From Anthracocystis setariae (lineage: Eukaryota; Basidiomycota; Ustilaginomycetes; Ustilaginales; Ustilaginaceae): 64,000 nucleotides of DNA. Where the stretch lies: the NCBI GenBank assembly GCA_928724745.1, contig CAKMXJ010000015.1:496001-560000 (forward strand). The letters are read 5' to 3'. Shown here one piece after another: positions 1 to 64,000 of the stretch. How positions within the stretch are numbered: position 1 is the stretch's first letter; every line of letters begins with the position of its first letter. The position numbers and the translations under genes were made by a program. Under the pieces are notes generated by a model. It searched no databases. It saw only the letters and a list, made by a program, of their open reading frames with translations, and was not told the origin of the DNA.

Positions 1-223
1 GCCATGCGACCATACCCAATTCAGAGTGGGGGTTGGATGTGGGTGTGCACCACAATCCGATGCTTCGCGTATATATCCTACCCGAGTTCCTGGCGGTGTC
101 GGAGCTCAAAGCGTTGGTGTGGGTCGCATCGACGATGATAGCTTGAAGCCACGATGCAATCCTGGCTGCATCCAACTTTGAATGGGCCGAGAAATGGCGG
201 TCACGAAAAAATTCAACAAACCT
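1..223 (-). other. possible partial coding remnant at left edge
   Basis: Read on the minus strand, a stop-free frame runs from about 223 off the left edge. An adjoining open frame (213-521, minus) leads into it with a one-base shift near 215-227. The junction could be a frameshift or an intron beginning with GTGAGG near 225. I recognise no domain. It may be the end of a gene or transposon remnant continuing to the left, or chance. Confidence 0.2.
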
Positions 224-3200
224 CACCAGTTATGTCCGGATCTAACAACGTGGCATTTCGTTCCAGATGACCATCTCTGATAAAAGCCTCGCAACTCTCT
301 GCAGCAATATGGCCTGTCATCGGGATCACGTCGATGAGCGTCAACCATCCATGGGCTGTAGACAAAGCGGAGCGTTTTCGAGAAATACGAGGGAGCAAGC
401 TTTGTCGTGCGACTGACAAGTGATGCTTGCAAAAGAGACACAACCAGATTGTCAGAGTGTGAAAGCGAAGCCGCGCTTTTGTGTCGCCAGCGTCGTGTCG
501 GCAACACGTCACAATGTGCACTTTAAGTATCTCTCCATCCGCGCGAGTTCATTGATCGTCAAAGTACACATATCAGAAGTCTTGTGGTACCTCAGCTCGT
601 TGCGGAAACAGACGGAACCCAAGCGCCGAAGATGCGGTAACTCGGCGTTTCACAATCAGCACAAAGAATCCTTAAAACAACAAAAGCTCAAGTCTCGATT
701 CAGACGATCATGCTACATCACGCAACTCACAGAACGAAAATTTGCCTAGCTCGAGAAGCCAGAGCAACAAGACGCCAACCTAAAAGATACAGCTCACAGC
801 ATCTCATCAAAATAAGGTGATTGTGTGCAGATTTGCATCGGCTAGCAGCTGACTTGGCTCTGTTCTCTCAACCTTGTTGACATCAATCGAGATATGAACC
901 GCCCAAACAGCCATGCCCCATTGTACTCAACTTCGAGCTGCGCCTCCAACAGAGAGATCCAAGGCCCAAAGCTGTCTCCTAGAAAGACATTAGCAAGAGG
1001 TCCCCACCACAGGCACCATGATGTCCTAGCTTCGTCGGATATTTCTTGGCCGAGTGGGCTCTAGCCTCGTGCCCTCATCATCTTCCTGATCAGCAGGACA
1101 TAAAGAGTTCGCGGGCGTCTGTAGCCTATTCATCCGGTCCAAGCGAGTGAACGGCGTAGCTCTATTCAGCGTGAGCTTGGAGCTCAGACGACACTCAAGC
1201 TAAGCACACTAGCACGCACCCAGGCTTCCAACCAGTGTTTCAGGTGATCAATTCGCCGTTCTGCACGATCGACCCTCGAGTTGCTCACCACTATCCTGGA
1301 AGCAGCAGAGAACATGGATTCATGGATCAATTATAGAGCTGCAGCTTGAAGATCGTCAGAGGGGTCGAAGCCCCTAGTTTGGTAAAACAGCCTTTTCACA
1401 AGGGGTCCGACCATGCATGCAGTTTGTTTGGTTGTCAGGCGCTACGGCACCATTCTTGTTAGAAATCGCATCCAGCACTTCCGCCAAGCGAAAAAGCTAG
1501 TGGATCGGTGCAGCATCATAGGCAGTCGTGGAAGTAGCTAGCTCAGTTCGAATTTTTTTTGCTTTCGTTCATCGACGTCGAAGCTGCTCCGTGATGGACA
1601 CAATGGACAATGCAGGACCCATGTGCTCGTCACACCGAGCGAGATCCGAACAAAGAACTTTCCAAGCGACAGATCGGAAGTAACCATCTCATGTCGATGC
1701 CGCGTCCTCCATCCAGTAGATTCCAGTGTGATCAGTCCAGCATTCCGGGTCGCTTTGCCATGTCATTCCACTCGGTCTTCACACGCACGAGACAGGAAGC
1801 ATGCTGGCGTCACCGAGTCCTCGTCCGATCCCGCTATCCTTTACAAAACATCTTTCGCTAAGTGGTGTAGCTCCTTCCTGTCGATTCATCGGGACGGGAA
1901 GCCGGTAAGATCACCTCTGGTGAACGCGTATACTGTAGTACAGTTCCGTATTCATCTCTGTTGCTACAGCCAGCTTGTGCATCTCATTCCGGAGAAATGC
2001 TACGCGATAGTGCGACGACGGGGCTCGTCTTGCTGGCATGGCATCCATGTGCGACCTAGCAGAGACCGCTCAAGACAAAAGACGCCACATCGTGACAAAC
2101 TAAGGCTCAAGGCTGACCGCTTTGCGAGATGAAGTCCACTCATCTTCATGTGATATGCCGAGTGAGGCCTCCTGCATAGTTGGCCGTGGCGCCGAATAGC
2201 TGAAACGCTAGCTAATGAGACGAGGTGACTGCGACTACTGCCCAAGACAATGATGACTTGTGCAAAGGCACAGACCGCCTAGGCTCGCATGCAAAGCGCC
2301 AAATACAATCAAGGCTGACACCACCAATCGCTGCTTTTGTACACCGACAACGCCCCCCGCCCCAGTCATTGTCTGGCTGATTTCATCAAGACCGGTGTCT
2401 CGGGCTCCAGTGCTACTGTCTGGCTCGGCAATGTCGTCTCGCGCTGTGATCTTTTTTGTTCTTGGTCTTGAGTCAACGTCGAGAGGTACCACCACAATTA
2501 TTGCTGCTACCGCGCTGATCGGACCGCAGACTAGAGTGAAGAAAAGCTTGATCTGTCGTCAAAAAGCTCGGCCTTGCTAGCATTCAATGATGCCCGGTAC
2601 AGAACAACCGCTTGCTATTGTACAGTATGCTAGACAACCCTGTCAATATATGTCTCTTAGACTCCATCTCATCATGCAGCACGCCTCCGGGTTTCAATGC
2701 AAAGTAGCAGCACGCGGTTGGTGCCACTTGGTGCTCAGCAGCAACTTCTGGGTTATCTCTGACCCGAACATTGAATGACTTTCGGTTCCTTTTCTCTGCT
2801 GCTTTTGCTGTGCGATGTGTTAGCTAGGGTCACTAATGCCGATGATGTACTGTAAGTCCGCTTGATGCTGGCACGTTCGGTCATGCTCCGGGACGAGGTG
2901 GAAAAGGCTGTGTTGAGCTTCATATGTTGTTTCCGCTTATGCTTCTGCCTCTCCGTATCCAGGCGGTTTCGCTGCTGCGCTCAACAAGTTGAAAAGATAC
3001 TAAAGCAGACACTGCTTGACTTGTCTCCTCCTCCGGCATTCCTGTTCCTTCCGAAGTTGCCTTTGCAACCTCGTCTGAAGTACCCCTTCCATTCTCACCT
3101 ACCCCTTGCTTCGACACCGACTTTGCTCATAGTCGTCACAGCATCAACCAAAGACATTTCTTCAGAGACAACAAACTTGCACTTCCGACCTCACACTCGG

Positions 3201-3426
3201 GTACAGAAAGCCATCAAACGCCCTGCCACTTGAGCGCCATAAGAGCCCCAGACCCTCTCACCTCGCCGCAAGTCTGAACTTGTTGGCATCTCGTCTGGCC
3301 ATCAGCAGTATCGAAGGCTCTGCGGTCCCGTCCGGATTGTCGCCTGACTTCTGCACAACTCGGCACATCACACTTGCGATTTTGTATGATCACACTCGAT
3401 TGCGCACCAAAACGTTATATTGTGAC
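224..3426. other. long intergenic region upstream of the zinc-finger gene
   Basis: About 3.2 kb with only short overlapping open frames and no recognisable domain, tRNA or repeat. It is unusually long for this otherwise compact region and probably contains the promoter and 5' leader of the downstream C2H2 regulator. Several small upstream ATGs lie in the last 600 bases. Confidence 0.5.
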
Positions 3427-5445
3427 ATGTTGACGACGCGAGCTCCACCGCGCCTGATGGACATGCACACCGCCTCGACTTGGTTCGACCCCAGCCGCTT
3501 GACGACTTCGCACTTGGATTCCTCACAAAACAAAGCGATGACGAACGCTAGTTGGTCATCCACCCCTTCTTCGTTCTACGCTTCCGATCCGTCCTCGTTT
3601 TCCCAACAAGACCAGACCCCGCTACGCGTTGGTTACGCCACCCGTTCCAGCACTGGCGCAGCTCAACAGCGTGCCAGCAGCCATCCTGAGCACCAGGCTA
3701 TGGGTGCGTCTTCGGTGTTCGCCAGCGGCATAGCACCCAGCGATGCTGCCAAAGGCTCGGCCAATGTGGCCATGGTGCGTAAGAAGCGACGTCGCTACGG
3801 TCCCAAGCCCGAACCTCCCTATCAGTGCTTCTGTGGAAAGATTTTCAAGCGACACGAGCACATGCTTCGGCACCGTGCCACTCATGACGATCAGATCAAA
3901 TACGAGTGTCATATTTGCGGCAAGTGCTTCCGTCGCCAAGATGTGATGCATCGCCACACCATGACGCACACCAATCGAAGTCGTCTGCAGAGCAAGACGC
4001 GTTCGACGCGTTCCGTTGCTTCAAGTCGGACGTCAGCCAGTGTCGCTCGCCAGTCTTGCACAAACATGGACACCACCGTGCTAGTCGACAACAAGCCTAC
4101 GGTGGGTGGAGGATACAAGAGGGAGCAAGAGCAAGGACGCCTCGGACATCCAGGAGCGATGCAAGACGACATGCTCGAAGATCCGATTTTGCGCGTCGGA
4201 CTTGCTGAGTATCCGGCCACACCCACCTCAGCAAGTCACAATGAGGATCATCACATCGCTGCTGCTCAGCTGTACATGACGTACAACGGCGCTCGATACA
4301 CTTATCCTTCGCATGTCAGCATGCAGCCGAGCGGATACTGGTCCGAGATGAGCGAGCCGATCTATGGCCGTGCTGGTGAGTGGGGTTTGGTAGATGCTCC
4401 CTACAATCGCATCGGTACTTCGATGTCACCTCCACCACCGCTATTCGCTCAAGCGAGCGGACTTGCTCCTCCGGAGGCTCTAGAGCCTCCACCGTCTAGC
4501 CTTGCAGTCCCTCGTTCGAATATGGGCATGCAGGCGCAGCCCGGTCTGGCTGAGATCGACAGCAAGAATCTCGGTCACGAGGCTGGTCACTATGCTCAAA
4601 GCTGGCACGGTGGCTATGCTTTCGGTCACGGTGTCGTGCATACGACCGAGTCCGAGTGGAGCGAGCAAAGCCCTTCTGGACCCAGCACGCATACTTTTGC
4701 TTCACCCATCTGGAGTCAGAAGGGAGAACTCACGAGGCGAGAAGGGGTAAGTTCGGCGTCTAACGGAACTCCTGCAGGGGTGAACCGACAGCTCTCGTCT
4801 GACCCTGCTGCTCGATGGCAGCAGCAGCAGCAGCAGCCGGCCCCGTACCATTCACAAATGTACCAGCAAGGATCTCTGGTCATGACCAAGTCACCTGGAC
4901 TTCCCAATCTTTACCGCAGTCCCAAGCAAGAACCTCGACGACGCCTTTCGACGATTTATCCTTCGGAAGCCTGCTGCAATCCAAACTTGGACGGCCACAA
5001 TGACAAGTCAGAGACGTATGGCGAGCTGGGAAGCGCAGGTCTCGGTCTCTTTGATGCGAACCACGGCCATCACGATTCGACGACGCTCGGGTTCCTGTCT
5101 GGTACATCGATGACCAGCTTTGCTTCGCCTTCGCATCATCCACAGCCGCCTCCGATCTCGAGCATCCAAGCATCCCAGACCAAGGCTGGATCGAGTGACA
5201 AGCACCATACATCGTCGGAGCCGCTCGATTCAGGATCGCCGTTGACAGAAGCGACCGGCCAGGTTTCGCCTCGAAGTCAAGAGCGCAGCAGCAGCAATGG
5301 TACGGGATACGATCGGAACTACGAAGGTCCAAGGGAAGGATGGCTCATCGATCCGTATCTTGCGCATCGTGACCAGACACCGAATGCTGCACCTGGTCAG
5401 ACGCAGGATCACGAGAGCAAGCGTTGGGACGAACGCTACTGCTGA
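3427..5445 (+). CDS. C2H2 zinc-finger transcription factor
   Basis: Predicted 672-aa nuclear DNA-binding regulator. Two adjacent C2H2 fingers occupy roughly residues 133-184. The first has its cysteines one residue apart (CFC) and then X12-H-X3-H, while the second is a canonical C-X2-C-X12-H-X3-H. A basic stretch (KKRRR) just before the fingers is a likely nuclear signal. The rest is low-complexity, rich in Ser, Pro, Gln and His, with a short Q run around residue 464. The open frame extends upstream of 3427 without an ATG, so the first in-frame ATG was taken; a second ATG at 3457 is possible. Target genes and the exact orthologue are not known to me. The long upstream region suggests regulated expression. 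Confidence 0.85.
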   Translation: MLTTRAPPRLMDMHTASTWFDPSRLTTSHLDSSQNKAMTNASWSSTPSSFYASDPSSFSQQDQTPLRVGYATRSSTGAAQQRASSHPEHQAMGASSVFASGIAPSDAAKGSANVAMVRKKRRRYGPKPEPPYQCFCGKIFKRHEHMLRHRATHDDQIKYECHICGKCFRRQDVMHRHTMTHTNRSRLQSKTRSTRSVASSRTSASVARQSCTNMDTTVLVDNKPTVGGGYKREQEQGRLGHPGAMQDDMLEDPILRVGLAEYPATPTSASHNEDHHIAAAQLYMTYNGARYTYPSHVSMQPSGYWSEMSEPIYGRAGEWGLVDAPYNRIGTSMSPPPPLFAQASGLAPPEALEPPPSSLAVPRSNMGMQAQPGLAEIDSKNLGHEAGHYAQSWHGGYAFGHGVVHTTESEWSEQSPSGPSTHTFASPIWSQKGELTRREGVSSASNGTPAGVNRQLSSDPAARWQQQQQQPAPYHSQMYQQGSLVMTKSPGLPNLYRSPKQEPRRRLSTIYPSEACCNPNLDGHNDKSETYGELGSAGLGLFDANHGHHDSTTLGFLSGTSMTSFASPSHHPQPPPISSIQASQTKAGSSDKHHTSSEPLDSGSPLTEATGQVSPRSQERSSSNGTGYDRNYEGPREGWLIDPYLAHRDQTPNAAPGQTQDHESKRWDERYC

Positions 5446-6322
5446 CATGCACCAGGAAAGCCACAGCTCCTCTCTAAGTCCGATGCAAAAGCTACATTCA
5501 TCATCAACCAAAGGACAATCTTCTTCGCCCGCTCTGATGCTTCGTCGTAGTCACCACCAACCAGCGTGGCACTCCTTCTGCTGCCGTGTCAGGACAGATT
5601 TACTTAGACGACCGAAATTACATACAGTACTGCATTCAACGTGCCGCATGCTTTGAAAGAGTCGTGCGAGTGATCGCGGCAGTGGTTCGTGTAGATCGTC
5701 GTCCCAAGTTGACGGAAGGGAAGATGCTGCTATTTTGATGTTGGAGAAGGGCTAGCGAGGTTGCAAGTACAGTACAGTAGTGCGAGCGGTGGTGTTGGTC
5801 TCGGTTGACATGCAAGATGTATGCGTGCATTACAACTTAGGGGCTGTGGTTTTGTATTTGGAGCGCAATACAAAAAGGCTGCACATGCAGCAACGAATTG
5901 AAATGCTTGAATTCAATTGTGCAGCACCTGAATCAGGATCAACACCTTTGGACCCTGAATTGCACTTACTCTTGCATTCTTACTTGACCTTCCACCGCTT
6001 TCGGTTGGATTACTCGTCCCTTCCATCACCATCGCTTTGTCCCACTTCTGTGCCATCTGGCAAGCAGCACATTCCAGCATCTCGCATGGCACGAATTTGT
6101 GTCGTAAAGGTATCATTTTCGCATTAGTATATTACGTGTTACGCTCTCTACCGGACCTGTCGAAACAAAACTTCGGAAACACCGACCGAGGACTTTCACT
6201 TGCCATCGATCAGCATCGAGCATTGGCTCCCTCTAACCCGAACAGGAGCAGAACGGATCATCCGAAATATACAAGCTTGGCAGCTTTCGTCTAGGTTTGG
6301 TTGCGGAAAGACTTGCTTTGTC
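5446..6322. other. intergenic region, 3' end of regulator and promoter of sorting nexin gene
   Basis: No convincing gene. The open frame of the downstream gene begins before its first ATG, so part of this stretch is its 5' leader. Confidence 0.4.
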
Positions 6323-9300
6323 ATGATGATGGCGCACAACGCCTCTCCCACAGACTCGGTTCATTCCGTCGTCGCTGTCAGTCGCGCAGCCACACCGTCT
6401 CGTCCACCACCTCCATCCAAACCATCCCATCTTTCCTCCTCCAACACTGGAACCTGCAACTCGATCGCACTCCGTCATTATATTCAATCCCACACCACCG
6501 GTGGTTCTTTCACCACTCACTCACCATCCACTGCCACCATCAGCCGTGCGCATCTAGGTCACGGTTACGACAACTCGACCATTGACCACTTCGTCGATGC
6601 ATTCGACACATCCAGCGACGAGGAGCACAATTCTGAGTCACACGCCAATGGCAGACCAACCATTCGTTCGCGAACCTATACAGCACCCTCGGTCAGCAGA
6701 GCCTTTGATCCGAGCTCGGACGACGCTGACATCGGAGAAGGCACAACTCGACTCATCCGCAACGAGCCCATCGCGATCGATGCAACCGGGGCCTCGCGCG
6801 TAGGCAACCTGCGCAACATGTTCGAGGCTGCCACAACCACCGCCATTGCTCCTTCCGGGTTGCTGTCCAGACAAAACACAGGTGTCAAGCCGCAACACAC
6901 TGGTGCCAAAGCAAAACCAAGAATCAGCAATCAGGTGCGCATGCTTCAAGCTCAGATCACGGGCGACCGCTTCAATGGTCTTGCAGGTGCCTTCAACGTC
7001 GCCGATGCACGATCTTCAGCTGTCATGCAACCTCATCATCATCAGCGTGATACCACCGCAGACAGCAACGGCAGTTCGATCTTTCACACGGCGTCACAAA
7101 CCATGCTCGGCGAAGCGCTCAAGATGGATGCAGTCGTCATACCGCCGCGATCTCACCAGCACAACTTGAAAGCTTCTGCTTCGAACTCCCTTCCCTTGGC
7201 CAATAGTGTCTTTGCATCTCCCATAGCCGAGGATCCAAGCACGATCGATTCCGATGCAACCATCTCCCGCTCTTCTTCCTCTCAGGCCGGCCTCACTGCT
7301 TCCCTATTCCGCAACGTCACAAACCATCATGTCCGCGATGACAGCGATGCTACGATTCGACCGACCAACTCGTCTGCAGATCAACCCGGGAGCTCGCATC
7401 CAGCTTCCATCGCCGGGACTGTCCGTCGTCGTACAGTCAGTAAATCGCAAAAGGATCGACTGAGCTCCATCCTCACCGCCAGTCCGCAGTCGGAACGCAA
7501 CGCAAGTGGCGCCATATCGCATTCTCCCAGTGGTATGTCGGTCGCCAGCAGCTCAGCCTCGGATGTCGAGTCAGAGAGGTCCAGGGAGCCATCGATGCTG
7601 TTGGCCGATGACGAAGACATTGAGTTTTCCAAGACGAGTCATCGCCTCCGCGTCAAAGATGGCAGTTGTTTCGATCTTGATTGGGGGAACACCACCAGCC
7701 CTACAAAGATACGACACGCGCTTAGTGCTGCTGCAGTTAGCAGTACTCCGAGCAAGATCCTTGCCAGCATCGATCAAAGGCCCTCGAGTGCCCATGAAGA
7801 AGAGATCGACGAAGTCACCATCGACACCAACCCTGGCCGTGGGCATCAAAAAGTGGCTGCAACTCCCACCTTGCTTTCCTCGCCTTCCATCGTTGTCGAA
7901 ACCCAATCGAGCGACAACACTGCCAAGTCCTCTGAACCGATGGCAACGTCCAACTCCATGCTCACCGCGACGAGCAGTGCGGGGCGTCCGATCTCGGCCA
8001 ACCAGCTGCGTCCCGGAATGGGCAAGCCAGCTCGTGCGCTGTACGACTTTGAAGGCGAGGCTGCGTTCAACGAGCTCGTCGTCCGCGCTGGTCAGCCGTT
8101 TGACATCATCAACGAGCAGCTCGCTGGCGGATGGAGTTTGGGTGTGGTCTGGGATGATCAGGGTGTGCCGACGAGGGGCTTGATTCCGCAGGGGTGGTAT
8201 TGTGTTATTCGAGACTTTACAATGTCGCCGTCGGTGAGTCAGATGAGCGAGCTTGCGCCGAGGCAGGCTGACGCCGGTCCATCGATAGCAGGGAGGGTTG
8301 GGCAGGAAGAGGAAAGGGAAGGGGAAGGCGAGAGGAGGGCGAGTGGGATCGTTGAGAGTGTCTCGCAGTTCCTGGAAATCAAGTCGGAGGGTAGGGTTGG
8401 AACGGAGGTGGAGGTGGTGGTGGCAGAGGGTGGGGCGGTTGAGGGAGAGAAGAGGATGACTCCCGAACCGGAGCTCTCGAGGTCAGCTTCCAACGACTCT
8501 GCAGCTTCGGAGCTTCTGACTCCAACTGCGACCAGTGCAGCTCAGGCGAGTCAAGGTGAACTCGTCCATTGGCAACGGGTAGCGGACGATAAGCAGCCTG
8601 AGGTCCAAGCGCCTGCTGCTGCTGCTGCTGCAGATTCGCTTTCAGCGAGGAGCGTGGATGAAAGGGTTACGAGCGCGGGCAAAATGGTGGATGGTCTGCC
8701 GACGGTGTCGACCGGATCCAACCCTATCAATTGGTCTTCACAGCCATCAGCTATCACGAATCCGACCCAAGTTGCAGCTCTTCCTCAACTTAATGTCGAG
8801 CAAGTGCATGTGCAGGGAAGCGACGTGGATGCAGCCTCCGCATCCACGACCTCGCCCACTTCGGATTGGAAAGGCTCGCTGTTCGGAGGCAAGACGTTCA
8901 ATCGGTTTGCGAGCTTCGTCACGTCCGGTGCCGAGGACTATGTACTATCCAACTCAAACCCGGTGGAGGATGATGATCGGACGCGGACCATGGCTCGCAA
9001 CGTTTCTAACCGCCAACCTGCCCCACTCGCCGAGGTAGTGGAGGAGGAGGAAGAAGAGGAAGAGGAGGCTCGAGATCAAGCCCTCCCCTCAGCCGTTGTC
9101 GCTCCGACGCAACTGATCATGGGCCGCACAAAGGACAATCTGTCGCCCAACCCTGCACACCACTTTGTGATCGCTGGACCCGCGGGCCCCAAATGGAAAT
9201 CAAAAACTCCACCGTTCCTCGTCCAAGTGCACCACCCGGAAAAACGCACCAAGCTCAACGGCATGCACGAATACACGATCTACCACGTCACGTCCACCTA

Positions 9301-10747
9301 CCCGCTCGCCACCTCCACCTCTGTCGGCGTCGATTCGTGTCTTCCGTACGATCCGTTAGGCGGGCCATGGCCCGCGGGGGAGCAGGTGACGGTGGTGCGG
9401 CGCTACACGCAGTTCGAATGGCTCGCCCAAGTGCTCGGCCGACGCTTCTCGGCACTGCCGCTACCGCCGCTGCCAGATAAGCAGTATGCGGGGCGGTTCG
9501 CGGGCGACTTTATCGAGACGCGGCGTGCAGACCTCGAAATGTGGATCTCGCGGCTTGTACGTCATCCGGTGCTGCGCGATTCGGCGCCGATCCGGTTCTT
9601 CCTCAGTTGCGACGCGGATGGCGAGTGGCGTACCGGCGCCGCCGAGTTGCTGAGGGAGACGGGTGGTAAGGGTGTGTTTGCACAGACGTGGCATCCCGAG
9701 TTCAACTTTGATGCGGGCGAGGCCGAGGTCGAGGCGGAGAGGATCGAGGCGTTTGTGCGTGCGCACGAGAAGACGATGAATGGCGTGGGCGGCGCCAATG
9801 TGGGGAAGCAGGGCGTGCTGGCTGCGTATAAGGGGTTGAGGGAGGGATGTGTGACAAGTGCAGGTGCGTATAGGGAGCTATCGTATACGCTGCTGCGCAC
9901 TATCACCGGTGTTGGCGCCGGTCCCGCCGATGGGGTCGAGGCGGAGGTGGGGGAGGGGGATGCGCATAGGATCCATGGCCCACCGATGGGGAGGTTGGGG
10001 AAGAGGGGGGAGACTGGTGCGACTAACGAGATGGGCGCGTGGTGTTGGCGCGAAGACTGCGCCGACTGCACCAACCTCACGTCGGCGCTGCAGAATACGG
10101 TCGAGACGCTGCAGACGGTCGCGGACATGTACGAACATCATGCGGCCGAAACACTGCTACGGCAGCACGAAAGGGTCAAGGACGTCTCGCGACCATACAC
10201 CCATGTGCAGTCGTTGCTCGAGACGCATCGCTCCACGCTGCAACGCTACGCCCAAGTTACACATGAAGAGGAAGAGGCGGAGTCGGAGTCGGTGGTGGCT
10301 TCGCGCTGCGAAACCGTTCTCAATGTAACGCTGGCCGAGATGGATCGTATCCACGATGAGAGGGTGGAGGATTGGAATGCGGTGGGTAGGCGCTTGTTGG
10401 ATGGCGAGATCGATTTGCTCGAAGCGGTGCTGGCCGAGTTGAAGGTGGCCAGGCGATGGTATGACGAGGAGGAATATGTGAGGGGTGAGGGGGTGCATGT
10501 GTTGGAAAGTAGGTTTCAGGCGGATTTGGCTAGGAGGGCAAAGCCAACCAAGCCGTTACTCATGCCGAGTGCGGTTAGGGCCAATGCAGGTGGTTTGGGG
10601 ATGGCGGTCGTCGCGAGTGGGCTGTTCAAGTCCAACGCAAAAGTTTTAAGGCCTGTCAGCGCGGTTTCGGTTGGAGTGGAGGAGGAGGAGGAGAGCAGCG
10701 AGGCGAAAAGGCAATCGGCAAGTTACTTTTCAGCTATCTGGCGTTGA
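6323..10747 (+). CDS. SH3-PX-BAR sorting nexin (SNX9-like)
   Basis: Predicted 1474-aa cytosolic, membrane-associated protein. Residues 1-560 are Ser/Thr-rich and disordered. An SH3 domain lies at about 565-632 (ARALYDFEGE start, ending GWYCVI). A PX domain lies at about 964-1101, with the RRYTQFEWL and PPLPDK signatures of phosphoinositide binding. A helical C-terminal region (about 1126-1430) fits a BAR module. The SH3-PX-BAR order is that of the SNX9/18/33 group, which couples actin regulators to endocytic membranes. It is much longer than animal members because of the disordered N-terminus and an acidic linker (a run of Glu near residue 910). The first of three consecutive ATGs (6323) was chosen. 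The function is inferred from domain order only. Confidence 0.8.
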   Translation: MMMAHNASPTDSVHSVVAVSRAATPSRPPPPSKPSHLSSSNTGTCNSIALRHYIQSHTTGGSFTTHSPSTATISRAHLGHGYDNSTIDHFVDAFDTSSDEEHNSESHANGRPTIRSRTYTAPSVSRAFDPSSDDADIGEGTTRLIRNEPIAIDATGASRVGNLRNMFEAATTTAIAPSGLLSRQNTGVKPQHTGAKAKPRISNQVRMLQAQITGDRFNGLAGAFNVADARSSAVMQPHHHQRDTTADSNGSSIFHTASQTMLGEALKMDAVVIPPRSHQHNLKASASNSLPLANSVFASPIAEDPSTIDSDATISRSSSSQAGLTASLFRNVTNHHVRDDSDATIRPTNSSADQPGSSHPASIAGTVRRRTVSKSQKDRLSSILTASPQSERNASGAISHSPSGMSVASSSASDVESERSREPSMLLADDEDIEFSKTSHRLRVKDGSCFDLDWGNTTSPTKIRHALSAAAVSSTPSKILASIDQRPSSAHEEEIDEVTIDTNPGRGHQKVAATPTLLSSPSIVVETQSSDNTAKSSEPMATSNSMLTATSSAGRPISANQLRPGMGKPARALYDFEGEAAFNELVVRAGQPFDIINEQLAGGWSLGVVWDDQGVPTRGLIPQGWYCVIRDFTMSPSVSQMSELAPRQADAGPSIAGRVGQEEEREGEGERRASGIVESVSQFLEIKSEGRVGTEVEVVVAEGGAVEGEKRMTPEPELSRSASNDSAASELLTPTATSAAQASQGELVHWQRVADDKQPEVQAPAAAAAADSLSARSVDERVTSAGKMVDGLPTVSTGSNPINWSSQPSAITNPTQVAALPQLNVEQVHVQGSDVDAASASTTSPTSDWKGSLFGGKTFNRFASFVTSGAEDYVLSNSNPVEDDDRTRTMARNVSNRQPAPLAEVVEEEEEEEEEARDQALPSAVVAPTQLIMGRTKDNLSPNPAHHFVIAGPAGPKWKSKTPPFLVQVHHPEKRTKLNGMHEYTIYHVTSTYPLATSTSVGVDSCLPYDPLGGPWPAGEQVTVVRRYTQFEWLAQVLGRRFSALPLPPLPDKQYAGRFAGDFIETRRADLEMWISRLVRHPVLRDSAPIRFFLSCDADGEWRTGAAELLRETGGKGVFAQTWHPEFNFDAGEAEVEAERIEAFVRAHEKTMNGVGGANVGKQGVLAAYKGLREGCVTSAGAYRELSYTLLRTITGVGAGPADGVEAEVGEGDAHRIHGPPMGRLGKRGETGATNEMGAWCWREDCADCTNLTSALQNTVETLQTVADMYEHHAAETLLRQHERVKDVSRPYTHVQSLLETHRSTLQRYAQVTHEEEEAESESVVASRCETVLNVTLAEMDRIHDERVEDWNAVGRRLLDGEIDLLEAVLAELKVARRWYDEEEYVRGEGVHVLESRFQADLARRAKPTKPLLMPSAVRANAGGLGMAVVASGLFKSNAKVLRPVSAVSVGVEEEEESSEAKRQSASYFSAIWR

Positions 10748-10805
10748 ATGAGGATTCGTATTTTGCCAGCAGTTCCACATGTGCGATTGTGCATACAGGA
10801 TTGAA

Positions 10806-10807
<2 letters not shown>

Positions 10808-10848
<41 letters not shown>
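10808..10848. repeat. (GT)n microsatellite
   Basis: About 20 uninterrupted GT units between the convergent ends of the sorting nexin and GH43 genes, immediately downstream of the GH43 stop codon, so within its 3' UTR. Confidence 0.95.
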
Positions 10849-10851
<3 letters not shown>

Positions 10852-10852
10852 T

Positions 10853-12265
10853 TTATTCGTCGGATTGCCAGACGATGATATGACTGATATCGGCTGCATA
10901 CTGTTGCGGATGGTCGATGGGGCCGGTGAAGGTGATATTGTTGGTGTCTCGTGCGTTGAGAGTGAGTTTGACTGGAGTGTCTAGGAGGAATGATTGAGGG
11001 TTTCCGCCGGTTGGGTAAGTTACATTGACGGGGTTCTGTTGGTTGACCTGGATGGATCCGAAGCGCCAGTTCGGGTAGCTGTTTTGGTTCGAGTAGAAGA
11101 CACTGATCCACACGTCGCCACCTTTACCGTTTGGCGTGGAGACGTTGTGTAGGGTGAACGAGTTGTGATTGCCGACGTACTGTGCGATCACGCCAGAGGG
11201 GCAGACGGGGCAGGGGTTGAGTGCGGCCCCGGCAGTGTTCGGCGTGATCGTGGTGGATGTCTTGCTGAGTGCGAACGTGGAGTTGGCCGGGACTGAGTAT
11301 GCGGTAGGGGAGGAGGGGTCGGGTTTCCAGACGGGAAGGTGGACCAGGGTGCGCGAGATGAGCGGGTACCAGACGTAGGTGGATTGTGATAGGTCGGTAT
11401 CCCACCATCGATCGCCTAGGTAGACTTCAAGATTGGGTAGGGGCGAGATTTCGAAGGTGTTTTGCGAGTCGTATGTGTTGTACATTGGTGGAGCGATGTA
11501 TTGGCTGAACGTAGGTGCGGTAGTGGCCAGATCTTTGGTAGTCCAAATTGAGTTGGCATTGGGTCGCCAGCCGGTTTGGTACGAGAGAACCACGTTGTAG
11601 ATACCAGCATCGTCCTTATATACTCCAAAGCCCTCGAGGCGGGTGTTGATGGTGGACACCACCTCGGTGACATTAGTGTACGATGAGTCCATCTTGGCAA
11701 TGGCGGTCTGCGCATTGTTGTCGGTAGCAAACAGCAGGTAGCCCTGGTTGTTATCGGATTCATCGAGATACACGTTCATGTCGCGACTCTGCATACCCAA
11801 CGGGCTAAACACACCTTGCGGTGTACATGTCCATGGACCGGTCACCTGCGAGGCGGTACAGACGCCCACTTTGGCGAGAGAGTAGTTGGATGAATCGGCG
11901 TGGAACCAGAGAATGTATTCGCCCGTGGTTGGGTTGCGGATCAGTTTGGGTCGTTCGCCGACTTGGAATGGGAGCGATGAGGATGGGTCGACGATCAAGC
12001 CGTGTGAGTCCCAATTGATCAGGTCGGAGGACGAGTAGAGTGCGAAACCTTGGAAACCGTTGCCGGAACCTTTGTACTCGCCAACCCAGTACCATAGCGA
12101 GGTCGAATTGTCGTACAGCATTCCAGCACCGTGCGCGTTGATGTAATTGCCCGAAGTGTCGGTCCATCGTGCTCCACTGACGATGTAGTTCTCCTTAGCC
12201 ACCGCGGTGGCGGGGACTGCGGCGAGCGCGGCAATAGCAAGGGAGAAGAGAGAAGAGAAGAGCAT
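10853..12265 (-). CDS. secreted GH43 exo-beta-1,3-galactanase-like hydrolase with C-terminal CBM35-like domain
   Basis: Predicted 470-aa secreted enzyme acting on beta-1,3-galactan, for example side-chain-bearing arabinogalactan of plant walls. The N-terminus (MLFSSLFSLAIAALAAVPA) is a clear signal peptide. The frame stays open 129 codons further upstream, but only this ATG gives a signal peptide. The five-bladed propeller runs from about residue 28 to 330. It opens with IVSGARWTDTSGN...AHGAG, typical of GH43 subfamily 24. Likely catalytic or binding residues are Glu in GERPK (about 103), Glu in RLEGFG (about 210) and Gln in YDSQNTF (about 266). Residues 345-470 resemble a CBM35 carbohydrate-binding module. 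Many N-glycosylation sequons are present. Substrate assignment is by family resemblance, not proof. Confidence 0.85.
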   Translation of the reverse strand: MLFSSLFSLAIAALAAVPATAVAKENYIVSGARWTDTSGNYINAHGAGMLYDNSTSLWYWVGEYKGSGNGFQGFALYSSSDLINWDSHGLIVDPSSSLPFQVGERPKLIRNPTTGEYILWFHADSSNYSLAKVGVCTASQVTGPWTCTPQGVFSPLGMQSRDMNVYLDESDNNQGYLLFATDNNAQTAIAKMDSSYTNVTEVVSTINTRLEGFGVYKDDAGIYNVVLSYQTGWRPNANSIWTTKDLATTAPTFSQYIAPPMYNTYDSQNTFEISPLPNLEVYLGDRWWDTDLSQSTYVWYPLISRTLVHLPVWKPDPSSPTAYSVPANSTFALSKTSTTITPNTAGAALNPCPVCPSGVIAQYVGNHNSFTLHNVSTPNGKGGDVWISVFYSNQNSYPNWRFGSIQVNQQNPVNVTYPTGGNPQSFLLDTPVKLTLNARDTNNITFTGPIDHPQQYAADISHIIVWQSDE

Positions 12266-12681
12266 CTTGTTCGGTATCAGATGGAAAAACACACGAGCAC
12301 AACCTTTAGCATGATTCAAGGGGGAAAGGGGGTTATTTATGTTCTCGACACCAAGTGAGGGGTAGGAGAGGAGGGCCAGGTACTTACACCCCAGCGATGC
12401 TGATCTAGGCATCCGTGAATGACCATGAATCAACATTGTTCTTCGGTGTTCGGCTAAGCGCTCTAATTGTTCTTTGTTGAGAACCTCTTTCGGACATGGG
12501 CAAGTGCAAGCGAGCCATCGGTCAACTCGGACGAACATGTTCTTTCCCCCGCAAAACCCTCTACCACCTCCCACATGAATCCCCCCCTCCCCTCCCGCTG
12601 TGCAAATCCACACCAGGACCGTCGTTAGGATGCAGTAGTTTATGATCCGCAAGAGCTGAGTTTAGCTGTCAAGTAGAGCCG

Positions 12682-12729
<48 letters not shown>

Positions 12730-13170
12730 AAAAGGAAAAACAAAAACAAAAATAAAAATAAAGATCGAAATTTTTACTTTAAATCCCCCGAAAAATTCAC
12801 CTTAGCTGCCTTTTCGCTTCTCTCCGACCAACTCCGTCACGCAACGTTTCGGCAATCTCGACCCCGAATCGCCAACGTGAAGCAGGGGCTCACAAAGGGC
12901 AACAAGTGAATTCACCGTCCCTGGAACAAGTAGTGCCGGGGTTTCGCTTAGGAGGATCCGATGAAAGCCGCACCCCAAGCTACAGTTTCGCTGTGAACAG
13001 ATGCGTGAGATTGAGAGCCACCAGGGTTGGACATTTTTGCAACGACAAAAGCCGAGTTGAGACAGGTGGCAAATGTTTGTGCCAGAGCGAGGTTGGTTGA
13101 TAGATGCAGTACGGGGGGTGAAGGAAGAAAAGACAGAGAAAAGTGGAGAGAATGCAATGTAATGGTAGAC
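12266..13170. other. intergenic region with A-tract
   Basis: Promoter side of the GH43 gene and 3' side of the Sec62 gene. It holds an uninterrupted run of 42 A at 12686-12727, followed by A-rich sequence to about 12780. No gene is seen. Confidence 0.6.
12686..12727. repeat. poly(A) tract, 42 nt
   Basis: Homopolymer of 42 A followed by degenerate A-rich sequence. No target duplication or retroposed sequence was recognised next to it, so slippage expansion is as likely as a retroposed tail. Confidence 0.9.
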
Positions 13171-14370
13171 TCAGTTGAGATCATCCAACGAGTCAGTTTT
13201 TGCGCCTGGGCCAGCGCTTGCGGCGGTGGGGCTCTGTACTGCGCCGTGATCCGCCGCGGCGGGGGATGCGGGATGAGTTTGTGCTGCGGTGTGTTGGGGC
13301 TTGACCTGCACTTGTGGCTGCGATGTGGGAGCCTGTCCAGCGAGATTGCTCAGTGCTGCCTGTCTTGCGGCAGCGCCAGTTGCACTTGCACTTGCACTTG
13401 CGCTTGCACCATTTGCGCCGCTGCTCTTCTTCTTGGCTCCAGCACCTGGAGCCTTGTCGGATGAGGACTTGGTCTTCTTCTTGGGCTCGGGTGGGACATC
13501 CCAAGCCCAGAGCGGGATGAACGAGTCGACAAAGCCAACGTCTTCGAACAAGTTGGGGAAGATCCAGATACCGGGTTTGGCGACGACCAGAGTGATGCAC
13601 CAAAAGATCAAACGGACGATGGCGATGGCGAAGAAGAGACCGATCAGACCCAAGGCTGCGACCGAAAGGTACCACACACCCAGACGCATTGTGGGCGGCC
13701 AGAGAGGGAACATGACGCCGGCCAACATGACAACGACCATACCCAGACCGGCCAGCTTCAAACCAAGCTGAGAGCCTTCATATAGCCAGACATAGTAGAG
13801 GTCGCTGTTAAAGAGTTGCTGCTGATTGATCTCGACGACCTTGGGCGAATCCTTACCGCCGGTGCTGGCACCACGGTCGACGCGAAGGAAAAAGGCGAAG
13901 GGGATGATTTGGTGTAGGCATTGCTCGGCGTCTTGTTTGGATGAGACCTTGGGGACGTCCTTCAACTTGGCGTAGGCAGGCGAGAGGAGAGCCTTGACTG
14001 CAGCAGAACCCTTGAAGTAGTCGACACGCTTGCCATTGAGAGCGCCTACGCGGGTTTTGATGCCAGATTTGTTGCGGAGGAAGTTGACCACGTTGCGCGC
14101 TGGTAGTGGCGCCGAAGATTGTTGCTCCTGCGAAACCCAGAGGGAGGGTTGGTCATCGTGGTGGGAGGAGACAAAGTCGGAAGAGTGAGAAGCCATGTCA
14201 ATAAAGTGGTTCAAATCGATCTGGTCTGTGTTCGGATGATGGGCTTGATGTGCTCGAGGTGATTTGGTTTGCGCTGTAGCCGTGGGGTTGTCGGAAGACG
14301 GAGGGCGTAGAGAAGGTGGACGCGGAGATGCAGCATTGGCACGGAGGTTGCGACGTTTGACCTTGGTCAT
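13171..14370 (-). CDS. SEC62: Sec62, post-translational translocation subunit of the ER
   Basis: Predicted 399-aa ER membrane protein of the Sec62/Sec63 complex, which feeds fully made precursors to the Sec61 channel. The conserved cytosolic N-domain (VVNFLRNKSGIKTRVG, KRVDYFKGS) is followed by two membrane spans at about 200-265 separated by the short loop typical of the family. The LYYVWLYEGSQ motif precedes the first span. The lysine- and alanine-rich C-tail (after PPEPKKK) is low-complexity. The chosen start (MTKVKRRNLR) gives a basic N-terminus. A start at 14196 (MASHSSDF) is an alternative and would shorten the protein by 58 residues. It is divergent from the condensin gene across about 1.1 kb. 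Confidence 0.9.
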   Translation of the reverse strand: MTKVKRRNLRANAASPRPPSLRPPSSDNPTATAQTKSPRAHQAHHPNTDQIDLNHFIDMASHSSDFVSSHHDDQPSLWVSQEQQSSAPLPARNVVNFLRNKSGIKTRVGALNGKRVDYFKGSAAVKALLSPAYAKLKDVPKVSSKQDAEQCLHQIIPFAFFLRVDRGASTGGKDSPKVVEINQQQLFNSDLYYVWLYEGSQLGLKLAGLGMVVVMLAGVMFPLWPPTMRLGVWYLSVAALGLIGLFFAIAIVRLIFWCITLVVAKPGIWIFPNLFEDVGFVDSFIPLWAWDVPPEPKKKTKSSSDKAPGAGAKKKSSGANGASASASASATGAAARQAALSNLAGQAPTSQPQVQVKPQHTAAQTHPASPAAADHGAVQSPTAASAGPGAKTDSLDDLN

Positions 14371-15477
14371 GTTTGCAAAGTGGAGACTAGAGCACGGATG
14401 GTGGAGGAGGAAGAGGAGGAGGATCCGAGGATAGACCAAAGCCGCTGGGCACTTGAGGAGGAAGGCGATGGATCGCATTGGAACAAACTTACCATTTTGT
14501 GGAATGGAATCGACGCTCGAGCGAGGTGGGTTCGAGTCAAGTGTGGGAGAGAAGCGAGGTGGCCAAATGAAGAAGTGGGTAAATCGAGACAGTGTTGTGA
14601 GTCAAGACAAGCGACAGGCCGATTGCGTAAGAGAGAAGGTGGCTCGTCCAATCGTTGACGTGGTGGAATGTATCGTGGTTGAATTTGAACAAGGTAATGG
14701 TAATGGTGGTGGTGGTGATGATCGTGATTGCAGGAAAGCCAAACTGCACTGACCAAGCTGAAATGGAAGCTCTGAGTGTGAGAGTGATTGAGTGAGTGCA
14801 TTATTATATTATTATTATTATTATTGGAGCGAATGCGCTGTTCTTCTTGGCCTTTGGAGACGCGCGACGCCCAAAATTAAGCCGAATACGGATGCAATTA
14901 TTTGGCTCCGCATTCAGAGAGAGAGAGAAACGCACGCACGCTTCCTTCAGCCATGTAATTGTACACTGTATCTTTGTATCTAGCAAATTGCTCAACGTAT
15001 CGGGCAAAGTCACGTGATTTGATTTAGCGCGAAGCAAACTGAAAACTAGATCTAACAACAATACATACTCTATCGCTAAAAAAAAAAAAAACAAAAAAAA
15101 AACACGCTCAATAATAAAAACGCGCGTCAAACCGAAGAGAGACCAACACCCGGTTCGGATGTGCCTATCAAAAAACAAAATCTCAGAGAGTGTGTGTTGT
15201 AGTGTATTATTGAATGCTGAGTCGGCGAAAAAGCAAATACACTCACGCTGTCAAACTCTTGCCACGCCTTGTATCATCCATCGTCATTACCATCACCATC
15301 ACCTTGCACATCGATCGCACCGCCTTTTCAAACTGCTAGCAGCAACATCATCATCATCATCATCATCATTCAATCGCTCACGGGTATCGCATCTGTTGGC
15401 GCCTCTATACCCACTTACGCGCGCGTGCGCATCTCGCTACCAGCAAGACCAACACCAACGCAGACTAGCTCGCTACA
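14371..15477. other. divergent promoter region with microsatellites
   Basis: Region between the SEC62 and condensin start codons. It holds an (ATT)n run at about 14800-14825, A-tracts around 15078-15101 and an (ATC)n run at about 15346-15369. No additional gene is seen. Confidence 0.5.
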
Positions 15478-18400
15478 ATGTCGCAAGCAGCCAGCCCCAC
15501 CACCGCCTTTAATCTCGCTGACGAGATTCTCTTGCTTCAAGATGATCCTTACATCATCCCTCTAGAGGTTGCCGTCGACGACATGAATGCTTCCCAACAG
15601 ATCTCTACGCTCGACACGCCAATCGACGCTATCACTTCCACTCCCGACAACATCTCCGACGCACAGATCTTCGACCTCATTCGTTCCTATCTCAAACACT
15701 TTGCCAACCTCTGTCCAAATGCTTGCAACAAGCTCTTGGACGTCATTTCATCCGGAATGTCTACTGCGCTCGACCAAGCACAACGACAACTCGACGGCCA
15801 TGATCCCAACGCATACTCTTCTCACGCCGAAACCCTAGAGCGATACGCCTTCCTCCTCCAATGGCTCGTCTCTGTCGCCGAAAAGCACAGCGGTGCAAGA
15901 TCAGATCATGCCGGCTCCACTGCTGCCATTGTCGCCAATCGTGGTCGTCGAGGTGCCGGTGCCAAATCAGCCGCGGCGGCGGCGGCGGCCGCCAAATCCG
16001 GTTCCGCCAAAGCAGATGCCTGGGCCTGGTCCAACTCGATTCCTGCCGTACTCACCCTCATGTCCAAAGCGGCTCGCATCCGTAGCGAGCGCATGTGGAC
16101 CGTCTCTGCCGCTCGAGACTCGTTTGTTTCCGGTTGTCTCCTTCGACCGGCCCTCCTTCTTCAGGAGAACGAGTCGTACCTCAAGGTACAAGCCATCAAG
16201 CTCGGAATCTTCAAAGTCATCTGTCAAGCCGTCAAGGCGCACAACCAAGCCTTTTCCGCCCAAACCAGCATCATGCAAAGCTTGCAATACTACGAGCATC
16301 TCGCCGAACCCATGGCCGAACTCCTTTCGCTCATGCGTCTCGAATTCGATTACGAGCGTCTCGGAGAAGAAGTGCTTCGTGAGGTCGCCGCCAAAAACTT
16401 TGGCGCCATGGACACAAAAAGTCCTCGTTCCTTTGGTCGTTTTCTCGTTCGTATGGCCGAGCTCAGCCCCCGCAGTGTCCTCAAGCAAATCTCGCTCCTC
16501 CAAAAACATCTCGATTCCGACTCCTATCCCATGCGCAATGCGCTCATCGAGACGCTCGGCCTTCTCATCAAAGAACTCGCCCTCACCGACGACTCGCTCA
16601 ACCCCGACGGAGCCGACGTCGCCGCTCCAGACGATACTGCTGCAGATGAGAACAGGGGAAGCGCCGAGCTTCGCAAAAAGCAGATCGAAACCTTCTTTGA
16701 CTTGCTCATCGAGCGATTCCTCGATCTCAACTCGTACGTCCGTTCCAAACTCATCACCGTCTGCGCCCGTCTCCTCGATCTCCCCACCAAATTCCCCAAG
16801 CAGCGAACCGAGATCACCGACATGTGCATTCGTCACCTGGAGGACAAGAGCAGCGGTGTCCGCAAAAACGCCATCGCTCTCCTCACAAAACTCATCCTCA
16901 CGCATCCATTCGGCATGCTCCACGGCGGCGAACTTTGCCTCCAAGAATGGCAGGCCAGGTACGATCTCGTTTCCAAGCAACTCGAGCAGACCGAGGGCTC
17001 GCTCAACTTGCCCGGCCAGACCGACCAGGACGACGACTCCCAAGTTGATTCTGACAATGATGATATGGATCAAGACGACCAAGAGCAAGACGACCAAGAC
17101 GGCGACGACACTGTCATGCAAGACCAAGATGACAGCGAAGACGAACGTCCCAAGTCCAAATCTACCGACAAGGCCAAAGTCAAAGCCAAAAAGGGTCGAC
17201 GATCTGGCATCGATCTTGACGCCCTTGCTGCTGCTCAGGCCGAGATGGAGCCCGTCGACGCCGAAAAGGTCATGCGTCTGCGTCTGACCAAGCGCTACTA
17301 CACCGATGCCATCGCCTTCATCGCCAAGATCGAAACCGCCATGCCCAACCTCTCCCTGCTCCTCGCTTCCACCAACAAGGCTGAAGTGCTCGAAAGCATG
17401 GAGTTCTTCCGCGTCGCTTACGAATACAAGCTCTCCGGTGCTGCTGCCGGTGTTCGCAAGATGGTCCATCTCATCTGGACCAAGGACAACACCCTGGTCA
17501 TGGAGGATGGTAGTCAACTCAGCGGCGTCCGTTCGCGTCTCATCGAGGTCTACCGTGCGCTCTACTTTGACGCCCGTGCCGACATGAATGCAAAGGACAA
17601 CGTCGCTAGGATTGCCAAGAACATGATCGAGCGTACTTTTGGTGCCACGCTCGCCGAACTCACCTCGCTCGAGGAGATGCTCAAGACCATGCAGGTCGAG
17701 AACCTCGTGCATCCCGAGGTGGTCAAGAAGCTCTGGGCAGTCTACTCGGCGCCTCGCGCCATCTCGGCCGCCCAGCGACGCGGTGCCATCATTGTGCTGG
17801 GTATGCTCGCCACCGCTCGACGCGAGATCATTTCCGAACAAATCGACGTGCTTCTGCAGATCGGGTTGGGTTCGGTGGGCGCAAACGATGTCGTTCTGGC
17901 CAAGTACACTTGCGTTGCGCTCCAACGCCTTGGCGGCAGCGTCAAGAAGGTCAAGGGTGCTCTGAGTGATGAGAGTGTTCGATACCCCATGACGCATGCC
18001 ATGTTTGGCCGTTTGCGAGCTGCGATTCAGATGTCTGGCGATGTCCTCAAGGGCGCCAGCCGCGGTGAGTGGTTCAGCCTGGCTGAGAATGCGATCAACA
18101 CAATCTATTTGCTCGGTGAGCAGCCTGATGCGCTCTGCACCGACATTATTCGCAGTATGACGCTGCGTGTGTTTGGCGCAAAGGCGGCTGCACAGCTACC
18201 AAAGAACGAGTCGAACCACGACGATGCTGCCAGCGACGTCTCCATGTCCGATGCCAAGGAGGCCGAAGCTCCATCCATGGGTGACGCCTTCCAACTCGCC
18301 CAGCTCCTCTTTGTCGTGGGTCACGTCGCGCTCAAACACATTGTCTACCTGGAGCTGGTCGAGCGAGAGTACAAGCGACGCAAAGCCGAAGCGGACAAGG

Positions 18401-19650
18401 AAAAGGCGGTGGCCAAGGCGGTTTCCGAAGGCAAGGCGAGTCGTGCCGCTGCTGCTGCTGCCGCCGCTGCTGTCGAGGAGCTCGACCAGGTCGCCGGTAA
18501 CGCCGAGGACGAGATCGGTGAGGTAATTGCCAGCGTCCGCGAGAAGGAGCTGCTATACGGTAGTAGCAGCGTTCTTGCCATGTTCGGTCCCATCATCACG
18601 CACATTTGTTCGAGCCCCAAGTCGTACCCGAACGAGCTGGTCAGAAGGGCGGCGGTGTTGACGCTGTGCAAGTTTATGTGTGTCTCGAGCACGTTCTGCG
18701 AGACGAATCTGGCGTTGCTGCTGCACATCTTGACGACGTCGAAGGATGCGGTGATCCGGTCCAACGCGGTGATTGCACTGGGTGACATTGCGGTCTGCTT
18801 CGGCTCTCTGGTCGACGAGAATTCGGATCGACTGTATGCCGGCCTCAACGATGGCGATCTTAGCGTCAAGAAGCATACGCTGATGGTGCTCACGCACTTG
18901 ATCCTCAACGGCATGATCAAGGTGAAAGGCCAGCTGGGCGAGATGGCGAAATGTCTGGAAGACAGCGAGCCGCGCGTGTCGGATCTGGCCAAACTGTTCT
19001 TCTCGGAATTGGCGACCAAGGAGAATGCCGTGTACAACAACCTGCCAGACATTATCTCGCACCTGTCGATCGGCAAGCATGCCGTGGACGAGGAGACGTT
19101 TGCACGCACGATGAAGTTCATCTTTACGTTTATCGATAAGGAGAAGCAGGCCGAGAACGTGGTGGAGAAGCTGTGTCAGCGATTCCGGCTGACCAACGAG
19201 GAGAGGCAGTGGAAGGACATTGCGTTGTGCCTGTCGCTGCTGCCGTACAAATCGGAGCGATCGGTCAAGAAGTTGATGGAGGGTTTGCCGTTCTATCAGG
19301 ATAAGCTGCTGCATGCGGAGGTGTACAAGCGGTTCCAGGAGATTCTCGCCAAGGTGAGGGCGAACAAGGCGCCAGGCGCGGGGGGTAGGGGTGGAGTCGG
19401 GGTGGGTGGGGCGGCGGGAGAGGGGGCGGTGGATTTGAAGGAGTTCGAAGAGGTGTTGGCACAGGCGGCCGCCAAGGGGCAACAGGATGAGGCGTTTGAA
19501 GGGGCGGCACAGGCCAAGGTGGCAAAGTTGACGAGACAGAGAGGCGCTAAGGGCAAGGTGAGTGCGGTGGTGGCGGCGGCGGCGACAACAGGAGGGGTGA
19601 AGAGGGCGACAAGGGCTAGTCGGCGCGTTTCGGTGGAAAGTGAAGCATGA
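15478..19650 (+). CDS. YCS4: condensin complex subunit 1 (Cnd1/Ycs4, HEAT-repeat)
   Basis: Predicted 1390-aa non-SMC subunit of condensin, which compacts chromosomes in mitosis. The N-terminal CND1 domain is recognisable from about residue 60. HEAT repeats run through most of the protein. A strongly acidic linker (D/Q/E-rich) lies at about 517-556. The conserved C-terminal CND1 HEAT block is at about 1025-1200 (VRRAAVLTLCKFMC, VIRSNAVIALGDIA). A basic, low-complexity tail (GAKGKV, KRATRASRR) may be a nuclear signal. The length matches the family, and the start codon has a clean leader. An alanine-rich stretch near 162-175 reflects a GCG run. No intron is needed. Confidence 0.92.
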   Translation: MSQAASPTTAFNLADEILLLQDDPYIIPLEVAVDDMNASQQISTLDTPIDAITSTPDNISDAQIFDLIRSYLKHFANLCPNACNKLLDVISSGMSTALDQAQRQLDGHDPNAYSSHAETLERYAFLLQWLVSVAEKHSGARSDHAGSTAAIVANRGRRGAGAKSAAAAAAAAKSGSAKADAWAWSNSIPAVLTLMSKAARIRSERMWTVSAARDSFVSGCLLRPALLLQENESYLKVQAIKLGIFKVICQAVKAHNQAFSAQTSIMQSLQYYEHLAEPMAELLSLMRLEFDYERLGEEVLREVAAKNFGAMDTKSPRSFGRFLVRMAELSPRSVLKQISLLQKHLDSDSYPMRNALIETLGLLIKELALTDDSLNPDGADVAAPDDTAADENRGSAELRKKQIETFFDLLIERFLDLNSYVRSKLITVCARLLDLPTKFPKQRTEITDMCIRHLEDKSSGVRKNAIALLTKLILTHPFGMLHGGELCLQEWQARYDLVSKQLEQTEGSLNLPGQTDQDDDSQVDSDNDDMDQDDQEQDDQDGDDTVMQDQDDSEDERPKSKSTDKAKVKAKKGRRSGIDLDALAAAQAEMEPVDAEKVMRLRLTKRYYTDAIAFIAKIETAMPNLSLLLASTNKAEVLESMEFFRVAYEYKLSGAAAGVRKMVHLIWTKDNTLVMEDGSQLSGVRSRLIEVYRALYFDARADMNAKDNVARIAKNMIERTFGATLAELTSLEEMLKTMQVENLVHPEVVKKLWAVYSAPRAISAAQRRGAIIVLGMLATARREIISEQIDVLLQIGLGSVGANDVVLAKYTCVALQRLGGSVKKVKGALSDESVRYPMTHAMFGRLRAAIQMSGDVLKGASRGEWFSLAENAINTIYLLGEQPDALCTDIIRSMTLRVFGAKAAAQLPKNESNHDDAASDVSMSDAKEAEAPSMGDAFQLAQLLFVVGHVALKHIVYLELVEREYKRRKAEADKEKAVAKAVSEGKASRAAAAAAAAAVEELDQVAGNAEDEIGEVIASVREKELLYGSSSVLAMFGPIITHICSSPKSYPNELVRRAAVLTLCKFMCVSSTFCETNLALLLHILTTSKDAVIRSNAVIALGDIAVCFGSLVDENSDRLYAGLNDGDLSVKKHTLMVLTHLILNGMIKVKGQLGEMAKCLEDSEPRVSDLAKLFFSELATKENAVYNNLPDIISHLSIGKHAVDEETFARTMKFIFTFIDKEKQAENVVEKLCQRFRLTNEERQWKDIALCLSLLPYKSERSVKKLMEGLPFYQDKLLHAEVYKRFQEILAKVRANKAPGAGGRGGVGVGGAAGEGAVDLKEFEEVLAQAAAKGQQDEAFEGAAQAKVAKLTRQRGAKGKVSAVVAAAATTGGVKRATRASRRVSVESEA

Positions 19651-20022
19651 AGTGGATCACAGCTGTTGCGATTCTGTATTCTCTTAAGTTCCAAGGTTCG
19701 AGTTGGATGTATCACTACTACTACTACTACTACTACCACCATCATTGTGTGATTGTTGAACTTGCTACCATGCTAGTGCTAAGGGATGCTTGTGTGTGTG
19801 AGATTGCGACCAAGGTTTGGTGAACAGGCGGGGGCGGCGGCGGCGGCGGCGGTGGTGGGTGGACCCTCTGAAATTCTTGTCCTGCTTACAGTACAACTCG
19901 ATTTTGCTTCCACTGTTACGCCGATGCTTATTATAACCTTTGGCGCGAGTCAGGTGCTGTGGCTATTCTATTGGCATGCTTTGTAGCTGCAGGATGCATG
20001 CATGTACTCTTAAGGCGCTGCT
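19651..20022. other. 3' flank of condensin gene with trinucleotide repeats
   Basis: Contains a (CTA)n run at about 19714-19735 and a GGC-rich repeat at about 19827-19858. No gene is seen. Confidence 0.5.
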
Positions 20023-20208
20023 TGTCACGTGTGCACGTGACTAAGGCTGACTAAGCGTCTGCCAAGCACATTCCGTGGCTGGCCCTACCGCTCACTCGTC
20101 GCTTAGTTCCTCATGTATATAGTCTAGGCCATCACCGGATCTCTCTTCCTTGGAATCCACTGCCTTTACTATTCACACTCTGCATACAAGCTGTGCATTC
20201 GTGTGACA
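20023..20208. mobile_element. solo LTR of the Ty3/gypsy family
   Basis: 186-bp sequence starting TGTCACGTG and ending GTGTGACA, clearly related along its length to the 196-bp LTRs at 33904 and 47601 but with many substitutions and small deletions. It is flanked by a perfect 5-bp target duplication, CTGCT (20018-20022 and 20209-20213). No internal sequence remains, so it is the product of LTR-LTR recombination of an older insertion. It lies about 150 bp upstream of the next start codon. Confidence 0.93.
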
Positions 20209-20356
20209 CTGCTGGTCAGTTGCTACTTAAACCGTGCATCATCTTGTAGCTCACTTGCGGAATGCCATCTCTTTGATTGGGTCAAACGCCAACATAGCGT
20301 GTTGGTCTGACATTTCTACCTCGATCCTTTGACCTTTCACCTGCTCTGGACGCACG

Positions 20357-21571
20357 ATGGAGCACAAACGGATCTTTCAACCGCCACCATTGTTGGGCGT
20401 ATGTGGAACAACATCCAACGCTCAAATCCGCAAACTGAAAACCAATTCGCTTCCTCATCTCTCCATCCACCGCTCGCTCCATGCATCCTCCACACACACC
20501 TCGGCCTCGCTCGCGCTCATCACCTCACGCGCCACTGCCTTGTCGTCCACCTTGAACCGAACGCACCTCACCTCGCTTCGACGACGACACTTGCGCCTAT
20601 GCTGGGATCTCGTCCAAGTGTGTATCCAGCGTCGTCAAATTTCTCTTGCGGCGCGCTACTTGCGCGTCATTCTCGCCGCACATGAATGGTCCACCGATCA
20701 AGGCTGGCGCACCGCACTCCTCCTCCTCTCGCTCAACTCCACTCCCGACGCCAGCCAGACCAAGCTGGAATGGCTATCCACTTTAGACCGCCAAAGCTCG
20801 TCGTATTTCAAAGCCGCACACACCACCTACGCACTAGTCTCGGAATACATTGCAGCCAACCAGATCGCCAACGCTATCGAATTACTCGAACAACGCGTCA
20901 ACTCGCACCCCTACCGCACCCGACCCGAACTTCACTGCACCCTCGGATTGCTCTACATCATGGTCGCCATCCAAACCCTCCAAACTTCCAACCCAGATCA
21001 GCGGCGTGCAGTAAAGCTAAGCAGCCTCGATCGAGCTACAAGGACCAAGGCGCAACAATGTTTCCAAGCAACGCTCCAAACTTGTGCGTCAGCCCAGGCG
21101 GCCGAGCTGGCAAAAAGACAGAGGATATACTACATGGGTAGCAAGCAAAGCGCGTTGGATGCCAACAAGCTTGGTGCTGCCAGGCATGTGGTTTGGGGAA
21201 GTGATCCTTTGCTAGATTCGCATGCGCACAAACTAGATACACAACCATCACCCTCACCATCACCATCACCATCACATTCACCCATCCCACCACCGCGACG
21301 AGAGCAAACGCATAGAGGTCCGAAAGCATGGACGCAAGTGTGGTCGCAAGTTAGCCACATCTATACGCCTCCCACTCCCACCTTGCCATTTCTCCTGGCA
21401 ACCGAGTTCCTCACCCTCCTCTCCCCCACGACGACCACCACCACCAAAACCGAACCCCTCGTCGCCGCAGTACAAGTGGACAACGATGCGAGTATCCGCA
21501 ACATTTTATTCGAACCCAGCTCGCCGGAATTGAAGCCGAATCGACGACGCCGACGACGACGCGCGGTCTGA
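20357..21571 (+). CDS. TPR-like protein, possible Rrn11/TAF1A-type Pol I factor
   Basis: Predicted 404-aa protein. The middle (about 75-260) is helical and repeat-like. A segment reading HLRLCWDLVQVCIQRRQ then ARYLRVILAA and DQGWRTALLL resembles the TPR-like core of RNA polymerase I initiation factor Rrn11/TAF1A. A long C-terminal low-complexity region contains an SP repeat and ends in a run of arginines (RRRRRRRR) that could be a nuclear signal. The identification is tentative. Its 3' end lies 9 bp from the convergent DRN1 stop. The solo LTR sits in what should be its promoter. Confidence 0.5.
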   Translation: MEHKRIFQPPPLLGVCGTTSNAQIRKLKTNSLPHLSIHRSLHASSTHTSASLALITSRATALSSTLNRTHLTSLRRRHLRLCWDLVQVCIQRRQISLAARYLRVILAAHEWSTDQGWRTALLLLSLNSTPDASQTKLEWLSTLDRQSSSYFKAAHTTYALVSEYIAANQIANAIELLEQRVNSHPYRTRPELHCTLGLLYIMVAIQTLQTSNPDQRRAVKLSSLDRATRTKAQQCFQATLQTCASAQAAELAKRQRIYYMGSKQSALDANKLGAARHVVWGSDPLLDSHAHKLDTQPSPSPSPSPSHSPIPPPRREQTHRGPKAWTQVWSQVSHIYTPPTPTLPFLLATEFLTLLSPTTTTTTKTEPLVAAVQVDNDASIRNILFEPSSPELKPNRRRRRRRAV

Positions 21572-21580
21572 AAAATTCAC

Positions 21581-23854
21581 TTACTGTGCTGCCATCAACA
21601 AGGCGCGAAACCCAGCCGAATCCTGCTTCTGCTTCTGCCTCGCCTGATCCTCATCCTCATCCTCCTTCTCGGACGACTTCCAATCGGCGAGGTCGGGTAG
21701 ATCGAAAACACGCGCCAGTGTCGTCCGAACCCACTGCACAGGCAACCTACTACTCTGCTGCAATGGTATCAACCATTCCCTCCTCTCCCCGCCCGCCTCG
21801 ATGTCAAGCGTCAGTGACAAGTACCCATCCTCCTCGCCCCCTACGCCTTGTGATGTAAAGTAGGCATGAATATCATCGGTGTTGGTCAAAGTTTCAAGGT
21901 GAAGCGTTTCGATGGCATCGTCGAGCCTTTTCGCCAGGTTGGTTTCTCGAATACGCTCGAAATTCAACGCCACCAATTGGGTCTGCATATGAGTCATCCT
22001 TTGACTCGACCTAACCCTAACCAACGTCCACTCCACCATACCATGCCCTAACCCAGCCCAAACCCTCCTAACCATCTGCTTGGTCTCCTCCATCTCCACC
22101 CTCACCCTCTCCCTCTCCGCCTCGTCTTGGTCTGATATGGCATTGTTGTTGGAGTGGGAAGAAACGACTGGATGGGTAGGGGGAAGCAGATGGGCGGTAT
22201 GGGAGATTGGTACGATGAGAAGGTGAGCTGCGTTATGCGGGATAGTGGCGTTGATGGATGGATGGATGAAGCCTCCTTTGGACAAGGTGAGGTAGGTGGA
22301 GGTGTTGATGTTGATGATGAGGTTTTTAGAGACGGTTGGGTTGCTTAGGCAGAACCAGCAATTGCTGGGACCTACAGGGATGAGTTGACGTGAATGTCCA
22401 GTGGGTTTCGTCGGCAACCCCGTTGGCAAAGTCATGGTGGATTTACTCCACCCCTTCTTCTCCTCATCCATACCAGTACTGCTATCCCCCACTTTTGCAG
22501 CCTTATCCCGACATAACCGCATATAATGCCCCGCAACCCCACATATCCGACAAACGTAACCGCGAGGTGGCACATCCTCACCACGATATCGCTTCCCCCC
22601 ACCAAACCGATAATTGACACCATCTTCCATCCCTTCCCCTTCCCCCACCACCGCGGCACCACGTTTCCTTGCATCCTTTCGCTGCGACCAAGCCAAAAAG
22701 TACGGAGTCTGCGTAGCATTCCCCGGCACCCCTACTACCTCTGTCTGACTCGTCACAGGCGTCAAGTTGAGCGCCAAAAACCACCTCCTCTTCAACCCAT
22801 TCGCAAACCTCGCCAAACTCACAAATCGCGTCACGCACTTGAACCTCTCCCCCTCTTCCCTCGCCTCCAGCGGCAGGTACGCGCTTAAATCCGTAACGTA
22901 AGGCTTACGCTCCCAGAACGCGCCCATCTCTACAGTCTCGGTGGAGATGCCCACGGGCAGATCTGACGCCGGCTTGGATGGCGCGACAGAAAAGTGGTAG
23001 CGCGGACATGCGCAGCTGGCAAGACGCGTGATCAACGGTGACCCCCACATGCGTGCGGTTGCGTCCGGCAGACCTTCGAGTGGATCCGAAGCGTTACCAT
23101 CCGTACAAAATAGCGTGACACCCGTAGGCCACACGTTGGTGAGCAGTAGGTCTATCGCCGGACGAGAGGTGAGCAGGTTCAATGCCGAGGTCTGCGCAGT
23201 GGCTTCCAGGGTTTCCTTCTCGGCGGCGGCGCGCGCCGCGGCAAGGGTGCCTGATTTCGGTCCACTTATCGATGTAGAGGAAGAAGAAGCGGTGGGAGAA
23301 GGAAGACGGAAGCTTGGATGGGCGAGGAGTCGATTGACCGTGGCAGGTGTGATGTTAGGCAGGCATTCATCCTGCAGACGTTGCAATGTGGTTTCGTGCC
23401 ATGTTTCAGGATCAAACGCTTCCAAACCCTCATTCGCCTCTGAAAACGCCTTAGCATCCCACTGCCCACCAACAAACGCAACTCGAAATCCAGACGGCAG
23501 CACAAACACTCCGGATTTCCCCTGTGCGTAGTACAAGTTGTGCGCCACCCTGACCAGGCCTTTCGGTACATCTGCATCGCGAGCCTCATCCGATTTGGTG
23601 GTTAGATCTTGAAGTGTTTTGGAGAGGGGTGATGTACCTTGGTAGAAGTACGTCTTGATGGGGAGCGAGAGAGTGCCTTGTAGGAGGTCTGTTTGTTGGG
23701 AAAGGAGCGAGGCGGTGGGGTCCGGGTGGAAGAGGTCGCCGAGGATGAAGAGGGCAGTGAAGGCACCGTGTTTTGCTTCGATCGCGCCCACTTTGGATAC
23801 GAGCTCGGAGAAGCGTCCATGGACAGGGCCTATGAGCAGGATCTTGTGCGGCAT
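21581..23854 (-). CDS. DRN1: Drn1/CWF19-like protein, lariat debranching cofactor
   Basis: Predicted 757-aa nuclear protein of the Cwf19/Drn1 family, which assists the lariat-debranching enzyme during intron turnover. The N-terminus (KILLIGPVHGRF, then LFILGDLFHP) is the metallophosphatase-like domain. A CCHC knuckle (CRICGVAGHYMRLC) lies near residue 433. The CwfJ C1 domain begins about 494 (NCWFCLSNP, then HLLIVPISH), and the CwfJ C2 domain follows from about 605 to the end. The frame is open 28 codons further upstream, but the family start MPHKILLIG corresponds to 23854. It is divergent from VMA21 with about 216 bp between start codons. Confidence 0.85.
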   Translation of the reverse strand: MPHKILLIGPVHGRFSELVSKVGAIEAKHGAFTALFILGDLFHPDPTASLLSQQTDLLQGTLSLPIKTYFYQGTSPLSKTLQDLTTKSDEARDADVPKGLVRVAHNLYYAQGKSGVFVLPSGFRVAFVGGQWDAKAFSEANEGLEAFDPETWHETTLQRLQDECLPNITPATVNRLLAHPSFRLPSPTASSSSTSISGPKSGTLAAARAAAEKETLEATAQTSALNLLTSRPAIDLLLTNVWPTGVTLFCTDGNASDPLEGLPDATARMWGSPLITRLASCACPRYHFSVAPSKPASDLPVGISTETVEMGAFWERKPYVTDLSAYLPLEAREEGERFKCVTRFVSLARFANGLKRRWFLALNLTPVTSQTEVVGVPGNATQTPYFLAWSQRKDARKRGAAVVGEGEGMEDGVNYRFGGGKRYRGEDVPPRGYVCRICGVAGHYMRLCRDKAAKVGDSSTGMDEEKKGWSKSTMTLPTGLPTKPTGHSRQLIPVGPSNCWFCLSNPTVSKNLIININTSTYLTLSKGGFIHPSINATIPHNAAHLLIVPISHTAHLLPPTHPVVSSHSNNNAISDQDEAERERVRVEMEETKQMVRRVWAGLGHGMVEWTLVRVRSSQRMTHMQTQLVALNFERIRETNLAKRLDDAIETLHLETLTNTDDIHAYFTSQGVGGEEDGYLSLTLDIEAGGERREWLIPLQQSSRLPVQWVRTTLARVFDLPDLADWKSSEKEDEDEDQARQKQKQDSAGFRALLMAAQ

Positions 23855-24070
23855 CCTTGGCTGATGAGGCGGTTGGTCGATGTTGGTTGTTGGTGGAAAC
23901 AAGAGAAGGAAAAGCGTTGGTTGGAACTCCACTTGCAACCTTAACCCTTTTTCTATTTAATTTCCGAATTCCGAAATTCATCATGGCAATTCGCCCGCAT
24001 TCCAAACCAAGCTTTGACCACAACTCTATCCTCCTTCCTCATCATCCTAATCCCCCCCCTCGGTTGCACA

Positions 24071-24445
24071 ATGTCGAATCTGGACCCAACACCAAGCCGA
24101 GTCGGACGTAGAGGTCCAGATCCAGCTAGGCGCGTGTACTATAAGCTCGCGTTCTTCTCCGTCGCGCTGTTCGTGGCTCCCGTGAGTGCCTACTTTTTGG
24201 CCAAGGATCGCTTTTTGTCGGGTAAGTCCCCCTCTCTCCTCTCCCTTTTCCATCCACTCAAAAGACAGGCAAGTGTTCTGATTATCACACTTCTGATAAA
24301 TGCAACAGGTAATTCGACGTATGCAGGGGGCCTGGCCGCGATTGTGGCAAACCTCGTCGTGGCAGCATACATCGTAGCAGCGTTCTTGGAGGACGATTCA
24401 GACCACCCACCCATACCTGCACAGAAAGAAAAGAAGGACAAGTAG
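24071..24445 (+). CDS. VMA21: Vma21, V-ATPase assembly chaperone of the ER (one intron)
   Basis: Predicted 95-aa ER membrane protein that assembles the V0 sector of the vacuolar ATPase. Exons are 24071-24221 and 24309-24445. The 87-nt intron starts GTAAGT and ends CAACAG, with a CTGAT branch-like site about 15 nt upstream of the end. Two membrane spans are visible (YYKLAFFSVALFVAPVSAYF and GGLAAIVANLVVAAYIVAAF) with a lysine-rich C-terminus (KEKKDK) resembling an ER-retrieval signal. The intron length is a multiple of three and contains no stop, so an unspliced message would remain translatable with 29 extra residues between the spans. It is convergent with ORC2. Confidence 0.85.
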   Translation: MSNLDPTPSRVGRRGPDPARRVYYKLAFFSVALFVAPVSAYFLAKDRFLSGKSPSLLSLFHPLKRQASVLIITLLINATGNSTYAGGLAAIVANLVVAAYIVAAFLEDDSDHPPIPAQKEKKDK

Positions 24446-24562
24446 GACCTCACGTCATTCGATCACAACCATTCATACTCAATATACCCGCATCTCCATC
24501 CAACCACACACAAAGCTTGAAAGCCAGGAGGAATGAGTGTCTTAACCATGGCAACAAGACGA

Positions 24563-27154
24563 TCAGATGGATTTAAGCCTCTCCAGCACACTCTGCAATA
24601 CCGTGGCATCTGCCAGACCAATGGTGAGGACACCCTGCTTGGACAGATGGCACAGATGGTGATCTTTAAACTCGATGAGCAACGACTTGAAGTCTGCCTC
24701 GCTCGATGCGACAAACGACCTCTGTGCCTTCTTCAGCAACTCCGTATACGCCACTCCACCCAACCGCCCGTCGTCTTGTCCACCGTTGCTGGCCAAACTC
24801 TGCTTGGCCAGAAGCGTAAACAGCGCGCGCGCCTTTTGCGTCACTGACTTGAGGATCGAGATCGCCGACGCTTCCGAAACCGTGCGGAACGTATCCGACA
24901 CTTGGAGGCCGCTGTAATATGCAACACCCGTTGCATCTGCGCCGCTGGCCATGTGAGTCGAACTCGCATGGACGCCTTGACCGACCGACGCTGCCGAACC
25001 GATCAGGTCGAGTGCGGGTGGAAGCACCGGCATCCATGACGAGAACGCCGGGTTGGACCGCATGATCAGCATCTCATCCAACGAAGGCGTATACGTCGAC
25101 ATGTTCTGCCAGATCCAGCACAACCTCCCCACTCCCCCTTGTACCAAAGCATCACCCTTGCTTTCGTTGGCGAAACAGTGCCATGAGGCTCGAGACGCGG
25201 TCATCGCAGCGATGAAACCTGAGTTCACATGCTCGGTGGTGGCCATGATGTGAATGTCTTTGCACCTCGCCAGTGTTTCCAGCACGCTCTTGAATCGAAT
25301 CGACTGCATCCCTGGTGCATCAAACGTCTCGAGAATCAGGAACAGCTTCGTTGGACCGTACCCATCTGCTTTGCTGCAGAATCTTCGCACCACCCGCTCC
25401 GCCCTAGCTGCGGTCAGCGTCGAGACCACGCTCGCCATGTTCCCATCCTCGGCCTCCCTCGAAACGGCTGCCGTGCTGACAGTCAGCGGCCCAAGCCCCA
25501 CAGCCCGTTCGATCTCGGCCAACATATCTTCCACTTTGAACCCCTTCATCGCGCCCTGCGCAACCACACCCACCGCATCCCCCTCGCTCTCGATCCGGCT
25601 TGACACCAATTGCTTGAGCAGCTTGGTTTTGCTACCAACGCCATGGAAGATGATGGCATATCCCGCCAGAAGCTGCGCGAGGTAGACGGGGAGCAGCCGG
25701 TAGTACATTCGCGTAGCCAGATCCGAGATCGATGCGCCCGGCTGTGTCTGTTGAGCCACCGTACCTTGGAGCGTCCTCGCATCCAGAGCCGCAAGTTTGG
25801 TCGAAATCAGATTGGACGAAGAGCCGATCTCCATGCCCGCCAATCCCCGCGCGCGCTTCGACGTGTTGAACAGCAAGTAGGCGTCGGACGAGGTCGGCTT
25901 GACCAAGCTTCCACCATTCGTACATCCATTGGGAGCGCCAGCCGCAGATCCATACAGTGACAGCCCTCGATCAGCGTGGACGAGGTCGGTAGAGGCGCGG
26001 TTCGAACTGAGAAGCGGATTATGTTCCCAATCTGGACGACGATTCTTGGATCCTGGAGGACGACCTTTGGGTTTGGCCTGCGAAGCTTGTTGTTCCGTCT
26101 CGGCAGCTGCGTGCGCAGCAGCGTTGGCCAGTGCGGACATGGCTTCATTGCTTTGTGCGTCTGCTTCGAATGGTTGACGCTCTTTCCGCTTGTCTGCAGA
26201 CGGAATTGACGATGTGGTATGCTGATCCGTGGCGCTTCTCGGTAGTGGCAAGCTGGGTCGAGGTCCGAAATCCACCTTTGTCTCTTCTTCCTCCACAGCA
26301 GCGTTCTCTGTCGGCTTGCTTGTCGAGGCGGCCGCATCAACCTGACCGTCACCGCCCAGAGAGTCGATAAAGTCCTGCAACTCAGCGTCCTGCTGACGAT
26401 ACAGAATCCTGCGGCGCAACTTGGCCAGGATATCATCTTGCTTTTGTGGCGAGTCGGCTTCATCTTCCCATCCATCCTCATCACCCGCACCAACCCGGGG
26501 TACAATGCCCGCGCCATCTTCGTTGTCGAAATCCAGATCTATACCGGCAAGAAGGTCGAACTCGCGCTTCTTCTTCTTCTTTGTCCCACCCGATCGCTTC
26601 GTTTTCGAATCCTCCTCTCCCTCTTCTCGCACTTTCGGTGGTCGCCCTCTCCTCTTTGGCACCTTGACTGCATTGGGATCCGGAACCTTCTTGGGTCTGC
26701 CGCGCTTCTTGAAACTGCCATCTTCGTTCAGCTTCCTCCGCGATTTCCGCGGCCGCTTCTCTCCCGGTGCGTACTTGCGGGGTCTTCCTCTCTTCTTCGG
26801 TTTCTTTTGCTCGGGCTCTTTGCGTGGACGACCTCGTTTGCGTGGAGATGTCGCTTCTTCGGCTCCGGGAGTGACCAGTGGAAGCACGACTTCGACACCC
26901 GAGGCAGGACGCTTCCCTTTCTTCCGAGGAGATGACTTGGAGGGGGAGGGGTCTTTGAGCATGTCGATCACGTCGTCCTCGTCGTCTGAGCCTGATTGTG
27001 AGCTACCTTCCGATTCTGAGCCAGAGCTGGAATCGGACTCGTCATCGGAAGCTGCAAGAGACGAAAGTTCGTCCGACCAATCATCATCACCTTCGACATC
27101 GAGCTCTTGTGCTGCTGCTGTTTTGCGTCGCTTGGCAACTGGTTGCCTTGCCAT
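24563..27154 (-). CDS. ORC2: origin recognition complex subunit 2
   Basis: Predicted 863-aa nuclear protein, a subunit of the complex that marks replication origins. The N-terminal third is charged and disordered, with several AT-hook motifs (KRGRPRK, KKRGRPKK, KRRGRPPK) that bind AT-rich DNA minor groove. The conserved ORC2 domain spans about 420-863 and includes YRLLPVYLAQLLAGYAIIFH, GVGSKTKLL and the C-terminal winged-helix part. AT-hooks in an ORC subunit are reminiscent of S. pombe Orc4, although here they are on Orc2. No intron is needed. The 3' end is 117 bp from VMA21. Confidence 0.9.
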   Translation of the reverse strand: MARQPVAKRRKTAAAQELDVEGDDDWSDELSSLAASDDESDSSSGSESEGSSQSGSDDEDDVIDMLKDPSPSKSSPRKKGKRPASGVEVVLPLVTPGAEEATSPRKRGRPRKEPEQKKPKKRGRPRKYAPGEKRPRKSRRKLNEDGSFKKRGRPKKVPDPNAVKVPKRRGRPPKVREEGEEDSKTKRSGGTKKKKKREFDLLAGIDLDFDNEDGAGIVPRVGAGDEDGWEDEADSPQKQDDILAKLRRRILYRQQDAELQDFIDSLGGDGQVDAAASTSKPTENAAVEEEETKVDFGPRPSLPLPRSATDQHTTSSIPSADKRKERQPFEADAQSNEAMSALANAAAHAAAETEQQASQAKPKGRPPGSKNRRPDWEHNPLLSSNRASTDLVHADRGLSLYGSAAGAPNGCTNGGSLVKPTSSDAYLLFNTSKRARGLAGMEIGSSSNLISTKLAALDARTLQGTVAQQTQPGASISDLATRMYYRLLPVYLAQLLAGYAIIFHGVGSKTKLLKQLVSSRIESEGDAVGVVAQGAMKGFKVEDMLAEIERAVGLGPLTVSTAAVSREAEDGNMASVVSTLTAARAERVVRRFCSKADGYGPTKLFLILETFDAPGMQSIRFKSVLETLARCKDIHIMATTEHVNSGFIAAMTASRASWHCFANESKGDALVQGGVGRLCWIWQNMSTYTPSLDEMLIMRSNPAFSSWMPVLPPALDLIGSAASVGQGVHASSTHMASGADATGVAYYSGLQVSDTFRTVSEASAISILKSVTQKARALFTLLAKQSLASNGGQDDGRLGGVAYTELLKKAQRSFVASSEADFKSLLIEFKDHHLCHLSKQGVLTIGLADATVLQSVLERLKSI

Positions 27155-27710
27155 TGTGAGCTTCGCTGGAGCTTGGGTTATGCTCTACACCGTGCGATGT
27201 TGATGGAAGTGGTCTGTGCTCGAAAAGATTTTGGCGCCTTCGGGCGCAATGCCGAATCGAGATGAAGAGACTCGAATGTTGCGCTGCAAATGATAAGGAC
27301 GGATAAAAGATACTTTGCCGGACAGGAGAGAAATGACCAAGAAGAAAGATGATGGCGACGAGAGAATGAGTGAAGAATACTCAAGTGAGGGTGGTGCGAG
27401 TGACTTCATTATTCCGGGGTCCGTGTTGGTCTGATGTGATTTTCCGAAATCCGAAAATGAACCACGCCCAAGTCGATGCTTCATGGCCTGCACGCCCTGG
27501 GACCTTTTCGTGTCAGTATGCAGGCTCAGCTTCCAGTTCGGCCACACCCAAGCATTTGACAAGGAAGCTCATCCATAGGCCGGAAAGATGTATACGTTTC
27601 CCAAAGTATACTGTGGTGAGAATGGTAATCGAATTAGTGTGACATTGAATCTATGATGTATGTGAATGCTGAATCCTGAATGCGGACTTGAGATGCGCAA
27701 AAAGGCACGC
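27155..27710. other. intergenic region
   Basis: Promoter of ORC2 and 3' flank of the Swt1-like gene, both on the minus strand. Nothing else is recognised. Confidence 0.5.
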
Positions 27711-29252
27711 CTACCATTGGCCCTTCCGCTGTTTCGTTGGAGTGCGGTGTTTTGCACCCATCTGCTGCACAAGATCCTCCCAGTCGATTGTGGGATTGAG
27801 TGCTTCAGAGTCTGGTATAAGCTGTTCCGTGACAGCCGGATGCGATGGAGAGGTTGAGTTGCTGCGGTTAGGGTTAAGTTTGGAGGTGCCAGCCGGCGAA
27901 TTGGATGGATATGGTCGAGCTGTTTTTGATCGAGTAGTGCGTTGCGGACTGTGGGGGCTATGTATGCTGTCGTGAGTGCTGCGTCCCTCGGAAGAAAGTC
28001 CTCGGTGCATTGGTGAGAATTTTGCGCCATCCAATGGAAGAGGTCTCGGCGTCGGAATTGCCTGGGAGGGAAGAGGGGCTTCAACTTCCATCTCCACTTC
28101 CATCGTTCCATTCTCTATCGGACCGTTCACGACGGGGGAGCCAGGTAATGGTTGTCGAATTCTTCTGCCCGGTTCTCGTTGTTTCCAGCTTGATGGTTGC
28201 TGCCGATGCTGATCAGGACTCTGAAGCAATGTTCCACTGTGCTGCTGGAGCACCAGTGACGGCGGGGGCACTGAACTGATTTGATACTCCCACTGTTCGA
28301 TAAGCGCATCGGCTACCAGCTCCCACTTTTGATCGGCGCTTTGCACTTTTTGAAGATTGTTCTTGAGTGCAATGGCAAGCTCGCGCATACCCAGCGAGTC
28401 GATGTTGTCGAACTCTGCCCTGGTGCGCGCATTGGTATCGTCAGAGCAAAAGCACACGCTCGATGGCGTCTGGCTTTTGAGATCGACGCAAAACTTGATG
28501 ATCTCTTGATCGGCGGAAAGCGAGTCCTCGGCCATCCAGCTCGACGTTTTGTCTTTTGACCGTTTTGAGCGCTCGTAGTGATTCCAAGGCTGAATGAAGA
28601 GGGGCCAGAGGTCCTGAGACAGAGTCGAGCCACGGTCATCGATCGGGACACGCTTTTGCTTCTGAAGAGCGGACAGCAGCCAATGATTGGCTTCTCTTGC
28701 TTGCGATGCAACGGGTCGTCCCGAATCGTTCTTGCGCCTGGTGATCTTGAGTCCGTCTAGCTCTGACACCACAACATTTGGGATAACGAGCTTGATCGGA
28801 GCCGGTCGGATCGCAAGAGCCGAATGCGGTGCCTGCTGACCGGCTAGAGCTGCATACGCCACACTACGTGTAAGAAGCGCAGCAAAGAGCGCTTTGAGCA
28901 GATCGAGACAAGACATGAGCGTGTTTGTATCGAGCACCCATAGCGATGGCTGGTGCATTTGACCGTCGTCGCGACCATAAAGCGTGGTTGGCTGTAGCGC
29001 AGCGAGCGGGGGAGACGATGGCCCACGACTGCCCGAATCACCGCTCTGAGGTACGGTGAGGAGATTGTCGTCAGACAGCTCTTCGTATTCCATAAGATGT
29101 TCTTCTTCCCATTTCTCCTCGTACCGGAAGCGAGACTGTTGCGGATCCCAAACATAGTCGCCTTTCGAAATGGTCAGACGCACCGGAGCTGATGATGCGG
29201 AATGGCCTTGGGCTAAGAGCTTCTCATTCCAGAGGTCAGCGTAGGTCGGCAT
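27711..29252 (-). CDS. SWT1: Swt1-like PIN-domain RNA endonuclease
   Basis: Predicted 513-aa protein. A PIN nuclease fold lies at about 104-310. LWVLDTNTLM carries the first metal-binding Asp, IPNVVVSELDGLK is the usual second block, and ADQEIIKFC followed by VCFCSDDTNAR carries the later acidic residues. This arrangement matches Swt1, the perinuclear endonuclease that removes faulty mRNPs. The N-terminus is short with a WDP-containing segment. The C-terminal 180 residues are disordered, rich in Pro, Ser and Arg, and end in a basic tail. It could be another PIN protein, but the motif spacing favours Swt1. Confidence 0.78.
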   Translation of the reverse strand: MPTYADLWNEKLLAQGHSASSAPVRLTISKGDYVWDPQQSRFRYEEKWEEEHLMEYEELSDDNLLTVPQSGDSGSRGPSSPPLAALQPTTLYGRDDGQMHQPSLWVLDTNTLMSCLDLLKALFAALLTRSVAYAALAGQQAPHSALAIRPAPIKLVIPNVVVSELDGLKITRRKNDSGRPVASQAREANHWLLSALQKQKRVPIDDRGSTLSQDLWPLFIQPWNHYERSKRSKDKTSSWMAEDSLSADQEIIKFCVDLKSQTPSSVCFCSDDTNARTRAEFDNIDSLGMRELAIALKNNLQKVQSADQKWELVADALIEQWEYQISSVPPPSLVLQQHSGTLLQSPDQHRQQPSSWKQREPGRRIRQPLPGSPVVNGPIENGTMEVEMEVEAPLPSQAIPTPRPLPLDGAKFSPMHRGLSSEGRSTHDSIHSPHSPQRTTRSKTARPYPSNSPAGTSKLNPNRSNSTSPSHPAVTEQLIPDSEALNPTIDWEDLVQQMGAKHRTPTKQRKGQW

Positions 29253-30367
29253 GGTGTGCCAAGGCTGTCCGAGGAGCTACCAGATGTGACCAGGATCTTG
29301 ATCGGGATAGAGATGCCTTGAGGGACAGAGAAGTGGGGATAGAAGGGACGAAAAATGGGAGGTAACTTTGATCAGGATTTTGGCAATTGTATACAAGGTT
29401 GAGCCAATTCGCGTCGAGGATGGCTTCCTTGCGCCACCATCTTCTTCAGCCGTCGATTTTGCCAAAGTGCTGGAAGAGTGCTGGGCGAAAAGAAGGTAGT
29501 GAGAACTAAGAAAGGGACTTTGGTTACAATCGACTGTATGCTGCTCAATCTGCATAAGACAAGAGGCTCGAGCCTTGCGTTTTGTTTCGTTGCGTTGCGC
29601 TTCTCTCCCAAAACCACCTAACAATGTGCAGGTGGAGGAAAATCTCTCTCAAGGATACGGATCCCGGAACTTTGAGCTTAAGTCACGTGTTGGCGGCCAC
29701 ACGACTTTTCTTTTTTTTTTTTGCTGCTACAGCCGGCATTCTGGAATGGAAGGCGAGAACGCACAACATGAGCTCGTCGACGGAGACTGCTCCTTTCTTC
29801 TTTTCCTTAACCTACTATAAAGAAACTTTGGCACCTCTATTACCAAAGCTCTTGGTTCTAGTCGGTCCTGGCGTTTGCGTGCTGGGATCCGGCAACGACC
29901 TTGTTGCCATGAGGAGGTGCCTCGATCGATCAACGGGATTATAATGCTTGGTGGTCTTCTTACACCGTGGCCATTCGAGCTTCGCTTTTTCCGTACATTC
30001 TTGCCTTGTCTCGACGCCCCTTCTCCCCACTCAGTCCTTATTCTTGTAGTCTCCTGACCAAGTTTCACCAATCGATGCTGTTCTTCCAAGAATGCTAGTC
30101 CAGTATGATCTTGCTAGCTCAAAGAAGCGCCGATTTTTGATGGGCGCGCAACCGGAACCTTTATAGTCGCGATCTAACAATGCATATCGTTTTTTTTCTT
30201 TCCCCCCTTTGGGTGGAGGCTGTGCACGAAAATTGAGCTCAAAATGCACGCATCTGCTGAACCCTGCGTGCGTCATTCGATTCGACTCAGCCACCGCCCC
30301 ACTCTTACTTGCTTCTTCAGCCACCACCACCACCATCATCCTCAGCCTCGCAATCGCTCCGATCACC
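29253..30367. other. intergenic region
   Basis: Divergent promoter space between the Swt1-like gene and the small membrane protein gene. It contains T-tracts near 29708 and 30190. No supported gene was found. Confidence 0.4.
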
Positions 30368-30823
30368 ATGTCGACCGATCCTCACTCAAAGTCAAAGCAA
30401 CCTGCTCCTCTTTCGGACACTCCTCAGAACTCGCAAGAGCCTTACCAGGATGAGCCAGCTCCATCCTATGAAACTGCAGTGCAACAAGGCGCATCTAGCA
30501 GTATGGATGCCGGCCCTTCCTCCTCCTCGTCGAATGCCACCGTCCACCCAGCTGCTCACTGCCATCCCGCCTATGGATGCTCACCCTATACACCACATGG
30601 AACTGCCCGTATCGTGATCGTACCTGCACCTCATTTCCATCATCAACACTACCCTCATATCCACCCAGCCCAGGCCGAGACCCAATCCTTGCTTCCCATG
30701 CCGGTTACTATGCAGTCTACTCCGGAACAAAGGGCAAGACGTCGTTTCTTAATTGCCTTCGTCAAAGCCTGTATCATCTACATGGTCCTCAATATCCTCG
30801 TCGGTCTTACTGTCAGATGGTGA
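30368..30823 (+). CDS. small tail-anchored membrane protein with a PSY-type motif
   Basis: Predicted 151-aa protein with a hydrophilic, Ser/Pro/His-rich N-terminus and a single C-terminal hydrophobic span (FLIAFVKACIIYMVLNILVG) followed by TVRW, the layout of a tail-anchored protein with its bulk in the cytosol. APSYETAV near residue 36 resembles the PPxY/PSY motifs recognised by WW-domain ubiquitin ligases such as Rsp5. The frame is open upstream, and the ATG at 30368 was chosen for its good context (CACCATGT). The function is unknown. It is the last gene of the conserved block before the secreted-protein array. Confidence 0.65.
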   Translation: MSTDPHSKSKQPAPLSDTPQNSQEPYQDEPAPSYETAVQQGASSSMDAGPSSSSSNATVHPAAHCHPAYGCSPYTPHGTARIVIVPAPHFHHQHYPHIHPAQAETQSLLPMPVTMQSTPEQRARRRFLIAFVKACIIYMVLNILVGLTVRW

Positions 30824-31043
30824 CATGGACCAACACTTTGCCAAACAAACTACCAGATACCCCATGTTCTTTTGCACAACAATTCAATCTGAGTCCATGT
30901 CTCACGACGAGCGCGCTTGGTTGCGTTGCATTTCATAAGCTGAACTAGGTCAATACGACAAAGCCTTCGTATGAGGCAGCTGCGGCGATGGTAACCTTGT
31001 AACGGCCCCAACCGTCTACTTGCCAGAGAGTCCTAGCCTCATT

Positions 31044-31925
31044 TCACCAAGATTGGCCAACCTCCTCCTCCTTGCTGGGATCAGGCCGCCTGCTTTGCCA
31101 TCGTGAGCTCGACCCTACGCGTTGCTTAGCTTTCCATCTACCATCCGTAACGATTGACGTACCCGAGCGGTCTTCCTCTTTGGGTTCGACAAATGCGCGA
31201 TGCGCGTCTCTTTCGCCTCGATAGCGTTGGTGCCAGCGCTCGGCGAAGCTATTCACCAGGCGCTGAGCCACGAATTGCTCTGCAGGCTCAGAAACGATAA
31301 GAAGCCCCTGCTCTCGTTTCAGGAAGTTTTGAAATCTGTAACAAGCATGCAAAAAGCAAGGGTTGAATCTTGCTCCTGTCTCGATGGATGCAAATGGGGT
31401 GAGGGCGGACGGCTTACCTTCCTTGGACTCTGTAGCTTCGTCTATCCGCTGCTTGACTGGGTCAGAAGCAAGACGAGGAAGGAACGAGTCAGGCGGCTGC
31501 TTCTATTAGATGGGCTTGGCTGGATAGTCATACGGAAACTTACACGTTCCACTGCAGGTCTCTTTGTTGAACCAAAAAATGACGTTGCCAAGCATTGCAT
31601 CAATATGCAAGAGACGGGTCGTCAGCCACTTTGGTACATAGTGGGCGTTTGATGGTATCGGAACTTACTTGAGAGCTTTGTCTAACTCTTGTTGACCACG
31701 TTCACGAAGAAAGTCTTTCCATCTTTGGGTCACGCCAAGTTCGTCGTTCAGCGTATGCGACACGCCGGGCAGCACTTTCATACTCGACACCGTGTGCCAC
31801 AGATGTTTGGCATCTAAGATATCGTCGATATGGCCGTGCGGTATAACACGAGGAATCACCGCGTACACTCCTGAAGCCAGCCAGAAAACGCTGGCTGCCA
31901 GTACGAGCAGGGTGAATCGTCGCAT
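31044..31925 (-). CDS. secreted protein, array member 1 (four exons)
   Basis: Candidate secreted effector, 201 aa after splicing. Exons (minus): 31925-31669, 31561-31544 (18 nt), 31456-31418 (39 nt), 31335-31044. Introns start GTAAGT, GTAAGT and GTAAGC and end in AG, all in phase 2. The signal peptide is MRRFTLLVLAASVFWLASG. The family module in exon 1 is recognisable but divergent (KHLWHTVSSMKVLPG, then WKDFLRERG). Exon 4 carries the second shared module (FLKRE...AQRLVNSFAERW) and a basic, Ser-rich tail of about 70 residues. The mature protein has no cysteine. Acceptor choice for exons 2 and 3 rests on matching the other members. Confidence 0.7.
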
Positions 31926-33084
31926 TGTGGCAGAAGTCGGTTTAGAGAGCAGGTCGATACGGCCAGAGAGTTTGAACTGAATGTCGGATGCATCTCGTCT
32001 TCCAGCTCGAAGTTCGGTCTTTTATCCCTTCGCGGCGCTCGATAGGAAGCATCCGGACTCAGTCCATCTCTGTCTCGATCCTACTGGACGGCGTTCGATC
32101 CCATAAGGCCAAGTCAACATCTTCGGGAATGTCTCTCCTCGTTTGCTTCATCCCCGTTGGGGCTGTGACGGCTTGGCTAAGAACCGGTCACCGATCAAAC
32201 AACATTTCAGCTGAAGGCTCCGACATGAAATCCAGCTCGAATCGACGCTCTCCTTCCAGTCGTTGCACTGGAATTTCACACGCCTCGTCCGAGCTAGATC
32301 TCGCAGCAGATTTGTAAGAAGAAAGCAGCGATCTCAGGATTGTCGAGAAGTTCCCGCCGGAGGAGGCCACACGACATAACCGTTGATGGCTTTTGATCTT
32401 TTCCAAGCCCGAGCATGTTGCACAATGAAGTCAAGTCACGCTTTGAACATCCGAAATGGAATCACAGAAGCAGTGGCAATTCATAGGGCTGATCAGCACC
32501 ACAGCCGCATACGCTTATTGATGTGTGGCTTGTTCACATCTCGACAAAGCGGTTCAAAAGGGTTCCTTCATCTAGCCACAGTCTGCATCACTCCAAGAAG
32601 CCTTTCAACTGCCACAAATACAGTCGCCATCGCGAAATGACATGGAGACCTAAACGTGCCACCAAACTCAGTCCTGAGAACGACGAGCAAGGCTTCATTC
32701 TCTCTGCATCGTGAAAAAGCCGCTGAGAAGGCAGTCCGGAACGGTTCGTGGCGCTCGGACAGTTCGGCAAGTGTCCCGACACCAAGCCGCCTTCATCAAA
32801 GAGGAGACGATTCATTCATGTTACCAGCCATCTCCGATTTCGAGCCATCGCCACTTTGACGGTCATGAACAGCTCGTTTGTCTTCATTGCGGACATCCGG
32901 TTAAGCGATCTTCCTTTTCGGCTGCACAAATGATCATCTTTTAAGCCAAGTTTCGGTATGATCATATCAATTGCAACTTCATCTCTTATTCCTACCATCG
33001 TTACACGTGACTCGATGATTCTACATGTCGCCTTGGCCTCTCGTCCGATCGCAAGCGACCATCGATGGAGGATGATTCCGGGGA
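31926..33084. other. intergenic region between array members 1 and 2
   Basis: About 1.16 kb. Only short overlapping open frames are present and none carries the family modules. It should contain the promoter of member 1 and the 3' flank of member 2. Confidence 0.5.
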
Positions 33085-33823
33085 TCAAGTTCGGGGTGAG
33101 AATCGGTTGGGAGATAGGTTTAGAACTTGCTCAGCGCTGTCGGGTTGTCGCATGGCTTGGTTCACCGCCGCGATATGTGCGTTCTTGTCCAAGTACTCTG
33201 CATACTTGATCACCAACCTTCGGGCTGCCCTTCTCGGCACAAGGCTGTAAAGCTGCAGGCTTCCATTCCACCTTGCCCGTGAGACGAACCTTCTCATCCT
33301 ACCAAACCCGCACCCTTCATACGTCAGCAACGCTCGAACAATCGCGGCTGACATGGCAGGACTGCGATACTCACTTGCTGATTTGATTGTAGGAACCATA
33401 GGAACCCTTTTGTCTAGCGTTGCGAAGTGCCATGCGGAGAGGGTGTCAGTGCGGTATCTCAACGAGTGGTACGATGGGAGAGATGATGCTTACCCAGTGG
33501 GGGTGGATCTGTATCTACCATGGAGAAGACGAAATGGAGGGGTCAGAGATGAGTTCGACTGCGGTATGGATGGTGTCAACTTACTCGTCTGCAACGATAT
33601 CCGCACCATGTTGTCGTAAGAACGTGTGCCATGGGTCAGAGTGAAACGTTCTCAGGTTATCCGTGATGAACTGGCCCGGCAGAGCATTTTTGTTAACAAC
33701 GTGATTCCATAGCGCCTTGGTCTCCTCGAACTGAGCTACGATCGTCGGGACCAGCTCAGGTGCCGCAAGACTGCCGCTGAGAAGAACCAAGATCACGAGC
33801 GAAGGCAGGAGGTGTAGCTTCAT
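33085..33823 (-). CDS. secreted protein, array member 2 (four exons)
   Basis: Candidate secreted effector, 170 aa. Exons (minus): 33823-33585, 33514-33494 (21 nt), 33413-33375 (39 nt), 33298-33085, all introns phase 2 (GTAAGT, GTAAGC, GTGAGT donors). The signal peptide is MKLHLLPSLVILVLLSGSLA. It is the best example of the family module: VAQFEETKALWNH, NALPG, then DPWHTFLRQHGADIV. The micro-exons encode YRSTPTG and QKGSYGSYNQIS. Exon 4 has RRLVIKYAEYLDK. The mature protein is cysteine-free. The gypsy LTR begins 80 bp upstream of the ATG. Confidence 0.78.
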
Positions 33824-33886
33824 GTTAAACAAACGAGGTAGGGCATGAGTGATGCGATCTACCACGACTTGGTTACTGGCATACTG

Positions 33887-33894
33887 TATATATA
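33887..33894 (-). promoter_or_regulatory. TATA box of array member 2
   Basis: TATATATA, 64 bp upstream of the ATG. Comparable TATA elements lie about 65-110 bp upstream of members 3, 4, 6, 7 and 8, supporting this as the core promoter. The gypsy LTR begins 9 bp further upstream. Confidence 0.6.
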
Positions 33895-33903
33895 GAGACT
33901 GGA

Positions 33904-34099
33904 TGTCACGTGTGCACGTGACTAACGCTTAGTCAGCGTCTGCCAAGCACCTTATGTGGCTTGCCTCACCGCCCTCTCGTCGCTCCGCTCTTGCTTCGCT
34001 CCTAGTATATAGTCAAAGGTCTTCACCGGATCTCACCTTTCCCGGAACACACTACCTTTACTATTCACATACTGCATACAAGCTGTGCATCGTGTGACA
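33904..34099 (+). repeat. gypsy left LTR
   Basis: Begins TGTCACGTG and ends GTGTGACA. Its first bases form the inverted repeat GTCACGTG-TG-CACGTGAC, containing two E-box-like CACGTG sites. The following sequence (TTGGTAGCTTCTG) is the probable primer-binding site, but I could not assign the tRNA. Confidence 0.95.
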
Positions 34100-34357
34100 T
34101 TGGTAGCTTCTGTGGTTCCTCTCGACAAGCTCTACCTCACTTCTACGCTCACTGCACAAATCTTGCGCCGATTCCCTTCTCCCTCGTCACAGCACAACCC
34201 GCATACACTCCATCTAGCCGTCACCATTCCACCGTCTACGCGCGCCAGCAAGTCCTCTGACTTGCTTCCTTTCGACAACGAAATCAACCTCCTGCCTCGC
34301 CGTCTGCGTTCGACAACGACACCTTCTGTCCGTTCTCTGACACCAGCGACGTCCATC

Positions 34358-35512
34358 ATGCCCGACACCCCATCTTCGGTCCCTCCCACCACCTCCGCCG
34401 GAGCGCCTAGCCCTATCGGCGCGGCGTCCGCCTCCCAACCCGATATGGGGGCCCTCATGGCACAGCTGCTCGCCTCGTCCCTTAAGACCACTGAGCTGCT
34501 GGAGCAACTGCTAGCTGGACGTACTCCTACCCCTCAGTCGCCTTCCTTCACCCCTACTCCTCCCCGTCGCCACATCGACGACTTCAGCCGCTCCCCGCAG
34601 CCGGCTCTGGACATTCAACCGCTTCTTGACGAAGTCCACGACAACGTGAAGCTGCGTCCAAAGGACGTCGCGATCTTCGACCCTGAAGATAAGGGCGACG
34701 TCGAGCTTTTCTGTCGACGCATCCAGGACGTCGCAGCCCTTCATCCCGCCGCGGCTGTATGCGCAGTCCTCCCTCAGTGCCTTCGCGGCACAGCCCTCGA
34801 CTGGTATACCAACTTGGGTGCCGTCGACAGGGCTAGCCTACAGCGCAGCCCTAGCGCTTGGGTCCGCCTTCTCAAGGATCGCTTTGGCATGAGCGAGACG
34901 GAGGCCTTCAGCGAGTTACAGCAAATGCGGTACAATCTCAGTACGGACTACAATACTTATCACGAACGTGGCATACGCTTGGCCCGCATCGCCAATCAAA
35001 TTGCCCCTCGACAGGTGGTCCAATGGCTGCTCAATGGCCTGCCCTTTGCTATGCAGGCGCAGCTTGCTACGGCTGCGGAGGATCCCAACATTGATCCCAA
35101 CGTCTTTCGACGCAAAGCCCTCGCCGTTCGCGCCATCCTCCAGCACGGCAAGGATCGTTTCGCCGCTGGTCGCGACCAGATTCGCCCACTCTCCAGCAAT
35201 CGTCAGTCACCGCAGCCGCGCACCTTCGACAAGCCGTCCCGTCCCCCTCCTCGTCCCTGCCAGCACTGCCGCGGCTCCCACTGGGACGCCGACTGTCCCT
35301 CGCGCGCTAAAGCCATTCAGTTGTACAAGCCCTCTCCGCCCGCAGTAGCCGCCCACCACGTGGACGGTGGTCATGATCAGACGGACCCTGACTACGAGAA
35401 TCTCCAATATGAGGCCCTCCAGGAAGCATACTTGTGCCACTCCCCCGACGTCACCCCCGAGTTGTCCTTCTCTTCCGACGAGAGCACCAACTTCTCTAAG
35501 CACGTCGACTAG
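34358..35512 (+). CDS. gypsy Gag
   Basis: Predicted 384-aa Gag. The capsid-like region (LFCRRIQDVAALHPAAAV, then LDWYTNLG and WVRLLKDRFG) occupies about residues 105-270. A nucleocapsid zinc knuckle of the form CX2CX3HX4C (CQHCRGSHWDADC) lies near 305. The frame ends at a single TAG (35510-35512) and continues open in the same frame into the protease, so Gag-Pol could be made by readthrough. Confidence 0.85.
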   Translation: MPDTPSSVPPTTSAGAPSPIGAASASQPDMGALMAQLLASSLKTTELLEQLLAGRTPTPQSPSFTPTPPRRHIDDFSRSPQPALDIQPLLDEVHDNVKLRPKDVAIFDPEDKGDVELFCRRIQDVAALHPAAAVCAVLPQCLRGTALDWYTNLGAVDRASLQRSPSAWVRLLKDRFGMSETEAFSELQQMRYNLSTDYNTYHERGIRLARIANQIAPRQVVQWLLNGLPFAMQAQLATAAEDPNIDPNVFRRKALAVRAILQHGKDRFAAGRDQIRPLSSNRQSPQPRTFDKPSRPPPRPCQHCRGSHWDADCPSRAKAIQLYKPSPPAVAAHHVDGGHDQTDPDYENLQYEALQEAYLCHSPDVTPELSFSSDESTNFSKHVD

Positions 35513-38140
35513 GAACTCGCGGGGGGAACCGTTCAGCCGCTCTCCCCGCCTCGCCACCCTCCTGATAAAGGCCCTGCCTTGCCGATTATCGATGCTCACG
35601 ACCCTCCCGTTCCCACCTTCCATCTGCTGCCTTCCTATCTCCGTCTCCGCGTGCAACCGCCCAATGGCGCCTTAATTGAGGCTTGCTTGGACACCGGGTC
35701 CACCTTGTCTCTCATCGATCAATCCTTGCTGCAGACATTCGAGCATTCAATGACCGCCGACGCCATGGTCGTCGAGACCGCTAGCTCTCCAACCCGTACT
35801 CTGGGCGCTGCGGTCCTTACCCTTGACATTCCCTGCCCGCCGCAAGCAATTGCGCGCACCACCGTCAAATGCCACGTCCTTGCCCGCCTTCCTCCGCGCC
35901 TTATCCTTGGGATGGACTTCATCCTCGCTCACGGCATCCTCTTCGACGCCATCAAATCGGTCATTACCCTTCAGTCTTGTGGTCTGCGCACAGCGGTCAT
36001 TGTTGCGCGCACCACTCCCACGCCGTCGCCCATCGTCGCCCACATCAGCCCTCCTCCTGATGGGGTCCTCGCTCCGGACATGCGCGCCCCACCTGATATG
36101 GACGATTATACGCTTCCCTTTACCATCGTACCTGATCAGCCACATTCTGACGCGTTACCGACCTTTGATGCCGACCTTCCTCCCGCCGACCGAGACAAGT
36201 TCCTAACGCTCTTCGAACGCTATCCAGCCGTCTGGCATCCCGGCCTAGGGCTGCTCACGACAGGAGACGCCATGCGTCTGCCTTCGCCCGACCTGGACGC
36301 TAACCCGCAAAAGTTCAAACCGCGCCTGTATCGAGTTTCCCCCCGAGATCGTCAAGCTATCGACGAGGTCTTTGACGAACTCGCTCGTCAAGGCCGGCTT
36401 CATAAGGCGCCCCCAGGAACGCCTTGCGGGTGGCCAGTTTTTGTCGTCTATCGAAATGGTAAGCCCCGTCCCGTTGTCGATCTCCGCCAGCTCAACGCCG
36501 TCGTCACGCCCGACCATTACCCCCTCCCGACCCCAGATGAACTCCGCGAGCGCTTGGCCGGCGCTCAGTTCATCACAACGTTCGACCTGCGCAAGGCATT
36601 CTACCAGATGCCTTTGCACAAGGAAGACAGGTGGAAAGCCACAGTGCTGACGCACCGTGGCCAGGAGATGCTCTCCTGCACCATCATGGGGCAGTCCCGG
36701 TCCGTGGCGTTCCTTCAGCGCACCCTCACTGATGCTTTCGCTGCTGCTGGCCTCAGCGCAAAGACCTTCATCTACGTCGATGACCTTGGTGTACGCTCCG
36801 CTACCTTGGACGAACATCTGCGGGACGTTGACGCTGTTCTCGCCGTCATCCACCGCCTTGGGCTTACCTTGGCTCGAGATAAGGCCCATGTTGCCCGTCG
36901 TGAAGTGCCCTTGCTGGGTCACTTGGTCTCTGGAGCTGGTACTCGTACATTACCTTCCAAGTGCGATGCAATTCAACGCATTGAGTATCCACAGACTCTT
37001 AATCAGCTTGAGCACGTCATAGGTTTCTTTTCCTATTATAAGAACTATGTTTCTCGCTTCGCCGCCATCATTCGTCCACTCCAGCGCATCAAAACTCAAC
37101 TACTGCGCGGAGCCCCCACGGGTGGCCAAGCGCGGAAGAAGCATTGCTCCTCGACTCAGGTTCCTCACGACCCGGCCGCCCTTCAAGCGCTGCGCGAACT
37201 CAAGGCCATTCTCCAGGACAAGGTTCTACATTTCCCCGACTACGCCAAGCCCTTCTTGCTATACGTTGACGCATCACAGCAGCATGGTTTCGCTCTTGCG
37301 CTGCATCAAAACGTGGACGCCCCATCTTCAACGCCTCCGCAACAAGCCGAAATCCCAATCTGGTTCGACTCCCGAGCTCTGCAACCTACGGAACGGACTT
37401 ATTGGCCGACGGAGCTAGAGGCTGCCGCCGCGGTCTGGGCCTTGCAGCGGGTCAAGAGATTTCTCGATGCCTCGCCCGGTCCCCACCTGCTCTTCACCGA
37501 TCACCAAGCAGTTACGTCCATCGCGGACGCTAAACCTTTCTCCACTACCCCCGCAGCGCACAATCCACGCCTCGTACGGTTTGCCCTGATCCTCGCCGAA
37601 TTTCGACCAAAGCTTACCATTCTTCACCGCAAAGGGATCTACATGACACACGTCGACGCGCTGAGTCGAATCCAAGCAGCCGAGGAGACCGGCTTAGTAG
37701 CGCACGCCCACAGCGTTACCCTTAGCCCTTCTCTGCGGCACGACGTACTCACGAGCCAGGAGGCGGATCAGGCTTTCACGCGCATACGTTCTGATTTGGT
37801 CGCCAAGGCCGGCGATCAGCGCCCCTTTCAGAGCGGCGCCTTCGGCCTCAAGGAGGATAACTTAATCTACAAGGTTGACGAGGATGGCACTTGGCGTCTC
37901 TGTATCGGTCCTTCCGCCCTTCCTCGTCTTATAGCTCTTGCGCACACGGGCCATCTCGGCGTGAAGGCAACCTTCGACCGCTTCCGGCAAGTAGGTTATG
38001 CACCGCACCTTCTTTGACACGTCGACGACTTTGTCCGCCGGTGCACTCATTGCCAGCAAACGGCCACGCACCGTCATCGCCCCTATGGATCTCTCCAGCC
38101 CCTCGCAAGTCCTGCTATCCCCTTTGTCACTCTCTCCTGT
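35513..38140 (+). pseudogene. gypsy Pol, 5' part (protease, RT, RNase H, start of integrase)
   Basis: This is the same frame as Gag, open from the TAG at 35510. It holds an aspartic protease (CLDTGSTLSLID near 35690), a reverse transcriptase with GQSRSVAF and IYVDDLGV (about 36690-36790), RNase H (LLYVDASQQHG near 37260, LLFTDHQA near 37490), and the integrase zinc-binding His/Cys region (HTGHLG near 37945, CTHCQQ near 38043). A TGA at 38015-38017 interrupts it between the His and Cys pairs, where a coding triplet is expected. The copia element then inserts at 38140/38141. No ATG is needed if it is expressed by readthrough. Confidence 0.88.
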
Positions 38141-38410
38141 TATTAGATTCTAAAAGTCAATCGATGCGAAGTAGCTATCGCGGCGTTAGTTTATCCAATG
38201 TTAGATACGACTTACAACACTCGGTAATGGATGTTTGACATCCGATATCCTATTTCCTAAGTTGCGATCTTGGGAGAGTGTCGTGAGTCGTTAAGTCCGT
38301 GCTCGAACTATCACAGAGTTTGATGTCTGTGACTTAGTAATGCTAGGACAATATCGATATTGAACGGGGCGCAGCGGTTAGAAGCTTCGAAGGATTTGAA
38401 CGAGGAATGT

Positions 38411-38432
38411 CAACATCCAGTATCGGATGTTG
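38411..38432. repeat. palindrome copy in LTR, arm class CATCC/GGATG
   Basis: CAACATCC and GGATGTTG, perfectly complementary 8-bp arms around AGTATC. The matching copy in the other LTR is at 45730-45751. Confidence 0.9.
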
Positions 38433-38859
38433 ATGCTAGTCGTCAGATCTTATAAATCGATAAGTAAGGCAGTGATTCGATGATCTATTCACTCTCTCGG
38501 GTTCTGGTCCCGAGTCTTATATACATGTGCCTTGACCCTAACTTGTACAGCGAAGGTGTCCCCATCTTCGCCATACATCCTATGCGCTTCCTATAGTAAC
38601 TATCCTGTCCTCCGTCTGTTTCCCCAGCACTCGTTATTGAGCGTTTCTCTTCATCGTGTGTGCCTTCATTCCGCTACTGAGTCTCGCATCTCGGTTATGA
38701 TTGGTTCGGATCTTGTCCGCCCGTCCTTCTCTCCTCTTCCATGCTGGGCAGAAGGTTCCATTCGGGGCGGACCGGTTTGCCATCCTTCCAATGCGGTCTT
38801 GCCATTCGGCGATGAGTGTGTGGGTTCGTAATTGAGGTTCGTGATTCGTCGAGTAGTCT

Positions 38860-38881
38860 CAACATTTAGTATCGAATGTTG
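38860..38881. repeat. palindrome copy in LTR with extended arms
   Basis: The arms extend outward as GTCTCAACATT / AATGTTGAGAC, 11 bp on each side of an 8-nt centre. The matching copy in the other LTR is at 46179-46200. Confidence 0.9.
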
Positions 38882-38996
38882 AGACCCGTTGATGGACCAA
38901 TGGGAGTACTGTCGGGTGTCGCGTGGGTACGGGAAAATGTCTAAATCCGCCCGGCGAACATTGAGACCGGCGTCTCGATATTCGCCAATGCGTGTG

Positions 38997-39018
38997 CAAC
39001 ACTCATTACTGAGTGTTG
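38997..39018. repeat. palindrome copy in LTR, arm class CACTC/GAGTG
   Basis: CAACACTCA and TGAGTGTTG, 9-bp perfect arms around TTAC. The matching copy is at 46316-46337. Confidence 0.9.
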
Positions 39019-39082
39019 TGTGCCGATATGTGATGTGCCCGATTGCGAGATGAAAAGCCGATTCGTAAAGTCGAATCCAACA

Positions 39083-39094
39083 GTCCCCCTCATC
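39083..39094 (-). promoter_or_regulatory. copia polypurine tract
   Basis: On the element's strand the purine run GATGAGGGGGAC ends directly at the 3' LTR, as expected for plus-strand priming. Confidence 0.7.
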
Positions 39095-39156
39095 GAGCAC
39101 TCACATCACACGGCACAGACATATACAATGGGATTGGAAACATGAACATTAGATCG

Positions 39157-40857
39157 CTACTCTTCGTTATCCTGGTCCGCGTTGTTACGTCCAGTCTTGC
39201 GTCCGACGAGTGCTTCACGCTCGTCGAACATCTTCCGAAGAGTGCCGGCAATCCTAATGACGTTGGCCGGAGTCCAGAGGCGAGGCTTGTTCTTCTCGCC
39301 TCTCACGTTCCTGTCGCCTTTGATTCCTGCTTCTGCTGCTTGTCGCAGCTCCTCCAGTCCTGCTCGAATCTCACCCGCGAGTACCACTCGTCGGGTGCGC
39401 TTCCCTTCGAAGCCCGTTCCTCGGCAGATCCGGCCGCTGACGATGCAAGCGTCGCAGGCACCCTTGTCTGTTGCGCGATTCCGGCCCATGTGGTTGACAC
39501 CGGCGCCGTACGTGCAAAGGATCCTGCGCATCTCGCAGGGCTTGCACGACGGCTCGGCGACGCGGAATCCGGGATGCAGGTCGTCACCATGCTTGGGGAA
39601 GTGCTCGGATGAGCAACGTACTTCCCCAGCAGGTACGACGAACCTGCGTTGCTTCTCCAGGCCGATATCGGGGTCCATTGGCCCGGACCAAGCAAGATGC
39701 GGTGGCAAGGGCCACCTCGCGCATCCACCAGCGGGCTCGGGTGCCAGGCTGGGAGGGTCTCGACGAGAGGCGCTTGCATCCTCTTCGTCGTCGTCGTCGA
39801 TGAGATTGCCCTCGTCGTCCTGGGGGCATCGGAAGAGGGATTGCTGGCTGGGCGGGGGGAGCTCAGCGGCGATCGTGTTGGAGGAGGTGGAAGCGAGGGA
39901 GGTGACGTTGCGCGTCGACCTCAACCTCAAACCGCCTGTGCTCGGTCGAGTGGATGCAGGCGTCGTGGGTGCCGTGCTCTCCGGAGCAGAGGGCGGCGAG
40001 AATGATCCATCCGTCGTGCCACGCCGGGCAGGGGGCGAAGGTGAAGTCGTGTCTCTTGAGGTGGACCGCGATGACGCCGAGCCACGATTGGCAGGCGACG
40101 GAGGTGGGGAAAGTGGTACTCGAATGGGCGGTGGAGATTCCGATGCTGCGCCTGTTGAGGCGGGCAGCGGTGAGTCCGAGCCACGGGTGGCGGACGGCGA
40201 GATCGAAAGCAGCTGCACTTCCCCGTGGAAGGCAGGCAAGAGATGGGGAGGAGTCGTGCCTGTTGAGGCGGGGGGAGTGGTCGTTGAGGTAATGGCCGTG
40301 TCGCGATTGACAGAGGGCCCGGCGGAGTCGTTCCTAGCCATGCTGTCGACAGCAGAGGGCTCGTCATCGTCGATGTCCATGGCATCCGGGCCAGAGGGAC
40401 AAGTCGTTGGTGCCGTGGTGGTGACGGCGGCGTTGTCGGTGGTGGTGGTGTTCGCCGTCTGAGCTGCGCGCCTCGCGGCGGCAGCTAGTACGGCCCGGCG
40501 TTGGGCCTCTCGTTGTTTCTTGGACATCGCCATTGTCGACGGCGGAGGAAAGGAGTGTAGTGGTGGTGGTGAGGAAGGAAGAGAGAGAGAAGGAGGAGAA
40601 GAAGGAGAAGAGAGAGGAGGCGAAGGGGCTGAGTTCAGGATCTCTTTGTCTTCTTCCGCCTTCTCTCTTTGTCTGATTGTTCGGTTCTCCGCAAGTAGGG
40701 TCGGTGACATTCCTATAGTGCGTTCTCCAAGTCTGGCTCGCTTCTTCGAGGGCACTTGAGCGGTGTGAGAGTTTGTAGATGCTGTTCTGCGCAGCCGTTT
40801 AATGAAGTCGATGCGCCGCGAATGCGCAGAAGATATTCGGTTTCGGGTTACTGACAT
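39157..40857 (-). CDS. extra ORF of the copia element, zinc-cluster protein
   Basis: Predicted 566-aa protein on the same strand as pol, between pol and the 3' LTR, where copia elements normally have no gene. The N-terminal 330 residues are Ser/Thr/Pro/Ala-rich with a basic KKQREAQRR segment. At about 437-478 there are two CX2CX6C triplets (CKPCEMRRILC and CDACIVSGRIC) separated by 19 residues, the cysteine pattern of a fungal Zn2Cys6 binuclear cluster with a long linker. A basic stretch follows the cluster (GKRTRR). The start ATG lies in one of the element's palindromes; a start at 40533 (MAMSKKQRE) is possible. Base composition is markedly GC-richer than gag-pol, suggesting a captured gene. 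The function is unknown. Confidence 0.7.
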   Translation of the reverse strand: MSVTRNRISSAHSRRIDFIKRLRRTASTNSHTAQVPSKKRARLGERTIGMSPTLLAENRTIRQREKAEEDKEILNSAPSPPLSSPSSPPSLSLPSSPPPLHSFPPPSTMAMSKKQREAQRRAVLAAAARRAAQTANTTTTDNAAVTTTAPTTCPSGPDAMDIDDDEPSAVDSMARNDSAGPSVNRDTAITSTTTPPASTGTTPPHLLPAFHGEVQLLSISPSATRGSDSPLPASTGAASESPPPIRVPLSPPPSPANRGSASSRSTSRDTTSPSPPARRGTTDGSFSPPSAPESTAPTTPASTRPSTGGLRLRSTRNVTSLASTSSNTIAAELPPPSQQSLFRCPQDDEGNLIDDDDEEDASASRRDPPSLAPEPAGGCARWPLPPHLAWSGPMDPDIGLEKQRRFVVPAGEVRCSSEHFPKHGDDLHPGFRVAEPSCKPCEMRRILCTYGAGVNHMGRNRATDKGACDACIVSGRICRGTGFEGKRTRRVVLAGEIRAGLEELRQAAEAGIKGDRNVRGEKNKPRLWTPANVIRIAGTLRKMFDEREALVGRKTGRNNADQDNEE

Positions 40858-40873
40858 TCAGTACTGAATGTGG
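40852..40873. repeat. palindrome copy at start of the extra ORF
   Basis: 18-bp perfect core ACATTCAGTACTGAATGT (40854-40871). The ATG of the extra ORF is the CAT at 40855-40857 read on the minus strand. Confidence 0.9.
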
Positions 40874-41030
40874 CGGCGGTGTGTGAGCTTTGGGAGGGCC
40901 GATAATTGTTTTTGGTTGACCTTCGTAGGTCTTTTTATCCTTTTTCTGATTTTTTGTTTCGTGTTTGAATTTTCCTTGAGGCGTTTCGGCAAGCTGTCAA
41001 GTAATGCCGGGTATTTACATAGACAGGGTC

Positions 41031-41052
41031 CAACATTCATTACTGAGTGTTG
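41031..41052. repeat. palindrome copy containing the gag-pol stop codon
   Basis: CAACATTC / GAGTGTTG around ATTACT. The TAA ending gag-pol is at 41040-41042, inside this copy. Confidence 0.9.
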
Positions 41053-44000
41053 GGTTTCATTGTCGGTTTTTGGCATTGGATCCCGAGTGCGTCCCTGTTG
41101 GTCGTAATTTTATTCTTCTCGAGCGCCTTTGTCAGGATATCGGCCAATTGATCGTTTGTCGATACTGGTTTCACAGAGAGCACACCTGATTCCTGGTACT
41201 CTCGTGTGATGTGGTACTTGAGCCTAAAATGTTTAGTTCTGTTATGGAACTTCGGCTCTTTGCTGAGCTCGATTGCTGCTCTGTTGTCTACCATGAGGTC
41301 TGTCGGAGTTTTGATTTGCAGGCCGAGTTCAGACATTACCCATCGAGTCCATATGATCTCCTTACCGGCCTCTGCCATCGCGACGTATTCAGCGTATGTG
41401 GTGGAGTCCGTGATGATCGACTGGAGTTTCGATACCCAGCTGTACGGCATTGAAGCGACAGTGTTGACAATTCCAGATGTGGATCGCGATGTCTCAGTGT
41501 CCCCCGCGTGATCTGCATCGGTGAATGTGCGCAACCATTTTCCAAAGTCAACATTCGATGCTGAATGTTGGGAATCGAGTATGCGTCTGTACATTAGTCC
41601 GTGCGTGTTGGTTCCCTTGAGGTAACGGAGTAGGTGTTTCGCTTGGACCATGGCATTTGCATGTGGATGTGCGAGTTCTTGGCTGAGCTTTTGGATTGCG
41701 AAGGCGATGTCAGGCCTGGTGCAGGTAGCTATGTATAGCATCTGGCCGATGATGCTTCTGTACGTGGAGTGTTCTTGTGGGGGGAGTGGTTCCCCTCCTT
41801 TGAGGTCGCTGCTTGGATTAAGTGGTGTATGGACAATGTTTGCGGAGTCTAAGCCATATGTTGTGAGGAGGCGATTGATGTAGCTGGTCTGCGTAAGGTG
41901 GATCGTCTTCGAAGTCTGGTCGACTTGTATGCCAAGGATGTAATCCAGTAGTTCGCCGCCGGTCATTTTGAAGTGTTTTCGAAGCTCGGTCATGACACTG
42001 GAGGCTGAATCCTTGTTCTCAGCGAAGATAAGGATATCATCAACGTAGAGTGTTAAGATCACGCGACCAGTCTCAACATTCGATGCTGAATGTTTGATGT
42101 ACAGAGCCGAGTCATGCTTGCTCCTTGTGAATCCCATTCCTCGTAATGTGGAATCCGCCTTGTGATACCAAGTCCGCCCAGCTTGTTTGAGTCCGTAGAG
42201 TGACTTATTGAGTTTACAGACCGTTCCATCGGGTGATCCTCGCGGATGCTCTGGTGTTGGCGGCGGCCTCATGTAGAGGTCTTTGTCGATCTCGCCATTC
42301 AGGTATGCGGTCGAGACATCCATCTGGTAAATGCTCCATCCAACTTGTAAACTGATGATCATCAAGAGTCTTAGAGTGGAGATCTTGACTACTGGGGCGA
42401 AGGTTTCATCATAGTCGATGCCGTGTTTCTGGGCGAATCCTTGAGCCACGAGCCTTGCTTTGTACTTGTCGATCGATCCATCTGACTTTCTCTTAATCTT
42501 GAAGACCCATCGGCTACCGATGATATTGGATCCAGATGGTGGTTTAGTCATTGTCCATGTGTTGTTGTCTTTGTGTGACAGAAGTTCTTTATCGATTGCT
42601 TCTTTCCACAAGTTCCAGTCTGGTCTTCGATACGCTTGGGCGATTGTGCGAGGTTCATTATCGAGTTGGCCAACTGGATCGGTGGTCTCAACATCTGATA
42701 CCGAATGTTCCAACTCGTCGACGATTTCTCGTACCGCGTTGGCCTGGAGTCTTGGCGATCCCGGCGGTGACCCAGGAGGAGTCGCTATTCCTTGCGCGCG
42801 TTCTTCTGGGGTAAGGTAAGGCAAAGTATTGCGCTCAGGGATTTCGTTGAGGGTTGCGACATCTGTGTTGTTGGTGCGTGTTTCGGTGGGTGAGTCTCCA
42901 ACATTCAGTACTGGGTTGTCGTACTCGTCACTGGATGTTGGTAATCTTGCGTCTGATTCGCGAATCCCAGCGAAGGGAAATGAGGTCTCGTCGAAGGTGC
43001 AGTGAACCTGTGTCAGGTATTGACATTCGTCCTTATCGTATAGCTTGTAAGCCTTGGTTCCTGGTGTCACACCGAGGTATACGCAAGGCACAGCTCGATT
43101 GTCCAAAGTGGTTCGTTTTTCGGCGGGAATATGGGCAAAAGCTGCACATCCGAAGGTGCGTACCATAGTCAAGTCCGTAGGTCTACCATATAGCGCTTCG
43201 TATGGTGTCTTCATGCCGTTTCCTTTTGTTGGTAACCGATTGTTGAGGTATACAGCATGCAGGAGTGCGTCACCCCACATGGTGTCTGGGACGCTTGACT
43301 GAATCATGATGCAACGTACTATGTTGAAGAGCGTTCGATTCATTCTCTCCGCGACACCATTCTGCTCGGGAGCGAACGGTGATGTCCGTTCGTGCAGTAT
43401 GCCGTGTCGGCCAAGATAGTCTGCCATCTCGTTACTCGTGTACTCCCCTCCATTGTCAGTACGGAGTCGTTTCATCTGATTGCCAGTTTGCTTTTCCATG
43501 ACTGTCTTGTACTCTTGCAGGCATCCAAAGACTTCACTCTTGCGAGAAATGAGATAAACCATTGTGAATCGGGTACAATCGTCGATGAATGTGACTGCGA
43601 ACCGATGGCCTTGTGGAGTCTCATCTGGGATCGGACCCTTGACGTCGGAGTGTACAAGCTGAAGTGGGGTGTCAACACTCAGTACTGAGTGTTGGAAAGG
43701 CAGCTTGGATGATTTACCCACTTCGCAGGTTTCGCACTTGGATTGTGACTTTCGCGTGTCGATAGTCATTCCGGGGACTGATTTGGCAATCTCTTCAAGG
43801 CGTTGTTTTCCTGGATGTCCGAGGCGTTTGTGCCAGTCGTCGGCCTTGGTGCTGTGATCAGCGGCAAGTCCGGCAAAGTCTATACCGACTTGGTCGACGT
43901 ATGTGAGCGGTCCGATATGTACACCTCTGCAGGTGACTCTTCCGCTCCTAGTTTGGGCGATCGTTTGCTTGTCAGTCGTCGTAATTCTGACTTTCCTTCG

Positions 44001-45455
44001 CATGATTCCAGTCGATAGCAAATTGACGCTGAAAGATGGTATGTAGGCAACGTTGGTGAGGGTGATCCTATTGGTTAACCCGTTCCCTACGTTGACTTCC
44101 ATTTCTACAGTACCGAGTCCCTCGATCTTGACTGGGACATCGTTTGCAACCCAGATTGGTTTCATTGAGACGCCAATGTGAAGATCCGAGAAGAGATCTT
44201 TGTTACAGCAGATGTGTCTGCTCGCACCCGAGTCCATGAGCCACATCGTCGTTCGGGGATGTGTTGAGTCGGTAATTGAGTACGCGTTCTCATTATTGGG
44301 TCCCTGGACTCGGTTCTGAGTGTTTGACCCTGGATTATTGGATCCCCCGACTCGGTTCTGAATGTTTGACCCTGGCCGGTCTACCTTTGGGTTATTGCAG
44401 TTCCTTGACAAGTGCCCCTTTTGTTGGCAATTGTAACAAGTCATTTGTTCGATAGGGACCTTCTTCTTACTCTTGGACATTGGACGCTGAGTGTTCTTCT
44501 TTCCCTTCTTGTTCCCATCACTCGCGTAGTATGCCGAAGAGTTGTTCTTGTGTTTGCTTTCCAGTCCATGGTTGTTGAGTCCCAAGCGTAGTTCTTCACT
44601 CCTGAGCCTAGTGACGATGGAGTCGAGCTCGACTTTCTCGTCGATGGTCTGACTTGCGACAGTGAACATTTCGTTTTCGTTCCCAATCCTGTGTATGATC
44701 ATCTGTCCTTGTTCTCGGCGAGCTCGGTACGTTTCTTTGATCTGAGCCGCTATGTTCTCGTATTCCTTCCGTAGTCCTTTCATTAGGATACTGTACTTCT
44801 TGTGGAAGGTAATGGTATATCCAGCAAGCATGAGGTGATCTGCGAGTTGATTGATGCGACCGACGAAGCCGTCGATGGTTCGTCTGTCTTGCCTTAGGCT
44901 GTTGAATTCCGTCTCCATCTCTTCGAGCTGCCACTTCATGGATTTGGCAAATCGATCCTCGAGTGTCGTCCATATCTGGTGAGCGTCCTCGAGATCATTG
45001 ATGGTGTGCTTGATGTCGTTCGATAAGCTACTTCTGAGCATGCCGCATGCGGTCAGGTTTGCGTTCAGCCAATCTCCATATGTGATGTCGTCTTCTGATG
45101 GTCGGGGTAAAGTCCCTCTGACGATTTCGTACACCCGTATTCCCTTTTGCATCAATACATCGATACATTTATCTTTCCATGTGTAGTAGTCTTTGGCTTG
45201 TTCGAGTTTCGGTAGTCGCAGGTGGTTTTGCGATGCATTCGATTCCGTCATTGTGAACACAGATCCGGGTGTCGGCGAGTTGCGAGGGGTGTTGATATTC
45301 GTAGTTACGTTGGCGACACTCAGTAATGAGTTGTCGAATTCGTTAGTGTCTTGTGTGTCCCTGCTGATAGTTTCAGCGATCGAATCGAGGGGACGTGATC
45401 TTGAGCGAGTTCCTTGGTAGGTACCTTCAGAGTTTCCGTCAGGCGTTGGGCTCAT
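41040..45455 (-). CDS. copia Gag-Pol polyprotein
   Basis: Predicted 1471-aa uninterrupted polyprotein. Gag comes first with a CX2CX4HX4C zinc knuckle (CYNCQQKGHLSRNC, about residue 340). Next are protease (WLMDSGASRHIC, about 401), the integrase zinc-binding His and Cys pairs (about 545-580), and the integrase catalytic acids in HSDVKGP (about 600), RTDNGGEY (about 665) and PEQNGVAER (about 693). RT follows from about 985 with LVAQGFAQ and LYVDDILIF (about 1133), then RNase H (TDADHAGD about 1313, STTYAEYVA). The order PR-IN-RT-RH is diagnostic of copia. The start ATG lies within the primer-binding site. Short in-frame insertions reading HSxxxV coincide with palindromes. All catalytic motifs look intact. 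Confidence 0.95.
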   Translation of the reverse strand: MSPTPDGNSEGTYQGTRSRSRPLDSIAETISRDTQDTNEFDNSLLSVANVTTNINTPRNSPTPGSVFTMTESNASQNHLRLPKLEQAKDYYTWKDKCIDVLMQKGIRVYEIVRGTLPRPSEDDITYGDWLNANLTACGMLRSSLSNDIKHTINDLEDAHQIWTTLEDRFAKSMKWQLEEMETEFNSLRQDRRTIDGFVGRINQLADHLMLAGYTITFHKKYSILMKGLRKEYENIAAQIKETYRARREQGQMIIHRIGNENEMFTVASQTIDEKVELDSIVTRLRSEELRLGLNNHGLESKHKNNSSAYYASDGNKKGKKNTQRPMSKSKKKVPIEQMTCYNCQQKGHLSRNCNNPKVDRPGSNIQNRVGGSNNPGSNTQNRVQGPNNENAYSITDSTHPRTTMWLMDSGASRHICCNKDLFSDLHIGVSMKPIWVANDVPVKIEGLGTVEMEVNVGNGLTNRITLTNVAYIPSFSVNLLSTGIMRRKVRITTTDKQTIAQTRSGRVTCRGVHIGPLTYVDQVGIDFAGLAADHSTKADDWHKRLGHPGKQRLEEIAKSVPGMTIDTRKSQSKCETCEVGKSSKLPFQHSVLSVDTPLQLVHSDVKGPIPDETPQGHRFAVTFIDDCTRFTMVYLISRKSEVFGCLQEYKTVMEKQTGNQMKRLRTDNGGEYTSNEMADYLGRHGILHERTSPFAPEQNGVAERMNRTLFNIVRCIMIQSSVPDTMWGDALLHAVYLNNRLPTKGNGMKTPYEALYGRPTDLTMVRTFGCAAFAHIPAEKRTTLDNRAVPCVYLGVTPGTKAYKLYDKDECQYLTQVHCTFDETSFPFAGIRESDARLPTSSDEYDNPVLNVGDSPTETRTNNTDVATLNEIPERNTLPYLTPEERAQGIATPPGSPPGSPRLQANAVREIVDELEHSVSDVETTDPVGQLDNEPRTIAQAYRRPDWNLWKEAIDKELLSHKDNNTWTMTKPPSGSNIIGSRWVFKIKRKSDGSIDKYKARLVAQGFAQKHGIDYDETFAPVVKISTLRLLMIISLQVGWSIYQMDVSTAYLNGEIDKDLYMRPPPTPEHPRGSPDGTVCKLNKSLYGLKQAGRTWYHKADSTLRGMGFTRSKHDSALYIKHSASNVETGRVILTLYVDDILIFAENKDSASSVMTELRKHFKMTGGELLDYILGIQVDQTSKTIHLTQTSYINRLLTTYGLDSANIVHTPLNPSSDLKGGEPLPPQEHSTYRSIIGQMLYIATCTRPDIAFAIQKLSQELAHPHANAMVQAKHLLRYLKGTNTHGLMYRRILDSQHSASNVDFGKWLRTFTDADHAGDTETSRSTSGIVNTVASMPYSWVSKLQSIITDSTTYAEYVAMAEAGKEIIWTRWVMSELGLQIKTPTDLMVDNRAAIELSKEPKFHNRTKHFRLKYHITREYQESGVLSVKPVSTNDQLADILTKALEKNKITTNRDALGIQCQKPTMKPNTQ
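41549..41570. repeat. in-frame palindrome between RT and RNase H
   Basis: CAACATTC / GAATGTTG perfect arms around GATGCT. In the polyprotein frame it encodes QHSASNV, in the variable linker just before the RNase H motif TDADHAGD. Confidence 0.9.
42074..42095. repeat. in-frame palindrome just upstream of the RT YVDD block
   Basis: CAACATTC / GAATGTTT around GATGCT. It encodes KHSASNV in the loop preceding LYVDDIL. Confidence 0.88.
42689..42710. repeat. in-frame palindrome in the IN-RT linker
   Basis: CAACATCT / GAATGTTC around GATACC, a less perfect copy. It encodes EHSVSDV. Confidence 0.8.
42899..42940. repeat. split or duplicated palindrome in the IN-RT linker
   Basis: CAACATTCAGTACTGG at 42899 and CACTGGATGTTG ending at 42940 face each other across a 14-nt spacer, as if two copies overlapped or one was interrupted. 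Confidence 0.7.
43673..43694. repeat. perfect in-frame palindrome before the integrase core
   Basis: All 22 bases are self-complementary (arms CAACACTCAGT and ACTGAGTGTTG). It encodes QHSVLSV immediately before the first catalytic Asp block of integrase. Confidence 0.93.
44307..44375 (-). repeat. 42-bp tandem duplication in copia Gag
   Basis: The segment beginning GACTCGGTTCTGA at 44307 recurs at 44349 with one change in the part compared. The 42-nt period adds 14 residues (QNRV...NNPGSN repeat) and keeps the frame. Each repeat includes a degenerate half of the element palindrome. Confidence 0.8.
44475..44496. repeat. degenerate palindrome copy in Gag
   Basis: GGACATTG / GAGTGTTC around GACGCT. 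It is read in a different phase from the other coding copies (encodes NTQRPMS). Confidence 0.6.
45314..45335. repeat. in-frame palindrome near the Gag N-terminus
   Basis: CGACACTC / GAGTTGTC around AGTAAT, imperfect. It encodes DNSLLSV in the same phase as the copies in Pol. Confidence 0.75.
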
Positions 45456-45459
45456 AACC
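45448..45459 (-). promoter_or_regulatory. copia primer-binding site (half tRNA-iMet type)
   Basis: Directly after the 5' LTR, the element strand reads GGTTATGAGCCC, the exact complement of the initiator-tRNA anticodon stem-loop (GGGCUCAUAACC). Drosophila copia and yeast Ty5 prime from such an internal tRNA cleavage site. The gag-pol ATG (45455-45453) is inside it. Confidence 0.85.
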
Positions 45460-46401
45460 TATTAGATTCTAAAAGTCAATCGATGCGAAGTAGCTATCGC
45501 GGCGTTAGTTTATCCAATGTTAGATACGACTTACAACACTCGGTAATGGATGTTTGACATCCGATATCCTATTTCCTAAGTTGCGATCTTGGGAGAGTGT
45601 CGTGAGTCGTTAAGTCCGTGCTCGAACTATCACAGAGTTTGATGTCTGTGACTTAGTAATGCTAGGACAATATCGATATTGAACGGGGCGCAGCGGTTAG
45701 AAGCTTCGAAGGATTTGAACGAGGAATGTCAACATCCAGTATCGGATGTTGATGCTAGTCGTCAGATCTTATAAATCGATAAGTAAGGCAGTGATTCGAT
45801 GATCTATTCACTCTCTCGGGTTCTGGTCCCGAGTCTTATATACATGTGCCTTGACCCTAACTTGTACAGCGAAGGTGTCCCCATCTTCGCCATACATCCT
45901 ATGCGCTTCCTATAGTAACTATCCTGTCCTCCGTCTGTTTCCCCAGCACTCGTTATTGAGCGTTTCTCTTCATCGTGTGTGCCTTCATTCCGCTACTGAG
46001 TCTCGCATCTCGGTTATGATTGGTTCGGATCTTGTCCGCCCGTCCTTCTCTCCTCTTCCATGCTGGGCAGAAGGTTCCATTCGGGGCGGACCGGTTTGCC
46101 ATCCTTCCAATGCGGTCTTGCCATTCGGCGATGAGTGTGTGGGTTCGTAATTGAGGTTCGTGATTCGTCGAGTAGTCTCAACATTTAGTATCGAATGTTG
46201 AGACCCGTTGATGGACCAATGGGAGTACTGTCGGGTGTCGCGTGGGTACGGGAAAATGTCTAAATCCGCCCGGCGAACATTGAGACCGGCGTCTCGATAT
46301 TCGCCAATGCGTGTGCAACACTCATTACTGAGTGTTGTGTGCCGATATGTGATGTGCCCGATTGCGAGATGAAAAGCCGATTCGTAAAGTCGAATCCAAC
46401 A
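45460..46401 (-). repeat. copia 5' LTR
   Basis: 942 bp. It carries the same five palindromes as the other LTR, at 45534-45555, 45730-45751, 45944-45965, 46179-46200 and 46316-46337. Confidence 0.95.
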
Positions 46402-47435
46402 CCTGTGACTTCATCGTGCGCCTCCCCTCCGTCCGGTCCACCTTCGATCGGGACCTTCTTGATACCATTTTGGTCGTGACCGATACAGGTACACGGCGTA
46501 TCTACCTCCTGTCGGGCGCAGCCACTTGGTCGGCCGAAACCTGGAGTCTCCGGTTCGCAGAACGGCTTCTGCCTCATCTCGGCTGGCCGCAGAAAATTAT
46601 CAGCGACCGGGATTCACGCCTCACATCTCAATTCTGGCGTTCCCTCCACACTCAATATGGCTGCGAGCTCGTCTTTTCCACCGCGCATCATAAAAGCGAT
46701 GGTCAAAGCGAACGCGCCATCCAGTCAGTGGAAATGCTCCTCCGTGGGCTGTGTAATGCCTGGTCGGACGACTGGGCTGCCCATTTACCCCTAGTGGAGC
46801 TCCTGCTCGGCAACCGCGTCAACGCTTCCCTCAACGCGGCGCCTAACGACCTCCTCTACGGCCTCAAATTGCGAGATCCCTTCACGGCTCTTCAACCGGT
46901 CTCTGCGCTCGGCGATCTCACTCTTCCCGACCGTCGCATGGCGCTCAGGCAAGAGGCCCTCGACCATCTCGCTTCTGTACAGGCTTACATGAAGCAACGG
47001 TATGATCGTCTCCATTCTCCGCCCCCAAAGCTCCAAGTGGGCAACTGGGTTTGGCTTAACATCGGCGATGGATACGAAGTTCCCCGCAGCCAGCTGCCTC
47101 CAGACCGCCGTCTCGGCGTTCAACGTATCGGACCTTTTCCAATCAGCCGGGTGGTAAGTGACTTGGCATACGAGTTGACTCTTCCCTCCGACTCCCGTAT
47201 CCATCCAGTCGTTTCCATACAGCATTTGGAGCCATATGTCCCCTCCGGTAAGCCTCTCCTCTCCAACAAGATTGCAGTGATTCTCAAGGAACGTCACCTC
47301 AAGACTCGCGGCCACCAATTTCTCGTCCGCTATGACCACGCCGGTCGTGATCAATGGATCCCCGCTTCTGCCGTTACCGACTCTCTCGTTCTGGACGCCT
47401 GGCGCGCCCGGCAATCCCATTCTGCCTCTCCTTGA
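46402..47435 (+). pseudogene. gypsy Pol, 3' part (integrase core and chromodomain)
   Basis: Continuation of the gypsy integrase after the copia insertion. The frame is consistent with the first part once the insertion and one target copy are discounted. Catalytic residues are visible in VVTDTG, ISDRDSRLTSQFW and SDGQSERA (DDE). A GPFPISRVV block and a chromodomain-like end (LKTRGHQFLVRYDHAGRDQWIP) follow. There are no stops before 47435. It is cut off from its start, so non-functional here. Confidence 0.92.
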
Positions 47436-47586
47436 CCCCGGTTTCCCGTAGTCTCGCTTCAGGAATCGCTCTGCATCCGTGTTTCGTGGCCCGTTGTGTC
47501 GTGTTTCCCCGTTTCCCCGTTCGCTTTCGCATACTTCTGCATTCCCGATTTCTTCTTTTCTCTTTCTTCGCAGCGTAGCTGCTTCT

Positions 47587-47600
47587 TTTAGGGGGGGCAG
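47587..47600 (+). promoter_or_regulatory. gypsy polypurine tract
   Basis: TTTAGGGGGGGCAG lies immediately before the right LTR, the expected place for the plus-strand primer. Confidence 0.75.
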
Positions 47601-47796
47601 TGTCACGTGTGCACGTGACTAACGCTTAGTCAGCGTCTGCCAAGCACCTTATGTGGCTTGCCTCACCGCCCTCTCGTCGCTCCGCTCTTGCTTCGCTCCT
47701 AGTATATAGTCAAAGGTCTTCACCGGATCTCACCTTTCCCGGAACACACTACCTTTACTATTCACATACTGCATACAAGCTGTGCATCGTGTGACA
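47601..47796 (+). repeat. gypsy right LTR
   Basis: 196 bp, apparently identical to the left LTR at 33904. Confidence 0.95.
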
Positions 47797-48204
47797 CTGG
47801 AGGCAAGTTGGTCCTTTTCGATGGCTTTATTCACGGTATCTCGATTGTGGTGTCCCTGGTCGTATCAACGCGCAAGGCTTACTGTACATGCAATGAGTGG
47901 GATGAAGGTCCGCTGCACAGTCCCACTGGTCATCAGACGTTGTCAGTATCTCCGCCGGCCTACAGTACTGTTGAGATGCACCGATCAGCTGATTGAATGC
48001 ATCAGCACCCCAAATTCCAGGAGCTCAACCCATATCGTGTACGAAGTGATCGTACTTCCACGCTTACTCAACGACACCACGGTACTCGATCACATGTCCT
48101 CACTGCCACAACTTCAAATGAGAATAGGATGCTTTAGCGAGACCATTGCGCTTTAAGGCTACTGCCCATCACACTGCGATACGAGCATACGGAACATATT
48201 CATG
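47797..48204. other. displaced upstream region of array member 2
   Basis: Before the gypsy insertion this 408 bp joined directly to the sequence at 33903. It therefore formed the upstream promoter of member 2 and the 3' flank of member 3. No gene is seen. Confidence 0.6.
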
Positions 48205-48948
48205 CTACGAGTAAGGCAATGGAACAAAGTCGTCATTCCATCTGACCTCTGGAGGCATCGGCAAGCGACGAGGCGTGGCGTGCAAGTTGGCTTGGAGCAC
48301 TTTAGCATACTCGGTTGCGAGCGCTTCAGCAATCCGCATGGGAGCTTCTCCAGTGAGTGAAGCAAACACCCTCTCCTTCGGCGCCATCACCAAGTTCCTC
48401 ACCCTTTTCCCAAAACAATATGCGTTTCAGTACATCTATCTCTACCTATGAAACGAAAGGTCGACTTACTTTTGCACATGGCGAGTAGGGCCATAACCCC
48501 TTTGACTGTGCGTTTTTGACGTCGGTAGGGACGGATTTACTCGTCAGCATCTCATACTCGAATTGGGGTTGGATCGGAAGGGGAGAGACTTACCCTTTGG
48601 GCAGACTCTGAAAGCTGTTGAATGGGTCAGATTTCAAGAGGCAACGTTGTCGGCTTAGACATTGGCAACAGGACGAGGACCAGGCGTGGAAAGCGGCACG
48701 TACACTTCTGCCACAATATCTTCGCCACGATTCTGCAGCAAGTTCTGCCAAGGTTCGTCATGCCTGCTGGGGATCGAGTCGATGACTGAGAGTTTTCCGG
48801 GTAGAATTTGTCTTGTCTGTATGTAGTTCCAGAGCGATTTGGTCTCTTCGAACTGCGCCACGATGTCTGGCATCATTTGGGCAAGGACGTGAATTGAACC
48901 GAAACAGAGAACAAATGGGATAAAAAGAGAGCTGAAGTTGATCTTCAT
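48205..48948 (-). CDS. secreted protein, array member 3 (four exons)
   Basis: Candidate secreted effector, 166 aa. Exons (minus): 48948-48704, 48614-48594 (21 nt), 48505-48470 (36 nt), 48403-48205, all introns phase 2 (first donor GTACGT). The last acceptor (GGGAAAAG) is poor but keeps the family alignment. The signal peptide is MKINFSSLFIPFVLCFGSIHVLA. Module: VAQFEETKSLWNYI, QILPG, then EPWQNLLQNRGEDIV. Micro-exons encode FQSLPK and QRGYGPTRHVQ. Exon 4 includes RIAEALATEYAKVLQ. There is no cysteine after the signal peptide. A TATATAA element lies about 80 bp upstream. Confidence 0.74.
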
Positions 48949-49855
48949 TGTGGCGAAGGAACTCGGGGGAGGGAGGACTAACATCAGGATCCAGGATGGT
49001 GGACGAGACGCTTCTGTCCGCTGTCTTATATACCCTGAGAGATCCAATCACTTTTCGGCACACGGTGAGAGCACACATTCACCGATCCAAATGCAAGTTT
49101 GTTCGGCGTCAACCATTGTTGAGATCGTGGCCGTGAGAAAAGGTCAACACCGCTTTCTCACAGGTGGAATATCAGCCCTGTGAAGACGCAGATACAGTAC
49201 ATAGCGTGGAATGAAGACCGCTGTGTACAGCTGCGGCTGTCGTTGTGGCTTGAACAGCCGCGACGGTCAAATACCAGCTGCACTGTATCGATGGACTGAG
49301 AGAAATGAAGTCCACAACCTCATACCGCAACCTCGGAAATTGGCTTCGAGGCCAGAAGTTGACCGATATCAAGCAAACCAGGCGACGCCAAGCTTACCCT
49401 GAAACTTGTCAAGTATCATTTGAAGCTTGTTCTCCACATCGAAGCTGCTTGTAGCTCGGATGCACACCAGATCGACAGCAACATCCGTGTCGATCTCGTC
49501 TGACTGGCTTTGATCGGATGGTGCTGGGGAAGAGGTTGGATTGCGACTAGAACAGAGAGGCCTGAAGCTCGATAAATTTAGGCCCGGAAGCTTGATGAAG
49601 CTTGTGGGTCTCCGATTAAGGGCTCTGATGGAGGAAAAGGGGTCAACTATGCAGGGAGTGAGTAAAGAGCTAGGAAGATACGAGAGCTAGGTGGGTACCT
49701 GGCGATACGTGAAGAACAAGGTGATCGGACTATGACACATCTGTTTGATCGGAGATCACAGGAAAAGGGTGGCAGTGTCAGAGCAGGAGCTCTCGCCTTT
49801 TCGCGAATCACAGAAGAGCTTGATTCGCACAAGTCTATGACTCTCGTTGCGCTTC
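48949..49855. other. intergenic region between members 3 and 4
   Basis: Contains the promoter of member 3. A minus-strand stretch without stops runs from about 49690 to 49376 but lacks a usable start codon. It reads ...VDLVCIRATSSF then DVENKLQMILDKFQ before a GGTAAGC splice-donor-like site. It may be an exon of an unresolved gene or chance. Confidence 0.35.
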
Positions 49856-50562
49856 CTAGGGAAGTAGGAGGTGCTCGGCATCGTTCGGTTGACGAAGATA
49901 TTCGTAGACGTCGACATAATGAGGTTTATTCTGCAGGAATCCTGCATACTTGGTGACCCAATGGCGGGCAATTTTGTCAGCGTCCGGGTTGTAAGTCTGG
50001 AACGGGCCCTGACGAGGAATATCCTGAGTATAGGCAAGGAATCTGCAAGTGTACAGAAGACACGGTCAGTACTCTTCCTCCACAAGCTGCTAAGGTTTCA
50101 ATACGCTACCTTTGATATGTCTGGCTTTGCGGATGGCTGAGAAAAAGACAACAATGGCTTTAGATGTCAGACAATGAGACAGCACCATACTGTAAAACAA
50201 AGGATGCACTTACATGTTGCTCGTAGCCGCGATGCTGTATTGTTGAGCCGAAGAAGGAAGCACCAAAAGGGACGCAAGTTTAGCAACACAAGGAGAAGGG
50301 TGATCTTGCTGAGGTTTGAGGGTACGTACGCGTCAAGTTCAGGCTTGCCTTGCTCTCGCATGAACTTCTGCCAGGCATCTGAAACGCCGGTGGTCTCGAG
50401 TGGTCCATGAGAGTGTGTGGGAAGGATGTGCATCCTGTTCAGACCGTTCCAGAGCTCCCGAGTCTCTTTGAAGTCCTGTACGATCGCAGGGTAGTTCTGA
50501 CCTACAGCCAGGGAAGCAAAGAGCAAGGCTAGAGCCAAAAAGGAGCTGAGGATGAAGCGCAT
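49856..50562 (-). CDS. secreted protein, array member 4 (four exons)
   Basis: Candidate secreted effector, 155 aa. Exons (minus): 50562-50330, 50234-50214 (21 nt), 50136-50110 (27 nt), 50042-49856, introns phase 2 (GTACGT, GTAAGT, GTAGCG donors). The signal peptide is MRFILSSFLALALLFASLAVG. Module: VQDFKETRELWNGLN, HILP (the LPG glycine is replaced), then DAWQKFMREQG. Exon 4 has ADKIARHWVTKYAGFLQ and ends soon after in LLLP, giving one of the shortest C-terminal tails in the family. No cysteine. A TATATA element lies about 75 bp upstream. Confidence 0.75.
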
Positions 50563-51550
50563 CGTTCGTGGTAAAGGGCTTGAATCTTCTGATAGCTGTT
50601 TGATGGCTCGAAGCTGTAGCCACCGTCAGCTCTCTATATATCTTCGAGCCGAAGCAGTCTCAGCCCTTTTCGAACAGGGCTATACAGACGATCGGCTGCT
50701 ATGTCGGAAACGATCGGTTTGCATCCGGAGGAGGCTCGGGCTGGTCGTCCAGCACGTTGCCGCGCTCGACCCGTGGATGCAAAGGAGTACGCTCTCTTCC
50801 CACCAACCACAACGTCAAGAACTACTGTATCATACCTCGTCCTTTGTTCTGCAAGCTTAGCACGGTTGATCGAGCCTAAAAGCTGCAAAGCTGTCAATCT
50901 CGGGCGAACTTGGTCGTAGCGATGATATTCTTCTAGGTATCCTTCCAAGAATCGGGAACAGACTTGTATTGACTCGGCTCAGCGACAATTGGCGATAGCA
51001 ATGTGGACGTCTGCCTTCATACTGTTACGGATGTTGACCAGCTGCTTCCAACCCTAGGCCACTGTAGCGAGGCCAAGAGCGCTTTAGTGTGGTATTGACC
51101 CACTTAATGACACTCGGCGAACAAAAGTTGCCATACTCTATGCCGTTTAGCGCGAAAAAGTCGCCATTGTGCTGGACCTGTACCGAACTTTTTTTTTTTC
51201 ATTCCTATGGTATCATCACATCCTTCGCAAGCACAGAGGAACTTACTGTACCTAGTCCTTTCAGCTTGTCGCGCTTTAGTTCCTCTACGATACAGCCCCA
51301 AACCTTACTGTCCCAGGCCTCTGTTACCAAGCAATTGATCCAGGGGGTCGGGAAGTGTCAACTACATTGATGGATCACGCATTCAAACCTGACATTTCCT
51401 TTTCAGCCGTTGTCGCAAATTCACTGAGCTCCATTCTTCATTCAAGTTGAAAAGATTCGAAGAGGGGAGAATAAACTTCATTTGGACCATCATGCGAAGG
51501 ACAGATTGCTCGAGAGAAAACTAGACAGCCTTGGCTGGGTTCGTTTTCGC
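50563..51550. other. intergenic region between members 4 and 5
   Basis: About 1 kb holding the promoter of member 4 and the 3' flank of member 5. No supported gene was found. Confidence 0.5.
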
Positions 51551-52373
51551 TTACATGCCTCGAGGCTGATCTTTGAGAAGCTTAAGGAGTCTACGTGATC
51601 GAACGGGATAGGATGAGGATGAGGCAGCGGTCCTGGCGGACGACCGTGCTTGCTCTAAGCTCGACCTAGACTGTTTCAGAGCCTCATACATGATAACCTT
51701 TTCCGGATGGTGCTCGAGATGCTCGGCGTACATCATGATAAGCTGTTTGACGCCACGAATCGAGGCAACGCCGCTGAATGCATGTGCTGGCTTTGTCAAT
51801 GGATCCTTCAAGTGCTCGATAGTGCTAAACAGAGGTGGTGAGATACAAGGAACATTGATCAGTTCAACATGGCATTCCTTGACTTGATTAGACTAGGCGA
51901 ATAGAGACTTACCTCTCGATTGACTTGACTGCGCCACCGATCCTTTCTCTGAAAGCAATTCAGCGTAAACATTATCAGATGTCGACATGGGTCGGTAACT
52001 CCTTCGTTGAGATCGCATTACTTACCTTGCAGTCCCGATCCTGAAGCTACAGGGTGACTTGAAAAGCGTCAGTTTCAGATCGGATAGCTAGTAGTAGAAG
52101 CAACGATATTCCTGGTTCCAATGATCCACCGACTCACCTTGCTTTGAGGACCGTCTCGCCGTGCTCCTTCGCGAATTGGGTCCAGCTTTCAGAAGCTGGT
52201 CCGTTCAGAAAACCATATCGTGTACCTGGGAGCGTTGCCCTACCCTTGTTGACCCCTTCCCATAGATCCATGGTTTCCGGATATTTTTGAACGATATCAG
52301 GAACCCATCCAGCTGGTGCCAGTGCCCCGATGAGGCTAAAAAGGCTCAACAAGATCAGCGCTCCAAGGTGCAT
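51551..52373 (-). CDS. secreted protein, array member 5 (four exons)
   Basis: Candidate secreted effector, 188 aa. Exons (minus): 52373-52138, 52046-52026 (21 nt), 51948-51913 (36 nt), 51824-51551, introns phase 2 with good donors (GTGAGT, GTAAGT, GTAAGT). The signal peptide is MHLGALILLSLFSLIGALA. Module: VQKYPETMDLWEGVN, TLPG, then ESWTQFAKEHGETV. Exon 4 encodes HLKDPLTKP, VKQLIMMYAEHLEHHPE and a Ser/Arg-rich basic tail. No cysteine. The Harbinger element begins about 470 bp upstream of the ATG. Confidence 0.78.
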
Positions 52374-52842
52374 TTCGACTCCGATGTAGGGGATATTATC
52401 GATTCCAGCTGCAATTTCGGCTTCCCCTAGTCGAGTTTTATAAGCTTCACGTCCCTAGGAAGCTCAATGGGTTCTCGTTTCAGATCGTTTGTGGGAATGG
52501 GAAAAATGGTTGTGGCACACTGGGAATGAATCAAATCACATGAGAGCCGGTGCCGGTGCCGGTTTGTCGACCACCGCTTCCTCATTCGGGTTGAGACCTT
52601 GTACACCTTATCCGATGTACCCAGTCCTGGCGTAGCCTTTAGTGCTTCATAAGACTAGGTTCAAATGATGAGCTGAAATTCTCACCATGGCGGGGGAGAC
52701 CGCACAGCAGGACTGAGCGTCATGGTCATGCTTAATTTCATTAGAGTGCCAGGTGGAGAACAAGCCAGGGGAGCGATTTCACTCGGTGCACCCCAAGCAG
52801 ATGGTATTGCACAGACTGCCCCTCAATTTTTGATTTCACAGA

Positions 52843-52855
52843 AGGGACTTTTCGG
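52843..52855 (+). repeat. Harbinger left terminal inverted repeat
   Basis: AGGGACTTTTCGG. The following 30 bases contain GTCGTCGATA then CGGTCGG, matching subterminal repeats at the other end. Confidence 0.85.
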
Positions 52856-53229
52856 ACGTCGTCGATACGGTCGGTTTGATAGGGTCAGCTCTGGTGACGA
52901 GCAGACCCTGTCACGGAGGTGAAGATGGTGGTTCGGAAAGAAGTCACGGTCAGCTCAGCTCACGTACTTGACGCCTCGAATTTGAAAAAAATTTTCACGT
53001 TCACGTGATGCTTTTGACGCGATTAAGTAATCAAATTCCCTTTTCTTACACATCGGCGATGGCCGTATATCGGCTCGATATGGTGTTAGTAGGGCTTGCT
53101 CGCCATCAAATCCGGCCTGTTCATCGGCATGTTGAGCTAATATAAGGTTATCCGGTGTTTGACTTCATTTAGAGACCTCACAATCGATGCTTCGGCAGGC
53201 TACTCGTTGTTTCCGAGCCGGAATCCAGC

Positions 53230-54558
53230 ATGAACACGCCCATGCGACCATACAGCAACTCTCGCCGCCTTCCAGAGCACCTGGAACGGCGTCTGAACAG
53301 CTTGGAGACCATCGATATCGATGATGGTCCGCTGGATCTGTTCAACGTCGTTGCAAGCTCGCCATCGCTCTCGCATCGCCTCCTGCAGAGCGATGCACAA
53401 GACTCTCTATCTCAGAATGCGCTCGCTCATCTTGATCAAGGCCTGCATGTATATACACCATCACCATTGGACTCGTATGTACATAGTAGTCAAGATATGC
53501 AATCCAATGTCATTCCATCAGCACAACAGCCAGTTCAATCCACGCCGTCTCAAGATCGAACAGGTGGCGCTCTACACTGGCGCGACTCTCAGGTGGATGT
53601 GCTCGTGATTGCCGTTCACCATCATAATCCCTATCAATACAAGAGTACAAGCGAGAAAGGCGAAGCCTGGGATCGGATCATTGAGGAAGTCAATATGAAG
53701 TTTGCTGAGATGGGCGCTCCGAAACGATCCATGGAAGCCATCGTCAACAAGTGGAAGAAGGTGAAGTCAGCCCGGAAGAAGCAAGAACGCCAGAACACCT
53801 CGGCGTCTGGCATTGCCGAGCCTCCTCGCAACGACCGAGAGCGCATGATCGACGATGTTCTTGAGACAGTTGCCGGGAACACGTTCTCTCGGACATCAAG
53901 AGCAAGGGCTGTAGCTCATCGGCAGGTTCTTGCTAGCATGAGCGGTCTCAACAATGGCGGTCCCGCAGCTCGATCCATGAGCTCCACACAGGAACGACGT
54001 CAAGCAGATTCAACTCACGCACAAGCTTCACCTAGTCAGTCAGCAGAGGATTATACGCATGGGGATGATTCAATGGAGAGCGATTTAGATATGCTGATGC
54101 CTTCTAGGAAGCGGTCCAGGAACGGCAACAGTGACGCGGTGTACAGTATGATGGAACAGGCGGCTCTACATCACCGCGACGAGGAGAGGCACAGGCAGGA
54201 GTCTCTTCAGATCCAGCGTGAGTTCCTTTCGGTGGGCAGTCAGCTGGTCAGCACCATATCCAGCAACATCACAGACGTCAAGACCGACATCAACACCATC
54301 AAGTCTCGCTTTGCTTCGCTGGAGGATAGCATCAACATGCTGGTTCGGGCTTTCTCTTCACAGTCCACTGAGTCAACGCGCATGGCTTCCACCAGCATTC
54401 AGCCCATCGCCGAGGAGGCATCAACACCTCGGCACAATGAACACTCATCGGTCCCTTCATCGATCGAGACAACGCCGACGGCTCATCGATACACTCGACG
54501 TTCAAGCTCACGTGCTCCGTCTCAGCCTCGCAATGGAAAGTACGGTGGTTTTCAATGA
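53230..54558 (+). CDS. Harbinger Myb/SANT-like DNA-binding protein
   Basis: Predicted 442-aa protein, the usual accessory gene of Harbinger elements, which binds transposon ends and helps import the transposase. A trihelix/Myb-SANT-like domain lies at about 111-190, starting WRDSQVDVLVIAVHHHNPY and including EAWDRIIEEVN and VNKWKKVKSARKKQER. A KRSRNG nuclear-signal-like stretch lies near 295. The region at about 320-380 looks coiled-coil (FLSVGSQLVSTISSNI, then INTIKSRFASLEDSI). It is convergent with the transposase gene; their stop codons are about 40 bp apart. Confidence 0.8.
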   Translation: MNTPMRPYSNSRRLPEHLERRLNSLETIDIDDGPLDLFNVVASSPSLSHRLLQSDAQDSLSQNALAHLDQGLHVYTPSPLDSYVHSSQDMQSNVIPSAQQPVQSTPSQDRTGGALHWRDSQVDVLVIAVHHHNPYQYKSTSEKGEAWDRIIEEVNMKFAEMGAPKRSMEAIVNKWKKVKSARKKQERQNTSASGIAEPPRNDRERMIDDVLETVAGNTFSRTSRARAVAHRQVLASMSGLNNGGPAARSMSSTQERRQADSTHAQASPSQSAEDYTHGDDSMESDLDMLMPSRKRSRNGNSDAVYSMMEQAALHHRDEERHRQESLQIQREFLSVGSQLVSTISSNITDVKTDINTIKSRFASLEDSINMLVRAFSSQSTESTRMASTSIQPIAEEASTPRHNEHSSVPSSIETTPTAHRYTRRSSSRAPSQPRNGKYGGFQ

Positions 54559-54596
54559 TGCTTCTATTACATGTCTCGCTATGTACATACGTTCGC

Positions 54597-55775
54597 CTAT
54601 GATTGCAATCCAGTTACTTCCTCGACATCTAGCTCCTCCTCGTGTACTGCAATCTCCTCGTCGTTGATACCAGTTTGATCGCGTAATGGATTTGGCGATG
54701 CTGATGACCTTGAGACCCTCCTTGAGCTGAAGTATGCTTCGATGTCAGGGGCGTTGACACCCATGACGGTGCTGATCATGTTACCAACTATGCATGTACG
54801 GGCGTTCCAGAGAAGGGTCGCCACCATCCAGTCTCGACCACATGGCGTCCAACCAGTACGCTGGTACTGTTTGTCTCGAAACCTCGGCCATTGCATCGAT
54901 ATCATGCCGATGCTCCACTCTGCCGTAACCCTGTACTTACTCATTGTCCTGTTAAAACGTTCCTGTGTCGAATCAATGAAGTTTCCTCGAAACGGCGAGA
55001 TGATGGCGCTGGAGTTGCCGTACGCCTGATCACCATACAAGTATCTTGGCTGACCATCGGCGCCCTTGGCGTTCCTGAACGCCCACTCCACAAGGCAAGT
55101 CTCGGCGACCATATGAGCATCGTGCCGCCGGCCTTCGAATGGAACAGAAGTGTAGATCAGTCCATCTGGCGTTGAGATGAACTGATACTTGAGTGCGTGA
55201 ACTCGCTTGTGCCCGTTGTATGCTTCCTCCTGGTGGTGATCCGGCATTGCTATTGGCCGAACCGTTCCGTCGATGGAGCCCCAGAACGTCGGTAAGCCAG
55301 TCCTTCGTTCAATAGCTGCTGCAAGCTCATCCAAACGCCGAGGACCAAGAAGTCGGTGGCGTTCACTAGTCACATCAAGCAAGTGACCCCATCGATCATA
55401 TATGTATTTGCTGAGATGGTGAACGATGCGACTGATCCTGCCGTGAGACCATCCAAACTGCCCTTCCAGCGATCTCAGACGGCTTCCACGTAGCCACGCT
55501 AGCAGCATCAGCATTGCAGTCTTGCTGTCAATAACATCCTTGGCCTTAGTTCGCACAGGCTCGGGAAGACGTAATGCTGAATGTATTGTATTGAACATTG
55601 CAATGCTGAATCTGAACATCGACTTGAAGTGTGTGTCGTCTAGTGCTGCTTCTATCTGATCATAAGTCTGAGCATGAAGGTTTGACGCCGGTGTCCGAAG
55701 CATCATAGCAACCAGCATTGCTTGATGCCTTGCACGACGGCGTCGAGCGGCAGATATGGTGTCATTGGCCTGCAT
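54597..55775 (-). CDS. Harbinger DDE transposase
   Basis: Predicted 392-aa DDE superfamily endonuclease (DDE_Tnp_4 type). A helix-turn-helix-like region (FGWSHGRISRIVHHL) precedes the nuclease core. Catalytic residues are the Asp in GSIDGTVRP (about 168), the Asp in LYGDQAYG (about 248) and the Glu in EWSIG (about 287), close to the spacing of Harbinger enzymes. The frame has no stops and a good ATG. With both genes and both ends intact, the copy may still be mobile. Confidence 0.9.
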   Translation of the reverse strand: MQANDTISAARRRRARHQAMLVAMMLRTPASNLHAQTYDQIEAALDDTHFKSMFRFSIAMFNTIHSALRLPEPVRTKAKDVIDSKTAMLMLLAWLRGSRLRSLEGQFGWSHGRISRIVHHLSKYIYDRWGHLLDVTSERHRLLGPRRLDELAAAIERRTGLPTFWGSIDGTVRPIAMPDHHQEEAYNGHKRVHALKYQFISTPDGLIYTSVPFEGRRHDAHMVAETCLVEWAFRNAKGADGQPRYLYGDQAYGNSSAIISPFRGNFIDSTQERFNRTMSKYRVTAEWSIGMISMQWPRFRDKQYQRTGWTPCGRDWMVATLLWNARTCIVGNMISTVMGVNAPDIEAYFSSRRVSRSSASPNPLRDQTGINDEEIAVHEEELDVEEVTGLQS

Positions 55776-55982
55776 GTTTGTGCAGGATTGCGTTGAACAA
55801 GCTCTGTCAGGAACCAGAGGCCGGCGTTGAGGCTGAAATAAGCTTGCTGGAACAGCTGGACTTGGCGTATATGATGTCGGTACTCACTCAACGTCTGAAC
55901 GATGACGAGGCACACGCTTTCTCGCACACGGAGACTCTTCTCATGATCACGATCTGTATTCCAGGGTGTTAGAGTCCTCAAA

Positions 55983-56046
55983 CGACCCTCGTCGTCGATA
56001 GGGTCGGCTTAGAGCCTCGAGCTCACCCTATCGACGACGAGGGTCG
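55983..56046. repeat. 22-bp perfect hairpin inside the Harbinger right end
   Basis: Arms at 55983-56004 and 56025-56046 (CGACCCTCGTCG... and its complement) around a 20-nt loop. The arm sequence recurs, less perfectly, near the left end, so these are likely subterminal binding sites. Confidence 0.9.
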
Positions 56047-56148
56047 GCTTCCTGACCCTCGGCAAGAGCACAATAACAAGCGGAGTCCGAATACATGCAT
56101 AAACGAGGCTAGCCGACCGGGTCAAGCTAACACCGAAAAGTCCCTAGA

Positions 56149-56508
56149 GTGCCCCTCAAAGCGTCTCCAAAGGTAGAATGATTATGAGCCACACAACCAT
56201 TGCAAACCCAACTTCTTTGCCATTTCCCCCGAACTTCAGGATAAAAGTAGCACTCAAATCATCTGTATCTACAGTTGACAATCTACCTGTGCAAGCAATG
56301 GTCTTTAGGTCTCAACTTTGCTTCAACAGGTGGGCTAAAATTGCCAAAGAAGAAAAGGGGTAAAAAACAGGAAAAAAAGGGAAAAAACAGAAATAGAAAA
56401 AACAATTTTATTGCAAAAAAGGCAAAGCATGACGGGGGCACCGAGTGAAATCGCTGCAAGCCAGGGCTACAAGGCCATCAACGTCGAGCTCGACTTCATT
56501 GATCTCGA
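56149..56508. other. A-rich intergenic region
   Basis: Flank between the transposon and member 6, with A-rich sequence at about 56356-56420. No gene is seen. Confidence 0.5.
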
Positions 56509-57779
56509 TCAGCGAAAGAAGTCCTTTTTCGATCTCGAGCGCAGGAAGTACGTATGAGTGCTCGCTTGCGTGTTGTCCTTGTTGAGAACCGGGGAGGAGA
56601 CCTTGTAATCGACGTCGTCGTAATCAGCTTCAGGATGATATGTAGGTGGAGAGTCGAAAGGGTGGTCATATAGACTTTCGAGCCTCCCATTCTCGTCTGA
56701 TGACGACGATAACTGTATGGGGCTTCGTTGAAGCGCGGCTAGTGGCGAAAGAGGTCGCACTTCAGCTTCTTCGTTGGGGCTAGAATGAGGCTCAAGTACA
56801 GTATGTCTCTGCATTGGTACTGGCGGTGAAGAAGTAGAGGTGTCGAGGACGAGAAGAGAAATAGCAGGCGCCTGAGTGTCAGGTCTTGACTTTGAAGATG
56901 AGGGTTGCCTGGCATCGTTCCACGGCTCGTTTGCCGCTAAAGAGTCGTCTGCATGACTAGGCCTCGCTGTTGGTTCTTCTATTTCCATCTTTCGGCTAGA
57001 AGTCGCGGTATCCTTCCAAGTCTCCCTCTCCTCCTTCCAGCGTTTCATTGCGGAGTACACTGAGAGTGCGTATGGATCAGTTTGAAGATGTTCCGCATAG
57101 CCTTTGACGAGAAAAGCTGCGATTTGTTGAGGAACTTGCTGCGTTACTGAGACAGTGCGGAGTGCCAGCGGATCTCTGGTGTAGTCAATCAATCTATGAC
57201 CGATTCGAAGTCGAAGAAAGAGATGAAGGCAGATAAATTAAAAAAAAACGGGATTCCAGCACACTGCGTCCAAGTTCCTGAGATACAGATATACTTACGC
57301 CTTCTTCGCCTCTTTTGCTTGTGATGAAAGCGCACTGTTTGCATCGAGAGGCAGCCGGTGTTAAGCCAAGCCGGATCATCCTTCAAAGCCTAGGATCTAC
57401 TTACTTACTAGTACGGGAACAGATCAAAGCTATGCGGAGAAGCAACGGTAATGGTAATTGTCAGCACGTTTTGGTTGTTCATTAGCAAAGCATCTGCGTT
57501 CCTATAAGCATTCCTGACAAGTGTGGGAGAATGCATGGATACATACGACTTTGTGATCGTCTTCTCTCCATGCTTGGCAAGAAAATTGAGCCAACTACTC
57601 GTGGGTGGAGCGTCAATGTAGCGATTGTGGAAGCCGGGAAGTATAGAATGCTCAAAGAGCCCGTCCCAGAGGTCCCTTGTCTCCTCGAACCGAAGCACCA
57701 GTTCTGGAGGAGTTTGGCTTCCACCCACAGAGCTTCGAAGGAGAAGGTAAAACAAGGCAAAAAGATGGACGATGATCAT
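56509..57779 (-). CDS. secreted protein, array member 6 (four exons, long disordered tail)
   Basis: Candidate secreted effector, 324 aa, the longest member. Exons (minus): 57779-57547, 57429-57409 (21 nt), 57334-57299 (36 nt), 57193-56509, introns phase 2 (GTATGT, GTAAGT, GTAAGT). The signal peptide is MIIVHLFALFYLLLRSSVGG. Module: VLRFEETRDLWDGLF, SILPG, then SSWLNFLAKHGEK. Exon 4 has IAAFLVKGYAEHLQ and SAMKRWKEERE. It then extends about 150 residues of Ser/Pro/Glu/Asp-rich, probably disordered sequence absent from the other members. No cysteine. A TATA-like element lies about 65 bp upstream. Confidence 0.75.
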
Positions 57780-58818
57780 GATCACGGTTTCGGAAAGGTT
57801 GTGAACAGCTAAGGGGAAACAAGAGGAAAAAGTCCGCTGCCTTCTCTGCTTTATACAACTTTAAATGCCTTCCAGGCCCACACTTGATGAACATGCAACC
57901 ATTCAACATTCGAACATCTCATAGTCGGTACTTCGATCCCACGATAACTAATGTGGGTGGGCACGAAGATGGTTGTATCCTTTCTCACAGTGTTTCTCGA
58001 CCTTTCGGAAATTTTGATTACGAGTTCGAACCGGTGTACGCACAAAGCTCGAAGCGGTTAATTTTGCGAACCACGCAATCGAAACTCGGCAAATGAAAGC
58101 CGCGAGGACCCTAAGGACACTGGCCTCTGCCTTGCACGATTATCACCTAATAGCGTCCTCGATGAAGTACAATACAACACAGTTCGGCAGCCAGCAGGAT
58201 GGCTACGCATTGAGGGTCAGAATCTGGGCCTCCGAATGTCTCAGGGCAGATACTCTTTTGGATGATGGGGCCATGGTTTCGCCTCATAATTATTCCAAGG
58301 TACGACACTGGAGGTCTGACCCGCTCCTGCGTGGCTCAGACAGACGTGCTCTTAATCCCCCCGCTTTCGCACGAACGGTAGTGCATTGTGGGCAATGCCA
58401 AGAAGATCAAGGCAGCCGGCTTGTCTCGTATAAAATATCCGCGGCGTATAACTACTTTTGCTCTGCCAACAAACTTCGCGTCTAAGGTGCACTACTGGAC
58501 AGCTGTCGGACCACAAACGCCGTGCCCCCATTTCTGCGTGGGCCTGGACCTCAAAACTGCAGCATCAGACCTCATCCGGCATTACACAGAAGCTCACAAC
58601 ACCGGCATGCTATGCAACTTGACAGGTTGTAATGTGCGGGCGGCACATTCGCTAGAATTGAGATCATCAATGAGCAGTAGCAACTGCGTACAAGGCGCTG
58701 GAACCACAGTCAAGGTTGGAAGTTATGGAGACGACAAGAACGATCTCGAAGGAAAGTTCATTCAAGCTGCGAAGGGCAAAGTGGTGGCTCTTCACTCTGC
58801 TCGCAATTGCAAGGCTGT
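57780..58818. other. intergenic region between members 6 and 7
   Basis: Promoter of member 6 and 3' flank of member 7. A plus-strand open frame (58388-58822) contains a C-X3-C-X14-H-X4-H arrangement (CPHFC ... HYTEAH) that could be a decayed zinc-finger fragment. It is not supported as a gene. Confidence 0.35.
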
Positions 58819-59610
58819 CTAACCCTGCGAGGGACCAGCACCGTGACCGAGTCGGAGATCACTGCCCCAATCACGCAGGGCTTGGTTGCGCTCGCGGATC
58901 AGGCGGCGACGTTCGGCAAAGTCTTCGACCATAGCTAGACTAACTTGCTTCCCCTCATCGCTTGAAAGGGGAATCATACCTGCCCGTTCGTCCCCAATCA
59001 GGTTAAGGAGCCTAATTTGCACAGAAAGAACAGTTTTGTCAGCCGAACTGCGTCAGCTGCGCTTCGTCGTATGCGAGACAGTTCCAACGTACCTATCTCT
59101 ACCCCTAAACCTGGCTAAGTAACTGTTCGAACCAGTTCAGCATCATCGTGCCAGCACAGACCGAGTCAAAAGAAAGAAGATACAAGCGAAGTTTGGCTGG
59201 TCTAGATCAGTCGTCTCGAAAGAAAAATGTTTATTCGCAGAGAATAGAATGACTTACGGAGAGTAGTCTTGACTATTGCGGTCAGGTGGAGGTTTGTTAG
59301 CAAGGAAGAACAAATGGTGTTTAATAAGTTTTGAGTTCCAATATTAGCGTTTAGACACTTCTATCCATAGGCATGATCTTCTTACTTACAACTTGGCTAG
59401 GACCATTCTCTTCCCCTCGGATTGAAGGTACTGTCTCCAAGCTTGACTGAGCTCGTTCTCGTATTGAGGCAGCTGACTATGGAAATAGCCTTCCTTAGCT
59501 TTGGTCCAGAGGTACACAATACCCTGCTCGGAGCCCTCCGGAAGGGGAGCCACGACCATCCCTGCGAGGTACAAGGGAGCAATTGTGAAGAGGAGGTGGA
59601 AGAGCTTCAT
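58819..59610 (-). CDS. secreted protein, array member 7 (four exons, shortest micro-exons)
   Basis: Candidate secreted effector, 148 aa. Exons (minus): 59610-59390, 59272-59258 (15 nt), 59110-59093 (18 nt), 59011-58819, introns phase 2 (GTAAGT, GTAAGT, GTACGT). The signal peptide is MKLFHLLFTIAPLYLAGMVVA. The module is divergent: YLWTKAKEGYFHSQLPQ, then QAWRQYLQSEG. Micro-exons encode QDYS and FRGRD. Exon 4 has VSLAMVEDFAERRRLIRE. No cysteine. A TATAAG element lies about 80 bp upstream. Confidence 0.7.
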
Positions 59611-60949
59611 CGTAATTTCGATGGACTTATCGTTGAGAGAGGAGAGGGATGCTGTGAATCAACAACATCTGGCCGACTCCTGAGAGCCTTCTTATATCTT
59701 TCAGGGGGTCGATCATTTGTCTCAAAATGAACTTGTACTGTTGGACTTTCGCTCCTCGTTCTAGCAGTTGGGAATCCTGTGAGCCACAGTGTTGATTTGT
59801 ACAGACGCAGTGTTTAGAGTTCTCAGGCGTAACTTTTCAGCACCGTGAGGACGTCGCCTCGCCAATGTGTGGGAGTGGTCGCTTGGCAGCCTGTCACAGT
59901 CATTGAAATTTGCTAGATCGACTAGCGTAACTCGCTTGACGCGAGCGTTGTCAGAGATGCACAGATGCCAAGCCAAGTCCCAATACAAAAACAACAATGT
60001 AGCCTCCCACGTTGAACCAAGACTACATCGCTGGTGGCTATAATGCGTCGGTCATAGCCGATGCCCTAGCTGAGCATTCGATGTCAGCAATGATAGCAAC
60101 GACAGGGAGAAACTGACAAGCGAGCAGGTATGAACTTGTGATGAAGTTGCGGCAGTCGACAACCAGCGTTTAATACTTTCACATCAGTTGTGAGCTTGAT
60201 TTGGATCCTTTCAAAAGGTTCTGACAACGGAATGAAGTATGAAGGACCTCATCAGAAACATCCGTGCGTACAATGAAGAGAAAGGACCATGCTCATCTGG
60301 AACTCGCTACAATCCTCCTTACACGTGCCCAATCAAAGCCTTTCAACGCCTTTGACACAGCAGCGCCACAGCAACGCCACAGCTACGCACAGCTACGCCA
60401 CAGTTACCAGCACGGTGCGACCTCGGTCGAAGGGGATCATACGCGGTAGTTCAGCAAAGTTGAGGCTAGCGTTGATACCCCAGAAATTACCCCCACCACC
60501 TCAACACGTCTTGACCGAATGGTACCGAGTTAAATCGCCGACTCAATCACCCGGAAATGTTGTGATCCCGTTCTACCATACACTATTTCGTACCAAGGAT
60601 GGAAAAAACTGATTGGTCTCAACATCCGAAAGCTTGGAGAGCAAATAAGCTTGGAGCGCTTCGCCACGGAAAGTCTAGTCCAGTAACAGCCGTGCACAAC
60701 AGATTACATCTATCGTCTGTTGAGAGCCGTTGAGGGTGCTAAGGCCACGAAGGGCAATACGGAGACAATTGGATACAGGATGGAGTGACTACAAAGGCCA
60801 AGGTAGGCATTACAGGATGAGCGATCAAGAATGGAGCTCAATGCTGGAAAAGAGAAACATGCGAGACAGAACCGATGATCACATTGGGTTGGGGGCGATG
60901 CATACTGGAGCGGTAATTCAAGCCGCAAGTCTCAGGAAGCTTTGGAAGA
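59611..60949. other. intergenic region between members 7 and 8
   Basis: About 1.3 kb. It contains four imperfect copies of an 11-bp unit (GCCACAGCAAC-like) at about 60364-60408. No supported gene was found. Confidence 0.5.
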
Positions 60950-61645
60950 TCACTGAGAGCCGCTTGATCCCTCGTGAGAATTGAGGCCGAGCGACCTGCC
61001 CCAGGCCTTTCGTTCGTTTTCCTTAGCAATCCGTGCACGTCTGTCCTCCTCTTCCATAGCAGCAACATCGCGCAACAAATTAAGCCTGGCTTTCTGTTTA
61101 GCAAGCAATTCCCCGTAGCGAGCGGCATAATCTCCGAGCGAGTGCGCTTGGTAGAGTTGCTGCTGAGCTTGCATTCGAGCTTCCTCTTTTTGCAGTCGAT
61201 TGGCCGTCTCTACGGCCATTTTCTCGGACGCCTTCTGCTCAGCTTCAAACTTTGTGATGAGATCCCTTCCAGCTATGCCTCTCATGTCCATTGGATCAGA
61301 TGTAAGTTGAATGTACGGATGATGGCCTTGAGCAAACTCGATCATCTGCTGAAGTCCAGCGCGATGGGCTGACATCTGATCCGGTCCATATCGTCTTCCA
61401 TAGCGTTTGTTGATAATACCCAAGCCCTGAGTCGAGAGGAATGTTTTCCAGGCAGACTGGGTGCCACTGAATTGCGAAGGTAGCTCGTGGTGCAGGTAGC
61501 CTCGATTGAGACTCTCGGAGAGGAAATCGATACCACGTGCGCTCTCCGACAGAGGGACCTGGGACAAGGCTTTTCCGTTTGGAGCAAAGGCACTGCCCGC
61601 GAAAAAGAGGATGGCGAAGATGCGTGTCGGTGCGAAGAGCCTCAT
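60950..61645 (-). CDS. secreted protein, array member 8 (intronless)
   Basis: Candidate secreted effector, 231 aa in a single uninterrupted exon. The signal peptide is MRLFAPTRIFAILFFAGSAFA. The first module is present (NRGYLHHELPSQ, then SAWKTFLSTQG), followed without introns by the region that the micro-exons encode elsewhere (INKRYGRRYGPDQ). The C-terminal half is a charged, Gln/Glu-rich likely coiled coil (FEAEQKASEKMAVETANRL). The frame is open 33 codons upstream; 61645 was chosen for the signal peptide. No cysteine. No splice signals were found at the family positions. Confidence 0.78.
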   Translation of the reverse strand: MRLFAPTRIFAILFFAGSAFAPNGKALSQVPLSESARGIDFLSESLNRGYLHHELPSQFSGTQSAWKTFLSTQGLGIINKRYGRRYGPDQMSAHRAGLQQMIEFAQGHHPYIQLTSDPMDMRGIAGRDLITKFEAEQKASEKMAVETANRLQKEEARMQAQQQLYQAHSLGDYAARYGELLAKQKARLNLLRDVAAMEEEDRRARIAKENERKAWGRSLGLNSHEGSSGSQ

Positions 61646-62254
61646 GGCGACCTTTTTTGATGCTGCTACCAGAAAATGCGGCCGTGATGCTCTTTGATGA
61701 CGCTCCAAGGCGGACAGTGCAGAATCAGCAGCTGACGTAGACACTTGGCGCTTTTTTATATCTTATCTAGCAATCCTTTTGCTGAACAACTCGTACACTA
61801 GCAGCAACAGAAAGGGCAAAGGCTTCCTCACCTCTCTCATGGAGTTTCTTTTCGCTGGCAAGGATGTTGCCTCGTTCTAATGACGTTCCGCTCACTATCC
61901 CACATTTCTTGGCATCTAGCCTGTAGTTCATGTCGAGGTCGAGACAGAACTCTTGCATCACCTCGAATTCTTTGGCAGCCACGCAAATCGGGACGCAACA
62001 TCCTCGTTCGCACAGACATGAAGAAAGTAACGTGCTGCTGGGGATGAAATCGCTTCATGCCGGGTGTTGTCCTAGATGGTGGTCAAAAAGTAGAATCTGC
62101 AGAGGAATTCGCATTGAAATGTGGGCACTTTCACACACGTTGTAATGATACCGTCGAACGCCAAAGTCGGCTAGGTGAACAAGAACTGACAGCCGGCAAG
62201 CAAGCCAGAGGGTCCCTTGAGCGATTTTTTGACAACCGTTGACGGTCAAGGAAT
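61646..62254. other. intergenic region between members 8 and 9
   Basis: Contains a TATA-like element about 110 bp upstream of member 8. No supported gene was found. Confidence 0.45.
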
Positions 62255-62985
62255 TTATCCCGAGGAGGGGCCAGCATCACCCTGTCGACCAAGGCTGAGA
62301 GTTTGACCCCATTGCTGCCTCTCTCTCAGAGGTTGCAGCTTTTGAGCGGCGAATGCATCGACCAGTCGCTTAACAGTCTGACTCTTTGGACCCCAAGTAT
62401 GTCCGTTGAATGCGTAAGCATCGACTTTTCCGTCCCTGATCATGTTCAAGAACCTATAAAACCAAAACGTTTGGGGGCTCTGTCAGTTCCATATTTCCGA
62501 TGCAAGTCTGTTGTTGTCTGTTTCAGGCCCCAGACTTACCTCTTCTTGCCAAGCTGATTAGCCCAGCTGTGTGTGTAGGTAAAAGGAGTAACGCATCAAT
62601 ATATTGCTCTCGTCTTGCTTTGGACCCTCGACTTGGCTTTGCACTTACGCTTCACCACGGCCAAATTCCCTACGGTGTAGTTTCGCAATCAAGACAGATA
62701 GAGTGAGCTTTCCCTTGATCTTGAATAGGGCTGAGGAGAAGCTATTGGTGCTTACCCATAGGACTGCTCTACAATGGCCTCGCCGCGAGTCTTGAGGAAG
62801 TTATGCCAGTCTTCTTGAAGTACTGACAAATGGTCGGGAAGGATCACGTGGAAGCCCCTCAGGTTCACCTCGCGGAGAGCCTGGATTTGAGACTCTAGCT
62901 CGGCTAGGCTAGCAGTCGGAGCAGCACTGACCATGCCTGCAATAGCAAGAGCAACAGCAACGAAGAGGACACGGAAGATCTTCAT
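62255..62985 (-). CDS. secreted protein, array member 9 (four exons)
   Basis: Candidate secreted effector, 158 aa. Exons (minus): 62985-62756, 62669-62649 (21 nt), 62566-62540 (27 nt), 62453-62255, introns phase 2 (GTAAGC, GTAAGT, GTAAGT). The signal peptide is MKIFRVLFVAVALAIAGMVSA. The module is divergent: REVNLRGFHVILPDH, then EDWHNFLKTRGEAIV. Exon 4 has FLNMIRDGKVDA and VKRLVDAFAAQKLQ, with a short Gly/Ser-rich end similar to that of member 7. No cysteine. Confidence 0.75.
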
Positions 62986-64000
62986 GGTCGGGTAATCGAG
63001 TCGAGTCGAGTGATGATGATCAAAGCTGTTGAGCGATATCAACGTCGTTCTTAAGTACGTTTCAGATTCTTCTTCTCGTCAGCGCCCGACACAGCTCGTT
63101 TGATGCCTTGCTCGAGTTTCGCTGCCCCTATCCTATCGCTCTTCTCCCACGGAGACAGGAAGCTGTCTAACTTTGATGGACAAGTCGTAGTGCCGAGCTG
63201 GTGAATGGACCCTTCCAGCCAATCAAGCAACAGACTGATCTGCGAACGTGTACAAACACAAGACCAATTGAACGGTCATTGTTCGTTGTGAGCATCGCAA
63301 GATCAAACCCTCCAGGCTCCCACTATATAGTGTGATATCTTGCTTCGCCAAGAGCGCCGTTGACAGGGAAGAGACAACAGGCAACAATTCGAAATAAGTT
63401 GCGACGAAGGATTGAACAACTCTGGTTGTGATGTGTTCCTGCCAATTACCCACTTGTACGCCGACCCTCCGGTTTGGCATCCCTCAGGTGACCAGGGATC
63501 AATGATGCTGCTTCAGCTGGCTCCGTTAGCCTTGAAAGCTCTCAGAGGCTCTCAACCCATTGTTAGAAAGCCGGGAGAAGCTTTGAATTCGCCGCAAGGC
63601 AAGCTGGACGTGGGAAAATGGCAAAGGACGTACAGATTGGGAAGGCCCAGTTTTCGACATGCTATCACTCGCCCTGGAAGGAGGGAGGCATGTCGATGCT
63701 GTTGATTTGAAGTGGGATTGCCAAGCCAAAGACGTACTCGCCGGTTGAACAATGAACGCCTCATAGCTTTTGGTGGTAGATACACTATATTGTTGCACTC
63801 CCACTTTGATACACGATCTCATACACGGTCGTATCGTTTTTCTTTTTTTTCTTTTATCCTCCCACCACCATCGTAGACTATGCCTATAGCGATCAACCTG
63901 CTTCCTGGACTTCTCTGACCGAGCTTGTCCCGACACCTCTGATCGTTGGAGAAACCGATGAGTCCTCCATTGAACATAGAACCTCGGTCAATCAAGCTCA
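62986..64000. other. right edge, possible start of a further array member
   Basis: A minus-strand open frame at about 63220-63480 reads QEHITTRVVQSF and VATYFELLP, which resembles the exon-4 module of the array, but no matching exon 1 lies between it and the right edge. It could be the last exon of a gene starting outside the window, a decayed copy, or chance. Confidence 0.3.

Follow-up and report, generated by a model that had tools for sequence, protein, structure and literature searches.

A copia element with dispersed palindromes

The window, by which we mean the whole stretch of 64,000 nucleotides that was analysed, contains a copia element of 8.3 kb with its genes on the minus strand. 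The element is bounded by two LTRs identical to each other at 942 of 942 positions, one at the 3′ end of its genes (38141..39082, minus strand) and the other at their 5′ end (45460..46401, minus strand), and is flanked by the target site duplication CCTGT on the left (38136..38140) and on the right (46402..46406), neither copy being assigned a strand. The gag-pol ORF (41040..45455, minus strand; 1471 aa) presents the Ty1/copia domain order, the rve domain (residues 597-695) being followed by RVT_2 (964-1212) and the integrase thus lying upstream of the reverse transcriptase. Together, the identical LTRs, the CCTGT duplication and the integrase preceding the reverse transcriptase identify a Ty1/copia element. 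The copia identity assigned in an earlier, sequence-only reading of this DNA was upheld; the span that it had given, 38215..46337, proved too short, the limits of the element being set by its LTRs. Between pol and the 3′ LTR lies a second ORF of 566 aa, ORF2 (39157..40857, minus strand), which we propose to encode a self-specific DNA-binding protein. It harbors a cysteine ladder, C-X2-C-X6-C-X19-C-X2-C-X6-C (39424..39546, minus strand), which was the only match to this pattern in a six-frame search of the window. Neither ORF2 nor the sister families described below featured in the sequence-only reading.

A matrix scan of the window at a threshold of ≥10 bits yielded 20 palindromic sites in the element, 0.1 being expected in element shuffles, and 0 sites in the other 55,728 bases. 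The earlier count of about 20 copies, five in each LTR and about ten internally with none noticed elsewhere in the window, was thereby reproduced. When the consensus CAACAYTC-N6-GARTGTTG was searched with up to 3 mismatches, 16 window sites were found versus 1.23 expected from shuffles. The five sites of the 3′ LTR (all palindrome coordinates are given without strand) are located at 38215..38236, where CACTC is paired with GGATG, 38411..38432, 38625..38646 (a decayed copy), 38860..38881 and 38997..39018, and their counterparts in the 5′ LTR, in the same order, at 45534..45555, 45730..45751, 45944..45965, 46179..46200 and 46316..46337. Two internal sites overlap gene boundaries, one covering the ORF2 start codon (40852..40873) and one, with CATTC paired with GAGTG, the pol stop codon (41031..41052). 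The remaining internal sites lie within pol, which holds 8 of the 15 non-redundant sites: those at 41549..41570 (column 1309 of the pol alignment), 42074..42095 (column 1134, seven residues before the LYVDD motif of the reverse transcriptase), 42689..42710 (column 929), 42899..42920 (column 859; half-decayed) and 43673..43694 (column 592; a perfect 22-bp palindrome), two weak sites at 44304..44325 and 44346..44367, and one at 45314..45335 of which one arm is out of register. The 6-nt centre is not neutral: position +1 from the dyad is conserved about as strongly as the arms, and position +2 less so in A.

Sister families with palindromes of their own

The same genome harbors two sister copia families, B and C, the pol of which is 71% and 66% identical, respectively, to that of the family of the window element (family A). 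Scanning of one element per family at ≥10 bits revealed 20 sites in A, 23 in B and 18 in C where 0.1-0.35 were expected, with only 0-3 matches of one family's motif in the element of another; at a lower cut of 8 bits, cross-family matches in pol amounted to 0-5. Genome-wide, the exact A, B and C patterns were found 78, 68 and 57 times, and each pattern read backwards 0 times, so that the absence of A sites outside the element applies to the window only. Fifty of the 78 A sites were located, 47 of them in or between parts of family-A copies or LTRs and the other 3 in diverged LTR relics. A dyad search that presupposed no motif also placed inverted repeats of this geometry on top, AACA-N12-TGTT being first in A (9 occurrences vs 0.15 expected) and in B (8 vs 0.10), and CCCG-N4-CGGG in C (10 vs 0.17), with scores of 12.5-14.3 against null maxima of 5.8-6.2. 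Among the five best dyads listed for each of three control stretches taken from the window, none that was an inverted repeat rose above the null.

Sites in pol coincided to the codon between families in 4 of 9 cases for A-B, 3 of 9 for A-C and 4 of 11 for B-C, against a null of 0.04-0.06. When random sites were placed in only the 27% of columns that vary most, the null rose to 0.14-0.17 coincidences, and the observed numbers were reached in 0, 5 and 0 of 20,000 draws, respectively; this control left our odds for the explanation proposed below unchanged. At the three columns common to all families, sites within a family differ at 0-8 of 22 letters and the same site differs between families at 5-14, one A-B column differing by 5 letters only, which is inside A's own spread of 5-8. 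Because sites of family-own sequence occupy the same pol columns, the encoded peptides differ by family. The 8 pol sites that C shows at the 8-bit cut match the highest count among synonymous shuffles, and no single word of A rose above the synonymous null.

That the palindromes might be mobile units, inserted in frame and kept alike by gene conversion without any binding function, is suggested by the likeness of sites within a family and by column 1134, at which A, B and C are each 3 codons longer than two more distant families. Mobile palindromic units of the Rickettsia type are insertions relative to homologous genes. At column 592, however, A and B match the two more distant families in length and C is longer by one codon, and the spread of whole units, an option that the sequence-only reading had offered, is not supported as the main process. 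Moreover, the three families have positions in common and not sequence, and homogeneity stops at the edge of the 18-22 bp motif. We consider this explanation very improbable.

Only the best 32 of 164 pol candidates were scored, and family sizes are thus lower bounds. In a first palindrome screen, one of seven loci filed under B (L032) was devoid of palindromes. Loci L037 and L038 were considered as a fourth family and rejected as such, as they carry C-type words and a C-like ladder instead. A fourth, more distant family (pol 45% identical) repeats the pattern loosely, with 24 TACCGACGTCGGTA-like sites in pol versus 5.7 (maximum 12) in synonymous shuffles and a homologous ORF2 (hhalign E 2e-10). 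Exceptions were also encountered. Family L041 possesses an ORF2 with the cysteine ladder and has no detectable motif; family L042 displays a dense motif, with 65 copies of TGCGCA in 4.5 kb, and is devoid of ORF2; the motif of L040 is borderline and not palindromic. Among LTR copies, conservation was slightly higher in the sites than around them (pooled P 0.11; 17 of 18 loci, L045 being too short and dropped, and L043 and L044 aligning in part with gaps scored as differences), too weak a signal for us to retain stronger site conservation as a line of evidence.

The ORF2 protein and the two-fold symmetry of the sites

The sequence-only reading had sorted the arms into three matched classes in which changes on one side were compensated on the other. 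We compared the left half of each of the 15 non-redundant A sites with the reverse complement of the right half and re-paired halves between sites: own halves matched at 111 of 165 positions versus a re-dealt mean of 109.8 (P 0.41), and at 88 of 120 versus 84.0 when the outer 8 positions were taken alone (P 0.11). Mixed pairs exist, moreover, for example CACTC/GGATG at 38215 and CATTC/GAGTG at 41031, and the matched classes were not confirmed. Halves of B sites fitted their own partner slightly, and marginally, better than re-paired halves (P 0.045), and those of C sites showed no such excess (P 0.61). Arm compensation as the reason for the palindromes was thus rejected for A and C and is marginal in B.

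These results bear on a possible role of the sites as hairpins in the genomic RNA, in packaging, dimerisation or translation control, for which their self-complementarity, their spread all along the element and the slight own-half excess in B would speak. The lack of such an excess in A and C and the conservation of innermost bases that are unable to pair argue against RNA hairpins and against a DNA cruciform, both of which had been put forward from the sequence. Mismatched pairs on the coding strand, taken over the three families, were A-C in 40 cases, G-U in 18 and of other kinds in 69 (A-C/G-U 16/6 in A, 7/8 in B and 17/4 in C), a distribution that does not point to wobble pairs in the sense transcripts of these families, although for an antisense RNA the two counts would trade places. 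An RNA function thus appears highly improbable. Of the options originally offered, binding of a protein dimer fits best, since two-fold symmetry recurs in the sister families with other letters. Conservation extends to position 11 from the dyad in A, 10 in B and 9 in C, and this extent of 18-22 bp is the size of a dimer footprint.

A candidate for such a dimer is ORF2. Each of families A, B and C encodes a second protein between pol and the 3′ LTR with the C-X2-C-X6-C-X19-C-X2-C-X6-C ladder, the six cysteines of which are invariant across 11 aligned ORF2s. Zn(II)2Cys6 clusters, which follow the rule C-X2-C-X6-C then C-X2-C-X6-8-C, hold two zinc ions and contact DNA through the cluster. The ORF2 ladder has this spacing, with C-X2-C-X6-C in both halves as in fungal transcription factors of the Gal4/Leu3 type. 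Leu3 recognises CCG-N4-CGG, two everted triplets spaced 4 bp apart, and the same arrangement is found in family C and in L039. Unlike the Gal4/Leu3 type, ORF2 has a linker of 19 residues in A, B and C, which is longer than in the rule, families A and B replace CGG by TGA and TGC, and conservation of the sites extends 9-11 bp from the dyad. ORF2 also falls below the Pfam cut-off: the window protein had no match to Zn_clus, and its best relative scored 15.9 bits against a cut-off of 21. Protein database searches with ORF2 found no relatives, and searches of solved structures returned nothing relevant (eleven chance-level matches in one search, none in another). A model of its domain built from the single window sequence was worthless (pLDDT 37).

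The C-terminal domain of ORF2 is under purifying selection, with dN/dS of 0.07-0.14 in nine within-family pairs, dS being near saturation in several. Identity of this domain between families is 38-44%, compared with 66-71% for pol. Between B and B2, the motif arms of which are unchanged, the domain is 73% identical and pol 93%; because ORF2 outpaces pol even with unchanged arms, divergence between families is by itself no sign of retargeting.

A proposed self-recognition system

What the sequences directly establish are the sites, the family-specific letters and common positions of these sites, and a conserved ORF2 domain, subject to purifying selection, that carries a cysteine ladder. We regard it as probable that the palindromes serve self-recognition, as operators dispersed along the element, with ORF2 as their putative dimeric, Zn(II)2Cys6-like binder. 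The different palindromes of the sister elements suggest that each recognises its own DNA via its own DNA-binding protein. ORF2 dimers would bind the operators of the element that encodes them, each monomer on one half-site, and the ~20 operators would co-evolve with the protein. In each sister family, the protein would have changed and the operators would have been rewritten, several at pol positions common to the families, where the operator would largely dictate the peptide.

The same symmetry would be expected if host factors bound the palindromes, each family having adjusted to another transcription factor or chromatin protein of the host, and L042, with its dense dispersed TGCGCA and no ORF2, is in keeping with this alternative. 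It would, however, call for three different factors with the same dyad geometry and for the rewriting of some 20 sites per family, and the 50 A sites located out of 78 lie in family-A DNA and not at other loci. Host factors are thus an improbable explanation.

Assuming that ORF2 is the binder, its coating of the LTRs and the body of the element may keep the element transcribed by excluding host silencing, a tentative proposal by analogy with the VANC proteins. Other uses of the binding might be auto-activation of the LTR, repression of copy number or a role on the cDNA. Of these, relief from silencing or activation of transcription would be the most likely. Part of the probability that we assign to ORF2 binding belongs to a variant in which ORF2 represses its own copies, in copy-number control or dormancy. 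This variant draws on the same sequence evidence, and the A palindrome over the ORF2 start codon is placed as an autoregulatory operator would be; yet some 20 sites in the body would seem to exceed the need of a promoter operator, and the scanned B and C elements have no site over the ORF2 start, making repression rather unlikely.

As described in the available extracts of two reports (PMC5735166, PMC10398659), VANC proteins are anti-silencing proteins of VANDAL (MULE) DNA transposons of Arabidopsis, and their motifs are 8-9 bases long and lie in tandem repeats of noncoding regions. A VANC-type protein removes silent chromatin marks from its family. Like that system, the present one combines an element-encoded protein with a short motif that is largely confined to the family in question; related families have different motifs, altered at many places together, and the protein evolves toward new targets, as is proposed for ORF2. 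Unlike VANDAL, these are LTR retrotransposons of a fungus, their 18-22 bp palindromes are dispersed rather than in noncoding tandem repeats and also occupy coding sequence (8/15 in pol), and site positions are partly common between families. The relation of ORF2 to VANC proteins was assessed through Pfam only. Retand elements of plants, in the extract of their description (PMC11963269), carry an additional ORF predicted to bind DNA, TRP28, likewise between pol and the 3′ LTR; unlike the present elements, they are gypsy elements with an antisense ORF and tandem repeats, and the extract mentions no cognate dispersed motif. Tuh3 of Ustilago hordei (PMC4081816) is also a copia-type element of a smut fungus, compared here by description, and palindromes or a second ORF go unmentioned in the portion of that source available. 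No LTR retrotransposon with such an operator system was found among the matches listed in the open-licence literature.

On balance, we favor the view that a fungal copia clade practises self/non-self recognition via a zinc-cluster protein and ~20 private operators, rewritten in concert and dictating parts of the polyprotein. It has long been asked how the specificity of a DNA-binding protein can shift if dozens of sites have to shift with it, and the three to four related families of this genome display end points of such a change; because the protein and its putative sites are linked on one 8-kb element, the question is amenable to binding assays. If true, retrotransposons would possess a counterpart of VANC, and self-specific anti-silencing, as described for plant DNA transposons in the extracts cited above, would extend to LTR retrotransposons and to fungi. 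Selection on DNA would override protein sequence in a retroelement polyprotein, segments of its integrase and reverse transcriptase being set by the operators, and the families would constitute a natural record of how a DNA-binding protein and all of its sites shift specificity together.

Palindromes of the window element

The copia element (38141-46401, genes on the minus strand) is flanked on both sides by CCTGT, and its two LTRs are identical at 942/942 positions, suggesting a recent insertion. It encodes a gag-pol of 1471 aa, in which integrase precedes reverse transcriptase; after pol and before the 3' LTR comes a further frame of 566 aa (ORF2). A few bases separate the LTR from the pol ATG, which falls within GGTTATGAGCCC (45438-45460). 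We take this sequence to be complementary to the anticodon arm of the initiator tRNA, so that translation start and primer-binding site may share bases. Translations inspected by eye suggest that the element lies within a gypsy-like polyprotein gene (35579-38140 and 46402-47435), with the reverse transcriptase part on the left and the integrase part on the right.

A matrix scan returned 20 palindromic sites of 22 bp in the element against 0.1 expected, five per LTR and 10 internal, and none in the other 55,728 bases of the window, bearing out the sequence-only reading both in its set of five sites per LTR plus about ten internal ones and in their absence elsewhere. Eight of the 10 internal sites lie in pol, one over the pol stop codon and one over the ORF2 start codon. 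With the opening ATG of ORF2 inside it, the latter (40852-40873) is placed as an autoregulatory site might be; no palindrome covers the ORF2 start in the scanned elements of the sister families B and C described below, C having one weak site close to it. The body of ORF2 (39160-40850) is free of sites in the window element's family (A) and in B, despite their spread over pol and the LTRs.

Sister families and shared site positions

Relatives were sought in the same genome with ORF2 and pol. Among the best 32 of 164 pol candidates, which were scored, family A comprised at least 13 pol copies with 97-100% amino-acid identity, two of them partial; two further groups with ORF2 relatives had pol ~71% (B) and ~66% (C) identical. 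A screen for 22-bp palindromes of any sequence, covering 16 of 30 ORF2 loci, revealed AAACACGCAAGCTTGCGTGTTT-like palindromes at B loci and AACCCGACGTCGGGTT-like ones at C loci, and none at L032, a locus filed under B. By matrix scan, single elements of A, B and C carried 20, 23 and 18 sites, respectively (0.1-0.35 expected). Applied to sister elements, the A matrix matched a single site in B and none in C, that of B three sites in A and none in C, and that of C one site in B and none in A; cross-family matches in pol numbered 0-5 at a lower 8-bit cut. An unbiased search of 4-letter dyads with spacers of 0-16 ranked the dyads of these palindromes top in A, B and C (scores 12.5-14.3 vs null maxima of 5.8-6.2). 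In three stretches taken from the window as controls, the five top dyads listed for each included no inverted repeat above the null; direct repeats derived from runs of the base A exceeded it in one stretch. Genome-wide counts of the strict patterns were 78 for A, 68 for B and 57 for C, and their reversed forms did not occur once. Among 50 listed of the 78 A sites, 47 fell in or at copies and LTRs and three in diverged LTR relics. LTR site 5 remains a perfect palindrome of the A type in two LTR relics, L043 and L044, whose matched parts share ~80% and ~69% identity with the window LTR. At two contig ends (the first bases of G000:C6 and C8), truncated C-type elements (L037 and L038) adjoin telomere-like CCCTAA repeats.

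On an alignment of pol from A, B and C, sites were assigned by matrices built from non-pol sites alone. Codon-exact coincidences numbered 4/9 (A-B), 3/9 (A-C) and 4/11 (B-C), compared to 0.04-0.06 under random placement. Since sites avoid conserved columns, placement was also confined to 398 of the 1482 columns, those of highest variability; this null gave 0.14-0.17, and the observed values were reached in 0, 5 and 0 of 20,000 draws, respectively. Columns 592, 929 and 1134, of which column 1134 is seven residues off the LYVDD motif, carry a site in all three families in the same reading frame, encoding QHSVLSVD, EHSVSDVE and KHSASNVE in A, KHATSRVE, EHATLRVD and KHATSRVD in B, and RNPTSGST, ENPTSGLD and KNPTSGSE in C. 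At these columns, different sites within a family differ at 5-8 (A), 0-2 (B) and 4-6 (C) of 22 letters, and the same site at 5-14 between two families, which indicates that several positions are old and that their words were replaced together. Conservation stops 9-11 bp away from the dyad. What counts against this reading is that, at the 8-bit cut, shuffling the synonymous codons of pol left 2.4 sites in A, 3.5 in B and 5.0 in C, since the motif is carried by the encoded peptides as such. The 9 A and 11 B sites exceeded the largest shuffle (6 and 6), whereas the 8 sites of C equaled it (8).

Half-site symmetry and the ORF2 protein

The arms had been read as compensated in three matched classes. 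When the fit of halves within one site was compared with that of halves re-paired across non-redundant sites, own halves fitted at 111/165 vs 109.8 positions in A (n=15, P 0.41), 145/198 vs 137.3 in B (n=18, P 0.045) and 109/154 vs 109.4 in C (n=14, P 0.61), so that compensation was not upheld in A and C and reached P 0.045 in B. The symmetry is thus not compensatory; each half approaches one common half-site, the pattern that a symmetric protein dimer would select. Nor did the alternative of an RNA hairpin find a pairing signal in the sense transcript, where mismatched pairs were A-C in 40 cases vs G-U in 18 for the three families together (7 and 8 in B alone).

In the C-terminal part of ORF2, 42/222 columns are invariant in 11 members of A, B and C, among them six cysteines spaced C-X2-C-X6-C-X19-C-X2-C-X6-C; with wide spacing allowed, this pattern has a single match in six frames of the window, ORF2 itself. 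Pfam Zn_clus gave a sub-threshold half match for a C member (E 0.014) and none for the window protein. Within families, dN/dS was 0.07-0.14 in the C-terminal domain (nine pairs) and 0.33-0.47 in the N-terminal part, dS being high in several pairs; these low values indicate that ORF2 is under selection. Across families, identity is 38-44% in the domain vs 66-71% in pol, which agrees with retargeting but is no proof of it, since ORF2 generally outpaces pol, also between B and B2, whose site arms are the same (domain 73%, pol 93% identical).

Range of the association and proposed role

One copy of each of four further copia groups was examined. In L039, a more distant family (pol 45% identical to A, ORF2 homologous to that of A at E 2e-10), looser sites around TACCGACGTCGGTA number 24 in pol (up to 4 mismatches) vs 5.7 in synonymous shuffles (maximum 12), and the 8-kb locus holds 34 such sites, vs 7, 2 and 0 for the loci of the three remaining groups. 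Ladder-like second frames with faint similarity to the A-C profile were present in L040 (X6, X15) and L041 (X11, X10). In L040 (695-7070, G000:C20), the non-palindromic CGAAGTC occurs 20 times vs 2.6 expected, an enrichment borderline against synonymous shuffles; its second ORF is short, with a zinc-cluster-like ladder. L041 showed no enriched word. L042 (747-5236, G000:C5), without ORF2 in the element, holds 65 TGCGCA in 4.5 kb vs 0 in the surrounding 2.5 kb, and words containing TGCGCA are far more frequent than in shuffles of synonymous pol codons. The L042 polyprotein is rich in AQ and AH pairs. Across A-C and L039-L042, the link between ORF2 and a motif is clear in 4 of 7 groups and weak in one, and fails in two.

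Half-sites aligned from the dyad are ACTGARTGTTG (A), GTTGCGTGTTK (B), GTCGGGTTTTG (C) and GTCGGTA (L039), with G at +4 in common and triplets TGA, TGC, CGG and CGG, respectively, at +3 to +5. Those of C and L039 form everted CGG with a 4-bp spacer, as in the Leu3 arrangement. The simplest account would be a single ancestral zinc-cluster dimer, the specificity of which shifted in each family and was followed by the sites.

Sites are not confined to the LTRs; those within pol would be needless for a promoter activator and would be required by a factor excluding silent chromatin element-wide. VANC, the anti-silencing protein of VANDAL DNA transposons in Arabidopsis, keeps silent chromatin off them via many short, family-divergent motifs, according to PMC5735166 and PMC10398659. 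In the smut U. hordei, 27 of 904 LTR retrotransposons were expressed in two conditions, as given in PMC9603552. In the open-licence literature, we found no LTR retrotransposon combining a self-encoded zinc-cluster protein with private dispersed palindromes. By analogy with VANC, ORF2 may have an anti-silencing role, and its mode of action would then be of a known, VANC-like kind; what is new, as far as we have seen, is the carrier, the design of dispersed palindromes, their presence in coding sequence and their replacement at shared positions.
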